The notes under the pieces were generated by a model. It did not search any database and was not told the DNA's origin. It saw only the letters and a program-made list of their open reading frames with translations. Shown here in pieces: positions 1 through 64,000 of a stretch of 64,000 bases of DNA (positions are counted from its first letter, which is position 1; each line of letters starts with the position of its first letter). Made by a program: the position numbers and the translations under genes. The stretch lies in NCBI RefSeq assembly GCF_037392515.1, contig NC_090291.1:13952501-14016500 (forward strand), given 5' to 3'. This DNA comes from Haliotis asinina (Eukaryota; Mollusca; Gastropoda; Lepetellida; Haliotidae).

Positions 1-99
1 CGAACAAACCTTCGAGGCTGCAACTGCTATCGTTTATGACACTGGCAAGATCTGTTGTAACGGCGGCTTAGCCGATTGGCTACTGTGACAATGCGGAGC

Positions 100-1660
100 C
101 AGCAAAGGGAGGTGATGAAATTTTCGGGCCGAGCTGTAGATGCATCCATGGAGATATCGAGCATGTGAATAATGTTACTCACACTAAAACTGGACTGTAG
201 ATCACCATGAGCCAAAGCTAGGATACCTCCCTCGGGACATCAACAAAGATTGCTCGTAAGGACGAGTTTTTAATGGATGTTTACTTCTATCCCACGAGGA
301 ACACAACCTTTCGGAGTATATCCTTACTCCTTTATCAGGCGAATGCACATTGATATATACTCCTAAATCCTTTTCACCTGGCAGTCTATTCTCGAAACAG
401 TCGCAGTCCTTTCGAAGGTTTCAAGCCCATTCTTAAAACACTGTCTACGATTGAGGCTAAGAATTCTTAGGGGTACGAACGTTCTGAAGAAAGGGTGAGG
501 ATGTTCTCCGTAACGTTGTGTTCCTCGTCATAAAGAAGTTGACATCCTTGAAAAATCACTTCTATATGTGCGTACGTTGTAAATGGCATTCAAAGAACTG
601 CTGCAGTTGCTCATTGTTGAGCATGAGAATGAACTGTAAGAAAAATAGAGCTGGTAAAAAAAAATTACTCACGGAGGCGTATTCTTTCCATCCAAAAAGA
701 CTCCTTCACTCTAGGTAAGGCCACTTGTGGGTGCATATTTAACCTTTTGTATATGTCTGTAGTGCCACATTTTGGCAGACCAATAATTAAGAAGTACGGA
801 AGGCATCTCAAAGACTCGGTGGAGCGTCGTATTAACGCTATGAGTCGTTTGAATTCGAGTATGATCGGACAGGTAACTCGGGGAATGTAGGATTCTCGCC
901 AACATGGGTTCTTGAAATTTGGAAGGAATTCAAGTTTTGGCTGAAATCATGAAGATTGGATGATGTAATGGCCAGATAACATTACAAGACAAGGTTTACA
1001 TGCTTTTTCCAGCAACATTTCAAAGGAAGGCTTGTGACTGGAGTGTACAACATTCTCGTTCTTGGTGTTGCTATCACACTATACACTATACGCCAAGAGA
1101 AACGCTACCCTGATTCCTTTAAAAAATCGTACCTCTCATCAACTTGCTTGTGATGTGTGGACCCCAACTTATTGGTCTGTCAACGGTGACCCCAGTTTGT
1201 CTTTAGCGCTAAATGAGCCTTATAGCCATGATACAACTCCATCCGAGGGCGTTGGCAGCTTCGACATTAGCGATCCTACATGCACCATTCCAAAGGCTCT
1301 TTCTCTTTTTCCGTGGCATATTTCTCGTACTTGTATATCATACCATGCACTATAGTCTCTCTTTATACCCAGTAGAACCATTCCCCATGTGAAATTAATG
1401 CAAATGCCACCTGAATATTGCTAGGTTTGGGCGATTGTTATTACTATGTGTAAATAGAAAAATTAATGGACAAATGTTACATTGCAGGCATGAATGTTAA
1501 AGATTATTTTACGTGTTCCTAAACACGTCATAACATCAAAGATTTACTTGTTTTCATGAATGCAAGTCAGCACAAAATGTGTTAAACGACAGAAATCAGA
1601 CGTTTACAGTTTTACACTCGTGTTACTGGTTTTATTGGTTGAGACACGATGACTTTAAAT
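100..1660. other. No gene recognised
   Basis: Only short open frames. 100-180 shares a block (AAGGGAGGT, GTAGATGCATCCA, GGAGATATCGAG) with 53223-53315, so it is part of an unnamed repeat. Confidence 0.5.
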
Positions 1661-1661
1661 G

Positions 1662-1879
1662 GTTTGTCCATGCTTGTCGTAAGAGGCGACTAACGGGATC
1701 GGGTGGTCAGGCCCTCTGACTTGGTTGACACATGTCATCGGTTCCCAATTGCGCAGATCCATGCTCATGTTGTTGGTCACTGGATTGTCTGGACTAGACT
1801 CGATTATGTACAGACCGCCGCCAAAACGCTGGAATATTCTTGAGTGCGGCGTAAAACTAAACTCACTCACTCTCACGTA
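1662..1879 (+). repeat. Retroposon family A copy
   Basis: Strand is given so that the (TCAC)n tail is 3', here and below. The full unit is about 270 bp: CCCGTGAAGGTCC head, core GTCGTAAGAGGCGACTAACG, middle CACATGTCATCGGTTCCCA, tail GCTGAGTGCGGCGTAAAACT then ACTCACTCAC. This copy lacks the head. Confidence 0.85.
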
Positions 1880-2097
1880 AATGGTTTATCATTGTCGTAA
1901 AGTCTAAATCTGAATCACTCTTTTTTGTTTTGTTTGTATGTTTTGTTAATAGAAAATAGAAGAATATAACTCTTATGGAAAAAAGATAAATTTCACCCAA
2001 GTATGAACTCGTTTAAGAATTTGTAATTTGCATGGTCTTGAGCTTTCCTGGAAACTAATACCTAGAGAAAGATTGGAGGGTAAGTTTCAGTGTTACA

Positions 2098-2175
2098 GTA
2101 TATGGCGGCGGTCTGTAAATAATCCAGTCTGGACTGGACCAACCAGGGATCAAAATCATGAGCATCAATAAACGT
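2098..2175 (-). repeat. Family A fragment
   Basis: Only the GGCGGCGGTCTGTAAATAAT to CATGAGCATC middle part remains. Confidence 0.7.
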
Positions 2176-2616
2176 TATTGGGTTGATATGTGTCATCAAG
2201 TAAGGAGAGGAACGTTTCTTTTGGCCTTTAGCGTATGTTTGTTTGATGGACATGTTTGGGACATTTGAGACTGTGAAACAATCAATACCAATTACACGAA
2301 ACTGCTTCATTTTACTTGCACCGTATATTCCGTATGCTTATTTTTAGTTATGTACTAGAATTGTGGATGTCTGATAAAATCAATATTCTAACAGAGTAAA
2401 AATAGCCTCCACCATACGTCAATTGCAGTTATGACCTTGCTCCTAGCATTGAATGCAACATATGGTCGTACATCGTCAATGGGTGTTCCAAATGCAAGAG
2501 ACTGCCTGTCTTAGAGGTCTGATAGATTGTCCATGATATTCGAATAGCAACCTATGGTGAATTCATTCACCTTAATTGCAAATGTAAACCAAAAGGCATT
2601 CATTATCGTTGCTTAC

Positions 2617-2934
2617 AAAGTTCGTAAGATCCAAGTCTGCCCATTGATAGGAGTGCAGCGTTGGCGACAGATACAGCTGCATCCTCTCTGCCTGACTGAT
2701 TGTGATGTGCGCAGTATCCAGCATCTGCTTTTTCCACCTCGGTGAATGGACCACAGATGGTGTCTGCGATAAAGCTGTGTAGAAATTCAAAACAGTATCG
2801 GGGTACCCGTGTCCCCATCCATTCCAAAATAGTGCCCTGGATCCGAGCTTCCTTAACGTTGCCACGCACGCAAAGACCAATAATACTAAGGCGATGATCC
2901 GTTTCACTCGTGTAATTCTATGTCCTCTTGTCAT
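2617..2934 (-). CDS. Possible first exon of a type II membrane protein, unrecognised
   Basis: Open for 155 codons on this strand (2572-3039). The ATG at 2934 gives MTRGHRITRVKR, a basic start, followed by the hydrophobic IIALVLLVFACVATL, a typical signal anchor. The rest (KLGSRALFWNGWGHG through WADLDLTNF) is mixed and fold-like. A consensus donor GTAAGC follows Phe at 2617-2616, so this may be a first exon of about 106 codons. That layout is common in Golgi glycosyl- or sulfotransferases and membrane-anchored methyltransferases, but I recognise no family. No following exon was found on this strand down to position 1. A family A repeat lies just upstream. Confidence 0.35.
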
Positions 2935-3043
2935 CGTCACAATCTGTTGGCAAAATATTCGGGTTAGGGAGCGTTCGTAATTGCTATGGGAGTTGGTGAG
3001 TTTACTGTAACACCCCAGTTGGGTATATTCTAACGACATGACA

Positions 3044-3265
3044 GTGATCTGTAAACAGTTTAGTCTAGACCAGAATATCTAGTGATCAACAACATAGGCA
3101 TCGATCTGCGGAATTGGGGACCGTTGACATATGTTAATCAAGGCAGCGAGCCTGAGCACCCGATCACGTTAGTCGCCTCTTACGACAAGCATGGGTGGCA
3201 TGGGTTGTTGAACATGGGTTGTTGAACATGGGTTGTATTCTACCCCGGACCTTCACGGTTCCGCA
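3044..3265 (-). repeat. Family A copy
   Basis: Lacks the tail. It has a local triplication of ACATGGGTTGTTGA near its head. Confidence 0.8.
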
Positions 3266-3561
3266 CACCAGTGAAGACCCGATCTCCCCGAGTGGGTTGT
3301 TATGGAGAAACATGTACAATGTGAAAGTCTCCCGTAAAATCTACGTACACAGTAAGTCACATCCTTAAAAAATGAACCATCCTTCATTTTATTAAAAAAA
3401 AACAAAACAAAACAACAACAACAAAAAAACATAAATATGCTACAGGATTCATGGGGGTAATGGGTTTGGATATGGGTTCGCGACAACAAACATGTGTCTT
3501 AAGAAGCTATATGACGGACAGGACTGTACTCAGTGGTTTGGTAGTCTCTGAATTGTTTGGA

Positions 3562-3831
3562 CCCGTGAAGTTCCCATGGTAGAATAGGTCTTCAGCAACC
3601 CATGCTGGCCATAAAAGGCGACTCTGCTTGTCCAACGAGGTGACTAACGAGATTGGGTTGTCAGGCTCGCTGACTTGGTTGACACGTCATCGGTTCTCAA
3701 CTGCGCAGATCTATGTTCATGCTGTTGATTACTGGCTTGTCTGGTCCAGGCTCGATTATTTACAGACCGCCGCCATATAGCTGGGATATTGTTGAGTGCG
3801 GCGTAACACTAAATTCACTCACTCACTCACT
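3562..3831 (+). repeat. Family A copy, full length
   Basis: From CCCGTGAAG to the CACTCACTCACTC tail. Diverged core (CCAACGAGGTGACTAACGAG). Confidence 0.88.
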
Positions 3832-4440
3832 CTGAATTGTTTGGGCCATATCCACAACATGATATAGCAAAGACACTGACAGCATAAAATAAAATCGGTC
3901 CTGGCAATAAAATGTAAATGCTGAAGTCGATTTACATTGTCTTAGCGCTAAGTTTCCCTAGTTGAACGGAGCAGTGGTCATTGAGGAATAGTTAGAGCTT
4001 TTGACTGTGTGTGTGTCTGTTTGTGTGTGAGCGTGCGTGCGTGCGTGCGTTCGTGAGTGCGCGGGTTTTCTATTACTGGGTGCGTGTATGCCTTTCTGAT
4101 TAGCAGGTAATGAGTGAGTGAGTAGTTGTAATAGTTGTAAAAATAGCTGCAAATCTTGACAAATAAACAAATATTAAAATCCCGTCGACAAAGGACAGTA
4201 CAGTCTATTAGTATATCACTGGATCAACAGCAGTTTCGAAGCAATACAATACAATATAAATTGGAGTTGAGTGAGTTTAACACTTGCTCTGTCATCGTGT
4301 TACGTGATATTGACTGGTGCAATGTTACTGAGGGATGCTCTAACCATTCAGATGTTTATAAAATCGCCCTCACTCTGTGCCCGATGGCAGATACTTCTGA
4401 TAAATGGGAAAAAAACGTTTTGTGGCTTCATAAAAAGAGT

Positions 4441-4760
4441 GAGTTAATATTTATCGTCACATCGACAATATTGCAGCCACATCGTGACGAGAAATAATAA
4501 TGACACTGTAGAATGAATGAATATAAGAAACTTAAACCATGTTGACGAAGAACAGTAAAACCACTAGTAAATAAACAGACATTCATTTAAGGCTATGGTA
4601 ATTAAATCCAAGAAGAGTTTAACTGTAGAGGACGATACAATATAAAAATGGGCTATAGATTGCCAAGAACTGAAAGTAGACCACCATACTAGTGACCATG
4701 GGGACTTGTATTACTTTTGCTACCTGCATGGACCCTCAGTCGTCATAAAAGAGTGTAGCG
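4441..4760 (-). repeat. Retroposon family B copy
   Basis: Family B on this strand view: GAGTGAGTTAATATTTA, CGTCACATCGGCAATATTTC, CATCGTGACGAGAA, then a GACAAAGGACAGTAAAACAA block, then CAATATAAAA, GATCACCA and ACCATGGGGAC stretches. Mariner copy 1 follows directly. Confidence 0.75.
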
Positions 4761-4799
4761 TCATAAATCAATGAAATCCATGTCTAACTGTTATAACTA

Positions 4800-6080
4800 C
4801 GAGGGGATGTCAATAAGTTTTGAGCCTTGAGCATTTTTCATACTCAGGTGTCACAGCCTATGGTACGACATTGAACCTTGGGGTGTAGCTGATGTGATGT
4901 ATAAGTTTTGGCATCCTACACTCAGAAGTTATTGAACAGCTCACATTGACAGAAAGAGACCCCCCCCCCCCCCCCCCCCCCCCACGGCAGTGAAAATGAA
5001 TAAAACTGAGTAGAGAGCAGTAATTAAGTTTTTAGTTCTTGAAGGAAACTCGGCGCGAAGAACATTGAAGAAAGGCTTTCAACAGTTTATGGGAAGTCTT
5101 CCCCTTCATCTGCTACCATCAAACGACGGGTCAATGAATTTAAGCATGGTAGAGAGAATCTTGAAGATGACCCCCGTCCAGGTCGCCCAACAACAAGCAC
5201 TAGTCAGGAAAATATTGACAGAGTGCATAGACTTGTGCTGGAAAATCGTCGAATCACACTCCACGAGTTAGAGGAGACCTCAGGCATTTCACACGGATCC
5301 AATTCACGGAGACAATTCTTCATGAACATCTCCTCATGTCTAAGGTGTGCGCAAAATGGGTGCCAAGAACGCCTACAGATGAAATGAAGGAAACAAGGGT
5401 CACCATAAGCAACTCCATGCTAACCAGATACAACAAGAATCCAGAAGATTTTCACTTTAGGCTAGTAACCTGTGATGAAACCTGGATCCACCACTATGAT
5501 CCTGAGAGCAAACAAGAATCCATGGAATGGAAACATGTCACTTCTCCCAGGACCAAAAAGTTCACAGCCTCCAGATCAGTGCAGAAGGTAATGGCGACAG
5601 TCTTCGGGGATAGCAAAGGCGTCATCCACATAGATTACTTACCAAAAGGAGGAGCGATGAATAGGGAATATTACGTTAACATGTTGAGGCAAGTGCGACA
5701 GTCAGTCAAGGAGAAGCGCCGGGCAAGATCAGACGTGGTATTCTTCTACATCAAGACAATGCTCCAGTACACACCTCTCGCGTTGCAGCTGCTGCTGTCC
5801 AGGAATGCGGGTACTAAATCTTGCCGCATCCCCCCTACTCTCCAGACCTGGCACCAAGTGATTACCATCTGTTCCCAAATCTCAAGAAACACTTGCGTGG
5901 TCGTAGATTTCAGGATGATAATGAACTTATTGCTGCTACTGAGGCTTGGTTTGAGGACCAAAATGGCGCCTTCTACAAGAACAAGTGTCTTGACCCACAA
6001 GGGGACTATGTTGAAAAATAAATGTAGCAGGTAATTTCTGTTTTTCTATGCAAGGCTCAAAACTTATTGACATCCCCTCG
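4800..6080 (+). mobile_element. Mariner transposon copy 1 (defective)
   Basis: 1281 bp with perfect 30-bp terminal inverted repeats (4800-4829 and 6051-6080, starting CGAGGGGATGTCAATAAG), flanked by the TA target duplication. The transposase is the mariner type: N-terminal HTH region, VTCDETWIHHYDPESKQESM with the first catalytic Asp, and PYSPDLAPSDYHLFPN with the third. The gene is broken. There is a TAG six codons into the reading frame, a two-base insertion near 5053, frame changes near GIS...HEHL and before the second catalytic Asp (LLHQDNAP lies in another frame), and a stop after ECGY. A run of 24 C (4960-4983) lies before the gene. Close relative of the copy at 20713. Confidence 0.95.
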
Positions 6081-6089
6081 TACATGACG

Positions 6090-6940
6090 CATTCATAAAT
6101 AGACGTGAGCAATACTGAACATGAATCCTAGTGGATGCAGAAAAAGACTTGATAATACCAACACCTCAATAGGGATTAAACAATATTCCAGTATACTTGT
6201 AATATAGGATGTTGGGGTAACAATATTACAACCTGAAACACTCTCTTCCTATTTGTTTAGGGCCAGTTCCTTAAACGGCGTAAGCAACTGTCTGTTCCAA
6301 CAAAGATTAAAAGGTCTCCAGCTGTGATAAACACTGAGTGATTTCGATGAATGAATGCTACCTACCCTGATCTCTGTTTACTGAAAAAAGCACATTCACT
6401 AATTTTTAACGCTTTTACCACGTATGTAAAAAAACATAAAACCATTTGAAAATTTTACTGATGCCAAAAATACGGTAATCTTGATGGCACAATTTCTGAT
6501 GAACCTTTTTGAAAAGAGCTCGCGTGAGTGTACCATAAAAGTTGTGAAATACCAAAGGCTGTGAGTGTTGAAATGTTACTATTCTTGAAGGGGACGTTCA
6601 CTATTGGAAAGTTGAAATCATCCCTTTTGCCATACAGCCCAATGGAAAGGCCTTTGTCAGTTTGAATCTATATGCATCCATCTAAATATGAAACAGTGAT
6701 TTGTTTCTTTAGTTTCAAGATCAGGAAGATACACCAGTGGAGGGGAATTCGTGGTTTTTGAATGATCATTGATGTACCGGAAGCAAAAGTTAAGCGTTTG
6801 GGAATATTACGTTGTTTTGATTTTGCCAATACAATCAGAAAGTCTGATTGGTATGCATAAAGAATCAGATCTGCAAGGAGGAGAGCATAATTGGTAGCCA
6901 TTTCTATGAAACGTTTTACCATTACATACTAATGTATAAC
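6090..6940. other. Nothing recognised
   Basis: A-T rich unique-looking sequence with no supported gene, between mariner copy 1 and the 50-bp repeats. Confidence 0.5.
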
Positions 6941-6946
6941 ACATGT

Positions 6947-7096
6947 ATAAGCATCCATGTTCGTTGTGTGTGCAGGCGCTATGTGATTGTTGGAATATAA
7001 GCATCCATGTACGTTGTGTGTGCAGGCGCTATGTGATTCATGGAATATAAGCATCCATGTACGTTGTGTGTGCAGGCGCTATGTAATTGTTGGAAC
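6947..7096. repeat. Tandem repeat, 3 x 50 bp
   Basis: Three units beginning ATAAGCATCCATGTACGTTG at 6947, 6997 and 7047, differing at about five bases in total. Confidence 0.95.
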
Positions 7097-7714
7097 ACCC
7101 ATTTGGCATTGCATTCGGCAATTATCCTCTGGGTACTGGATATAGAGAAAGGCTAGGTGGTCCCTTTACTAGTTGTTAATGCATTGGTGCGTCTAGAAAA
7201 TGCTGCGTATTGGCCTTACATAGGAAACTACTGGCTACAAAGATAAGTTGTGCAAAGATCATACAATTGACCCGTGTCAGCATGTATGAGTGCCGACCAC
7301 TGGCACTTGCCATTGTCAGGGAAGATGCCTCAGGATGGCTCATGATTACGTGTTGTGACATGACACATCAACAAAATATGAATAGCTAAGCGAGGAATGA
7401 AATTCATCGTCGTCCACTGCACGTGCACAGTCTACGTCTGTTCTCCCTTCCGCAAAACCAGTGTGTCAGCTAATTGCCGTTCACCGACAACAAAATATAT
7501 TGCCGTCCATCGCGTTCTCTCCTCCGGTCTAACTTATCCTTGTTTGCTAGTTAAATTCAAAACATGCATAACTCGTTTCGTAAGTTACTTGCGCACTTGT
7601 AATCTTAAAGAAATTAAAAAGGCGAAAGGTACAACCATGTTGTGCATAAGTTATTAAGTACCCGTAATCATGTAGAATCATAACCCGCCAGACTTGCTGA
7701 CTGGTTGGTTAATT

Positions 7715-7885
7715 GGTATGTCGGCGATCTGTTTAAAATCGAGTCTGGTCCAGACAAGCCAGCCATCATGAGAATCGATGACATGGTTTCAGCAAGTCAG
7801 CCAGTCTGACCATCCTATCCCTTTAGTCGCCTCTTGCAACGAGCTTTGGATCCTGAAGGTCAGTTTTAACCCTGATCTGAACGGG
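7715..7885 (-). repeat. Family A fragment
   Basis: Old copy without the tail, with the CTTTAGTCGCCTCTTGCAACG core preserved. Confidence 0.7.
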
Positions 7886-8199
7886 TCAACATCGACAGTA
7901 CTTCAGCCATATATTGACCAAAACAAGTTATAAACTATTAACACATATACTTATATAAATAAAAACTTGTCAACGAAGGAAAGTTAAAAAGTACTGAAAT
8001 ATCACCAAAATATAGACGTAAAATTAGTAGGTGACTAAAAAACATTTTAGTCATATTTTAACAAATGAAGGTAGGTGACTATGATAGGGATATCTACTTA
8101 AAAACAAAAGATTACTATTTCAAGGAACTGTCTGTACAGGTACATAATGATTAATATACTATTTATGCTGAAAAAGGATTCGTATATGATGTCAGAATA

Positions 8200-8610
8200 A
8201 GTGAGTGAGTTTCAAGTCACATCACAACATGAGAGCCTTATCGTAACACAAACATGCTCCGAATACACTTAAAGTATGAAAACCTGACGACAAGGGAGCG
8301 TAAAACAATTAGGGTTTCACAGACCCAGAATATAAGTCTAGCATCAATCTCTAAAGCAGTGTTTCAAATTAGTGACGAGAACAATTAATCGATCCACATA
8401 ATAATTACTGGTAAACGATAAAAACAACAAAAACTGTCATCGAAGGACAGAAAATAACTAGATTATCACATATATGAATTCCAAACTAGAACTTAAATCT
8501 AAAACAGTTAAACTATCGATGACGATACAATATAAAACAGGACATAGATCGTCAACAACTGAAAGTAGACCACCGTACTAGCGCCATTACAAAACAAGAA
8601 CATAAATCAC
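8200..8610 (-). repeat. Family B copies, decayed
   Basis: GTGAGTGAGTTTCAAGTCAC and, further on, CATCGAAGGACAG, GACGATACAATATAAAAC and GAAAGTAGACCACCGTACTA. Confidence 0.65.
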
Positions 8611-9412
8611 TTGAACATTGTGTACAGTAAGGGAGACTGTATATGGTATTTTATCAGAGTCATGTGGACCAATCAAAACTCGACATTCTTACATGAGGCT
8701 AGATAAACTGCTTTCTCATTCATGTCATGTTGTTAGACGGAGTCTGCATTATCTGACAGAAACTGGTGAATTGCCACAAAACCTAGAAACACAACATTAC
8801 AACTGTCGCAGCGTCAATCCGCCGGTATGCCTAGAAAGAATGTAGAACAAAAAATTGCTTACCAATCGCCGCGTGTCAGGCAAAGCATCATATATGAAGC
8901 ACGATCTTGTATTCATACACATGCAGTAACATTTATACCGATGCAAATGTCAAATTCGATTGCAGCAATATTAAATTACCAGCTAAGACATCCAAACTGC
9001 CTATTAGTATGGTTGTCCAACCTACTGTGTTTCCTCCATTGTGGTAACAGCTATGTGGGGATGGTATCGACAGCAGTATAGCTGAATTCAAAGGGTAAGC
9101 ATGACTGGCTGGCTGAACACGACCATGGGCAACCGAGAAAATGTATTGTTATACGCGAAATTGTCAATGAGTTATTGAAGCTACATGCATCAGTATTCAT
9201 TGATGTGTACTCGGAGTGAAACATTCAGTGCACAAAGAAAGAAAGAAAAATGCGTGTTTCGAGATAACCGCAATTTGTCACAATACATTTAACCACACCA
9301 ATAACTATTGTGTGGTGGAACCATAGATCTTTGTACGCATATCGACAAAATATCAACCATGTGACGGGCTTTACAAAAAAGATGTGAACTGTCCATTCGG
9401 CTCCGGTTACGT

Positions 9413-9564
9413 CAGGGCGGTGTGGTAACTTCATGGTTAAGAGTTCGCTCAAAGACCCGGGTTCGAATTCCCACATGGTTGGAGCCCATTTCTGGTGTTC
9501 CCCAGCCGTGATATTGCTGGAATATTGCTGAAATATTGCTAAATGCAGCGTATAGCCATACTCT
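9413..9564 (+). repeat. tRNA-like SINE copy
   Basis: The head resembles a tRNA: GGTGTGGTAACTTCATGGTT is A-box-like and GGGTTCGAATTCCC is an almost perfect B box. Then comes TTTCTGGTGTTCCCCAGCCG and a tail GATATTGCTGGAATATTGCT shared with family A. Confidence 0.85.
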
Positions 9565-9651
9565 CCCAGTTATTCGAAACAGCTGGCGTTGCCACAAGTG
9601 CCACGCTGGGACACACAAAACCACCATAGGCCGATTTCATCTAGACCAGAC

Positions 9652-9915
9652 TCGTAAAGGTCCGGGGTAGAATAGGCCTTCAGCAATCCACTCTTGCCAT
9701 AAAAGGCGATTATGCTTGCCGTGAGAGGCGACTAATGGGATCTGGTGGCCAGGCTCGCTGACTTGGTTGACACATGTTATCGATTCCCAACTGCGCAGAT
9801 CGATGCCCATGTTGTTGAACACTGGATTGTCTGGTCCAGACTCGATTATTCACAAACCGCCGCCACATAGTTGGAATATTGCTGAGTGCGGCGTATAACT
9901 AAACTCACTCACTCT
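9652..9915 (+). repeat. Family A copy, full length
   Basis: Lies about 90 bp downstream of a tRNA-like SINE copy on the same strand, with a SINE 3' end following. Confidence 0.88.
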
Positions 9916-9934
9916 TCTAGATCAATCAAAATCT

Positions 9935-10025
9935 CATAGACCACAGAGGGAAGTGCCACCAGACATTTCTGGTCTCCCCCGCCGTGATATTGTTTAAAAC
10001 AGCGTAAAACCATACCCACTCACTA
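9935..10025 (+). repeat. tRNA-like SINE 3' end
   Basis: TTTCTGGTCTCCCCCGCCGT to the CACTCACTAC tail; head missing. Confidence 0.7.
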
Positions 10026-10043
10026 CAGCAATGCAAAAACTAC

Positions 10044-10213
10044 ATGAGTGAGTGAATGAGTTTAGTTTTACGCCACTTCTAGCAATATTCCAGCAATATC
10101 ACGGCGGGGGACACCAGAAAATGGGCTTCACACATTTTACCAATGTGGTGAATCGAACCCGGGTCTTCGGCGTGTCGAGCTAACGTTTTAACCACTAGAC
10201 CACCCCACCGCCA
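10044..10213 (-). repeat. tRNA-like SINE copy, full length
   Basis: B box as GAATCGAACCCGGGTCTTCG on the plus strand. The GAGTGAGTGAATGAG tail end lies 20 bp from the preceding, oppositely oriented copy. Confidence 0.88.
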
Positions 10214-10726
10214 CAAAACTACAGGAAAAGCGCAGCGAAAAGCCCACATCAAGCTGGTCTGTTCTGATTGCAGCGTTTGTGCGTTTGTTTTCAATCAAGA
10301 GAAAAGTAAGACCTTGTGATATTTATCATGAAGGATATACATTTAAAATAGGCATTCGACGTACAGGTGCGTGAAATCTACGGTTATCACAATTCTTATC
10401 GTATGACAGAATGAGAAAGAATGCAACTGAGGACGTCTACCTTTTTCGTTGATGGGTGAATTCAGATTTATTGCCATACTGAAAATCTTTTCAACATCTT
10501 AAAAGAAGGATATAAATCAATAGCAAATGTAATTTAATCCTAACACCTGTAAATAACTAAATAATCACAGATAAAGGATTAAAACTAGGACATCTGTGAC
10601 AACCGTTGTATCACAAGTTTTTATATTTAATGGTATGGATAAGCCTCTGTGTGTAAGAAGTAATCAGTAGAATAAGGTTTTAGTTTCTTTGGCGGTAATT
10701 GGTGGATTGGTTAGGCGTGTAACAAC

Positions 10727-10921
10727 ACTCAGCAGTTTTCATGCTATATGGTGGTGGTCTGTACATAAACGCGTTTGGACCCAACCATACAGTGATCATC
10801 AGCATGAGCATCTATCTACACAACTGGGATGCGATGACGTGTGCAGTGTCAATCAAGTCAGCGAATCTGACCACCCGATCCTGTTAGTCGCCTCTTACAA
10901 CAAGCATGGGTTACTGAAGAC
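10727..10921 (-). repeat. Family A copy
   Basis: Lacks the head and most of the tail. Confidence 0.8.
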
Positions 10922-11097
10922 TAAATATTCTTCGACAGGTTTTCTGAATGAATTTGAGGCAGCCTCTGTATTATAAGTCAGGTCGATTTGAATTCATTAG
11001 TAATTCTCCTTAAATTTCTACATACAAGTCATGATAACAGCCAAAGCCGTCACCTTTATATATCAGCACCTTGGAACTGTGGTAAAGTTTGTGACTG

Positions 11098-11190
11098 GGT
11101 GAGTGAGTGAGTGAGTGAGTGAGTGAGCGAGCGTGAGAGAGCGAGCGAGCGAGTGAGTGAGTGAGTGAGTGAGTGAGTGAGTGAGTGAGT
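11098..11190. repeat. (GTGA)n microsatellite
   Basis: About 90 bp of GTGA with a GAGC interruption in the middle. It matches the reverse complement of the (TCAC)n tail of the retroposon families, so it probably grew from such a tail. Confidence 0.9.
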
Positions 11191-11423
11191 TAGTTATAGT
11201 CGCACACCGTAACTTTAACAGGACACGTTAACAAAAGAAAGTGTTTTGGTACATAATTGGTCTACAGTAAATCAACCAGAATATCACAGATAGAGATTAA
11301 AACGAGCATATTAGTAATACGTATTTGACTATACGGGACAATACAGTATACACATAGCCCATAGTTCACCTGAAGGTTGGCCACAGCACTTGAAGGGACG
11401 TTGGTTATCGTATTTGTATGAGG

Positions 11424-11673
11424 GTGAATGAGTGTAGTTTTACGCCGCACTCAGCAAGTTGTCAGCCATACGACGGCGGTCCGTACGCAATCGAGTCTGG
11501 ACAAGCCGGTGATCAACACTGCGCAATTGAGAACCGCTGTGTCAACTAAGTGAGCGAGCCTGACTACTCGATCCCATTTGTCGCCTGTTACGACAAGCAT
11601 TGTACCCGTCTATGGCAAGCATGGGTTGATGAAGGCCTATTCTACCCCGGACCTTCACGGGTCTGTAAAATAG
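11424..11673 (-). repeat. Family A copy
   Basis: Nearly full length, with an internal deletion where the ACATGAGCATCGATCT part is expected. Confidence 0.85.
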
Positions 11674-12302
11674 TAAACATAAACAAAAGAATAATAAGTC
11701 TCGACTACTTACCCTAACATGTACCGCTTGACAATAAAGGCGAAATAGTGACGAAATCTGCTGTGAAGGTAGAAGTTCGCTGAAAAGGTTAAATGTTTCT
11801 AGGTTTAACGGTAAGTCGCACTGATCCTTTTTGAGACGGACCCTTAACGTGAGCATACATCCTCTCATTTCACTACAGATCGTCCTACGGACGCGAACAA
11901 ACAAGGAGGTGGCGGAGAGTTTGTAGAAAGCTTAAAGTTGTTTGGGGGTCATGCAGTAACATTGCTTTAGCAGTAGCGAAAAAGGCGACCCCTTCACAAG
12001 CTGGTATAACCTTTCACGTGAATGCAGGGCCTGGCTTCCGGGGGTTAAAGAGCTGTCAGTGCCAGGCGCTTGGAGCAAAGTTCGTGGACCACTCATCGGG
12101 AGAATTCCTAATTTGAATGTCATATACCGTCTATTAAGAACAATTAGTTCCCGGAGCACCATAACTATTTTCAGCCGTTGTAATATGATCAATTAACTTC
12201 GACATTTATGGTCAGTCAGATATTTACACGAACTTACTGAAATTACTTTTGCTTGTCTGTGACTTTTCACACCTAAAGCCCTCAGTCGAGTCATAATTTT
12301 TG

Positions 12303-12473
12303 GTGAGTGAGTGAGTTTGCTTTTACGTCAGGTTCAGCAAGTTTTAGTTTTAGGCCCCTTTTAGCAATAAGGGGGACACCAGAAATGGGCTTCACACATT
12401 GTACCCATATGGAGAATCCAACCCAGGGGGTCGGCGTGACGAGTTAACGCCTTAACCACTAGGCTATACCACA
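12303..12473 (-). repeat. tRNA-like SINE copy (cluster 1 of 3)
   Basis: Tail end partly duplicated (GTTTTAGTTTTAGGCCCC). Body with GGGGACACCAGAAATGGGCT. Confidence 0.82.
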
Positions 12474-12492
12474 GTTCCTCTTAGTTTTCAAA

Positions 12493-12620
12493 GGTGAGTA
12501 AATATAGCTTTACGCCGCTTTTAGCGGTATTCCAGCAATATCTTGGCGGGAGACGCCACAACTGGGATTCACATATTGTACCCATGTGGGTTTTGAGGAG
12601 CGAACGCTTTAACCACAGCT
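12493..12620 (-). repeat. tRNA-like SINE copy (cluster 2 of 3)
   Basis: Lacks the B box region. Separated by only about 20 bp from its neighbours, with AGTTTTCAAAGG / AGTTTTAAGGGT at the junctions. Confidence 0.78.
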
Positions 12621-12635
12621 AGTCTAAGTTTTAAG

Positions 12636-12793
12636 GGTGAGCGAGTATAGTTTTACGTCGCATTTAGCAGTATTCCAGCAGGGCGGGGCCCACCGGAAAT
12701 GAGAGTCACACACTGTACCAATGTGGGGAATCGAAACCGGGTATTTGGATTGACGAGCGAACGCTTCAACCACTTTGCCACACCACCGCCCTC
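12636..12793 (-). repeat. tRNA-like SINE copy (cluster 3 of 3)
   Basis: Body with GGAATCGAAACCGGGTATTT. Followed by AAAGTTTTAAGGG, the same junction as between copies 2 and 3. Confidence 0.82.
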
Positions 12794-12799
12794 TAAAGT

Positions 12800-13860
12800 T
12801 TTAAGGGAAACTAGTATGAGTGAAGGTACCATGTAGTGACATACGAACATTGTAGATTCTCATCTAATGATAAGCATTATATTGCGTTTACAGCTAATGT
12901 CCGATTTCATGTAAGAAAATGATTTTTTGAATTATAGTAAATCAGAATATTTGAAATATTATTTATAACCAAGGCCATTTCAAGACTCACTGCCAAAAAC
13001 ACCCCTGTTATAAAGCAGAAATGTATGGTCAAACTATTAAAAATTACAACAAATTCATTATTTAGTTTCGTGGTTTACCACTCACTCACTCACTCACTCA
13101 CTCTCCTTACTGGCTGAATGCATGCCACGGATATATTAGTGGTGTGCAATGAAGATAAAATCACACGAGAAATCAAAAGAGATATATGTCCATGATCACT
13201 GGTCAAGAAGACCCGAAAATGGTGAAAATGTGGTTCAGTTCTGGAGACCGAATGGGATGTTATTTTTCACAATCAGGAATGATTGAACTATGATTTAAAG
13301 CCGGCTGTTACCAGGTACAATGCGTGACTTTCGTGCAGGGTCCCTTTTCAGATGCAACATACTATTTCCACACTTTAATATCTTTTGGAAGGTTCATATT
13401 AAGAACCTGGTTGACCGGTTTTCATCTAAATACTACCACTAGTAGGGTAAGAATACGCCCTCCGTTTCTGGAACACCTGGTGTCACTATTCCACAGTACT
13501 AGTGATTCATAAAGACATGCTCCGTCATCATATTGCATAGTGCTAATCATTGGATTGTCTGGTTCAGACGCGACTTGTTTACAAACAACATCATACAGCT
13601 GTAATACTGTTGAAACACATATCTGAAATTGTACAACCGACCATGCTTTTGGCATAATGAATGTGTTTTGTGGGTTCTGTTTGGAATGCTGCGATCATGA
13701 TATATAATTGTGGATAGCAATTTTTGGTAAGGTCAGATGTCATTTGTATTCGATGAGAAAAATATTTGTTAAAGTTTACAAATTCAAAGTGATTTTACCA
13801 AAAGGATGAGTAAGGGTAAGGCTAAACTGTTGACAGGTAGTATATGTCGAAGATACTGAC
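12800..13860. other. Nothing recognised except a CTCA tract
   Basis: No coding or repeat homology seen beyond 13078-13104. 13545-13620 has a faint family A middle (GATTGTCTGGTTCAGACGCG). Confidence 0.5.
13078..13104. repeat. (CTCA)n tract
   Basis: Six perfect CTCA units, like the tail of the local retroposons but without a recognisable body. Confidence 0.8.
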
Positions 13861-13862
13861 TG

Positions 13863-14150
13863 AGTGAGTGAGTTAATATTTAACGTCACATCGGCAATAT
13901 TTCAGCCATATCGTGACGAGAACAGTTAATACTGAAATGGAATGTATGTATGTATATCACAAAAAAATTGTCGTCAAAGGACAGTAAAACAACTAGAATA
14001 TCACAGTGTGGAAAGTTAAAACTAATATCACTATTTAGACGAGACAATATAAAATACGAGCTATATATCACCAACAACTGAAGGTAGATCACCACACTAG
14101 GGACCATGGGGACCCTGCATGGACCCTAGCTGGATTTACATCATCCCTCC
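13863..14150 (-). repeat. Family B copy
   Basis: Well preserved, from GTGAGTGAGTTAATATTTAA to ACCATGGGGACCCTGCATGG. Confidence 0.85.
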
Positions 14151-14295
14151 GGCCGTTAGTAATGTAGCAAATCTAGCCATACATTAAAAGCACACATATT
14201 CTACGATTGAAAATGTGGAAAGTTTTAATTTACGTTGCATGCTTGTGGACTTCCGTACCTGTCGAAGATTCATATCAGATCACCCAGGATAAGAG

Positions 14296-14540
14296 AGTGA
14301 GTAGGTTAAACTTTATAGTCACATGAATTCAAGAATTATTAACTCATGCTTAACACAATTAAATTGTAAAACCTGCCAACGTAGGTGACGAAAACAGCTA
14401 GACAGATAGACAGGTAACATGACAGATAAAAAAATAAAACTAGCAGGAAACTGTAAAATTCGACAAACTTTTACAGACAATACAATATAAACCCCGTGCT
14501 GGAGATCACCAGCATTAGCTCCTTACAATGGACCTTGGGG
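14296..14540 (-). repeat. Family B copy
   Basis: Decayed start, then ACAGACAATACAATATAAAC and GGACCTTGGGGAC. Confidence 0.7.
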
Positions 14541-14602
14541 ACAACATAAGAGAGAAATCTCAAATGTATGATTGAGTTATTCACGATTTCTTTCGCTGCT
14601 GA

Positions 14603-14868
14603 TCCGTGAAGGTTCGGGGTAGAATAGGCCTTCAGCAACCGATGCTTGCTATAAAAGGCGACTTTGCGTGTCGTAAGAGGCGACAAACGGGATCGGGTGG
14701 TCAGGCTCGCTGACTTGGTTGACGCTTATCATCGGTTCCCAGTTGCGCAGATCGATGCTCATGCTGTTGATCACTATATTGTGTGGTCCAGACTCGTTTA
14801 CTGACAGACCGCCGCCAATAGCATATATTGCTAAGTGCGGAGTTAAAGTAAACTCTCTCATTTACTCT
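14603..14868 (+). repeat. Family A copy
   Basis: Full length with a decayed tail (AGTTAAAGTAAACTCTCTCA). Confidence 0.85.
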
Positions 14869-15246
14869 TTCGGTGCTCATCAAAGAATGCTTGTACACGG
14901 GGACGAACGCAACTTTAATATAGAGGAGTATTTGATGACGATCTATTACGACAGAAGTGAGTGAGTGAGTGAGTTTAGTTTTACGCCATTTTTATCAATA
15001 CTAAATTGAATTGCTTGATAACGGTGTTAATATTTACACCAAAATGTTGTACTCATAAAGAATTTGACTATCCACTGAACTTGGTTTCCCTTTGCCTATG
15101 TAACTTCTAAACTGCCTCTCAAAGAGAGGCGAAGTGCTTAGGCTAGAAACCTGTCCGCTGGCTAAAGAATGTTTTGTTTAGCCAGGCCGTCGGTGGTGTG
15201 AGCCTTGATTTCAAAGGCTCAAGAACACAATATGATCTAGTTGTTC

Positions 15247-15760
15247 TGGAGTGAGTGAGTGAGTATTTATAGTTACATGTTCAATATTCAGCCACACCGT
15301 GACGAGAACAATCAATGATCATCTATGAATGTATGGATTTAAAAAAAATAAAAACTGTTGACAAAGAACAGTATAATAGCATCAAAAAGAAGGCAAACCT
15401 AGCAGGTAATCATAAAACGACATCATTACAGAGAGCAACACAAAATAGAAATGGACTATTGATTGAGAGCAACTTAAGGTACATCACCATACCAGAGACC
15501 ATGGGGACGTGCATTACCTTTGCTACCTGTATTTACACCATCCCTTCAGTTGCTGGCGATAGTGGGAACAAATTAGACGAATTTTAAAAGAACAAAAATA
15601 CTAGTACGATTAAAATCTGTTAAGCATAAATTTAACAGTTTTGAGACTTATGTACTCTCGCAGGAAGGCAATAATTTTATTGCTGTGTTACCCAATTTGA
15701 AGAAACAGATCTAAGTTGATAATCTGCGCTTCTAATAATTATTGTAAAACCTTATTTATT
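15247..15760 (-). repeat. Family B copy, long form
   Basis: Extends past the GGGGACGTGCATTACCTTTG part into GAGACTTATGTACTCTCGCA, so family B is at least 500 bp long. Confidence 0.75.
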
Positions 15761-15822
15761 TACAAAACATCAACATTCGCAATGACCTTGAATATTATGG
15801 GAAGGTGACCAAAATGGTGACA

Positions 15823-16755
15823 AACAACTCACACAATTATAGGATACGTCACACTCCTCTGTACAAACAACTCACACAGTTATAGGATACGTCACACTCC
15901 TCTGTACACACAACTCACACAGTTATAGGATACGTCACACTCCTCTGTACAAACAACTCACACAGTTATAGGATACGTCACACTCCTCTGTACACACAAC
16001 TCACACAGTTATAGGATACGTCACACTTCTCTGTACAAACAACTCACACAGTTATAGGATACGTCACACTCATTTTGACAAACAACTCACACAGTTATAG
16101 GATACGTCACACTCCTTTTTACAAACAACTCACACAGTTATAGGATACGTCATACTCCTCTGTACAAACAACTCACACAGTTATAGGATACGTCACACTC
16201 ATTTTTACAAACAACTCACACAGTTATAGGATACGTCACACTCTTTTTTACAAACAGCTCACACAGTTATAGGATACGTCATACTCCTCTCTACACACAA
16301 CTCACGCAGTTATAGGATACGTCACACTCCTCTGTACAAACAACTCACACAGTTATAGGATACGTCACACTCATTTTTACAAACAACTCACACAGTTATA
16401 GGATGCGTCACACTCCTTTTTACAAACAACTCACACAGTTATAGGATACGTCATACTCCTCTCTACACACAACTCACACAGTTTTAGGATATGTCACACT
16501 CATTTTTACAAACAACTCACACAGTTATAGGATACGTCACACTCCTCTGTACACACAACTCACACAGTTATAGGATACGTCACTCTCCTTTTTACAAACA
16601 ACTCACACAGTTATAGGATACGTCACACTCCTCTGTACACACAACTCACACAGTTATAGGATACGTCACACTCCGCTGTACACACAACTCACACAGTTAT
16701 AGGATACGTCACATTGCCCTGTACGCATGATTCACACAGCTATAGGATACGTCAA
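15823..16755. repeat. Minisatellite, 43-bp unit, about 22 copies
   Basis: Unit CAACTCACACAGTTATAGGA followed by TACGTCACACTCCTCTGTAC and AAA. Variation is concentrated in the CTCCTCTGTACA part (CATTTTTACA, CTTTTTTACA). The right end runs into the exon c remnant of SLC6 pseudogene C. Each unit has a TGACGTAT half-CRE-like site on the minus strand. Confidence 0.97.
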
Positions 16756-16766
16756 AGTTCCTCTTT

Positions 16767-17922
16767 CGATGCATTTGTAACTGTTCCCGAGAGGTTTGAG
16801 TCTGTCGTTCTTGGTTACGTTGAGTTATACCACGCTCGCCGGGCGACCATGTGGCGTGTTCCGTGAATTGCCACAAGCTGTCCTGGACAGGACGATGGAT
16901 TTCCTTTCAAGAAAAAAAATGATTTTGACGGTCAATATCTGACATTACCTTTACCTTTTTGACAGTTACATTTCACCTGGGACAAAGTATCGTCTTCCAC
17001 TGACGCAGTGGCACTGGTACACTATGCAGTACCTATATCAAGGGGTGTATTGCACATGTCTTGTCAATAGTGCAAAAAGATACAACCTTTTATATTTACT
17101 TTTCATGTTCACCAAGGTTATTGTTCTGAGAAAGAACGAGGGATTAGCCTTCTGACATTTCATTCTGCACTGGTACATTGTGCAATATCTAATATTAAGT
17201 GAGGGATTATTTTACAACAATTGTGTATTGTCAATAGTACCAAATATATATAACCGTCTACAATTACGTTTCAATGGCGGACACATGGCTCAATCGCTTG
17301 TTGGAAAACTGACCAAAAGCAACGTCCAGGCAGAAGAGCGGTATAGCCAAACCGATGATGAAGATTTGTGAGGTCTATCAGGAACGCACCAGCCGTTATG
17401 AAATTGGAAGCCTGAATAAAATGTTTTGGTGTGCTTTGAGATGTATCTGTGTTGCAACACGGCTCAGGGTTGGGGCGTGTCAGGATGAGGAAGCATTGAG
17501 GGACACTGGACTCAGAGACAGACCTTGATGCAGCATCTTTGTAAAATACTAGCAACGGTAAACGAGGGAACATTAAGATACAACTGCATTGTATGAGTGA
17601 ACCTGTATGAATAATATATAGGTTTGTTTGGATTATTGTCAACTCATTTCAGGAATGCCTCATTGACACCAAGTAAGTGGAGCTGATTATTTAACACCAC
17701 CAAGACGTGAGCCGTTTTGGCAAATAATATACAAATAAGACCATACCTCCTCCTCCGATTCTTTGGCAGACATAGGGAAACCGCCATAAGTTTGCTAGAC
17801 CCACATTAAATTCAAGCTGAACAATGAAACACATTTGACCTTTTAATCTCTCCGTCTGTTCTTCACCTGATACTACGTTTGGCTCCTGAAGGGAAGCGTT
17901 TATAGTCTGCTCCTTGCGCATT
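16767..17922 (-). pseudogene. SLC6 pseudogene copy C (exons a-c remnants)
   Basis: Three remnants in the order and strand of copy A. Exon a (about 17747-17922) still reads [15 protein letters not shown], with Ala for Gly in TM1 and an in-frame nine-base deletion relative to copy A, and it keeps splice-like ends. Exon b (about 17268-17389) aligns at DNA level but loses frame soon after GAFLI. Exon c survives only as a fragment (about 16767-16885) recognisable by the TGTGGCAAT...GGAACAC stretch that encodes the conserved Cys loop. The intron between b and c also aligns with copy A in part. A 43-bp minisatellite abuts exon c. No exons d to m were seen. The frame loss and missing exons make this a dead copy. 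Confidence 0.8.
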
Positions 17923-18159
17923 CTGAGCGTGCGGGAAGCGACCTGACATAATGAAATATATCGCTTAAGTCGAGAAAATAATCACACGTGACCATATTGT
18001 TCGCTACCATAGTTACGAAAAAGAATGAATAACTTCCCTCAAACCAGACATTTTTCAGCCTGAAATCAACAAACACGAAGTTTATGTTTACAATTCCTAA
18101 CAAATTTCAACAACAGTACACAATAGGTCTAAGCATCAGATTGGTTCAGGGATTCTAAT

Positions 18160-18310
18160 ATTGTAGAATAATGGTCACTTCCCCAGAATTTATTGACCAG
18201 TTACACTCAAACAGTAGGTTTACATATGTAGCTGATAAAACGAGAGCTGAAAACGTTCCTGTGATGGGATGTAAATATGCATTTGAACCATCATTGTGCA
18301 TGCATATTGG
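18160..18310 (-). mobile_element. LINE endonuclease fragment
   Basis: MHNDGSNAYLHPITGTFSAL, then VLSATYVNLLFECNWSI, closely parallel to NDGSNTYFHPGTGTYSALDL in the 44960-48130 LINE. Only about 150 bp remains, upstream of the SLC6 pseudogene. Confidence 0.75.
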
Positions 18311-19399
18311 TAGCTGTACCAGATCAGAGTGGTTGTAAGCGTTTGATAACCCACGAGAATAGAGCTTCGGGAGGTATGTATGTATGTTGGAAGTGTTGAA
18401 AAAGACGGAAATACGAAATAAGAGAAGATGATGTAAAATCACCATTCCGAGTTCGGCATGGAGATCAGTTGTAAGTCTAAATAGGGTATGGGTACAATTC
18501 TGTTTTAAACAATTGCCTCCTGTAGACAGAATGTTGACGGTTTAAAATAAGTGGTCACTACCTGCAGTTCACTGAAGTTAGTTCTAGTCCCCAGCCGAAC
18601 CACGGTACAATATTACTGGAATATCTTTGAAGCATCTGACAGGATTTTACATGTAGATGTTAACAATGACGATAACATAACCTACCTTCAGTGATCTTTG
18701 ACCGTTTGGAGAAAGAAAGGAAAGACAGAGATGCATGTTTCGACGATTTCATTGGTTTGAGGTGGTGTGAATCGTTTAACATAGCGTACACCTGGTTCCT
18801 TAGCTCATAGACATGTCAGACACACGCAAGCACGGTCTCTTACGATTCTTGTGCTTGTTTGTTCTGTTTTGTGACAAAAGACTAAAAGTGGAATTGCTAA
18901 AAAACTATACAGTAATCAGACAGACTGTCTTTCATGTCTTTCAAAAGCAGTGCAACTGAACGTAAGCCTTAAATCACCTGAAATCACTTCCTTCACGCAG
19001 CAACTGATTTGGAAGCAAGTCAGTAGGAAACGACCTCTAGGAATCAGCATTAACCCGATTTAATAGTTTTGGGTGCAGAAAGAGACAAAAAAAGACATGT
19101 ATGCCTTTTCTTGAATTACTTCTGACCTTTGACACACTAGAAAGTCTCTTCACATATGTCGGGTATATGCCGAACATGTGTTCAAGAAGCACGTGTCGAC
19201 AGAGCTGTTGATTCATTAACCTAAGCTGTCTCCATCCTCTCTCGCAGAGCTGGCTGTCTCTTTCTTCTCCTCTCTTGTAACAAATAGTCGTCTCTGTCAA
19301 TATTTTAAGGATAGTTTGTTATTTTTTGGGCGCAAATTCGACAAATCCCTCAGAGTTGGTCTGACGTCTGGATTATGATCTGGATTATGTTTATTAGTT

Positions 19400-19945
19400 T
19401 TTCAGTTTCCGACTTTGAGTCAAACGGACTGTAGTCACTTGTCGGTTATTATTATCACATTCGTGTGATATTCCTGATATCTTCATAGACGTTTACATTC
19501 CATTAGAAAGTCGAAAATGCAATCCTGTCGACCATCGAAGCTGCCATGACGGACTTCTACTTCTACTTCTACTTCTACAGACAAGCTACGTCCAATTTAT
19601 AGTACTTTCACCAAACATAGTAGTACTGTCGTCATTTCAACTTACGTACTGGTTTCAAGATGCTCCACTCGATGCTTGGCAATTAGGTAAGGCAATATGT
19701 GAGTGGCGTGCCTGTGTGTATGCGTGTTGCTTCTGGTTGTTTGAATGAAAGTCACGTAGAATATGTTGAATTGCGTGACATGTTTTATGTATATGTACTC
19801 AGTCTGCTGATGTCATGTCAGTATTACATTGACAGATGTCCTGACTGACAACACATACTTACAAAAAATACAGTCCATGTATCCAAAAGGCAACTGATCT
19901 TTTATATATCACATACTCAGTTCCATGTTTTCAGAGAAGACAAAT
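19400..19945 (-). promoter_or_regulatory. Paralogous upstream block of pseudogene C
   Basis: Aligns with 41735-42250, including the CACGTAGAATAT and GCGTGACATGTTTT stretches and the CTGCTGATGTCAT end. It contains a short (CTTCTA)n run at about 19555-19580 absent from copy A. It lies 1.5 kb upstream of the exon a remnant. Confidence 0.45.
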
Positions 19946-20712
19946 TCGCCTGTCTGATTTCTTTTGCTATAAATGGCAACATGACCGATCGACATGAGGT
20001 AATCAAACATTAATTTGTGGGAAAGTATATACCTAGCAGAAATATGTAGCTGACACTGCACAGTGTATGGCAATTGTTGGTGTGTGGCAAACGCAATATT
20101 GTTCCTGGCACTTTGCCCTCAACCACCAGAATACCATCCTTCACTGACACAGGGGTGCAACCCATAACAGACTGGTTGTCCAATTTGGTCGCCCCTTACG
20201 GCCATCGGTGGGGTGCTGTGGATATTTTCAGCCTCGGATCCACATGGGACTGACAGATGTAGTAGTATTACCTTGCTAAAAGGTGGTTTTGTATACATGT
20301 AACAGCTCATAATGAAAAGTTAGTAAACAGGCTTGAGATGATCATGCACATTGTCGTTGGATGGACAAGGACAGCGCAATTTTACAGTTAATAGAGGAGC
20401 GATTGAAACGATTAATTAGAGGTCTTCCGATATGTTATGAAACTCATAGACAAGAATTCATGAAAAGGTGCAAAGAAAGAAAGTGATGTATGGTTCATAA
20501 ATATCAAGACTGGGATTATGTTTAAGTTCCAAACTGTAAAAAATTGAAGAAAAGTACCATGAAACGTATCTTCCAATTTGCGCAAGACAGGAACAAAATT
20601 TGATATGCTGTGTAGGATATCATCACGCAAAGTGACACCCTTGTGCATGTTCTCTGGAAATGTGACGAAGGAACGAAGAGTCGATATGTTGACATCGTAA
20701 ATGATCACCCTA

Positions 20713-21983
20713 CGAGGGGATATCAATAAGTTTTGAGCCTTGGGCATTTTTCATACCCAGGTGTCACAGCCCATGGTACGACATTGAACCTTGGGGTGTA
20801 GTTGATGTGATATATACGTTTTGGCATCCTACTCTCAGAAGTTATTGAACAGCTCACATTGACAGAAAGAGACCCCCCTCACGGCAGTGAAAATGAATAA
20901 AATTGAGTATAGGGCAGTAATTAAGTTCTTAGTTCTTGAAGGAAACTCGGCGAAGAACATTGAAGAAAGGCTTTCAGCAGTTTATGGGAAGTCTTCCCCT
21001 TCATCTGCTACCATCAAACGACGGGTCAATGAATTTAAGCATGGTAGAGAGAGTCTTGGAGATGACCCCCGTCCAGGTCGTCCAACAACAAGCACTAGTC
21101 AGGAAAACATTGACAGAGTGCATAGACTTGTGCTGGAAAATCGTCGAATCACACTCCACGAGTTAGAGGAGACCACAGGCATTTCACAGAGACAATTCTT
21201 CATGAACATCTCGTCATGTCTAAGGTGTGCGCAAGAGAGGTGCCAAGAATGCCTACAGATGAAATGAAGCAAACAAGGGTCACCATAAGCAACTCCATGC
21301 TAACAAGATACAACAAGAATCCAGAAGATTTTCACTTCAGGCTAGTAACCTGTGATGAAACCTGGATCCACCACTATGATCCTGAGAGCAAACAAGAATC
21401 CATGGAATGGAAACGTCTGACTTCTCCTAGGACCAAAAAGTTCAAAGCCTTCAGATCAGTGCAGAAGGTAATGGCGACAGTCTTCGGGGATAGCAAAGGC
21501 GTCATCCACATAGATTACTTGCCAAAGGGAAGAACAATGAATAGGGATTATTACGCTAACTTGTTGAGGCAAGTGCGACAGTCAATCAAAGAGAAGCGCC
21601 GGGCAAGATCAGACGTGGTATTCTTCTACATCAAGACAATGCTCCAGCACACACCTCTCACGTTGCAGCTGCTGCTGTCCAGGAAAGCGGGTACAAAATC
21701 TTGCCGCATCCCCCCTACTCTCCAGACCAGGCACCAAGTGATTACCATCTGTTCCCAAATCTCAAGAAACACTTGCGTGGTCGTAGATTTCATGATGATA
21801 ATGAACTTAATGCTGCTACTGAGGCTTGGTTTCAGGACCAAAATGGCACCTTCTACAGAGACTGGCAGAAAAGATGGAACAAGTGTCTAGACTCACAAGG
21901 GGACCATGTTGAAATATAAATACGGTTCATACCAATATTTGTGTTTTTCTATGCAAGGCTCAAAACTTACTGACATCTCCTCG
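20713..21983 (+). mobile_element. Mariner transposon copy 2 (defective)
   Basis: 1271 bp flanked by TA, with 30-bp terminal inverted repeats (20713-20742, 21954-21983) that differ at a few bases. The N-terminal part (20887 onward) is open: MKMNKIEYRAVIKFLVLEGN, HTH region, GDDPRPGRPTTSTSQENIDR. The middle part with DETWIHHYD and the C-terminal part with PYSPDQAPSDYHLFPNLKK lie in two other frames, so three frames are needed. The two frame changes are at the same places as in copy 1. Relative to copy 1 it lacks 15 bp between TTCAC direct repeats near 21190 and has only six C where copy 1 has 24. Confidence 0.95.
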
Positions 21984-22546
21984 TACAAACGGCCCAAACT
22001 CTGTACGAAGATAATCAGTTTTTCCAGCATTTTTCCATTCGATCTACGCATAATTGGAAAACGAAAACATGTGTCAACCAAGTTAGTATACCTATACAAC
22101 CGACCCCTTTATAGTCGCCTCCTATGACATGCATATGTTACTGAAGGTTAAACCTACCAGGACTTTGGTCCATACGATGTGACAAACTGACAATACTTTA
22201 AAGTATAATGTTTATTCATTTAGGTTCTGTATATCTGGGCCCGGAAAGAATGATAGCATATCATCTTCGTCAAGAATATCTATCCTACGCACATAAAGAC
22301 ACTGTGCATACAGAAAAATATAAGTCTATCAAACCTGTGTAGATAGATAAGGATTTGAACTCAGCGATTAGTGACATGCATCACGTGCAACGTTCCGTGA
22401 CGTCAGTGGTTTCGTTCTTGAGGCGTGTAATACGTTGTTGCACGTGCATTTCGGGAAAGAGAAACAGAGCAAACGAACGCCACACAATTCTGTCACTTTG
22501 AAAGACTCAACCCCTTCGATCGTTCAAAAATTCAACGGCTATTGAA

Positions 22547-23222
22547 ATGCATAGCGTGCCATGGCTAACGTCTGCACAGAGTCATAAGGCCATTGGGATG
22601 GTCCGTAGGGGAATGTCTCAACGACAAGTGGCTGCACATTTCCACTGCCACCGGAACACCATATCTGCACTGGTGAGACGCTACCAGAACACGAATGACG
22701 TCATCGATCGGCCACGTTCTGGACGTCCACGTGTAACAACGCCAAGACAGGACAGATTGATAAGGGTGACCAATCTTCGCCACAGGTTTCAGACTCAGTG
22801 ATGACTACCCGGACCATCCCAGGACTTTGCCGTATTCACCCCAACACAGTTCAACAACGTTTACGTCATCACGGGATCAGGCCACGACGTCCCTCCATAC
22901 GACCTATCCTGACACAACATCATCGACAAGTGGTGTCGAAATCATGTCCGCAGACCCTTGCTTTGGTGGAGAAATGTTGTTTTTATAGATAAGTCCCTGT
23001 TTAACATTCCCCATAGCGATGAGCGTCGACATGCCTATAGAAGCGTGTGAGAAGGTTTTGCACAGGCCTGCGTTTTGGAGAGGAATCGCGTTGCTGGTGG
23101 TGATTCCGTGATAATTTGGGATGGAATAACAGCACGCCAAAGAGCATCTTTGGTGATAGTTCAGGGCAACGTATTTGGCGTGGGTTACAGGGATAAGATA
23201 TTTCGACCTGTGGCAATGGGCG
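22547..23222 (+). mobile_element. Tc1-like transposase remnant
   Basis: Starts MHSVPWLTSAQSHKAIGMVR, then a HTH (GMSQRQVAAHFHCHRNTISA), the GRPR-type linker RPRSGRPRVTTPRQDR, and a second HTH ending IHPNTVQQRLRHHGIRPRRP. A frame change occurs near 22795. The catalytic part is decayed: a DERRHAYRS-like stretch, then ACVLERNRVAGGDSV, then VIVQGNVFGVGYRDK, and the similarity stops near RPVAMG. The third catalytic residue region is missing, so the element is 3' truncated. The 5' part of the gene is well preserved. I saw no clear terminal inverted repeat. Confidence 0.88.
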
Positions 23223-23229
23223 ATAACTC

Positions 23230-24330
23230 TCCTTTAAAATGATATAAGCGACTGTCCCAATTTCTCACTTCCGGTCTGGTTAACGCTGCGACAATTTGCT
23301 ACATGTAAAGACAGAGCCAAGCTTACGCGTCGCCGTGGTCGTCTTCTTTGACAAAACAAATATCATTTACGACGAAAAACCATTAACTGACACATGTTTT
23401 GCTTTGATGTTTAGTTTAGAAAAGCATCGTTTGTTATATTTCCAAGTGCAGTACAAACTGACACGATATAAATAAAGAGGGAAAACGCTATGAAAAATCG
23501 GTATGTTGTCACGGCATTTCCTACGACAGAACAAGAGGCAGAGCAAGTCTTGGGTGTTGTAGCATCTATGACAATTCTTTTTATATGTTATCAACCCCTA
23601 TGATTCTTCCATCGATAATTTTGTAACTACTGTCGCATTAAAAATCTTACAAATAGTTCCTATACTACCACCGATCTCAATGTGAAAAATCGGAGATACA
23701 CACCAACCAACGAGTATCCCCTGGAAAGTCGTTATCGCCAAATTGTGATTAAAATACATCTCTGACAATTGAAGAAATCCTGTATAGAATATAACAGTTA
23801 GTTAGAAATATATTATTTATGTTTTGAGCAGCTTTTCCTCACTCATCTGAATCCATTTTGGTTTTAGATGTACTGCTGCATATTATATCTTGACCTATTT
23901 AAATGCCATACACCTATTATCCATGCAATTATTCGGTTGCATTAGAAACACCAGTCCTCATAGTATGCAATAAAACATTTTAGTCACTGCATGGCTAAAT
24001 TACTGCTGATATGACACTGAGTGACCCACAGTCACTAACAGCCCTTCCGCGAGTAGATGCGGGCTACAATATGCCCTCAGCATCTCACTAGACAACATGT
24101 TTGCCGTTGATTGCGCCCGTGCATGTGCTGTGCAGGACGAGATTCTGATGGCTGATATCAAAGGAGCCAGTACCCGTGTTCTTTTAGCGTAACACATGCT
24201 GAGTGGCGCAATGGGCCTGGTTGTGTCAATGGGTCGGTCATACTAAGCCCAGAGTATGATCTTGCATTCGCACACATTGTCCTTTTATATAAAAAAACTC
24301 ATGAGAACCACGTTAATGCTGATTATTAAA
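23230..24330. other. Nothing recognised
   Basis: No supported gene or repeat between the Tc1-like remnant and the family B copy. Confidence 0.5.
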
Positions 24331-24339
24331 AAGAGCAGA

Positions 24340-24870
24340 ATAGAGAGTGAGTTAAGGTTTAAGTCACATCGGCATCATTTCAGCCATTTCGTTCTCTAAC
24401 TAGTTCTCAATTCATAAGACAGACTGTAGACGAAGGACAATAAAGACATTAGTTTATCAAAGATTGAGTTGAAACTAGCTAGCCCATATCCTTAAAGGGA
24501 CAAAAATCATTCTGAACAAAACAACGTAAAAATCAGCTATAGATCGCCAGCAACTGAAGATAGATCACTATACCAGGGATCATGGGGACTTACAGTATCT
24601 TTGCTACCTGCATAGACCCTAGCTGGATTTACACCATCTCCTCAACCACTGGCGATTGCAGGAAAATTTAGCCGAAAATTGAAATAACAAAAAATGCTAC
24701 AGTTAAAATTTGGTATGTTTAAATATTGCTTTGAAAGTTTTGGGTCTTACGTACCCTTCAGGGGAACAATTTTACAATACTTTAACCACCTTTGAGAGTA
24801 CAGCCACGAACTATCTAAGTTACGAACAATCTAAGTTACTAATTAAAACTACCAATCATTCAAACACATC
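24340..24870 (-). repeat. Family B copy, long form
   Basis: Includes CTAGCTGGATTTACACCATC and GGGTCTTACGTACCCTTCAG. Adjoins the LINE 3' end at 24955. Confidence 0.8.
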
Positions 24871-24954
24871 TGTCTAAAGTGCACAGCAATGAAATCTGCA
24901 TAAATTAAATCAATTTCTTAAAAAACCCAATTAAATGACAATTACCAGTATTAA

Positions 24955-25800
24955 AAATATCATTAACAGTTTAAGAAAATAGAAATGGAAATGATGGAGA
25001 ATTCAATACAGATGCTTGACGGTGACTTCATCACAAGGGATACAAAACGGAAGACCTGATAGCCGATATTTGTGAGTATAATGCCTATGGCCAATGCGAC
25101 ATCATCGCAAAATGACCTCCTCAAATATGGCTTCAGAACCCAAGTAGGTGTAACCAATATAGGGTTTTATTGCATGTAGTTTGTTGATATAAACTTGAGT
25201 GTCCCACTTCTTCTGCATCAGATAACGGATGCAAGTTCTAATGCTAGCTTTGTAATCAGAGGATGGAATAAGAAGTGGTGCCACAGATTTGTTGAGTACT
25301 GCCTAGTCAGCAAGATCAACCATTGTGTTCCCACAGATACCAACATGGCTGAATAACCAACTAAACGTGATGTCACATTGACCAGTAGCGAGATCATTAT
25401 ACAATACAATTTCTAATAAAAGTGGATTTTTACAAAAGCATATTTTCAGAGCCTGAAAGCATGAAAAAGAATCGGAAAGATTATGAATTGTTTATATTTA
25501 CGATGTTTATTAAAATATTAAGAGATGCTAATATGGCGTTACCTTCTGCTTTGAATATGGAGATGTTATTGAGCTAGTTAGCAGAACCAAGGTGTCGTCT
25601 GCTAATTATAATCTTAATTCCATATTTCTCTATCGGAATCAATAGGAAAAGAAGATTGTTGATTTCATATCCGACATATAGGTAGATTACAGTGAATGTT
25701 TTTTTCCTTAAATAAACTGCGTGCAAGAGATTAGAGAAAGCTACCCTCCCAAAACATTCATGGTAATTTAAGCTTACTGAATATTTTAAAATGTAGCATT
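24955..25800 (-). mobile_element. LINE 3' end with RNase H-like domain
   Basis: Pieces: DSLSCLQALK-like and NPLLLEIVLYNDLATGQCD, then SWLFSHVGICGNTMVDLAD (RNase H end), then PSSDYKASIRTCIRYLMQKK with WDTQV, INKLHAIKPYIG and EEVILR. This is the tail typical of RNase H-bearing LINEs of the I/Jockey group. Frame changes break it. It may be the 3' part of the family seen at 44960-48130. Confidence 0.75.
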
Positions 25801-25852
25801 TTGGTAATTTTAAGTTATAGCTGAATTTCTCTACAATACTATCTACAAGAAT

Positions 25853-26153
25853 GGTCCAAATCTAGCTAGGACCCATGCAGCTAGCAACAGTAGTGTAAGT
25901 GATGACCTGACTTCAGTTGGTGACCTGTAGCCCATTTTCTATATTGCATTGTCTGTTCTATTTGTCAAAATTTAAATGTTACTTGACAGTGTTAATTCTC
26001 TAACTATGCTAATCTAGTTATTTTACTTTTCTTCGACGACAGCTTGGTTTTGTAATTCAATTGCATTTATTGTTCATTTGTAACGTTTTAAATCACAGTA
26101 TGGCTGAAATATTGCCGATGTGAGTATAAATTTTAACTGACTCACTCACTCTA
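25853..26153 (+). repeat. Family B copy
   Basis: Opposite orientation. Ends GAAATATTGCCGATGTGAGT then CACTCACT. Confidence 0.78.
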
Positions 26154-26329
26154 AACAAAGGCACAGCATCTCGACCAGGTATTATGCCCTGTTTGAATCA
26201 TTGAAACATTGTCCATAACTAGGGAAGGTTCACGCAAATCATCCCAACTACCAATCAGTTACTTTAACAAGTTCATTCCACAGCATTCATACAATTGCTG
26301 AACTCTTCAGCACTGTTTCTATTCATTTA

Positions 26330-26560
26330 CATTGACATCTCTGGAGGAACTTAGATTGTATGATACGATGTTGATTTTAAATTTTTGATATCAGTTTAAT
26401 AACTGTTTACTGTGACAACAGACTGACGTTTCTGTGATCTTCATCATAAATTTTATTATCTATTCGTTCCATAGGAAATATTTGATTCTATATCCTCGAT
26501 TGGCTGCAATACGACTGATGCAGCTAAAAGCTATATCTACTCACTCACTCACTCACAGAT
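26330..26560 (+). repeat. Family B-like repeat forming copy A 3' UTR
   Basis: A diverged copy ending in (TCAC)n at about 26541-26554, directly beyond the last exon. The related sequence at 54650-54862 lies at the same place beyond copy B, so the insertion predates the duplication. Confidence 0.5.
26452..26457 (-). terminator. Poly(A) signal AATAAA, copy A
   Basis: AATAAA on the minus strand about 110 bases after the copy A stop, inside a diverged family B repeat that would form the 3' UTR. Copy B has AATAAA at the equivalent place. Confidence 0.45.
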
Positions 26561-26566
26561 ACCCTG

Positions 26567-26692
26567 TTATCGATTAAAAACATGCAGCAGGTTTTCTTTC
26601 AACTTGTAAGACACATTTGCTTCCTCTGTAAAACCATACCGCTGCCTACATCTTTGCCACTCTGGACTTGGTGTCATGGCTTTCTTCACACG
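26567..26692 (-). CDS. SLC6 copy A exon m: C-terminal tail and stop
   Basis: Encodes [20 protein letters not shown] through LLHVFNR and a TAA stop at 26567-26569. [15 protein letters not shown] resembles the tail of glycine transporters. Acceptor CGTTACAG. Copy B has an exon of exactly the same length. Confidence 0.88.
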   Translation of the reverse strand, partial: RVKKAMTPSPEWQRCRQRYGFTEEANVSYKLKENLLHVFNR

Positions 26693-29600
26693 CTGTAACG
26701 ATTAACGCATTCTACACTAAGTCTTATACACACCATTATATGTAATTATAGCTCGAATATACCTGAAGGTTCCATCTGTTTTGAAAACTTTTTGATAAGT
26801 CCATCTCATTATATTTACTTACCGTTAAAGAGGGGAGACTTGAAAATGGATGCGAGGGACTTTTTGTCTAGGATATCAGCTTTTACAAATTATTTCTTTA
26901 TGTCTAACACGAACCTCAGCAAAGGAGCCTCTCTGCATCAGGATATATATCACTATAGTAACCGGAATAGGAACAACCGGCAGTACAGCAATGCACCAAC
27001 CAATGGTGACGGCGATTGGTGGGTACTCATAGCCAGCATATGTTGGTGGTTTGTAGGATGCGATGGTTAGTATCATTGATGCCTGTGTAAAACAAAGCGC
27101 ATAAATATATAATTCTGCATAGAAGCACTGAACCAGAATTGGTACATTATTAAGGAACAAAGCACCCATACAAAGTATCAATTAAAATAAAAACAAATCA
27201 TGTGTCAAAAGCTGAGTAGTCATACATGGTTCTTGTGGGAACAGATATTCTTGTTTTTCGTGTTTTGAAGGATGCATGATAATTCTTGATGCTGATGAGG
27301 TTTCTTAGGTGAGTGAGTGAGTGAGTTAGTTTAGTTTTACGTCGCACTTAGCAATATTCCAGCTTTATGGCGACGGTCTCTAAATAATCGAGTCTGGACC
27401 AGACAATCCAGTGATTAACAACATGAGCATCGATCTGCGCAATTGGGAACCGATGACATGTGTCAACCAAGCCAGCTAGTCTGACCACCCGATCCCGTTA
27501 GTCGCCTCTCACGACAAGCACAGTCACCTTTTATGGCAAGCATGGGTTGCTGAAGGCCTATTCTACCCCGGGACCTTCACGGGTCTGGTTTCTTAGGGGT
27601 TGTTATAATGACCAATAACGAACTGTGTTTGTCCAAACAATATTTGTAATTGTATTGTTGTGTCTGTTCGTGTTCGTTAAACTAGAGGTGCAACAATGAA
27701 GTTGATACTCTTTGTGATCAATCTGAATCCCTGCACTATTCTTCCACTGGGGAAAGGTATTACACACCAGCAACAAGACAGGAACAACGATGAAGCACAT
27801 CAGCTTGAAGACAACTGGAAGCCGTTTTCCTATCATAGCCTCAACGTCAACCGAGAAACGTTTCACACCTTGTGTGAGAAAAAGAAATAAACATCTTAGG
27901 CGCATATCTTACAGTTGCACACACAACTACAATTTTGTTCCCAAAATTTCGGATTCTAAGCAAATGTAGAAGCTGAAGTAGTCCATGTTAATTAAAATTA
28001 CATAAACGAATAGAATAAAGTAAATATCAACTCTTACAGAACATGTGTCTGCAGGCGTCTATGTCAACGAAACGTAACGCCGTGCGTTCGTGGTGACTAT
28101 TTTGGGAGGATGAAGAAAATCCGGTGAGAATTGACATGTCTCAGGAAGCTCTTTGCAGATAGAGATAACAGGGAATTTCAACAACCGAATGGTCCTGGTT
28201 AGGCATTGACCTCCACTATTATCCAATTTGGAACAAACCAAATCTGTATAAGATCGATTGAAATATTGTTTGCAACATCTTCAAATTGTCTAACAATGGA
28301 GCACGGGCTTATCTTTTACAGTCCTTTTGAGTGAGAAACGGACCGATGAATTGCAAATTTTATCATTGTACAAAACTGTCACATGAGTACACATAGTACA
28401 CGTTTATCATTTACTAATACCCAACAGTTTACGAATATTTGAACATTTTCCGGACTCCAACAAAAAGGTTGTTTAAGAAACTATCGTCGTCCCCTGCACG
28501 ACGACAGATTGGCCGTTCCGTTTCTGCGGTTTCACCCCACCGAGACAGATAACAGCTTTTGCGTTTTCAATGATGATAGTTTCTTAAACAGCTCTTTTGG
28601 TGACGTCCGGATAATATTGAAATAAAAGAAAGCTGTTGGGTATTAGTAAATGAAAAACATGTGTACTATTTATATTTATGTGGCAAGTCTCTAAAATATT
28701 AAAACATGCAATTAATCGGTCCGTTTCTGACTCAAACGGCTGTATGAGACTGCACGTCATTAGCAATGCCCAAGGTTGTGTGATTGAACATCCAAGAAAC
28801 TATCTTCATGAGAACCTTTAAACATAATATTGTCTTTTTCTAGGACATAACTCCACAAACGCCTGTGAAATAGCCTATGTAAATACCACGAAAAAAAGGG
28901 AACTCACTATAGAAAAGAAACGTTCTGAATAGGCTTGACAAGTAGCACACGATGGCTTCTGCTTGTGAAAATATAGATACAAAAGGAATGTGTTCCACGA
29001 ACCATACAGCCATCCAACAACCAGACATTCCAAAACGGCCACCACTAAGCACGCCACTGCACCCACATACCAGTCTACTAACTGGAACATGTACACCCCG
29101 GCCTGAAATGTAAAAGAGTTGGCGATCCAGATAGATACGATTTCAACAGTGAATATCTATGCGAAATAATCCACACTACAGACTAACGTGCCCGTGCAGG
29201 TAGCAAATAGCACTATACGTTTCATTATATATATATATATATATAATGTGTATGTATACATGTATGTATGTGTGTATATATACACACACATACATACGTA
29301 CGTACGTACGTACCTACATACTTAATTGCCTTTCGTTGTATATATATATATCTCAATTATTATTGACCGGCTAATGGTCAGGGTAAGAAGGTATCTTCAG
29401 CAGCCCATGCTTGTCTTAAGGGGCGGCAAACTGATTGGGTCATAACGCTCGCTGATTTGGTTGACACATGTCAACGGGTCCCAATGGCGCAGATCGAATA
29501 TCATGATGTTGACCAGTGGATTGTCTGGTCCAGACTCAATTATCTACACTCCGCCGTCATATAGCTTGGGTATTGCTGAGTGTGGCGTAAAACTAAACTC

Positions 29601-32600
29601 ACTAACTTTCGAGGAATCATTAAATGTGATGCTCACATTACTGGTGAAAATGAGACCAGATAGGAAAACTGCACCCATAAACACGGCAGCTATGACAGTT
29701 GGAAGATGTTTCTTGTGAAATCGTTTTGGTAGAATATCTTCCACACACCCCGTTGCTGCCTCGATGGCACCAAACTGTAAAATAAATGTATATACCTAGG
29801 TTGCTTGTAGAGGAGCTAATACACAAATAATATTTAGACTGCCTAAAAATTGCCTTCGGTCTCGATGTCTCAGTCGACTGAGGGCCGTACAAAGTAGGAA
29901 TATATGTACTGATTATGGAAGTAAGATGGAGTGTTGAGCAAAATGTTTCTCTCGCAAGACATCCCTCACGTATTCTTTTTATGTCAAATTCCTTTGAAAT
30001 CGCTGTAAGCCCCTGTGGACCCTAGTGTTGTGATCGTCCTTCTGCTGCTGGTGATCTATGACTCTTTTGATATTATATTATTTCGTTCTCTACAATGATA
30101 TTTCTTCATAACACGCTAGTTTTACTTTACAATTTGCATTACTGTAATTTTACTTCCCATCGACGACAGGTTTTATTCTTCAAAATGTATTCATCTTTAA
30201 TCAATAAATTGTAATCGTCACGTTATGCATGAACTACTGCTACCTTGATGCTAGATATTAACTTACTCACTAAAAATCAGAAGTTCATGGACCAGGGAGA
30301 GGGTCTTTTAAGATCAAATGGGCAGAAGCAACTAGTGCTGGTCTGCGTGATTCAGTAACAGGTAAGTCTAATAATATACCATGGTGTCGAAGCCCATCAT
30401 CAGAACTACTAAGAAGAATAGCACCGACCACAACTGAGGAACAGGAAGAAGTGAAACTGCCTCGGGGTAGACAACAAATGCAATGCCTGGACCTGCAAAA
30501 TAGTGTCATGAGGCAAATGTTATCACATCGACAATGGTACAAACGAAGCCATATAGCTGCGGCAAAAGCATAACTAATATACAATGTCTCTCCCAAACAT
30601 CATCATTGATTGTCCCCTTAGTTTTTCCTCTCTTCTCAGAAGTGTTTGAAAGAATAAACGTCATCAAGAAAACATGCAAAGCAGAAATTAAAGTGGAACT
30701 ACATGCGGTATCGATCACGGAGAGAAATAAAAACATTATGTTCAATTTTGCCATTCGCCTGGAAAAGAGGTAACTAAGAGGAGACTCAGTGTCACCAATC
30801 GAAAGATCGTCAAGGGCCTCATTGAAGCTGGGAACTCGCAGTGTGCCGTTGCCAGACATTTCAGCGTGCATCTAAGCATCTTTGGGACTGTTTCTTGCAG
30901 ACCAATTCCACCAAATATCGTCAGGACAAGGGAGTGCTTCCATCATGCAACGCTACTTAACATGTAGCGCGCTTCACGCTTCGCTACCTTACTAAGTCTA
31001 ATGTCAATATCGTGCCATGGCCTTCCCGAACACCAGATCTAAACCGGCTGAACACGTGTATGTCACGTCATATCGTGCCTCAGACACTTGCCTCACACGT
31101 AACTTGCCATTGTTTGTGAGAGTGGGGAATAATTCAATAAGTGTGATTTAGCCGGCTTATCCATTCTGTGCTGTGCAACGGTCCGGAAAAATCTTTGCTG
31201 CCAGAGTTAGCCACACAAAGTACTGACGTTGCCTCCATTTTCACCTTCTTACATGAAAATATTCCTCTTAAATTAAGGCAATAAATACAAAGTCTAAATA
31301 GGTCTTACGCGTTTCTCTTTTGAAAGAGTGTACTTCATCTTATTGGCAACAAGACAAGAACTAATGCTTTAAGGGTTAAAAATGAAATCTCGTTGTTGTG
31401 ACTAGTAGCACGTCAGTGGCGTATTTGTCTCAAACGCCGCCATGGTTTGATGAGACATTGTCGCATAATAAGGTCTGCCAATACCAAGTAGAAAAACGAA
31501 AACGTTCTCGGACATTGGAGGCAAAATGCTTCCAGGCTTCTTGACGGGAGCAGTTTGTTCTCGTACAGACATTCATCAAAAGCGTTCATTACTGTTTTTG
31601 CCTCTTTCAACCATTAGACCATGTCAGATAAGTTTTAACAAGGATTCTAAGCATGATTGTGATGTAGAAATAGGGCCAACTCAAAATGTTTTTGTATAGC
31701 TTGAGGGACACCCACCTACGCAGTTGTTCTGGGTATCATATGGATAACGCATCACTCTCATAACGTGAATTCAGTTCTCGTATGATGGACCATAGACACG
31801 ATAATATTTTCTAAGTAAGTATTCGGGGTCATTACGTGTACGTATTGTTGATGGATTTTGGATACGCACCTGAAGTGATCACGTCAGCTACAGGCACCCC
31901 GACATTGTGAGCCAGGAAGCCGACCGTTGCGAACACAATAAAACCGGCATAAACACTTGTCAGCTCGCCTAATAAGACAACCACAATAGAATCCCTGCAA
32001 ACAAAATAATGTTCAAAGTAGTAGTACTTATTCTCAGCCAATCAACATCTCTTATAACAACCATAGACCGCTAAAGACATATTTAAACCCGGATCTCTAC
32101 AGGTCTATTTCTTGCACAAACTGACTTCGCTGTCTTAATGTAGATATAAAGTATATATACCATTTGTTTGCATTCATGTCAAAGGCCAAAACGTACGCGT
32201 GTACATAATACATCAGATATAGACAAGTAAAATACACACTGAGCTAAACATTGATAAATGGAGTAGCTCAGGAGAGTAACAATCCGCGCGCGCATTCATC
32301 CATTACCTGACAATATTGTGACGAGGGGCGTTGTGACTTGCAATGACAATCAGAGATCCCCATGCCGGTCCCGAAGAGTAGAATACGTGGAGAAGGGCTT
32401 CCAGCCACACCTAGGAATGAGATGAGCAGTGTTTTAGTGTGTTTTTGTCTGTTATGTCATTTCGTCAATCAAAAATGCCTTGAGCAAGCTTACCTGAGCA
32501 TTTTGAAGACGCATGAAATCTGGGGTTAAGTAAAATGAAATCCCATCTGCAGCACCTGGCATCATGGATGCCCTGACCAGGAGCGTCGTCAGCAAAACGT

Positions 32601-35600
32601 ATGGCATTGTCGCAGTCACGTACACAACCTGTGGAACAAAGGGATCCGCATTTCTTAGAATGAAAAAAAAAGAACACGTATCCGATTAATCTACAGTTTT
32701 TCACCACATGAGTACATTTCATGTTTAGTCAACTATTTGATTCTGTCCATCACCAGGGTTGAAGACTCGGTCTTGGATCGTTCAGGACCACTCCCATTGG
32801 CAGTCTCTACGTCGAGGCTGTTGAGCCATCTTTGAAAATCCACCGTACCAAATTGTCTCTTCAGTAGAATACAAAGCTATATTCTGATGAATCCAATCCT
32901 GCACACAACGGCGTGTTTAATCCTGCTTACTAGGATCTGTATGATAAAACGTCTTCAAGTGCTCCTCTTCTATGGATAAGAAGCCATATATTTCTGCTGA
33001 TGGTATTGATTTTGAAAACATATACAACAAATTACCATGTAAAACATGTTCTCGTCACCACATACCAAAAACATTCACAATAAATTGTAAGTCACTCACG
33101 TGTGTTATGGTAACTCAGAAACATAATTAAACCCTCATCTTACCACCATATTTCAAAGCGTTCATAACTGTACATGTGCCTGAAAGGCCCAGTCTGCCCC
33201 TAATTAGTCATGGGGATATTTACACATCATCGGTAACATTATGAGTAATTACATGTGTGCATAGGCTGCAGAAAACATGCAGCGACTGAGCTTGCGTGAG
33301 CTTTTGAGAGACAAGTCGACACAATCACTGACCTCCACAAGATCATAACAAAAACGGGATTAAATCTTTATTAAGGGGGTAATGCCGTGTCGTGAGGAAC
33401 TATTTGTAATTTCCTTCTGACGAACCCTCTCGGTGGGCCGTCCTTTAAGTGGTAAAAGTTCAGTTCACAGTCTGTGATGTCGACGCGGTACGTTTTCACG
33501 GACCGAATCGGACCGGAGGCATGTTTTCCGCCGTGTTCCTAGTCTTCACCCGGTCGGTGTAAGTACCTCACGTTTGCACGATCCGGTAATGTTTTCATCA
33601 GATCAGCGAGCTGCTGCCGTCGACGCTTCGGTGGTGACGAATTTCATTCAGATGGCTTCGAGGTGTCTCTTGTCCACGAGTCCGGTGGCCTCGATGTTCA
33701 TGACATCCACAACCCGTGGTAAGTTTATGAACCATTCCGTGTATGTTATGGGGATGGGTTTAATCCTGCGCGTACTAGATGCGAGAAAAGGCATCCGGCT
33801 AAGGTGTGATTGAATCTCTCGACCAAGCCGTGCCTTACCGTGACGTGGTGCTTGACCAGCACCTCCCACACGGCCTCCATGAACTCGCGTCCGCGATCAA
33901 TTTGCAGTTTGCTTAAACAGAATCTTACAGGTGGACTGTTTTCACAACTCGGTGTGCATGCATAAGTACGGTTCCATCAAGGGACTTTGATAAAATTTGC
34001 AAAATCCGTGTATTTTTTCAGCTTCATCCTCAACGATAAGTAGCACCACATACCTTTTCCTATCCATCAAGTTAAGTTTTTACACGGACTCTGATTCATT
34101 GTATCCTAATAATGATAGTCTCACACCCATTCTCGATCGACCATCAACTGTTCTGTTGCCAGCGGATAGCTGTTGTGAGCAGCGTGGAGTTCCACCAGGC
34201 ACTCCAAGTCGACTTTCATGATTTTTATCTCATTGTCAATCCATTGGAAACGTCCTTTCGGTAGATAGTCACTCATGGCCCAACCATAGAATTCGTTGCC
34301 GTTGATTTAGAGGATGTAGTTGATAGGTTGATTCGCATTATAGTCTTCCACGTGTGTTGTTGGAATTCGCGTAGCATGCGCAAACAAAATGATATCCAAG
34401 GATGAAAGTGAAGATGTGTCTTTCCAGGTGGGAGATAAAAGAGAAAGACCCAACCTCGCCTTGGGTAGGAAGGGAGAAGAATACCTGCGTGAAAATATTG
34501 CCACTGATAACACGTATAACGTGTCCGATTGAGATATCAATAAACTGTCTGCGAGGTACGAAGCCAAATTCAGTGCTGAAAAAACCACAGGGTTGACGAT
34601 CACGCAATTTCTCACCGTAATATCATCGACTCTGCATGCTAGGGGAGAGACGGGTCCATAGCTCCTACCTGACACCCCTATTACCCGACCCGGCTACCCA
34701 TTATAACACTAATTGCGAGTTATTCCGTTTGACCAGTAGCAGCTGAGATTAAGCACGCCGTCTGAATATACGTTGTATTTTAAATGATGCACAAAGCCAA
34801 AATGTGTTTCGAGCTCGGTGCAGCTAAGATACAAAGATGTGGAAACATCTGAATGACAAATATCTCGCCGTGAGAAACAACGACCTACGAACAACTACCG
34901 TTCCAACAGCCTAGAGACAAAATACAGTTGAAGGTATCCAAGGTATTAAATATATAGTGTATACCACAGAAACTTGAAGTAATAAAGTTATGTAAACACT
35001 TTTGTGATTATGATACCGTGTCATAATTTTTGAAAAGGTATACTGGATTAAACACAGAAAACAATGTTGACATCATATAGACAATGACATTTATCGAATG
35101 ACTGATCATCTCCTTGTTTCTATTAGTATTACTTCTACATTTAGATAGATCTATTGTCAGAAACTGATGCTGACATCGCTATTGTCAAAGTCAATCACAA
35201 ATTTTCCATTTTCAAATTTTCTAAGACAATGAACGTTTATGACTAGATTTAACAACAGTCACCTTTTGCAGTATTGTTATCCACCATAACCAGTTTTGCG
35301 GGGAATATTACTTAGACTCCGTTGGTGAGCGCGTCCGACAGTACTGTTCGTGCAAATAAGTCTTTTCCGGAACAGAACTTTAAAAGCGTTCTATGTGTCT
35401 TCACCAAACCTGACACGTAGATAGGTCTGGTAGTGGACCGGTGCCTTTTGGTAAGTTTGGATTTCTAATAAAAAACACTTTTTTCGCATTTCCAACTCAA
35501 CACGTTTTACTTCGACTGAAATCGGTGATACTCTTCCTTTCTGGAGCAGAAGGTTCAAACCTTTCAATATGTTTCTTCCACTGTGTGGGTATTCATGGAC

Positions 35601-38600
35601 CTATTGACATAAACCAGCACTACTGATGTACATCATAACGTAAGCATTCATGCAGTCTGTTGATGATACAATCCTCCTAGCATATGTCTAATTTACTTAT
35701 GTATGGTTTCATTGCATCAATGTGAAGAACAATGTTTCATTTGACACAGTCATGCCAGTTGACATATTCATGATGAAGTAATTAACCATTGGACACTGAT
35801 GAATGTTTCAAGGCTGTTTGTGACATTCAACTTGTCACGTAAGTCACGCTGACTGGATGTCAGGTCAGTCGTGTAGCACATTTTCCGGTAACCAATCACA
35901 TCAAGCAATACATCAAAAGTCACCTGGTCATTTATAAAATTATTTCGCTGACCCCATTACAACGGCAACGAATCACACTCAAAATACCACAGGAGGCAAC
36001 ACTATCCGTGCAACATAGTCAAGTTTCGTTTTCAAACCAGTATAACTAGTATAATTCTGTTGAACCTGATAACTTGATGATAATGAATACGGTATATGAA
36101 CATCAGGAACTTCTTCTCTTCAGACTCTATTTGCTGCGGATGTCTGCGTTCCTAAGTCCGCTACATGTAAACAGTTAATTACTTACAACCTATGTTACTC
36201 GTAACATGCATAGTTGTCGACAGACTGAGTTTATATCTTATGGGTTTTCAGTGCAGTTTGTCAAACAAAAGACAACAGTGGTTAAACAATCTCTTGTAAA
36301 TATTAAAAAAGTTAAGGCAAAAGCCAAACATTTAATTAATTCTTCATCTTCACAGACTCATCACGTGATGAGTGTGGGGTACTCATCAACTGATTACCCA
36401 CCCGCCCCGACCCTACTGCTTCCCATTCCAGCTTTATTTTTGTGAAGATTTCAATGTGGAGCAGTTTGTTAGTCATGCCTTGAACATCCTCAGTTGTGAG
36501 TTCTTTACGGCGAATCACTGTCAATTCAAACATAAATGCCTGACTAACGATGTAAAAAAATGACATCGACACCTTCAGAGGAGACACCCCAAGTGATTGA
36601 TACCGTGACGAAACTAAGAATCTGATAAAGCCGGCTGCCGATAAAAGGGAGGGTTAGCTCGGCATACTTAACCGATAAATACCCCAGTGCCGCAGCAGTT
36701 ACTGTCATGGGAATCAAGGCGGATGTATGTTTCTGTCCACAATAGAAAATGACGAGTCAGTCTCTATGCTGAGATCATTTCTACCACCGTCGGAAAAAAC
36801 CAAAAGCATTTGTCAACGACGCGTATCAGTCCGCCGTGGGCACGGGTCCAGTCACCGGCTACGTGAATTTGAGTAAACTGATCACGAAAAAATCCACTCC
36901 CCAACTTGATTTCAACTCATATGACATGGGCATGCTCGTCCTAGGTTTGGGACGAGTTATTGCTACCAAAGATGTGCTCATCAATCAAGCAGTGATTCCG
37001 GAAAACATATTAAGGTAATCATACATCACATAGTAATGCCTTGATGATCAGCGTGGATTTTGTCAGTGCCCTCGCCTGTTCCAGCTGCAACTGCCTTTCT
37101 TATCTATGGACGTCGAGCCCGACTGACATCGAAGCACAACGGAAAAGTCACGATTTGGCCATGCAACCGCAGGTCGAGTACACGAGAAAACGAGTGCAGG
37201 GAATTGATGTCATCAACGCTCAAATGGCGCGTGAAAGCCATGCCGTTTGAACGTTAGAGCACGTCAAAGCCGCCATGCAACCGCAGGTCGAGTACACGAG
37301 AAAACGAGTGCAGGGAATTGAGGTCATCAACGCTCAAATGGCGCGTGAAAGCCATGCCGTTTGAACGTTAGAGCACGTCAAAGCCGCCATGCAACCGCAG
37401 GTCGAGTACACGAGAAAACGAGTGCAGGGAATTGATGTCATCAACGCTCAAATGGCGCGTGAAAGCCATGCCGTTTGAACGTTAGAGCACGTCAAAGCCG
37501 CCATGCAACCGCAGGTCGAGTACACGAGAAAACGAGTGCAGGGAATTGATGTCATCAACGCTCAACTGGCGCGTGAAAGCCATGCCGTTTGAACGTTAGA
37601 GCACGTCAAAGCCGCCATGCAAGAATACTTCTTACTCACTGTTGACTGTTTTGTTCATCACTTACATTTATTTATGGCGAATTTAAACTTGTTTCAGTCA
37701 TGATATTGCGGGACTATTGTCGATTTTAATTAATATTTTTAACTCACTTCACTGATAAACGCAATGTCACAAGACAAACGTACCTTTCCAAGAGATTTGA
37801 CTCCTTTCATCAAACACAGGAACATGCTCACACAGGTAAGAAACCAGCAAATGACGAGATGCGGCTGCAGAGATCCCATATTATTCAAGCTCGAGGAAAT
37901 GACAAGGACTTTGTATCTTAAACATAAGACATACAATAAAGAATAACCTAAGACCATAAACAGATAGCATTATATAAAATTCAGAACCAATGTAGAGAAC
38001 TTACTGCCAAAACTCCTCTGTTGATGTGTGCCCAAATGCATTTGTAAATATTCCAGAGATATTTGAATCTGCAGTAACTATTGTGTCCCGACTTAGCATA
38101 GGATTCATCGTAGAACTGTTGGTGCCGCCACTTGACCCTGCAGCGGCAACACACTGTTGTGTGTTCCATGCATTGCCACAACTTGTCCAGGGCAGGACGG
38201 TCGAGAAGGAGCTGTACAGATAGTAGAGGGCCCAAGTAAACACCATGCTGTAGTAAGGGACACTCACACAGTTTGCTATCAGTATACCGTAACCGATACC
38301 TTCAAAATAAAACAAGTAATCTGAGTTTCTCATTTAAGAACAACAATAAATGAAAGATCCACATCTGGCTGGACCAAATTGTTTTCCGAAGTTGTTGCTC
38401 TGAGAAAGATTTTATCCAGATATCTGCCTTTGCAATTTCAGTTTGGACTTGTCCATTGTGCAGTATCTACTGACGTGAGGAAAGATTTTACAACAATCGG
38501 GTATTGTCATTAGTGCAAATATATATGTTTATGTTTACCTTTCAATGATGGGCACATTGCCCAAACCCGTATGGGACCTTTGCGGGAGAACTGACCAATA

Positions 38601-39375
38601 GCAACCTCCAGGAAGAAGAGCGGTATAGCCACCACGACGATACAGATTATGTGAGGTATCAGAAACGCACCTGTGGCATAAAGAGAGGTGATTAGAGTGT
38701 CTGTACATTATATAGTGTAGTTTGTTTTGAGTAATATCTATGCCACGTTAGACGCGCCTATTTGTTTTTCAAATTTGTTTAGATGAGGACTGAGAGAATA
38801 TGGTTTTATACCACTATTAGCAATATTCCAGCAGGGGGAAAACTGGACTTCACACTGGAACTGATAATGAGAAACTTTACAACAATTGAATAGTTTTTTA
38901 GTTTAGATATGTAATAGTGAGTGAGTTAAAACTTAACGTCACATCGGCAATATTGCAGTCATAACGTGACGAGGACAGTTTATATCAATATTCAAATCGA
39001 TAAATGTATTACATAAAAACCTATCAAAGGGCAGAAAAATTGCACGAATATCACAGCTCTTAATTTAAAACTAGTACGCTATCATCAAAATATACTTCAA
39101 GACGACAGTACAATGTAAGAACGAGCTATAGATCACCAGTAACTGAAGGCTGATCACCACACTAAGGACACATGAATTATGTGAAAGATCATACCTCCTC
39201 CGTTTCGTTGACAGACGTAGGGGAATCGCCATAAGTTTCCGAGACCCACAGAAAATCCAAGCTGAGCAATGACGCCTTGAAACGCGTTTGACCACTGAGC
39301 TCTCTCCGTATGTTCATCACATGATATCACGTTGGGCTCATGGAGAGTAACGCTTTCAAGATGCTTCTTTGTCAT
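26567..39375 (-). CDS. SLC6 transporter, glycine-transporter-like (copy A), 13 exons
   Basis: Predicted plasma-membrane Na+-coupled amino-acid symporter with 12 membrane segments. Exons (5' to 3'): 39195-39375, 38539-38670, 38005-38299, 37784-37916, 32494-32628, 32307-32410, 31870-31994, 30380-30492, 29637-29774, 29003-29102, 27768-27868, 26915-27082, 26567-26692. All introns are GT-AG, every phase matches, and the sum is 1851 bp (616 residues plus stop), normal for SLC6. Visible marks are [10 protein letters not shown] in TM1, Cys145/Cys154 and two N-glycosylation sequons in the second extracellular loop, and [12 protein letters not shown] before TM8. Gly44 replaces the Asp of amine transporters, and Trp309 in TM6 (SGPAWG) matches glycine transporters, so glycine or another small amino acid is the likely substrate (inference). 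Odd: His67, His300 and Gly336 sit at chloride-site positions. The start at 39375 is the first ATG after a good acceptor, and a Met is conserved there in copy C; an upstream coding exon cannot be excluded. Confidence 0.85.
26915..27082 (-). CDS. SLC6 copy A exon l: TM11 end and TM12
   Basis: Encodes [20 protein letters not shown], then TM12 and the QRGSFAE start of the cytoplasmic tail. It has 56 whole codons. Acceptor TTACACAG, donor GTTCGT. Copy B differs at only about five bases. Confidence 0.9.
27309..27588 (-). repeat. Family A copy with target duplication
   Basis: Full length and well preserved. The 11-bp GGTTTCTTAGG occurs at 27298-27309 and 27587-27597, a target-site duplication of the LINE-driven kind. 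It lies in the copy A intron between exons k and l and is absent from the same intron in copy B. Confidence 0.88.
27768..27868 (-). CDS. SLC6 copy A exon k: start of TM11
   Basis: Encodes [18 protein letters not shown] and the first half of TM11 (FIVVPVLLL). Donor GTGTGT. It continues as [13 protein letters not shown] into exon l. The longer open frame beyond the donor is intron read-through. Confidence 0.82.
28319..28742. mobile_element. MITE with 165-bp arms, TA-flanked
   Basis: Left arm 28319-28485 and right arm 28574-28742 are imperfect inverted repeats (ends CAGTCCTTTTGAG and CAGCCGTTTGAG on opposite strands). The 88-bp loop has no gene. TA at 28317-28318 and 28743-28744 flanks it. The matching intron of copy B has the uninterrupted site (CTTTATGAG near 56261-56268). 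TA duplication and CAG ends suit a Tc1/mariner-type nonautonomous element. Confidence 0.85.
29003..29102 (-). CDS. SLC6 copy A exon j: TM10
   Basis: Encodes [19 protein letters not shown] through VVGWLYG, matching SLC6 TM10. The acceptor CATTTCAG is strong. The donor GTTCGT is weak but is supported by phase and by the same boundary in copy B (GTTTGT). Confidence 0.82.
29226..29352. repeat. AT/GT/ACGT simple-repeat block
   Basis: (TA)n, then TGTATG variants, ACACACATAC, (GTAC)n and (TA)n again. It can fold on itself. Lies in the SLC6 copy A intron between exons i and j. Confidence 0.9.
29375..29608 (+). repeat. Family A copy beside SLC6 copy A exon i
   Basis: The tail ends 27 bases from the exon i donor. 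The tail end is also present at 57222-57252 beside copy B exon i. Confidence 0.85.
29637..29774 (-). CDS. SLC6 copy A exon i: end of TM8 and TM9
   Basis: Encodes [19 protein letters not shown], then TM9 ending GLIFTSN. Acceptor TTTTACAG, donor GTGAGC. A family A retroposon ends about 27 bases beyond the donor, inside the intron. Confidence 0.9.
30010..30272 (+). repeat. Family B copy, copy A intron h-i
   Basis: Contains CATCGACGACAGGTTTTATT and CAAAATGTATTCA. Same position as 57765-57998 in copy B. Confidence 0.75.
30380..30492 (-). CDS. SLC6 copy A exon h: loop 4 and TM8
   Basis: Encodes [17 protein letters not shown] and the start of TM8, ending MMGFDTM. Asp404 and Thr405 match the Na2-site Asp-Ser/Thr pair. 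Donor GTATAT. About 200 bp around this exon, including intron sequence, is almost identical to copy B. Confidence 0.92.
30772..31230 (+). mobile_element. Tc1-type transposon remnant in SLC6 copy A intron
   Basis: The HTH-like [20 protein letters not shown] lies near 30801-30870. The Tc1 C-terminal signature [10 protein letters not shown] lies near 31010-31045, and LATQST of the usual ending near 31205. The part between is collapsed, so most of the catalytic domain is deleted. The first part has a counterpart at the same place in copy B. Confidence 0.7.
31870..31994 (-). CDS. SLC6 copy A exon g: TM7
   Basis: Encodes [18 protein letters not shown] and [11 protein letters not shown], then the [11 protein letters not shown] start of loop 4. 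TSVYAGF is typical of glycine transporters. Gly336-Glu337 stands where Asn-Cys or Asn-Ser is usual (Asn368 in SERT). Copy B has the same Gly-Glu pair. Confidence 0.92.
32307..32410 (-). CDS. SLC6 copy A exon f: TM6
   Basis: Encodes [19 protein letters not shown] and the start of intracellular loop 3 ([12 protein letters not shown]). His300 occupies the chloride-site Gln position (Gln332 in SERT). Ser304 is kept, and Trp309 matches the glycine-transporter Trp. No equivalent of this exon was seen for copy B inside the window. Confidence 0.9.
32494..32628 (-). CDS. SLC6 copy A exon e: TM5
   Basis: Encodes [20 protein letters not shown] (TM5), then [15 protein letters not shown] of extracellular loop 3. 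Acceptor TTCCACAG, donor GTAAGC, 45 whole codons. It joins exon d in frame as GK|VVYVTA, the usual family sequence. Confidence 0.92.
33360..34330 (-). mobile_element. Polinton-like fossil: integrase and polymerase pieces
   Basis: Virus-like fossil in the large intron between SLC6 copy A exons d and e. Nearer 33.4-33.95 kb are parts of a retroviral-type integrase (the core region around [14 protein letters not shown] and a VERFN stretch, plus a C-terminal tail). Nearer 33.96-34.33 kb are stretches resembling the family B polymerase of Polintons ([19 protein letters not shown] and LMDRKRYVV). It is old and broken in many places, with most of the element missing. No terminal repeats were seen. 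Sequence at 34330-34910 may also belong to it. Confidence 0.6.
34340..36770. other. Copy A intron d-e, unassigned
   Basis: Contains coding-like stretches on the minus strand near 36.34-36.74 kb ([40 protein letters not shown]) that match no family I know and are not SLC6. The remainder shows nothing. Confidence 0.4.
36780..37018 (+). other. Unrecognised coding fossil upstream of 114-bp array
   Basis: Open stretch with protein-like text ([45 protein letters not shown]). The 114-bp repeat array begins 143 bp further on and is also coding-like, so the two may come from one gene. Family unknown; possibly part of a virus-like element, since similar fossils lie nearby. Confidence 0.35.
37161..37616 (+). 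repeat. Tandem array, 4 x 114 bp
   Basis: Four units start at 37161, 37275, 37389 and 37503, differing at only about two bases. The unit is exactly 38 codons long and contains [20 protein letters not shown] followed by QMARESHAV. It begins after a first unit that continues from unique sequence, and ends with a partial ATGCAAGAATAC unit. Confidence 0.95.
37784..37916 (-). CDS. SLC6 copy A exon d: TM4
   Basis: Encodes [18 protein letters not shown], then TM4 and MKGVKSLGK, matching the SLC6 WKGVKSSGKV motif after TM4. Donor GTACGT. It is followed by a roughly 5.2 kb intron with the 114-bp repeat array and fossil element pieces. Confidence 0.88.
38005..38299 (-). CDS. SLC6 copy A exon c: TM3 and second extracellular loop
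   Basis: Encodes TM3 with the paired Tyr120-Tyr121 (substrate-site Tyr in SLC6), then [10 protein letters not shown], then the large second extracellular loop. The loop carries the conserved disulfide Cys145/Cys154 ([11 protein letters not shown]) and sequons at Asn165 and Asn184. Donor GTAAGT. The last codon is split and completed by exon d (EEFWQ|YKVL). Confidence 0.9.
38539..38670 (-). CDS. SLC6 copy A exon b: TM2
   Basis: Encodes AFLIPH followed by TM2 and the [10 protein letters not shown] motif typical of SLC6. The residue after Pro66 is His67, where chloride-dependent members have Tyr (Tyr121 in SERT). Acceptor CCACAG, donor GTAAAC, phase 1 at both ends, continuous with exons a and c. 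Confidence 0.9.
38916..39176 (-). repeat. Family B copy, copy A intron a-b
   Basis: From GTGAGTGAGTTAAAACTTAA to GATCACCACACTAAGGACAC, ending about 20 bp from the exon a donor. Confidence 0.8.
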
Positions 39376-39386
39376 CCTCAGCAGTC
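39195..39386 (-). CDS. SLC6 copy A exon a: start and TM1
   Basis: Acceptor TTTTCAG precedes 39386 and donor GTATGA follows 39195. The first 11 bases are probably 5' UTR and the ATG is at 39373-39375. It encodes a short cytoplasmic tail and TM1 with the unwound SLC6 motif [19 protein letters not shown] (Asn47 at the Na1 site). A family B repeat lies just inside the following intron. Confidence 0.85.
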
Positions 39387-40559
39387 CTGAAAAGAGCAAA
39401 AATGATCAAATATTAGAATAATGTTAGCTATGTTTTGTTAACGTTTATACGTTTGCAATGGTATTATAAACTCAAATGAATTGAAAGTGATGGCTTCAAA
39501 ATCTAAAAACAAAAGGTATCATGGGATTTAAATGAAGAATAAATGTCAAAACAGTGAAAAACAAGGGTACTGAAACGTACCAGGACCTGGTTGGATTCAA
39601 CAGCCTAGAGCATGTGGAAGACTAGACTTCGCATGCAGTATGTGACAAAGCTTCCTTTTAATAGAAGCTACAGACTGTATTGAAGCTTCACGACTTCCTC
39701 ACCATGCCACACTATAGACCGTCAAGAGCCCACGACAGAAGCTGGGCCTTGCACGGTTACAGGGTGGTGAATACATGAGCGGTGTTGCTCGCTGTCTTCG
39801 GGTGTATCCCTGGCATTCTTCACAGACTGAGGGACAGATTTCAGGCCACTGGTAGAGTACAGGACAGAACTTGCTCTGGACATGCGGTGTTCACCTAAAT
39901 TATACTTTTAGCTACGGATTTCAAATTATCAATTTAACACTAACGTATCGGCAGTTGTGGCAGTCTAACTCGACTAAACCGAGTTGAAATACCGTTCCAT
40001 AAAAGTGATGAACCCGGCAATGAAACCTACGATGTAGTTCAAACGTGCTCCCGTGGATCTTCTGACAATTTTCTGAGGTGGAACTTGATATACTGAATAT
40101 GGGGTTGGTAGAGTAAAAGCAATGTAGCAACAAATACGCAAATGATATGTATTAGTTATGCACATCTGTATACATGTATTTGCACTAAAATTATTGACGG
40201 TTATTGTCATACAAACTGCAACAGATGAACTCTGCTGAATAATTAACCTAGCAATATCGTTCAGCATTACATACCTCACTTACCTGACATGAATATATAT
40301 ATTTTTTTGTATGATCACACAGTAACTATATACCACTGAGGGCATTCATGTGAATGTATCAACAGAATTTTTTCATTCGTATATTTGTTTTCAGTTTTAG
40401 ATTTGTTAACTGATTTGTAAATAGATAACTATTTTATGATGGGAAATTTAAATTTTAGAAAGAGAAATTGATTTCATTGATGAATTATGTTTAATATGAT
40501 CTGTAGATAGATGCATTTTAATGATTGGTAGTTTAGATTAGTAACTTAGTGTAAGTGGC

Positions 40560-40870
40560 CCTACCCTCAGAGGAGGTTGAAGTAATGTAAATTATTGTCC
40601 TCTTGAGAGGTTACGCAAGTTTCTGCAATTCAAAATCAATTTAGCTCTACCACACCTCCAATCTTACTTTAATATTGGCTTAAACTCAGCAAAATCGCCA
40701 GCAGCTCAAGGTACGTAAGTCCCAAAACATTCAGTAAATGACAACTTCAATTGTTCTTAGTCCTAGCATATCTGTATAGATGTGTCAAAATTTGCTAACA
40801 GCTTAACGGATGGTGTAAATCCAACAAGGGTCCATGCAGGTAGCAAAGGTACTGTAAGTCCATCGAATAT
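40560..40870 (+). repeat. Family B copy, inner part
   Basis: Inner module in the opposite direction (CGTAAGTCCCAAAAC, GGTGTAAATCCAACAAGGGT); no tail seen. Confidence 0.6.
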
Positions 40871-41330
40871 GGAAAACCAAACCTCTGCCAAACATGCAAA
40901 ACATCCTCTGGATAATGAAGACCTTTGAAATCCGTAGAACATTAACCACGGTTCTAGTGAATGTGAGAGTTGACAAAACACTTGAACCCTTTTGCAATAT
41001 GTAAGGGTGTTCAAGGTATGGACGGCGAGGTTAAAAACGTCAGACGATTGCGATCAGGCCCTTTGCCAATAGAATGCAGAAGGAAACAACAATCTACCAA
41101 CCTCATGTCAATTATTTTCGTTTGTCGGCGCTCCTGTTTCAGTTACAGCTCATAGAACACTCAGTACCAGTAAAAGAATAGTTCGAGAAAGTGATCACTT
41201 GTATACTGATATGACGGAAGCTGACAAAGTGTTTGAGGTGAGAGACCAAGGTGTTATGTATGTTAAGCAATTGAACACAACGAACTAATACATACCCCTT
41301 TGATTTTCAGGGAGGGGGAGAGAGTGAGTT

Positions 41331-41536
41331 TGGTTATACACACCACTCGGCAATATTCCAGCCATATGGCGGCAGTCTGTACATAATCAAGTCTGGACTT
41401 GAATTTCCAGTGATCAACAGCATGAGCATCGATCTGCGCAATCGGGAACCGATGACCTGTCGACCAAGTTAGCGTGCCTGACCACCCGATACCGATATTG
41501 CCGATGTGACGGTAAATGTTACCTCACTCACTCACT
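41331..41536 (-). repeat. Chimeric family A / family B copy
   Basis: Begins as family A with its own GAGTGAG end, then after CCACCCGATACC changes to the family B ending GATATTGCCGATGTGACGGT with CACTCACTCAC. It therefore carries tail sequence at both ends. Confidence 0.75.
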
Positions 41537-41734
41537 ATACGTGTTATTGGAGTTGTCTCATTGCTTTGTGGATTTGAACTGTGTCAATATTCTACTGGCA
41601 GTTTGTTAAACAACTTTGTTATTTTAGGACATAAATTCTGTAAATACATCACAGGGTTGGTTAGATGTTTAGATTATATTTAGCGTTGAATTTATTATCT
41701 CAGGTTTATAAGTGTTTGAGGTAAGGTGCGCTTT

Positions 41735-42250
41735 TAAGTCAAACGGATTGTAGTAGCTTGTTGTTTGCAATTTTATATAGGCAGTGATACAGATATCATA
41801 TTCTCTAGATATTCTTAAGGCCTCCAGCTATACCGTACACTTTTTTAACATTCCATTAGAAGGATTAAGAATGAAATAAAGTAAAAGCTGTCATGATAAA
41901 GCACTTCTACAGAGAAGCTAGGTTAATTTTTAAATACATTTTCCAAACCTAGTTGCGCTGTTGTCATTTCAACCTACTTACTGCTTCAGTGATACTCCAC
42001 TCGATGTTCTGGCAGTGAGTCTCGTGCCTAAATGAAAGCGTGATGCGGCCTTACGTGGTTTTTGTATGGTCACGTAGAATATATGGATGTGCGTGACATG
42101 TTTTTGAGTATATACACAATCTGCTGATGTCATTTTGTATAACATTAATTCGGACGGAGACAGGTGCCCTGACTGACAGCAAATGCAAGCAATTACAAGC
42201 AACTATTTTTTATTGTTACACACTCAGTTTCATGTTTATGAGAGACTACA
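41735..42250 (-). promoter_or_regulatory. Candidate promoter and 5' UTR exon of SLC6 copy A
   Basis: About 500 bp, 2.3 kb upstream of exon a, which aligns with 19400-19945 upstream of pseudogene C. Most conserved is a stretch near 42060-42140 reading, on the gene strand, TGACATCA-like (CRE/ATF-like) and then a TATATAC stretch followed by CATGTCACGCA. Downstream of it both copies keep CATCGAGTGGAG and then a donor (A: GCA|GTAAGT at 41982/41981; C: CCA|GTACGT), which suggests a noncoding first exon spliced to exon a. Function is inferred from position and conservation only. Confidence 0.45.
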
Positions 42251-42659
42251 AAACTGCAAAAAAATGGCAAAAAGTAACTTATGTGGTTTAACATTTTTAT
42301 TCCGGCGAAGCAGGAACCTGGATATTCTAGTTGTAGTGGCTTATGTAAACGCATCTCCAGTTCCAATATAGCTGGATACATATTTGAAATAATCTGACAA
42401 GAAAACAATAATACTAAGACAAAAGAACACTGATAAATATTGAAACATAGATATGGGTATGGTGTTGGTTGTCCCCAGCAACGTAATGAGCTGCCGCAGA
42501 AAATTCCGTTATGCAAAACCTGTATTACATCGAATATATGTGCAGAGGTGATGATAACATGAAGCTCGTATTTTAGACATGAACTGGTGCAATGAACTGA
42601 GAATGTCACTATTTATTGAAATATTCAATGGACCGTTACCTTATAAAGTAGTTTTCACA

Positions 42660-43760
42660 TCGTATCTTTGAATATAAAACAAACGCCGTTGTTCTTAAAT
42701 TTTGATAGTTCCGACATGCAGACAGGTAGTGAATAGCCACATGAACACTCAGCTGTTGCTGATATGTGTCGATTGTATCTGTCAACGTTTAGATCACTAC
42801 AGCCGAGCTTGAGGCGACAATCGATGATTTGACAAATTCTAGTCCCGAAATTTAAGTAAACAATGACGGGTTTCTGTTGGATTTATCATAGTTTTAAACT
42901 GCTTCAGGGATGTAGCGTTAACAGATTCATCGGGCAAGGAGTGCCAAGACATAATCGCGCTCGGTAAAACTAACAGAGAATATCCTTGCGTTCTACAGAT
43001 AATAGATTGAATGGAATTGCTGTCGCTAAGATTCTAGCTCAGATCTTTCAGATAACCAGGAGTCAGTTCTATAGAAAAGTATGAGTTTAAAACGATATTG
43101 TCTTTGTTTCAGCATGCTTGGTTTCCTTGGTTCTTTTATCATGACTGGTGCCACGAACCCCACCACACCGCACCGCATATAGGTCTTAGTGCGTCTACAT
43201 CTGAATTTACCATGTAACAGATATGAACTTTCCAATAACAATCGCTTTGAAGTGTTATACCTTAGTGGTATTAACCATAGACTTCTTTAATAATTTTGCC
43301 ATTCATTAATAAGTTCGGCCTGGTATAATTTTTCTTTTTACGAGTGAATGCTATAGTCTCAGTCTTACTAGGATTAAAACTTACTTGCCACGTTCTAGCC
43401 CAGTCTGAATTTTTGCCAAATCACTGTTTATTATTGCGGCTGCTGTAATGTGATAATCTATTAACATATATTGATGTATTATCAGCAGAAAGGCAAATGT
43501 TACTGTCTATACCATCAACAATGTCATTAATGTAAATGATGAACGGAAGAGGTCCTAAAATGGAACCCTGATGTACACCAGCTTCCAGAGATTTGATTCT
43601 TGAACTATAACCATTTATTACCATATTCTACTATCTAAATAACTCACAAACCACTCCAAAAGTTCTCCTCGTAGACCATTAGCATAAAGTTTATGAATAA
43701 TAAATACCTGATGATAGTACTTTGTCTGTTCAACATCAAAAAATGATGGTGCCGACGATG
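42660..43760 (-). mobile_element. LINE fragment, reverse transcriptase C-terminal half
   Basis: Reads GLRGELLEWFVSYLDSR, then MVINGYSSRIKSLEAGVHQG, SILGPLPFIIYINDIVDGID, then SADNTSIYV, where Asn replaces the second Asp of the catalytic FADD motif. Downstream are VSFNPSKTETIAFTRKK, SWHSLPDESVNATSL and a Cys-rich tail. Several stops occur. It is a different LINE lineage from 44960-48130 (L2/CR1-like arrangement without RNase H). Confidence 0.82.
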
Positions 43761-44012
43761 GTGTCGTTGTTATGATTGGTTAATCTTGTCCGATGACGTC
43801 ACTCTAAAATAGGTACACGTCTGTTTCTAACGGTTGTACATTATCTGGGAAACCTCCACATAGGACTACATTCTTTCAATGAGAAGTAGGTCACATCATG
43901 ATCAACTTGGAAGAGTTAGCATGTCATGTAATTCCATATGGAGAGTCGAGAAAGTACTTGTCAGCTTATAAATATGGGTTTTGTATCATTATACCTCATT
44001 TAACACGTATTC

Positions 44013-44915
44013 ATGCCAGCTGAAGGATGGGAGGACTATTTGTCCAGTATTTACTTCAGTCCCAAACATCCAGCCTCCTTCTCGGGTCCATCAAAATTAT
44101 ATCAGTTAGTGAAGGAAGAAGGAAAGTTCGATGTTAGCTTACATCATATCAAGAAGTGGTCAGCTAACCAGCATGCGTATTCCCTACAGGGGCCATTGTG
44201 ATATAAGTTCAAACGCAACAGAGTGGTCTCTACGGGTTTGGATTCACGTTGGGAAATGATTTGGCCGATGTATCGAACATAGCCTCTGACAATGATGGAG
44301 TCAAGTATCTGCTAACAGCCATCAATGTGTTTACACGGAACCAATAAAGATAAAACACCAGATGCAGTCATCAGAGCACTGAAGAAAATATTTTCCACAG
44401 CTAGCCTACCAAATATCATAAGATCTGATAAGGGTCGCGAATTTGATAACAAGAAAGTGAGATCCTATTTTAAAAACAAGGGTATCACCTACTACGTCAC
44501 ACAGAATGAAACCAAGGCATCTTATGCAGAGAGAGTCATACGGACTCTAAAGGCTACGATGTACAGATACTTTACTTACAAGCAAACACACCACTATCTT
44601 CACATTTTGCAAGATCTTGTGACAGACTACAACCACAGACCCGACAGATCACTGAATGGACGTTCACCCATTGATATTAAATCAATGATGGTGGACCTTT
44701 AAGGAAACGGACTAAAAACGAATCCCTCAATGAAAGCAAAGATGACATGCTACGTCCTATTGAAACCTCTAAAGCCACTGTCATTGACAAAGAGAGAGAA
44801 GTGAAGGGTACTGAATACATGTGGGATCAGACACTGAAAACCTGTAAGCGGGACATCTTGAGAAAGAGGGAGGAATACGATCGAAACTACAGGCAAGAGT
44901 CAGAGATGGATTGAG
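44013..44915 (+). mobile_element. Polinton-like fossil: integrase
   Basis: Retroviral-type integrase of the Polinton kind. The N-terminal part has SPKHPASFSGPSKLYQLVKE and the core part has SDKGREFDNKKVRSYFKNKG and NETKASYAERVIRTLK, followed by a charged tail. It is partial and broken, with a few interruptions. It lies beside a LINE and on the opposite strand to the polymerase fossil at 48.1-50.6 kb; the two may once have belonged to one element. Confidence 0.75.
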
Positions 44916-46246
44916 AACAAATCGAGTGTCTGTTTGATGTATGGAAGCCATTTCATACCTAGTTTATTCAAAGTATGTTTCTCAATGCAGAACTACATAA
45001 TCTTTGCACTGTAATGAATTGGATGTATAGTACATTGTTGTATCTGTTTACACATGACTGTACCACAGTGTGTAGGCTATTTAACCTGCAACCTGACTGA
45101 GAAAATTTGAATCCATTTTCGAGACACCATTTATTTATTTTGTTTAAACATATATAACTGTAGTTGTCGTTCAGTAGTGTGCGTATTTTTACCACGACAA
45201 GAAATATTAAAATCATCCACGAAAAGTGATCCATCTATTGAATCATTTAAAACCTTTGATAAACTGTTGATCTTAATACTAAACAGTGTGACAGACAAAA
45301 TACTGCCTTGTGGGACACCCTGACCCTGATTATAATGGTCAAATCAGGTTGAACCCACTCGGACTTGAAACTGTCTATCGTTTAAAAATTTGATATAAAT
45401 TGAGGCAAACGGCCCCTTAATCCAAAATCTTCTAAGTCTCTTAAAATACCATATTTCCACGTCGTATCGTATGCTTTTTCCAGATCGACACTGCATGTTG
45501 TTTATTAATGATGGCATTTTTAACAAAAGATTCTAAACGTATTAAATAATCAATAGTACTTCTGTTTTTACGGAAACCACATTGTATATCAGTGATTAGA
45601 TTATTGATTCCCAAGTACCAAACTAATCGGTTATTGATCATGCGTTCCATGGTTTTGCAAACACAGCTAGTGAATGAAATTGGTCGAAATTGGAAGGATC
45701 GGTATGGTCACGTCCGGGTTTAGGAATTTGAACAATTATAGCATCACGCCATGAAGCAGGAAATTCACCAGATGTCCAAATACTATCAAAAATATTTAAA
45801 AGGGTCTCTAAACACGATCCCGGCAAGTGCTTCAAAAGTTGATAATGTATGTTATCAGCTCCTGTAGCAGTATCGTGAGCCTTGTCAAGAGCTGTATGAA
45901 GCTCATGTATCGAAAACGTTTCGTTGTAATCTTCCCCATTATCTGAACGGAAATTAATAACCTTCTTTTCTTGCTGATTTTGGTATTTTTGAAATTGGAG
46001 TACATAATTTGATGAGGAACAATGTTTTACCAATGTCTCACCATGTTTATTCGCTATGTCTGATTTATTACTCAATACATGGTTCCCATCTTGGAGATGG
46101 TGAATGATAGATTTAGAACCCTTACCCTTGATTTTCTGGATCACATTCCACACCTTTGATATCGGTGTGCGTGAATTTAATTTTGATACATAGGTTCGCC
46201 AAGAAAGTACGCCTTGCTTTTAGCATTTAAAATTTTGAATTTGTCT

Positions 46247-47399
46247 AAATCACAGGCAAAGTGTAGCGCAAAATGGGTTGCGCAGCAGAACGAAACTGAC
46301 CAGTCTTCGTATATGCGAGCGAAGCGAGCAAAGGTTGGCAACAAACTTCCCTGGCTTCGGTCCGAAAAATATTTTTCATGTCAAAATAAAATATCGCCAC
46401 CATCAAATATAGACACACATTTACTCACACGGTTGTGCCCTCAGATTTCCAACCTCATACCTAACAATTACTCACGTGAAATATATTTTAATCAACGTTT
46501 TAAGCGCCGCTGGTGCTCTCACAGAGCGTTCTTCGCCTCCATTACCCCTGCCAGCTTCCGGTTCAGCGGAATGAAGGAACAAGAATAAGCAGAAATTAAG
46601 AGGACACATCATATTGACCAAATTTCTCATTAAACTGTTCCAGATTATTTATCTGATATGTTGTGGTTATTGTTAGAATTTTAATAACAGTTATTCTAAA
46701 AAGGCTCACTCCTGACGTAGCGAGTGGACGAATGCAAGGGAGGTAATTGCGCAAGTAGTTATTTTTGAGGGAAGTACAAACACAGTAAAATGTGGCCATA
46801 CGCTGGGACAGATGCCGTCAGCTGGTACGTAATATGAAGTAAAATTAAACATTTCTTTTCTTGTTAAGAAAAAGTGTTCCATGTGATCTAAGTACCGATT
46901 TGACGAGAAGCTATTCTTTTCATTTCTTGATCAATTCTTATCAATACAAAATAGTTCCATTACAAAGCAAAAGATCGTTTTCACTGTAAACGAAAACCGT
47001 GACACCTCACGACAAATCCACTTGATGACTTGAAATTTAAAAACAAAACATCCATACCTCAAAGTAAATGTGTTTCCTGTCCCGCATCGTCCTGTTATAA
47101 GGAGATTGTGGCCTGCCTCAGCAACAGCAATGCAGTTCCTTTGCTCCTCATTCATGGTTAATATGCACGACGACTGTCATCTGCGAACTTTGCGGAGGAC
47201 ATGCGACTCGACAAGTGTTTTCAGAGTTACCTAACCTGTTCCTTCATTCCGCTGAACCGGAAGCTGGCAGGGGTAATGGAGGCGAAGAACGCTCTGTGAG
47301 AGCACCAGCGGCGCTTAAAACGTTGATTAAAATATATTTCACGTGAGTAATTGTTAAGTATGAGGTTGGAAATCTAAGAGCACAAACGTGTGAGTAAAT
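46247..47399. mobile_element. Inverted-repeat element inserted in LINE
   Basis: Interrupts LINE coding sequence. Arms of 162 bp, about 97% identical as reverse complements, lie at 46419-46580 and 47238-47399. A further 170 bp (46247-46418) lies left of the left arm. The interior has a P-loop exon on the minus strand. No known transposase was seen, so the superfamily is open. The right boundary is clear; the left could be 46247 or 46419 plus older sequence. Confidence 0.6.
47058..47155 (-). CDS. P-loop first exon, PIF1-helicase-like
   Basis: Reads MNEEQRNCIAVAEAGHNLLI then TGRCGTGNTFTLR, followed by donor GTATGG. This is the layout of the start of PIF1-like DNA helicases (a Q-like motif with EEQR, then Walker A). 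Asn stands where the Walker A Lys is expected, so ATP binding would be lost. It lies between the arms of the inverted-repeat element. No second exon is seen between 46580 and 47057. It could be a captured host exon or the remains of the element's own gene. Confidence 0.5.
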
Positions 47400-48129
47400 T
47401 GGTTGTAAACCATGGTTGTCGCACATGTGGAACTGCAGAGGACTTTGGTATACACTCGTCAGCAATATTATTCAATTCATCGGGAAAAAAACATTGTATG
47501 GCATCAGGAATATCATTAAAAAGTTCAGGTTTTAGTTTGTCTGCACAGAGTTTTTCATATAAAGGCCAATTAGCTTTTTTAAAATTCCATCTTAATGATG
47601 GTGTAACATCAGATGGCATCACAGGGTTTAATATTGTTGGGAAATGGTCACTGCCACAGAGATCGTCGTGGACTGACCATTCAAATTCACTTAATAGGTT
47701 GGGATCAGTAATAGACAAATCAAGAGCTGAATATGTACCTGTGCCAGGATGGAAATACGTATTTGAGCCGTCATTATAAATGCATAAATCATTATTTGAA
47801 ATAATTTCCTCTAGTAATTTACCTTTGGTGTTTGCATTAGTGCCACCCCATAGCGAACTGTGGCCATTTAAATCGCCCATGATTATACAGGGTTTAGGTA
47901 GTTGATCATACAGATCTTGCAGATCAGTTGTACAGCCAATGAAGGCGGAATATATAAAGAGCATAAAGTAAAAGCAACTTGTAATGTAAGTCGAACTGAA
48001 ACAACTTGAAGATTTGTTTTTAGTGGAACTGAGCTATGGATAATATTGTTCCTCACCAGGATTGATGAACCACAAGAAGCTCTATCACCCGGAGGAGAAA
48101 AAGAGTGGTATGCATTGAAGTGACGGAGC

Positions 48130-50577
48130 TCGGAAGTGTATAGTAATGAGCACTGTCAAGGTCATAGTTTTCAAGACACATATCTCTGAACTCTTCAACC
48201 ACATCGGCCAAAAGTAAAACGTCACTTTTCATGTACAAATCACAGTACTCCCCCATATTTTCAAAATGAAATTTGGACCATACTAGCTGGGCATGAACAT
48301 AATCTTCATAGGATAATGAACTCTGAGTCAATCGATTGTAAAAATTCATCTTGTTTGGGAAGATGATTCAGCATGAATTTTGATTCGTCATTCATGAAGT
48401 CATATGGATACACCCGTTTCTTCAAAAGTAATTTTCTTTGTTCATTTTTGTCAAATTCCCTAAACAAATGTTTGAAATTAGCGCCACATTTATTCAAATT
48501 AATAACCTTTGTCTCGTCAATTTCGTCAGAACAATCATTGACCATATTGTTCACCAAGATGTCTAGAGAGGTTTGAAGAAATTTGAAAGAATCAATAAAC
48601 CTCAGCTTGCCTAAAGAGAAAGAAATGTATTTCTCCAACTTCTGAACAATGCACTGAAGTTTTCCTTTGTAAGTTTTATCTAAATGCTTTAGCAACAGGT
48701 GAGAATCATAATTAGTTATTTATGAAAGATAACCGGCAAATGGAATTCATCTTTCTCTTGACCGTTATCGTGACGTTTCTTCTGTTTACGCTTTTTAAAC
48801 TTGAGCTGAAGATTACACGTTTGATGGGCAGCACCTCGGTAATTACGGGTTTTCATGATCATGATCCGTCACTTTGATCGAATTTGTGAATAGTTTGATG
48901 ACAGATGTGACATGTATCAGCGGCCTGAAATGCCTTCTCATCAGCCTGTGACACATCTATAGGAAATGATTCACTCAATTTTTCACGTATAGCCTTTTCC
49001 TCTTTCAACAAACAATCAATGAAGTGCGCAATGACATTTGGACCCCTGTACTCTACAGACTGTTGGTAATTGTCTGGATCAGAGGACACGACTTTGTAAC
49101 AAAAGCCGGACGGTTCATGTTTTTGATAGAGAGAGAGTTAAAGGTAGATTTTTTTACCTAACACTCCCTAACCGTTTTGGTGATCGATTCGAAATCAGCA
49201 TAAATGACAAAGGGTACTCTGACCTGATTTTGAACGTTTTTGAATTTAACCCATGCTTTTCCCCCCTCGGGCATTTTGATTTTTCGCATTTTATGGTCAC
49301 AGCAAAAGGTTGCATGGTTTTCTAATAAATCCTTTCGGGTGAAGACAATGTCTGCAATAAAATGCAGTTCTTCAATGCTTTGTTCTGTCTCCGATCAGTC
49401 TACTGAAGTTTCTGATTACACAAAAATGTATCTTTTCCTCCTGACTCAACAGTAATAGCTCTACAGTTTTGTTACTCATGAAGTTACTCACATGTAATAA
49501 GAACACTCCATCCTTCTCATCATAGCCGTACACACTGGCGGAAATATTGTTTTGTTTTTTCAAATGTTGAAATTTGAGAAAGTGGGACCACACATGTTCA
49601 ATTCTGATTCATAAACAACATATCTTGACAATCTGTTGGCATTGTCCTTGAATGATAACGGGTGCAAAGTTGCAAGGATAGACCACATGAAACATTTTTG
49701 GTCATTGTTTTGAATATTCAGAATAGCCTTTTTATTTTTCAAGTAATTTGGTAAAGGAATGTAGCTGGATGCCGACAGGGGAACATACTCTCTCAGCTGT
49801 GTTTACTTCCAGGTGTATAATATGGTCTAGGATCAGCCTGAAATTCTTAAGCAGACGAATACAACTTTTGGAAACCCTCGGCTAACTGTCCACCGATTTC
49901 TGCTAAGTTTGTTACCCCAGAATGTGTTGTTTTCAGAACGGGCTCAGCCAAACCTTTTCGTCATATCTGATGTATCCAAGCTTGAGTGAGAGGAACCATT
50001 TCATACCTTATTTCTCCAACAAAAACGCATGAAGAATATCGATAATATTTGTCTCTTCATCTGCGAGATATTTCAGAATGTCTTTATCGTTTGTGTGGTT
50101 TGGAGTAAGTGAGGTCGTCCTCAGCGTTCCCCGTAATGCTGACATTTGACCTCCTCCGTACTGCTTAACGTGCCTGGCTTGATACCTTTCCCGCCGCCTT
50201 ACACACGAGTCGCATTCGTGAACATTGTTACAGAAAAAACGTTCACCCAAAGGCCTCCGACAGCTTTTACATTCCCTTCCATTATGGGAACAATATTCAC
50301 AAAATAGTTTCCTCGGCAGTAGGCATTTGAAGTGACCACACCAATTACAGGTGTCAAAACGTGCTGGAGGTGGAATTCCTTCTGACTGCAGACATGGACG
50401 TTTAGCTGCAGGCTCTGATGAAGTCTGTTTTCTCTTCAAAGTGGACTGCTGAACATGACGCAAAAGTGATTTATTCTGTGTGAATGTTCTATTACACAGA
50501 TGACAATGGTGCAGCATGGAATGTGTAGGTTGCTGTTGAGTACATTGCACTGACGTTTTCACACTTCCTGTGTCCAA
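48130..50577 (-). mobile_element. Polinton-like fossil: protein-primed DNA polymerase B region
   Basis: Separate stretches on the minus strand in polymerase order. A Cys/His-rich N-terminal part (50008-50577) has CHLCNRTFTQNKSLLRHVQ and later CNWCG, CEYCS and CDSC pairs. Then come KAILNIQNNDQKCFMWSILA (near 49.6-49.74 kb), a zinc-knuckle-like part (near 48.86-49.09 kb), and the region with KSDVLLLADVVEEFRDMCLE and SAHYYTLP (48.13-48.35 kb), where a LINE interrupts it. It is an old fossil with several breaks. The catalytic C-terminal half is not seen beyond the LINE. Confidence 0.75.
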
Positions 50578-50599
50578 CAGTTCAATGCGTTTTCAGTTC

Positions 50600-52870
50600 A
50601 ATTCGGGATCTTTGCACAGTGGTGATTTGAAGCCCATATTTCCAGCTCTTGTAAGGATTTCACATTGTTGAGGAAATCTCGCTTCTCCTCCGTCTGAAAT
50701 AAATGTAAATCTTTATAAAAAAAAACAACAAACCTTACTCAAACCAATATTATGTAAGTACATTTGAAATATAGAAATTATAGTACTAAGGGATGTAAAT
50801 ATTCAAACAATACAATAAATATGTGTATTCTTACATGCAGTTTAAACTAATCGTAGGAAATAGACTGGCTCTTACCGTTAGGTGAAAGGTATCAGTTGTT
50901 TCTGTGAGAGAGCTCTTCAAAAACATCCGAACTGTTTAGCTGTTGGTTACGGAATGGAAGTTTAATCTTACGCCAACACTCGTGGTAAGGGACGAGCTCA
51001 TGTTATGTAGTTTATATTTGCACACGTCAAATGTAATTTTAAAGATTTAACATTGAGCGGCATAGCTTAAAGAATAAACAAGAAGCAGTATTTTACCCCC
51101 TCCCCTTACCAATGTTATCGTCATACTTAGTTCCGACATGTCTCACCTGTTCAAACCAGACCATCGCACATCAATTCAAATTAGGAAATGCATTATAATC
51201 TAACACTAATGAGTGAGTCATGTCATAATGAGAATTCCCTTAGAAACTAGGAGCAGGTTTTCTGTGACTCTATTCAAAGATGCATTGCAAACATCAGAGA
51301 CCGGGTTCTCGCACCGTTTGAACGGGGACACTCTCTCATTTACCATGACCAACCCATCTCGAAGTAGGCTATGGGAACGACCTCCGTATGAGAAATCAAC
51401 ACTTCCATTATTCTCATACAGTCGGGTTTAGAACCAACAGTCAGCCTCCCTAGCCGGTGCCGACAGACCTTATTAAATCATAATCAAATTACCTTGAAGT
51501 AAGATACAGTGATTTCCCTTAAACTATCACTTCATTCATTTACTTTTCATAAAAATGTTATTTAGAAAACAAAAACCTGTAAGACATCACCTTAGGCCAA
51601 ATAGGAAATACATTTTAATCTAACATAATCTAACAGTCACGTCATAATGAGAATTCCCCTAGTCACTGAGAGCTGGTTTCAGGAACTCTATTCAAGATGC
51701 ATTGCGGACATCAATAGACCAGGTTCTCGCATCATTGGAATGGGGACACTTTCTCATTTACCATGACTTACCCAATTCGAAAAAAATAATTCTCACCCAC
51801 TAGCAATATATAGTAGCTAAGTGGGAATGTATAACTTAATACATTAGTTTTAAAGCAAAGGAGATAATTCATTCATACCAAGCCGTAACACTACACCTGT
51901 CTCTCGCTAACAGTAGGAGAGAAGCTGAGAGCGACAATAAGAATCCCGAGAGCTTGAACAAAAACGTGTCCTGCTCGAACGGCGTCAGCTGATGAAATGA
52001 CAAACAAGGCACGTTTCCTGATGCAATGTCAGTGCAACAAGTTCACTTCTTACATCCTGCTCGGTGCACGTCTTCAGCTGGAGTGATTTGAAAAGAGCAT
52101 TACCTTTCACAAAAGCCCTCGAAGGGAAGGTTCATTTCAGCCAGAGGGGTAGCGAGTGTAAGCCTAGTCACCTTAAATGGGTCAATGAATCACCCCTTTG
52201 TCATTAACTCGGCCAACCGTTACTCAAAGCTCCGCTCGGTGGAGCCAGTCGGGGCGAGGGTTTTACGCCTCAGCAATTCACTGTCTCTCTGTATATCGGT
52301 TTACGAGTTTACGTAAATTATGCTCAATGTTTAATAAGTTTGTAATTTAGTGTGTGAAGATGTATTCATGCATGTGTATTATAGCTTAGTTTATCTTGGA
52401 CTGATGACAAATAAATTAAAGCAAAGTGAGTTAGCTGTAAGTGAAAGGGTGTGGGCGGTAAGTTTGAAATACACATACATCTTCAACATGTCTCAACTTG
52501 TCTAAACCAGATGATCGCTCGTCAATTTCAAATTCAAACAGCTTATTGTCACCTACTTTTTAAAGTACACAAACGTTGTGTTGTAATAATAGTGTATTCA
52601 TTTTTAACTAATTGTCTTCTCGTGTAAATGTCGATGCTTCTGTGGCTTAGAGAAACTCACTTATGCAGTCTACGACAATACAAAAATCACAATTGACTGA
52701 TTTTGTAGTCACACTTTTTTAACAGCCACTGGGTACGAGAGGCAAAGCGTAGAGTTATACCATTTTGCCATAACCCTCTATAGCTATTAAACATACACAG
52801 GCATATTAGCATGGTCTGACTGTACACCGACAATTGCCTGGCCTGATCTAGATCATGCGTGTAACAAACG
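50600..52870. other. No gene recognised
   Basis: Apart from the 185-bp duplication there is no supported feature. A GC-richer patch at 52190-52270 has no tRNA or gene structure that I can see. Confidence 0.5.
51182..51783. repeat. Direct duplication of a 185-bp block
   Basis: 51182-51365 and 51597-51783 align well (shared CATAATGAGAATTCCC, GGGGACACT, CTCATTTACCATGAC). A weaker match to the sequence just before the first copy lies at 52490-52550. Confidence 0.8.
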
Positions 52871-52879
52871 GAATACCTA

Positions 52880-53160
52880 GGCTAGCAGCGGAGTTAGAGA
52901 TGTTGAAGTTCGTTTCAGTATGACGTTTTCATTAGGCCCTATGACTTTCGATGTATCTAGACTGAGAAGAATATCTCGAAAATCTCCATCAGTTATTGTG
53001 ATAGATGACATTGGATGACCGATTTCATGCGGTCCAGAATCGGACAGATCGGCGTAAGGATTAGCAACTTGGAATTGTTCAGAGAAAAACAATACTTTCA
53101 GAGAACCTACGCATGGTTTGTTTGCCAAGTTTAATCGGTTAGAAAATTTAAAAAGCGAAA
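52880..53160 (-). mobile_element. LINE fragment, start of reverse transcriptase
   Basis: MANKPCVGSLKVLFFSEQFQ, then SITITDGDFRDILLSLDTSK with VIGPNENVILKR, matching the LINE pattern of a stem followed by LDPSKATGPD. Open for 83 codons, then ends. Confidence 0.65.
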
Positions 53161-53571
53161 GTAAGTTGTGATTGGTTCGCTCAAATTCCCAGCGTAGACA
53201 CGTGATTGGATAAAAAGCCAGCCAAGGGAGGTAATAAATATATCGGCCGTAGATGCATCCAGGGTATAGTGGAGACTTTTCGGGACGTATACCCTGGAGA
53301 TATCGAGGATGAGGTTCTATATGTCATTTGAAAATGTTGTTTTTCAAAAGCTTAATGAAGCCACAAAATCAGGTCTAAGTGTTCAGTCACATTTATTATA
53401 GATTTTGCCGTTTACAGACATTTTATTACTAGGTGTCAGACTGATTTTGAACAGGTCATGATGACTGTTCAGGTATTACTGGGTTGCTATCTTTTTGAAC
53501 GGGTCTCTGGCATGGCAAGTCTGTTTTCAAAACTACATCATGAAGCGGGTTTAATTCAACGCTTAATGGGA

Positions 53572-53910
53572 TTAGGGAAATTTATGCAGAGTTAAGTCGA
53601 TTGCACACCAAGCAGAAGTGATCACTATTACCGTTTGATGGAAAGGCACTGGCATCTTATGCTCCCTACCTACATCAGTAAGCTTCATCCTGACTGCGAC
53701 TGACAGTGGCAATATCCAAGTGAGGGTTTCTGTGAAACCGTTGATGTGTGGTACTTCCTCAAACCCATCGGGAAAAAGAGTCTGGCGTCTTTCATGTAAA
53801 ATGTGAGTAAGCGTTGTGGGCTTTCCCAAACTTACACTAACCACTGCATCAGGGAGACGGGCGACCATCCTCACACGGGACATGTTTGCAAGTGCACAGG
53901 TCATGACCAT
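53572..53910 (-). other. Unrecognised coding fossil
   Basis: Open for 112 codons with a protein-like composition (RLPDAVVSVSLGKPTTLTHI, FPDGFEEVPHINGF). Sequence to 54.25 kb on the same strand is also coding-like. I do not recognise the family. Its position near several Polinton-like fossils makes that source possible. Confidence 0.35.
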
Positions 53911-54649
53911 GACTGGTCATCAAAGCGGTAGTATCCTTGCTTTTCAGCGAGTATGTAATCGGCCAAAAATGCAGACGAGTCATGGATGATGCCATCCTTC
54001 GAATTCAACTAAGGCGTCGACTTCTGACACAAATGCCGACAAAGCCGTAACAAGTTCAAGGGCGGGGGAGACGTCGTTGTTGCCGATAATTCAGGGTACC
54101 CTCCAGGAAGGCAACCAGCGTGCTTTCACAGAGGGCCTGGATCTAAACGAGGTGTTCTGAGACTTCTAAGTACCTAACAATCAAGCCAATTTCAGTAATG
54201 AACCACACGTCGTTAATGTTTCAGAACTGCACCATTCAGAACGTTAACGTGATAGTACGGAAATGAACACAGTTCGGCAAATAGCTGGTAATGTCAGCTG
54301 ATCTTTGTTTTGGTGTTGTTTTCCTTTGTGAATACTGAAATCAAAAGGAATGTTCGAATCCTTTGCGTGGATGGGGCTTGTATATCATCCAGTGTCTATA
54401 AAACTGTTTCTTCTGCTTGTCAACTTGTATGACTTGTTCTATTGTTAATATGTATTATCAACGTTTTATGTTGTTTATGAAGCGGAAATACAGTCAATAT
54501 TTCTCCCCGTCGTTGCTGATACTTCAAATCTCAGAGTTCGGCAAATTGTCCAACCAGTCGGTAGGGAAAATATCGCTAGGCCTAATGTAACAACATGAAA
54601 CATTCGTATACTATTTCAGCGCTGTTTCAAAACATTTCCTTTGACATAT

Positions 54650-54862
54650 TTGGAGGAAATTAGATTGTATAATAAGATGATTATATTAAAATGTTAATAT
54701 TAGTTTATTAGATGTTTACTCTGACAAACGACTGACGTTTTAGTGATCTTCGTCATAAATTGTATTATTTATTAGTTCCTAAAGAGAATGTTTGGTTTTA
54801 CATCCACGGTTGGCTGCAATACTGCCGATGTTACTTAGAGCTATTCACTCACTCACTCATAC
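54650..54862 (+). repeat. Family B-like repeat beyond copy B
   Basis: Ends in CACTCACTCACTC next to the last exon. Homologous to 26330-26560 beyond copy A. Confidence 0.5.
54768..54773 (-). terminator. Poly(A) signal AATAAA, copy B
   Basis: AATAAA on the minus strand about 94 bases after the copy B stop, in the repeat shared with copy A. Confidence 0.4.
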
Positions 54863-54866
54863 CCAG

Positions 54867-54992
54867 CTATTGATCAAAAACATGCAGCAGGTTTTCCTTC
54901 CAGCTGTAAGAAACATCTGCTTCCTCTGTAAAACCATACCGCTGCCTGCATCTTTGCCACTCTGGACTTGGTGTCATGGCTTTCTTCACACG
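54867..54992 (-). CDS. SLC6 copy B exon m, stop
   Basis: [20 protein letters not shown], then [19 protein letters not shown] and TAG at 54867-54869. Acceptor CTTTTCAG. Confidence 0.86.
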   Translation of the reverse strand, partial: RVKKAMTPSPEWQRCRQRYGFTEEADVSYSWKENLLHVFDQ

Positions 54993-57900
54993 CTGAAAAG
55001 ATTAACGCATTCTACACTTATTCACATCATTATATATCATTATAGCTCGAAAATATTCGAAGGTTCTGTCTGATCTATAAATCAAGTCCACCCTATATTA
55101 TTATTTACGATTAGATAGGAGAGATTCTACAATGGAAGAGAGGAACATGTGTTTGTTATTTCAGTCTTACAGAGCACTGTTTATCACAAACCTCAGCAAA
55201 GGAGCCTCTCTGCATCACGATATATATCACCATAGTAACCGGAATAGGAACTACTGGCAGTACAGCAATGCACCAACCAATGGTGACGGCGATTGGTGGG
55301 TACTCATAGCCAGCATATGTTGGTGGTTTGTAGGATGCGATGGTTAGTATCATAGATGCCTGTGTAAAACAAAACGCATTATATATAATTCAGCACAGAA
55401 ACACTAATCCATGATATCTGCATGCAGAATTGTTATAATGAAAAATCAGGTCTCAAAGTGTCGCTGAGGGGTCCATACATGGATCTTGTGGGAGTAGCTA
55501 TTGGCGTTTTCGTGTTATGAAGTTTATATGATAATTCATGATGCTGAGGGTTTTTTCTTCGGGGTTGTTATAGTGAGAAATATAGAAATGTCTTTGCCTA
55601 AAGTCCTTACAATATTTGTAATTATTTGGTTGTGTCGGTCTGAATCGGAGAAGCAACAAAGAAGTTGATACTCTTTGTGATCAATCTGAATCCCTGTACT
55701 ATTCTTCCACTGGGGAAAGGTATTACACACCAGCAACAGGACAGGAACAACGATGAAGCACATCAGCTTGAAGACAACTGGAAGCCGTTTTCCTAGCATA
55801 GCCTCAACGTCAACTGAGAAACGTTTCACACCTTGTACGTGAAAAAAGACACATGTTGGGCGCATATCTTACAACTGCACACAAAACTAAATTTGTGTTC
55901 CCAAAATTTCGGATTCTAAGCAGTTATCGTAGATGAATAAACAAAACCTATTCTGTGTTAAGTAACATTAGATAAACGAAAACAACAGTGTAAATAGCAA
56001 CATAAAATCTGCATATAATGTCTGTGTAATAAAAATGTAACAACGTGACTATTTTGGGAGGTGGAAGGTAATTTGATGACAATTGACATATCTTAGGAAG
56101 CTCGTTGGATATAGAGATAACTGGGAATTTAGACAATCGAAAGGTCCCAGAGAGGCATTGACCTCCAGTATTGTCCGATATGGGACAAACAAAACATCGG
56201 TTGAAATAATGTTTGCAACATCTTCAAATCCTCTAACAATGGGGCTCATGCTTCTCCTTTATGAGATAGCGCGACCTTCTTAACGCTCAAGTTTGTGTGT
56301 TTGAACATGCCCCGAAACTAGGTTCATGTGAACGTTTGCACATTATATTGTCTTTTTATAGGATATGCCTTCATAAAAGCCCGTGAAGTGTTTGCTCGAC
56401 TCCATCCTTTTTCATAAGCCAATAAATAGATACGTGTACTATGAAACGAAGGATATTCTTTACAGAAAAGAAACGTTGTGAACAGGCTTGACAAGTGGCA
56501 CATGATGGCTTCTGCGTGTGAAAATAAAGATACAAAAGGAATATGTTCCACAAACCATACAGCCATCCAACAACCAGACATTCCAAAACGGCCACCATTA
56601 AGCACGCCACTGCACCCACATACCAGTCTACTAACTGGAACATGTACACCCCGGCCTGAAATGTAAAAGAGTTGGCGATCCAGATACACTACAGTACTTA
56701 ACAGTTTCATTGGTGGTTAGTCTGATGATCTAGCTTCAAATGCTTGCGATCTATTACCTGTTGTGATGATATATTTTGATTTTCACACTAGTTCTACGAT
56801 TATGTCTGTGATATTCTAGTTATTTTTACTGTCGTCACTGACAGGTTTTTAAGATTTACGTAAACATATTGGGAAATTTAACACTTGCTTTGGCCACGAT
56901 ATGGCGAATGAGTGAGTTTAAATTTACAAATTTACAACTTCTGGCACTAATTCGGGAATATCGTGACTAAAACAATATATAATTAACAATATTTAAGTTA
57001 ATTATACAGTCCTGTCAACGAAGGACAGTGAAACAACTCGAATATCACAGATATATATGTAAAACTAGTAATTAAATATAAAACATTTTAACTAAAGGGA
57101 ACAACACAATATGAAAAAAGGCTATAAACAGATCGCCAAGAATTGAAGTAAGATGAGCATACTCGGAACCATGGAGACTTACAGACTGACAAAAACTTTC
57201 CTACCTGCATATAATTTATCGCCGCGCAGCGTAAAACTAAACTCACTAACTTTCGAGAAATGATTAAATGCGATGCTCACATTAGTGGTGAAGATGAGAC
57301 CAGATAGGAAAACTGCACCCATAAACACGGCAGCCATGACAGTTGGAAGATGCATCTTGTGAAATCGTTTTGGCAGAATGTCCTCCACACACCCAGTTGC
57401 TGCCTCGACAGCTCCAAACTGTTCGTATATAAAGGTTGCTCGAAGAGGACATTAACATACAAGTAATAATAACATTTTTTAAATTGCCTTTGGTGTCGAT
57501 GTCTCTGTCAACTAAGGGCCCTGCAAAACATAAGTATTCGTACTAATTATGGACGTAATGTGGATTGTGGTTATTAAATGTGAACTAGCATTCCCGACTA
57601 TATTCTGGTCTATTTGACTGACTTTGACAGGCCCGAAACCGCTGTTGTTCACTCTTGATTTAGTTGACGAGGGAAGACAGTGAGAAAAAATGTTCCTCTT
57701 TCACTGAAGACATGCCACAGATATTCTTTTTATGTCAATTCCCAATTCCCTCGCGATACGTCCCCATGGACCCTGGTGTGGTGATCTTCCTTCTGGCGCT
57801 TTCTGATATGGATTTGTGCTCTTTTATGATATTTCCTTATAATAACATGCTGATTTTACATTACAATTTTGGGATACGGTGGCTTTATTTGACATCGACG

Positions 57901-59015
57901 ACAGGCTTTAATATTCAAAATGTATTCACCTGGAATTAATAAATTGTTCTTGTCAGATATGGATGAAGTATAGCCGATGTGTTGCTGAAAATAACTTACT
58001 AAAAAATCGCAAAGAAACACATGAATCAGAGAGAGACTTTTTCAGTTACTTAAGATCAAACAGGCATGAGTTAGGAAATATGCATTATGTCACAATGGAC
58101 CGTCAGCAGTTACAATATCACAAGTAATTACATTCAAAATATACATACGGCCTTCTGAACCACTCCCGTGAAGATATTCAAAATATATTCTATACCGTTG
58201 TGAAATAATCTACAAACATCTACATCAGTAACCTAAGCTGGTCTGCGTGATTCAGTAACAGGTTAGTCTAATAATATACCATGGTGTCGAAGCCCATCAT
58301 CAGAACTACTAAGAAGAATAGCACCGACCACAACTGAGGAACAGGAAGAAGTGAAACTGCCTCGGGGTACACAACAAATGCAATGCCTGGACCTGCAAAA
58401 TAGTGTCATGAGGCAAGTGTTATCACATCAACAATAGTCAGCATGATGGAAAGAATCAGAAAAAGTAAATGCACGGGTGATTTTGAGAATATTGGACTCA
58501 AAAACAATACAAACATACAATCTCTCTACAAAATGTCATCTCTGATTGTAAACAGATTTAGCGCTAACACGCCTCAGTTTCATGCTTTTCCTCTTCACGT
58601 CATCGTGTAAATATGCAAAGCTAAATGCACGTGCAGGTAAATGAGAAGACATGCTCTATCGATCACTGTGAAATGGCAAACGTTATGTTTAATTTTGTCA
58701 TTCGCCTGGGAAAGAGGAAATCACCATGCCACGTGTGCCCCCAATTGAAACATCGTCATATGCAGCCTTGAAACTGGGACTCACTGTCTGCAGTTGCCAT
58801 ACATTTCAACGTTCATCAAAGCACTTTATCTTTAGAGTCGTTTTCGTTTCCCATTTTAATGTTTCATTACATTTCATGCGTGTTACGCACCTGAAGTGAT
58901 GACGTCAGCAACAGGAACATCAACATTGTGAGCAAGGAAACCGACCGTTGCGAACACAATAAAACCGGCATAAACACTTGTAAACTCGCCTAATAAAATA
59001 ACCAATATAGAATCT
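54867..59015 (-). CDS. SLC6 transporter copy B, 3' half (exons g-m)
   Basis: Tandem paralogue of copy A on the same strand. Exons 58891-59015, 58280-58392, 57281-57418, 56556-56655, 55731-55831, 55192-55359 and 54867-54992 have exactly the same lengths and phases as copy A exons g to m, and all stay open to a TAG stop. They encode TM7 to TM12 and the tail. The exons are nearly identical to copy A while most intron sequence is not. TM1 to TM6 exons are not found between 59016 and 64000, where other repeats and a Polinton-like fossil lie. They are either beyond the window or lost, so whether the gene works cannot be decided. Differences include LGEFTS in TM7 and a tail ending VFDQ. Confidence 0.8.
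55192..55359 (-). CDS. SLC6 copy B exon l
   Basis: End of TM11 and TM12: [12 protein letters not shown], then [16 protein letters not shown]. 56 codons, good acceptor and donor. Confidence 0.88.
55731..55831 (-). CDS. SLC6 copy B exon k
   Basis: Start of TM11: [18 protein letters not shown], then FIVVPVLLL. Same length and phase as copy A. Confidence 0.82.
56556..56655 (-). CDS. SLC6 copy B exon j
   Basis: TM10, [19 protein letters not shown], ending GWLYG with donor GTTTGT, as in copy A. Confidence 0.82.
56905..57205 (-). repeat. Family B copy, copy B intron i-j
   Basis: From GAATGAGTGAGTTTAAATTT to ACCATGGAGACTTACAG, then runs into the family A tail remnant at 57222. It may have replaced the body of that family A copy. 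Confidence 0.75.
57222..57252 (+). repeat. Family A tail remnant beside SLC6 copy B exon i
   Basis: GCAGCGTAAAACTAAACTCA then CTAAC, at the same distance from the exon as in copy A. The body is gone and a family B repeat adjoins it. Confidence 0.8.
57281..57418 (-). CDS. SLC6 copy B exon i
   Basis: End of TM8 and TM9, with donor GTGAGC. The tail of a family A retroposon sits at the same distance after the donor as in copy A. Confidence 0.87.
57765..57998 (+). repeat. Family B copy, copy B intron h-i
   Basis: Counterpart of 30010-30272 (CATCGACGACAGGCTTTAAT, CAAAATGTATTCACC). Predates the A/B duplication. Confidence 0.75.
58280..58392 (-). CDS. SLC6 copy B exon h
   Basis: Loop 4 and the start of TM8, one base different from copy A in the coding part. 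The flanking introns are also nearly identical over about 200 bp. Confidence 0.88.
58715..58860 (+). mobile_element. Tc1-type remnant in SLC6 copy B intron
   Basis: Shorter counterpart of 30772-31230: alignable around the CCAATTGAAACATCGTCATA and CATTTCAACGTTCATC stretches. Same intron, same strand, so inherited from before the A/B duplication. Confidence 0.6.
58891..59015 (-). CDS. SLC6 copy B exon g
   Basis: TM7: [18 protein letters not shown], then [17 protein letters not shown]. It keeps the Gly-Glu pair at the chloride/Na1 position. First exon of copy B seen in the window. Confidence 0.85.
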
Positions 59016-59019
59016 CTGA

Positions 59020-60200
59020 AAGCAAGAAAAACAAATTGCGCAAACTAGTAGTACTTATCATCATGAATACTACTACTTGATTGACTGTGTTTCTATTGCG
59101 GGCTCTTTTCTGGTATGCTACAGGGTTAATTACGGTCCTAAAGGGTGTGAAATTAGATGCAAATTGATAATATTATTTTCTAGTTGAGAGACATCGTTCG
59201 ATGTCCAGTCAAGCTCAGCAGCCTGGGCTTCCTATACATCCAAATGTCGAGTGCAGATAGAGTATGGTCTCTTTAAGTCAGTGAAGAATGTTGTTTTTTT
59301 CAATGTATTGTATCTGCTGACCGGAAACAAATACAGTCAGTGTCAAAAATGAGTTCACACTCGCATAAGTTGAGTCTATTCAATATTGAAGCACAAGGAG
59401 AAGCTACTACCTGTCTTAAATTTCTTCCAAACCTTGCGAAAGTTGATAGCGATGTTTGCCCACGAAACCATAAAAAAATCGTCAAAGGTTGTGACCCCTT
59501 TTCTGTGCAAAATATTTTTTTTGCGAATTCACTTTTGGCCACTGACTGTAGTCCCACCGGGAATACAGAACAGAATACCACAGGCAAACTATACAGTTTC
59601 AACTATTGTTTTCTACACTACGCACGTTTGCACATATGCGTAAGTATGGACACCATACATTGTTAAGAGAGATTGTTTTCTGTAATTTGTATTGATACTG
59701 AATATGTTATAGTTATGATTGTGTCACACAATGTTTAGAATTTTGAGTGATAGCTGTTATGGGTCTCATTTCATATCACCGGTAATTGTGTTTTAGCACC
59801 ACGCCTTTAAGGTAGCGCTTTAGAGACACCTCCCTTTGGTGTGTTTTGACTTGCTGATCACGGAGGTTCCATACTTCGCTGGAATGCTCAGGAATCAGTG
59901 ACTGTGTATATAGAAGGCTGGATGTTGTGTTGACACCCATACATACTGACTTATACAGAGAGTTATACAGGAGTTGTGTCATCATCGGCCAAACTACATC
60001 TGTCTTCCTCTTCATCTGATTATTAACATCGACCTACATCTAGGACAGGCCGTTTGCTGTGTAACATTTAGTAGAACTATTTCTGACTGAAAATTATGAC
60101 TTTAGTGAGTTGATATAATGTTGTTTAATTCTGCCTCATTGTACCAGAAACCTCTATTGTCATTCTTTGTATCTTGCTCTTAGGTCAATATATATTACTG
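59020..60200. other. No gene recognised upstream of SLC6 copy B exon g
   Basis: Searched by eye for the TM6 exon of copy B without success. 59300-59660 is open in three frames on both strands, but none resembles a known protein. Confidence 0.5.
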
Positions 60201-60210
60201 AATATTTTAG

Positions 60211-60440
60211 GACCCGTGAAGGTACGGGGTAGAATAGGTCTTCAGCAACCCATGCTTGCCATAATAGACTATGCTTGTCATAAGAGGCGACTAACGGGAT
60301 CGGGTGGTCAGGCCCGCTGACTTGGTTGTCATCGGTTCCCAATTGCGCGGATTGGTGCCCATGATTTGATTATTTACAGACTGCCACCATATAGCTGGAA
60401 TATTGCTGAGTGCGGCGTAAAACTAAACACACTCACTCAT
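60211..60440 (+). repeat. Family A copy
   Basis: Two internal deletions, otherwise head to tail. Confidence 0.85.
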
Positions 60441-60559
60441 TGAATAGTGTAGACTTGCCAGTGTTATACTTTGCTGGTTATTAGGGGATTCCTTATATCG
60501 TTTGTCATTGCAAATGTTTAACCGTAACATTATCCATGGAGGACGTGATCCCGTAGATC

Positions 60560-61831
60560 TAGTGTTTGTCACTTTTCAATGCATTCTCTCGATGTTTGGA
60601 AGTTTGATTCTTAAACAGAGTGTGTTTAAAGTGGGCGTGTTTGATGTGTTTCAGCACGTATTTCTCGATCCCTAGTCCAACGTCATACTATGGATGCCCA
60701 TATTGAGGGAAACCTCATGTCATGTCAGATGTGACCTGTTCGACCTGTTTGATGAAGGATTCAAAGTCGAAGTAGATGATGTAACGTACAGGCATTTGAT
60801 GTTGGTAGTTGACGAATTTTAAGATGTTGTCGTTATCCTTGGACATGTCGAATCGAAAGGCGATCTGTCCCACTCCATGTTTGATTCAAGTAGGTTGGCT
60901 CACGTGAAGCCAAGCAGGAACCATTCGCAAAAAAGATTCATTCTGCTGTGGTTCAACTGGTCATATGACAGTTGACTTCAAACTTTTGATCTCCGCATAG
61001 TGATAATTGTTGTCTTCTTTATTGAGAAATAAACTGATTCTGCACAAATCGAGCTGATTGATTTGGTGCATGATGGTCTTATTGCCTTCGTGACCAAACT
61101 CATTGATGGCTAAAGGTTTTTGCTTTTCAGATCCCGTCCAGTAGGAGATGGGTGTGACGCATTCTACACCTGTGAAGTCAAACCCAGATGTCTACATCTT
61201 GGGGAACGTCTGCATGCATTACCTTTCGTTATCTGAGAGGCAGCTATGACTGTGACCACTGTGCGATAATTAGTAACATCATCGTCTTTGGTTTTGGGAT
61301 TGATCATAGCTTTTTTCTTCTGGTAAACGTGCAAGTAGTTTGTACTTCACTAACTTGAGATACACAGTGTTGATGTCGGTCACCACTCATCCAGAGCCCA
61401 GGTGGGTATTTGTTTCCAATGATGTATCATTTGTAACATGGTATAGATGTTTGAAGGGATAAGAGTTGGATCGGGTTTTGAATTGGTGTTTGCCTGTGAA
61501 ATATGTTTTGATGTTTTCAGTGCTGCCATCTGACTGAGGTTTGGGGGAGTGACATTTTGATACTGAGCTGATTTTTGATACATTTACGATCATCCAACTC
61601 GTCGATCTTGCTAGCGACCAGTGGTTTAAGGTCATTGACGTTGATGTTAGACTGAACAGTTTTCTGCCAGCCTTTCCAATATTTACCCACGAGATGCTTT
61701 GTGGGTATGAATTGCAGTTTGACCACCTTGATGTCTTCCAACAACGTTAGCAGTTGAGCTTTCTCATGCCAGAATAACAGATCATGAGTAACTGACATGA
61801 CCTTCGCACACAGTAGGCAGGCATGTGACAA
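60560..61831 (-). mobile_element. Polinton-like fossil: second polymerase N-terminal region
   Basis: Stretches such as NYQHQMPVRYIIYFDFESF (an exonuclease-type DFES motif of family B polymerases) near 60.75-60.83 kb, and an upstream open part with VTHDLLFWHEKAQLLTLLED at about 61.52-61.83 kb. Much decayed, with many breaks. No terminal repeats seen. Confidence 0.5.
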
Positions 61832-62067
61832 TATTCAGCCGTTTCCACATGTTGTGGGCTTGCCAAGCAATACCCAATTGCAATAGTCAGTTCCACATGT
61901 CGACATGTTGGGCACCAGATGCAAAGTCAAATCTCTAAATGACTGTTTAAACACCCATCCGAAATTCTAGTCCATGAGGAAGGGATCTGGGAATTTGGTT
62001 GTAAAACTGGTTTGGGTGTCTTCTCGTCAGCCTGTCTGTCGATGTGCTGTGGTCCCAGGTCTTGTAG

Positions 62068-62338
62068 ACCCGTGAAGGTCCCGGGGTAGAATAGGCCTTC
62101 AGCAACTCATGCTTGCCACAAAAGACGACTATGCTTGTCGCAAGAGGCGACTAAGGGGATCCAGTGGTCAGGCTCGCTGACTTGGTTGACACATGTCATA
62201 GGTTCCCAGTTGCGCAGATCGATGCTCATGATGTTGATCACTGGATTGTCTGGTCCAGACTCGATTATTTACAGACCGCCGCCATATAGGTGGAATATTG
62301 CTGAGTGCGGCGTAAAACTAACCTCACTCACTCACTGA
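62068..62338 (+). repeat. Family A copy, full length
   Basis: Well preserved. The flanking CCAGGTCTTGTAGAC occurs at about 62054-62068 and again at 62341-62355, a target-site duplication of about 15 bp. Confidence 0.9.
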
Positions 62339-62344
62339 CTCCAG

Positions 62345-64000
62345 GTCTTGTAGACGACCTTCCAGAGAAACACGGCAGATAGGAAAAGTTAGGTCCACTT
62401 TTGGGTTGATTCAAGCATCTGTTGTACCTCCTGTAGATCCAGATACAACTCTGTTCCTCCCTGATACTTTCTATTTTCCCTCCAAGTTCCTCGTAGTCAT
62501 CGTCCAGCCTAGACAAGATTTCAATCAACACTGTCACGGTTTGCTCAACAGTAGCTGACAGCAGTTTGTTCCATGCAAGCCCAGAGTCTCCCCAAGCAGT
62601 CCTGGATGGCCGGTAACGTTGGCAGTTCTGCAGCAAGCAGTGGTGCTGGAGTTAAGAGCTACCTCGCAGGAAACGTCAACCGTTCTTTGATGGATTTACA
62701 GCATTTTGTATATCTTCTTCATCTGTATTCCACATTTTGAGTGACGATACATTTAACTCACTCACTCATTCCACATTTTGCATAGATGACTGGAACCAAT
62801 TTGGATTGTTTAATTTCTTGTGCCGAAAATTTTTTACATGCATCATGCGAATCTCTTCCACTTGGTCTTGTGATAGGTGTATTTTGGAGGCATGTTGTTT
62901 GTACTATATACATCTACACCATTGTCAATGTGGAAAACTAGGTAGAACGTAGGCAAACTAGTTGGAAGTTTGGCAGACCCTAGGTAAACTAGGCATAATC
63001 TAGGTACAAGCTGGGCACAGACGAGGTAGAAACTAGGCAAACTAGGTGCAAACACGTGCAAACTAGCCCAACTCCAAGCAAATACTAGCAAACATCAAGA
63101 AGGCCCCTAGCTCTACCAAACACCAAGCAATCAAATGTCAAGCAAACACCGATTGTCTGACTCGATATCTGTGTTGTCTGGGCTCTCGAGTCTGTTTAAT
63201 AAAGAAATGCCTATTTTCCATTGATCGTCGGTCAGTTTTGTCTACCCCTGAATAAACATGCTCCAAGGATGAGGTGCATTGCAGACAGAAATAGCACAAG
63301 TACTGCTTGTAGGGTGGATCAAATTTAAAACGATTTCATAAAATTTCTTGTCTAGGAATAAATGGATGAATGTCTGTGAGGACGTTGATAGCCAAACTGT
63401 TTTGCTTTTTACTAGGGTGATTAGTAGGTGGTTCGACGTCAGAGCCACTATGTAGTGGAGATACATTGACTTCATTGATGTTAACACTGCTGACTTTGTT
63501 TAAGAATCATTTGACATCAGGTTTAACCCAGTTGTATAGTTTTCTTACCTCTATTGTTTTTATCAATGAGTCAATGCGTTCCCCTAACGATGCGTCATGT
63601 TTTAGGGTTAAAGGAGCTAGTCTCATAATGTTGCATTGATGAATCATTACAGTTTGTCTGGGCAATGACTGATTGTTTCTAGACTTCCTACGGGATGTAG
63701 TTCAGACCTACTGCTCGTGTATCCTGAGGTTTTCGTGATGAAAAGTTTACCAGAAAGTTGATACTTCATTTGTTTGTTGTATGGAATATTTTTGACTCTA
63801 TCCAGTATTATGTTTTCATTGACTCACATTCTCCAATTTCTGAAGAAGCCTTGCACCATAAGATTTGCTGGTGTGAATATGATCCCTCCTTCTTTCAAAA
63901 GTTCTATCACTTAGTCAGATGGGAGTAGCCAACGAAACGTCCTTTTTTAGCTTCAGATTGTAGCTCTTTGATGGGCATCATCTTTATAGTCTTAAACATC
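62345..64000. other. Unassigned end of window
   Basis: Minus-strand open stretch 62328-62636 includes a charged helical part (EILSRLDDDYEELGGKIESI) of unknown family. Beyond 63.1 kb there are coding-like minus-strand fragments without recognisable motifs, possibly more of the decayed element at 60.56-61.83 kb. Confidence 0.35.
62936..63075. repeat. Degenerate repeat of an AACTAGGCAAA unit
   Basis: About ten imperfect repeats of roughly 11-16 bp (AACTAGGTAGAA, AACTAGGCATAA, AACTAGGCAAACTAGG). Confidence 0.7.

Follow-up and report, generated by a model that had tools for sequence, protein, structure and literature searches.

An unusual predicted ion site in two related SLC6 transporter genes of Haliotis asinina

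The ligands of the ion sites have been assigned in several SLC6 transporters. For dDAT, PMC6742698 names Ser320, Ala44, Asn49 and Asn352 as ligands of Na1 and Tyr69, Gln316, Ser320 and Ser356 as ligands of chloride. The chloride ligands given for SIT1 are Asn27, Tyr47, Gln247, Ser251 and Ser287 (PMC11217458). In an older model of GAT1, the putative chloride site had included the TM7 Asn (PMC10137170). According to the same review, uptake is undetectable with GAT1 Q291S or Q291N, Q291 contacts the gate residue R69, and transport by N327A and N327C slows 20 to 80 fold and requires more sodium. A further change at this residue, N327S, appears in PMC7612498 among disease variants.

Several relatives are reported to be chloride-independent through acidic residues near the sodium sites (PMC6166138). 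KAAT1, which is weakly chloride-dependent, carries Asp at the position of the TM7 Asn, and orthologues of B0AT1 and B0AT2 mostly carry Asp as well (PMC8310414). B0AT1 and B0AT2 seem chloride-independent, and a permanently bound chloride has been proposed for them (PMC10137170). In LeuT, as one paper on this protein notes, Gly24 and Gly26 flank the moving Leu25. LeuT Glu287 is embedded in the central pocket together with Glu112 and Glu290 (PMC4191883), and it is modelled as protonated, hence neutral, in LeuT structure and simulation papers including PMC4191883. The review PMC8310414 regards it as an open question what SLC6 transporters gain from chloride dependence and by which route they lose it.

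Copy A: gene model and ion-site residues

The window analysed here is the whole 64,000-nucleotide stretch of Haliotis asinina DNA at positions 13,952,501 to 14,016,500 of NC_090291.1; coordinates without a contig prefix refer to it. On its minus strand, the coding sequence of an SLC6 gene (copy A) extends from 39375 to 26567, with 13 exons, 616 amino acids, 0 stops and GT-AG borders at 12 of 12 introns. The gene model is predicted from genomic DNA, with splice points set by hand, guided by homology. The exons are as follows.

39195..39375, minus strand: exon 1, Met1 to the first base of codon 61, TM1; open frame, donor GTATGA
38539..38670, minus strand: exon 2, TM2; His67 at 38653-38651 (CAC), replacing the chloride-ligand Tyr
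38005..38299, minus strand: exon 3, TM3 and extracellular loop 2; Tyr120-Tyr121
37784..37916, minus strand: exon 4, TM4-5; acceptor picked to give a join matching GlyT1
32494..32628, minus strand: exon 5, KVVYVTA...NAQ, start of the TM6 region
32307..32410, minus strand: exon 6, TM6; His300 at 32389-32387 (CAC), replacing the chloride-ligand Gln; Ser304 and Trp309 retained
31870..31994, minus strand: exon 7, TM7; Gly336 at 31969-31967 (GGC), replacing the Na1-ligand Asn; Glu337 at 31966-31964 (GAG); Ser340 retained
30380..30492, minus strand: exon 8, TM8 (first part), with Asp404-Thr405 of the Na2 site
29637..29774, minus strand: exon 9, end of TM8 to TM9
29003..29102, minus strand: exon 10, TM10, Asp462
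27768..27868, minus strand: exon 11, TM11
26915..27082, minus strand: exon 12, TM12
26567..26692, minus strand: exon 13, C terminus, stop TAA

A tandem array of 4.1 copies of a 114-base unit, with 99% matches, occupies 37158-37622 inside the long intron that separates exon 4 from exon 5.

The predicted protein carries a full-length SNF domain, that of the SLC6 or neurotransmitter:sodium symporter (NSS) family (Pfam PF00209, 546 bits, residues 25-566, profile positions 1-521 of 524). Its best matches among solved structures are GlyT1 (462 bits; residues 19-589, E 2e-137), GlyT2 (461) and the betaine transporter (446), separated by a small margin. A single NCBIfam match was obtained, with 33 bits, below its cut-off of 50. 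Like GlyT1 (SLC6A9) and GlyT2 (SLC6A5), copy A has a Gly at the substrate position of TM1 and a Trp (Trp309) in TM6, and like GlyT2 it has Asp-Thr in TM8. In contrast to both, the Tyr, Gln and Asn of the chloride and Na1 sites are His, His and Gly, and their Cys or Ser after the Asn is Glu. Fold and family are ordinary in this protein and in copy B, described below; the ion site is unusual.

For the positions of interest we use SERT numbers, namely 121 for the TM2 Tyr, 332 for the TM6 Gln, and 368 and 369 for the TM7 Asn and the residue after it. Copy A was aligned with GlyT1, GlyT2 and CT1. In the HMMER alignment with GlyT1 (PDB 8wfj), His67, His300, Gly336 and Glu337 stand opposite Tyr, Gln, Asn and Cys with no gap nearby, and Ser304 and Ser340 stand opposite Ser and Ser. 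A preliminary description of this DNA had read the two His and the Gly as replacements, and the two Ser as kept, at these same residue numbers and within 31870-38670, which is the interval from the end of exon 7 to the start of exon 2. The rebuilt 616-residue model and the alignment agree with that reading. The description had also taken the Na2 Asp-Thr pair, the TM1 core, the TM3 Tyr pair and the glycine-type Trp of TM6 to be intact, as we find them (Asp404-Thr405 in GFDTM of TM8, Tyr120-Tyr121, Trp309). The Arg and Asp of the gate are retained too. Counterparts of three chloride ligands, Asn47 in TM1, Ser304 in TM6 and Ser340 in TM7, are present; Asn47 and Arg50, both in exon 1, were assigned by motif.

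The same description had counted all three replaced residues in the chloride site. This holds for the Tyr and the Gln, but the Asn corresponds to an Na1 ligand in dDAT (PMC6742698); a contribution of this Asn to Na1, which the description had also mentioned, is in line with dDAT Asn352 of that source. The chloride-ligand Tyr of TM2 and Gln of TM6 are both absent from copies A and B, where His is found instead, and the Na1 side-chain ligand Asn of TM7 is absent as well, being Gly336 in A and Gly335 in B. In the predicted proteins of both copies, the replacements accordingly affect two chloride ligands out of five, along with one ligand of Na1.

A published equivalence sets GAT1 Asn327 and Ser331 against LeuT Asn286 and Glu290, which puts Glu337 at the position of LeuT Glu287 (LeuT TLNEKAE). 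Copy A therefore resembles LeuT, a chloride-independent prokaryotic NSS, in having Glu after the Asn position (Asn286-Glu287 in LeuT). It differs in that LeuT keeps Asn286, Tyr47 and Gln250 and has Glu290, the counterpart of Ser340, in place of chloride. In copy A the acid is absent from the Glu290 position and found at the Glu287 position instead.

Copy B, remnant C and selection

Two further copies, one intact and one broken, were located.

54867..59015, minus strand: copy B exons 7-13, the part inside the window; Gly335-Glu336 in exon 7
C12:14027707-14017140, minus strand: copy B exons 1-6, beyond the window; His67 in exon 2, His299 in exon 6
16755..17921, minus strand: remnant copy C, exons 1-3 in part, with broken frames

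Copy B is intact, encodes 615 amino acids with GT-AG borders at all introns, and scores 548 bits against Pfam SNF. His67, His299, Gly335 and Glu336 reproduce all four changes of copy A. The Gly-Glu change had been noticed in copy B before; the His pair, common to both copies, could not be seen from the window because exons 1-6 lie outside it. In remnant C, the codons for Pro-His67 (CCT-CAC) are recognisable in the remains of exon 2 (17389-17269) despite the broken frame, suggesting that His67 may be older than the three-way duplication.

Copies A and B are under purifying selection, as judged by dN 0.057 and dS 0.225, which give an omega of 0.26 (bootstrap 0.19-0.34) at a DNA difference of about 9%. 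In the exons that bear the replaced sites omega is 0.16 (exon 2), 0.07 (exon 6) and 0.14 (exon 7), and it is higher in the terminal exons (0.60 in exon 1 and 0.49 in exon 13). The TM6 His is encoded by CAC in A and by CAT in B, so that His has been kept across a synonymous change. General decay, which the preliminary description had already argued against, is ruled out: the gene is intact, the changes recur in an intact copy B, and both copies are open with low omega.

An artefact of assembly or exon choice, in which the real transcript would use an exon with Tyr, Gln or Asn, could be imagined, the gene models being predicted from genomic DNA. It is, however, extremely improbable, given that the same residues occur in copy B at about 9% DNA difference and that the Pro-His codons are kept in remnant C. 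When the copy A protein was searched against the window with tblastn, no extra exon 2, 6 or 7 was found besides those of copies B and C, which rules out an exon swap inside the window.

Synonymous divergence between A and B is uneven, lying at 0-0.08 in exons 8, 10, 11 and 12, at 0.13 in exon 13 and at 0.15-0.53 in all the other exons. The low values at 54867-58392 versus 26567-30492 suggest gene conversion between the two copies. A separate difference concerns the position of LeuT Gly26, which is Gly in A and Ala both in exon 1 of copy B (C12:14027707-14027527, GLANLW) and in remnant C (17921-17736).

Ion-site residues and trees across the SLC6 exons of the genome

Ion-site positions were read from loci and stretches of the same genome in 57 TM2, 44 TM6b and 65 TM7 exons, the counts being of exons and not of genes. 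The 57 TM2 exons were read among at least 150 matches, and two were unreadable at the position (one short alignment and remnant C). The TM6b and TM7 exons came mainly from 150 matches to the copy A peptide, and this sample therefore leans toward A-like genes.

At position 121, 31 TM2 exons carry Tyr, 22 Phe and two His, with two unreadable, so that Tyr or Phe is present in 53 of 55 readable exons. Position 332 is Gln in 42 TM6b exons and His in two (n=44). All four His at these positions belong to A and B; the other 53 TM2 and 42 TM6b exons that could be read there have none, which makes the pair more than a chance finding. A and B keep 28 of the 30 columns in which conservation among the other copies is 90% or more. 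They depart at the Gln (42/42 in the others) and at column 30 of TM6b, where Phe has become Pro. A further departure is the column in which, of 53 others, 31 have Tyr and 22 Phe. Two other residues are confined to A and B: Ser or Ala after Ser304, where 40/42 others have Leu, Val or Met, and an Arg at a TM2 position that varies among the copies.

The Asn position behaves differently from the His pair. Residues 368/369 in the 65 TM7 exons are Ser-Glu in 24, Gly-Glu in 18, Cys-Glu in 2, a small residue without Glu in 6, Asn in 8 and Asp in 7. A small residue (Ser, Gly or Cys) thus occupies position 368 in 50/65 exons (Ser alone in 25/65), and since Asp is found there in known members, the Na1 Asn is no family-defining residue. 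Glu follows in 44/50 exons with a small residue and in 0/15 with Asn or Asp; the six small-residue exons without Glu have Gln (2), Ala (2), Ser (1) or Val (1). Among 23 linked genes, only A and B combine His, His and Glu.

Two trees were built. The first has 25 rows (22 genes and 3 references), one of the 23 linked genes having been dropped for an incomplete TM2. The second, of TM6b and TM7, has 66 rows (63 of the 65 exons and 3 references) and keeps the motif columns; any row exceeding 8 gaps was left out. It holds 49 of the 50 small-residue exons, the 50th (C12:18099153) being in the 25-row tree. In the 25-row tree the small-residue genes form one clade of 18 genes with support 100. Support is still 99 after removal of the four motif columns, so that the clade in this tree is not an artefact of the motif itself. 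In the 66-row tree, with the columns kept, 49 TM7 rows form the clade with support 88. As the trees unite them, the small-residue TM7 exons are not independent of one another.

Copies A and B (support 100) lie inside a nine-gene sub-clade (99, or 100 without the columns). Its seven other members have Tyr and Gln, together with Gly-Glu (4), Gly-Ala, Gly-Ser or Gly-Val. The Glu consequently appears dispensable, being missing in 6/50 small-residue exons including three of these seven nearest relatives of A and B. Deep splits inside the small-residue clade are poorly supported (51, 49), and the placement of the single nearest relative of A and B is uncertain, with support 78, or 70 without the columns. 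As the trees place the changes, the loss of Asn is older than the His pair and is shared across a large clade within this genome. The preliminary description had treated the three replacements as one set. This view does not stand: the exon survey and the trees rule out a single joint event, as the Asn loss is clade-wide and the His pair occurs only in A and B.

A relaxed A/B stem left no sign in crude pairwise dN, where A-to-sister values of 0.21-0.31 fall within the range of 0.20-0.36 between other sub-groups; this result is weak because most sister dS values exceed 1 and several are saturated and uncomputable.

The coincidence of His67, His300 and Glu337 raises the idea of a divalent-metal site, for zinc for example, in the former anion pocket, which would lock or gate the transporter. 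Both His counterparts are ligands of one chloride site in the structures described (PMC6742698, PMC11217458), the Glu position lies in the LeuT central pocket (PMC4191883), and none of the 23 linked genes except A and B combines the three residues. We nevertheless consider such a site very unlikely, as the Glu predates the His. In an ideal helix, moreover, residues 369 and 372 face directions about 60 degrees apart, which leaves contact with the site unproven.

Possible consequences for ion coupling

We tentatively favour, with a probability of about 0.42, a reading of copies A and B as functional, GlyT-like transporters that would couple small neutral amino acids to sodium and depend on chloride weakly or not at all, in which the Glu near Na1 would supply charge and the His pair pH sensitivity. 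The trees would give two steps. An ancestor of the large clade would have exchanged the TM7 Na1 Asn for a small residue, usually with Glu next to it, and the chloride-ligating TM2 Tyr and TM6 Gln would both have changed to His on the A/B stem. Movement of a small neutral amino acid with sodium would rely on the Na2 site, which is intact, and on those Na1 ligands that remain. The negative charge, a role played by chloride in relatives, may come from the fixed carboxylate, and the two His may occupy the anion pocket, hydrogen-bond the gate residue Arg50 and confer pH sensitivity. With a carboxylate charge and His in the anion pocket, chloride dependence is expected to be weak or absent. The published mutants at GAT1 Gln291 and Asn327, together with the acidic residues near sodium sites in relatives, make a changed ion requirement plausible. 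The protonated state of Glu287 in LeuT models weakens the charge-carrying role proposed for Glu337. The small-residue exons that lack this Glu and the higher omega of the terminal exons also tell against the favoured reading.

The closest functional parallels are the weakly or non chloride-dependent KAAT1/CAATCH1 and B0AT1/B0AT2, in which the TM7 Na1 Asn is likewise replaced (PMC8310414). Unlike in KAAT1 and the B0ATs, the Asn of A and B gave way to a small residue and the acid stands one position later. No counterpart of the His pair is mentioned for KAAT1 or B0AT in the parts of PMC8310414 that bear on these proteins.

As the chief alternative, chloride might still be bound and coupled, with the His replacing the Tyr hydroxyl and the Gln amide as hydrogen-bond donors, or acting as protonated cationic ligands, and with an affinity that depends on pH. 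An anion could still bind since Asn47, Ser304 and Ser340 remain, their counterparts being chloride ligands in SIT1 (PMC11217458). The Phe found for the TM2 Tyr in 22/55 readable exons suggests that the hydroxyl is often dispensable in the family, and the permanently held chloride proposed for B0AT1 and B0AT2 (PMC10137170) would be a precedent. However, Gln is found in 42/42 other copies, even its change to Asn kills detectable uptake in GAT1 (PMC10137170), and the adjoining carboxylate, if charged, disfavours an anion. On balance we hold retained chloride coupling to be somewhat unlikely.

The loss of uptake in GAT1 on changing Gln to Ser or Asn also means that A and B could be impaired, that is, poor transporters kept as sensors, scaffolds or channels after loss of ion-site coupling. 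The inactive or 20 to 80 fold slower GAT1 mutants (PMC10137170), the disease listing of N327S (PMC7612498) and the Ala of copy B at the LeuT Gly26 position would fit. Such a role is unlikely, though, given the retained Na2 pair, TM3 Tyr pair and Arg/Asp gate, the low omega of exons 2, 6 and 7, and an Asn loss common to 50/65 TM7 exons.

A bolder reading would be that proton-linked transport free of chloride arose anew in the large clade, along another route than in LeuT, and that the His-His-Glu pocket of A and B binds protons, or even a divalent metal, where chloride was bound before. The Na1 Asn would have been given up, a carboxylate gained one residue later at the LeuT Glu287 position, and His-His-Glu then assembled in the emptied chloride pocket. 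We regard this bolder reading as distinctly unlikely.

Related genes of one genome here form a natural series, with Asn, Asp, Ser-Glu, Gly-Glu, Gly-Ala and His-His-Gly-Glu. Since GAT1 is damaged by substitutions at these positions, the series displays the combinations that evolution has kept, and it offers a direct test bed for whether the part of chloride can be taken by a carboxylate close by or by histidines.

The SLC6 family of this genome is very large, with at least 150 TM2-exon matches and several groups clustered on contigs C2, C11 and C12. Gly-Glu TM7 exons lie on C12 (17/18) and C1 (1), and Ser-Glu exons on C12 (13), C11 (10) and C2 (1; n=24); all nine TM7 exons read in C12:17589405-17955526 are Gly-Glu. 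In the scallop Chlamys farreri, SLC6A5S is counted among scallop-specifically expanded subfamilies in PMC9324277, in a remark that comes with no residue data. It is the only mention of SLC6 expansion in molluscs or their relatives that was found in the open-licence PMC text searched, PMC8699752 included. At a separate locus, C13:27358133-27358615, a single open frame contains three near-identical TM2 exons at a spacing of 174 bases, an arrangement resembling a duplicated or mutually exclusive exon.
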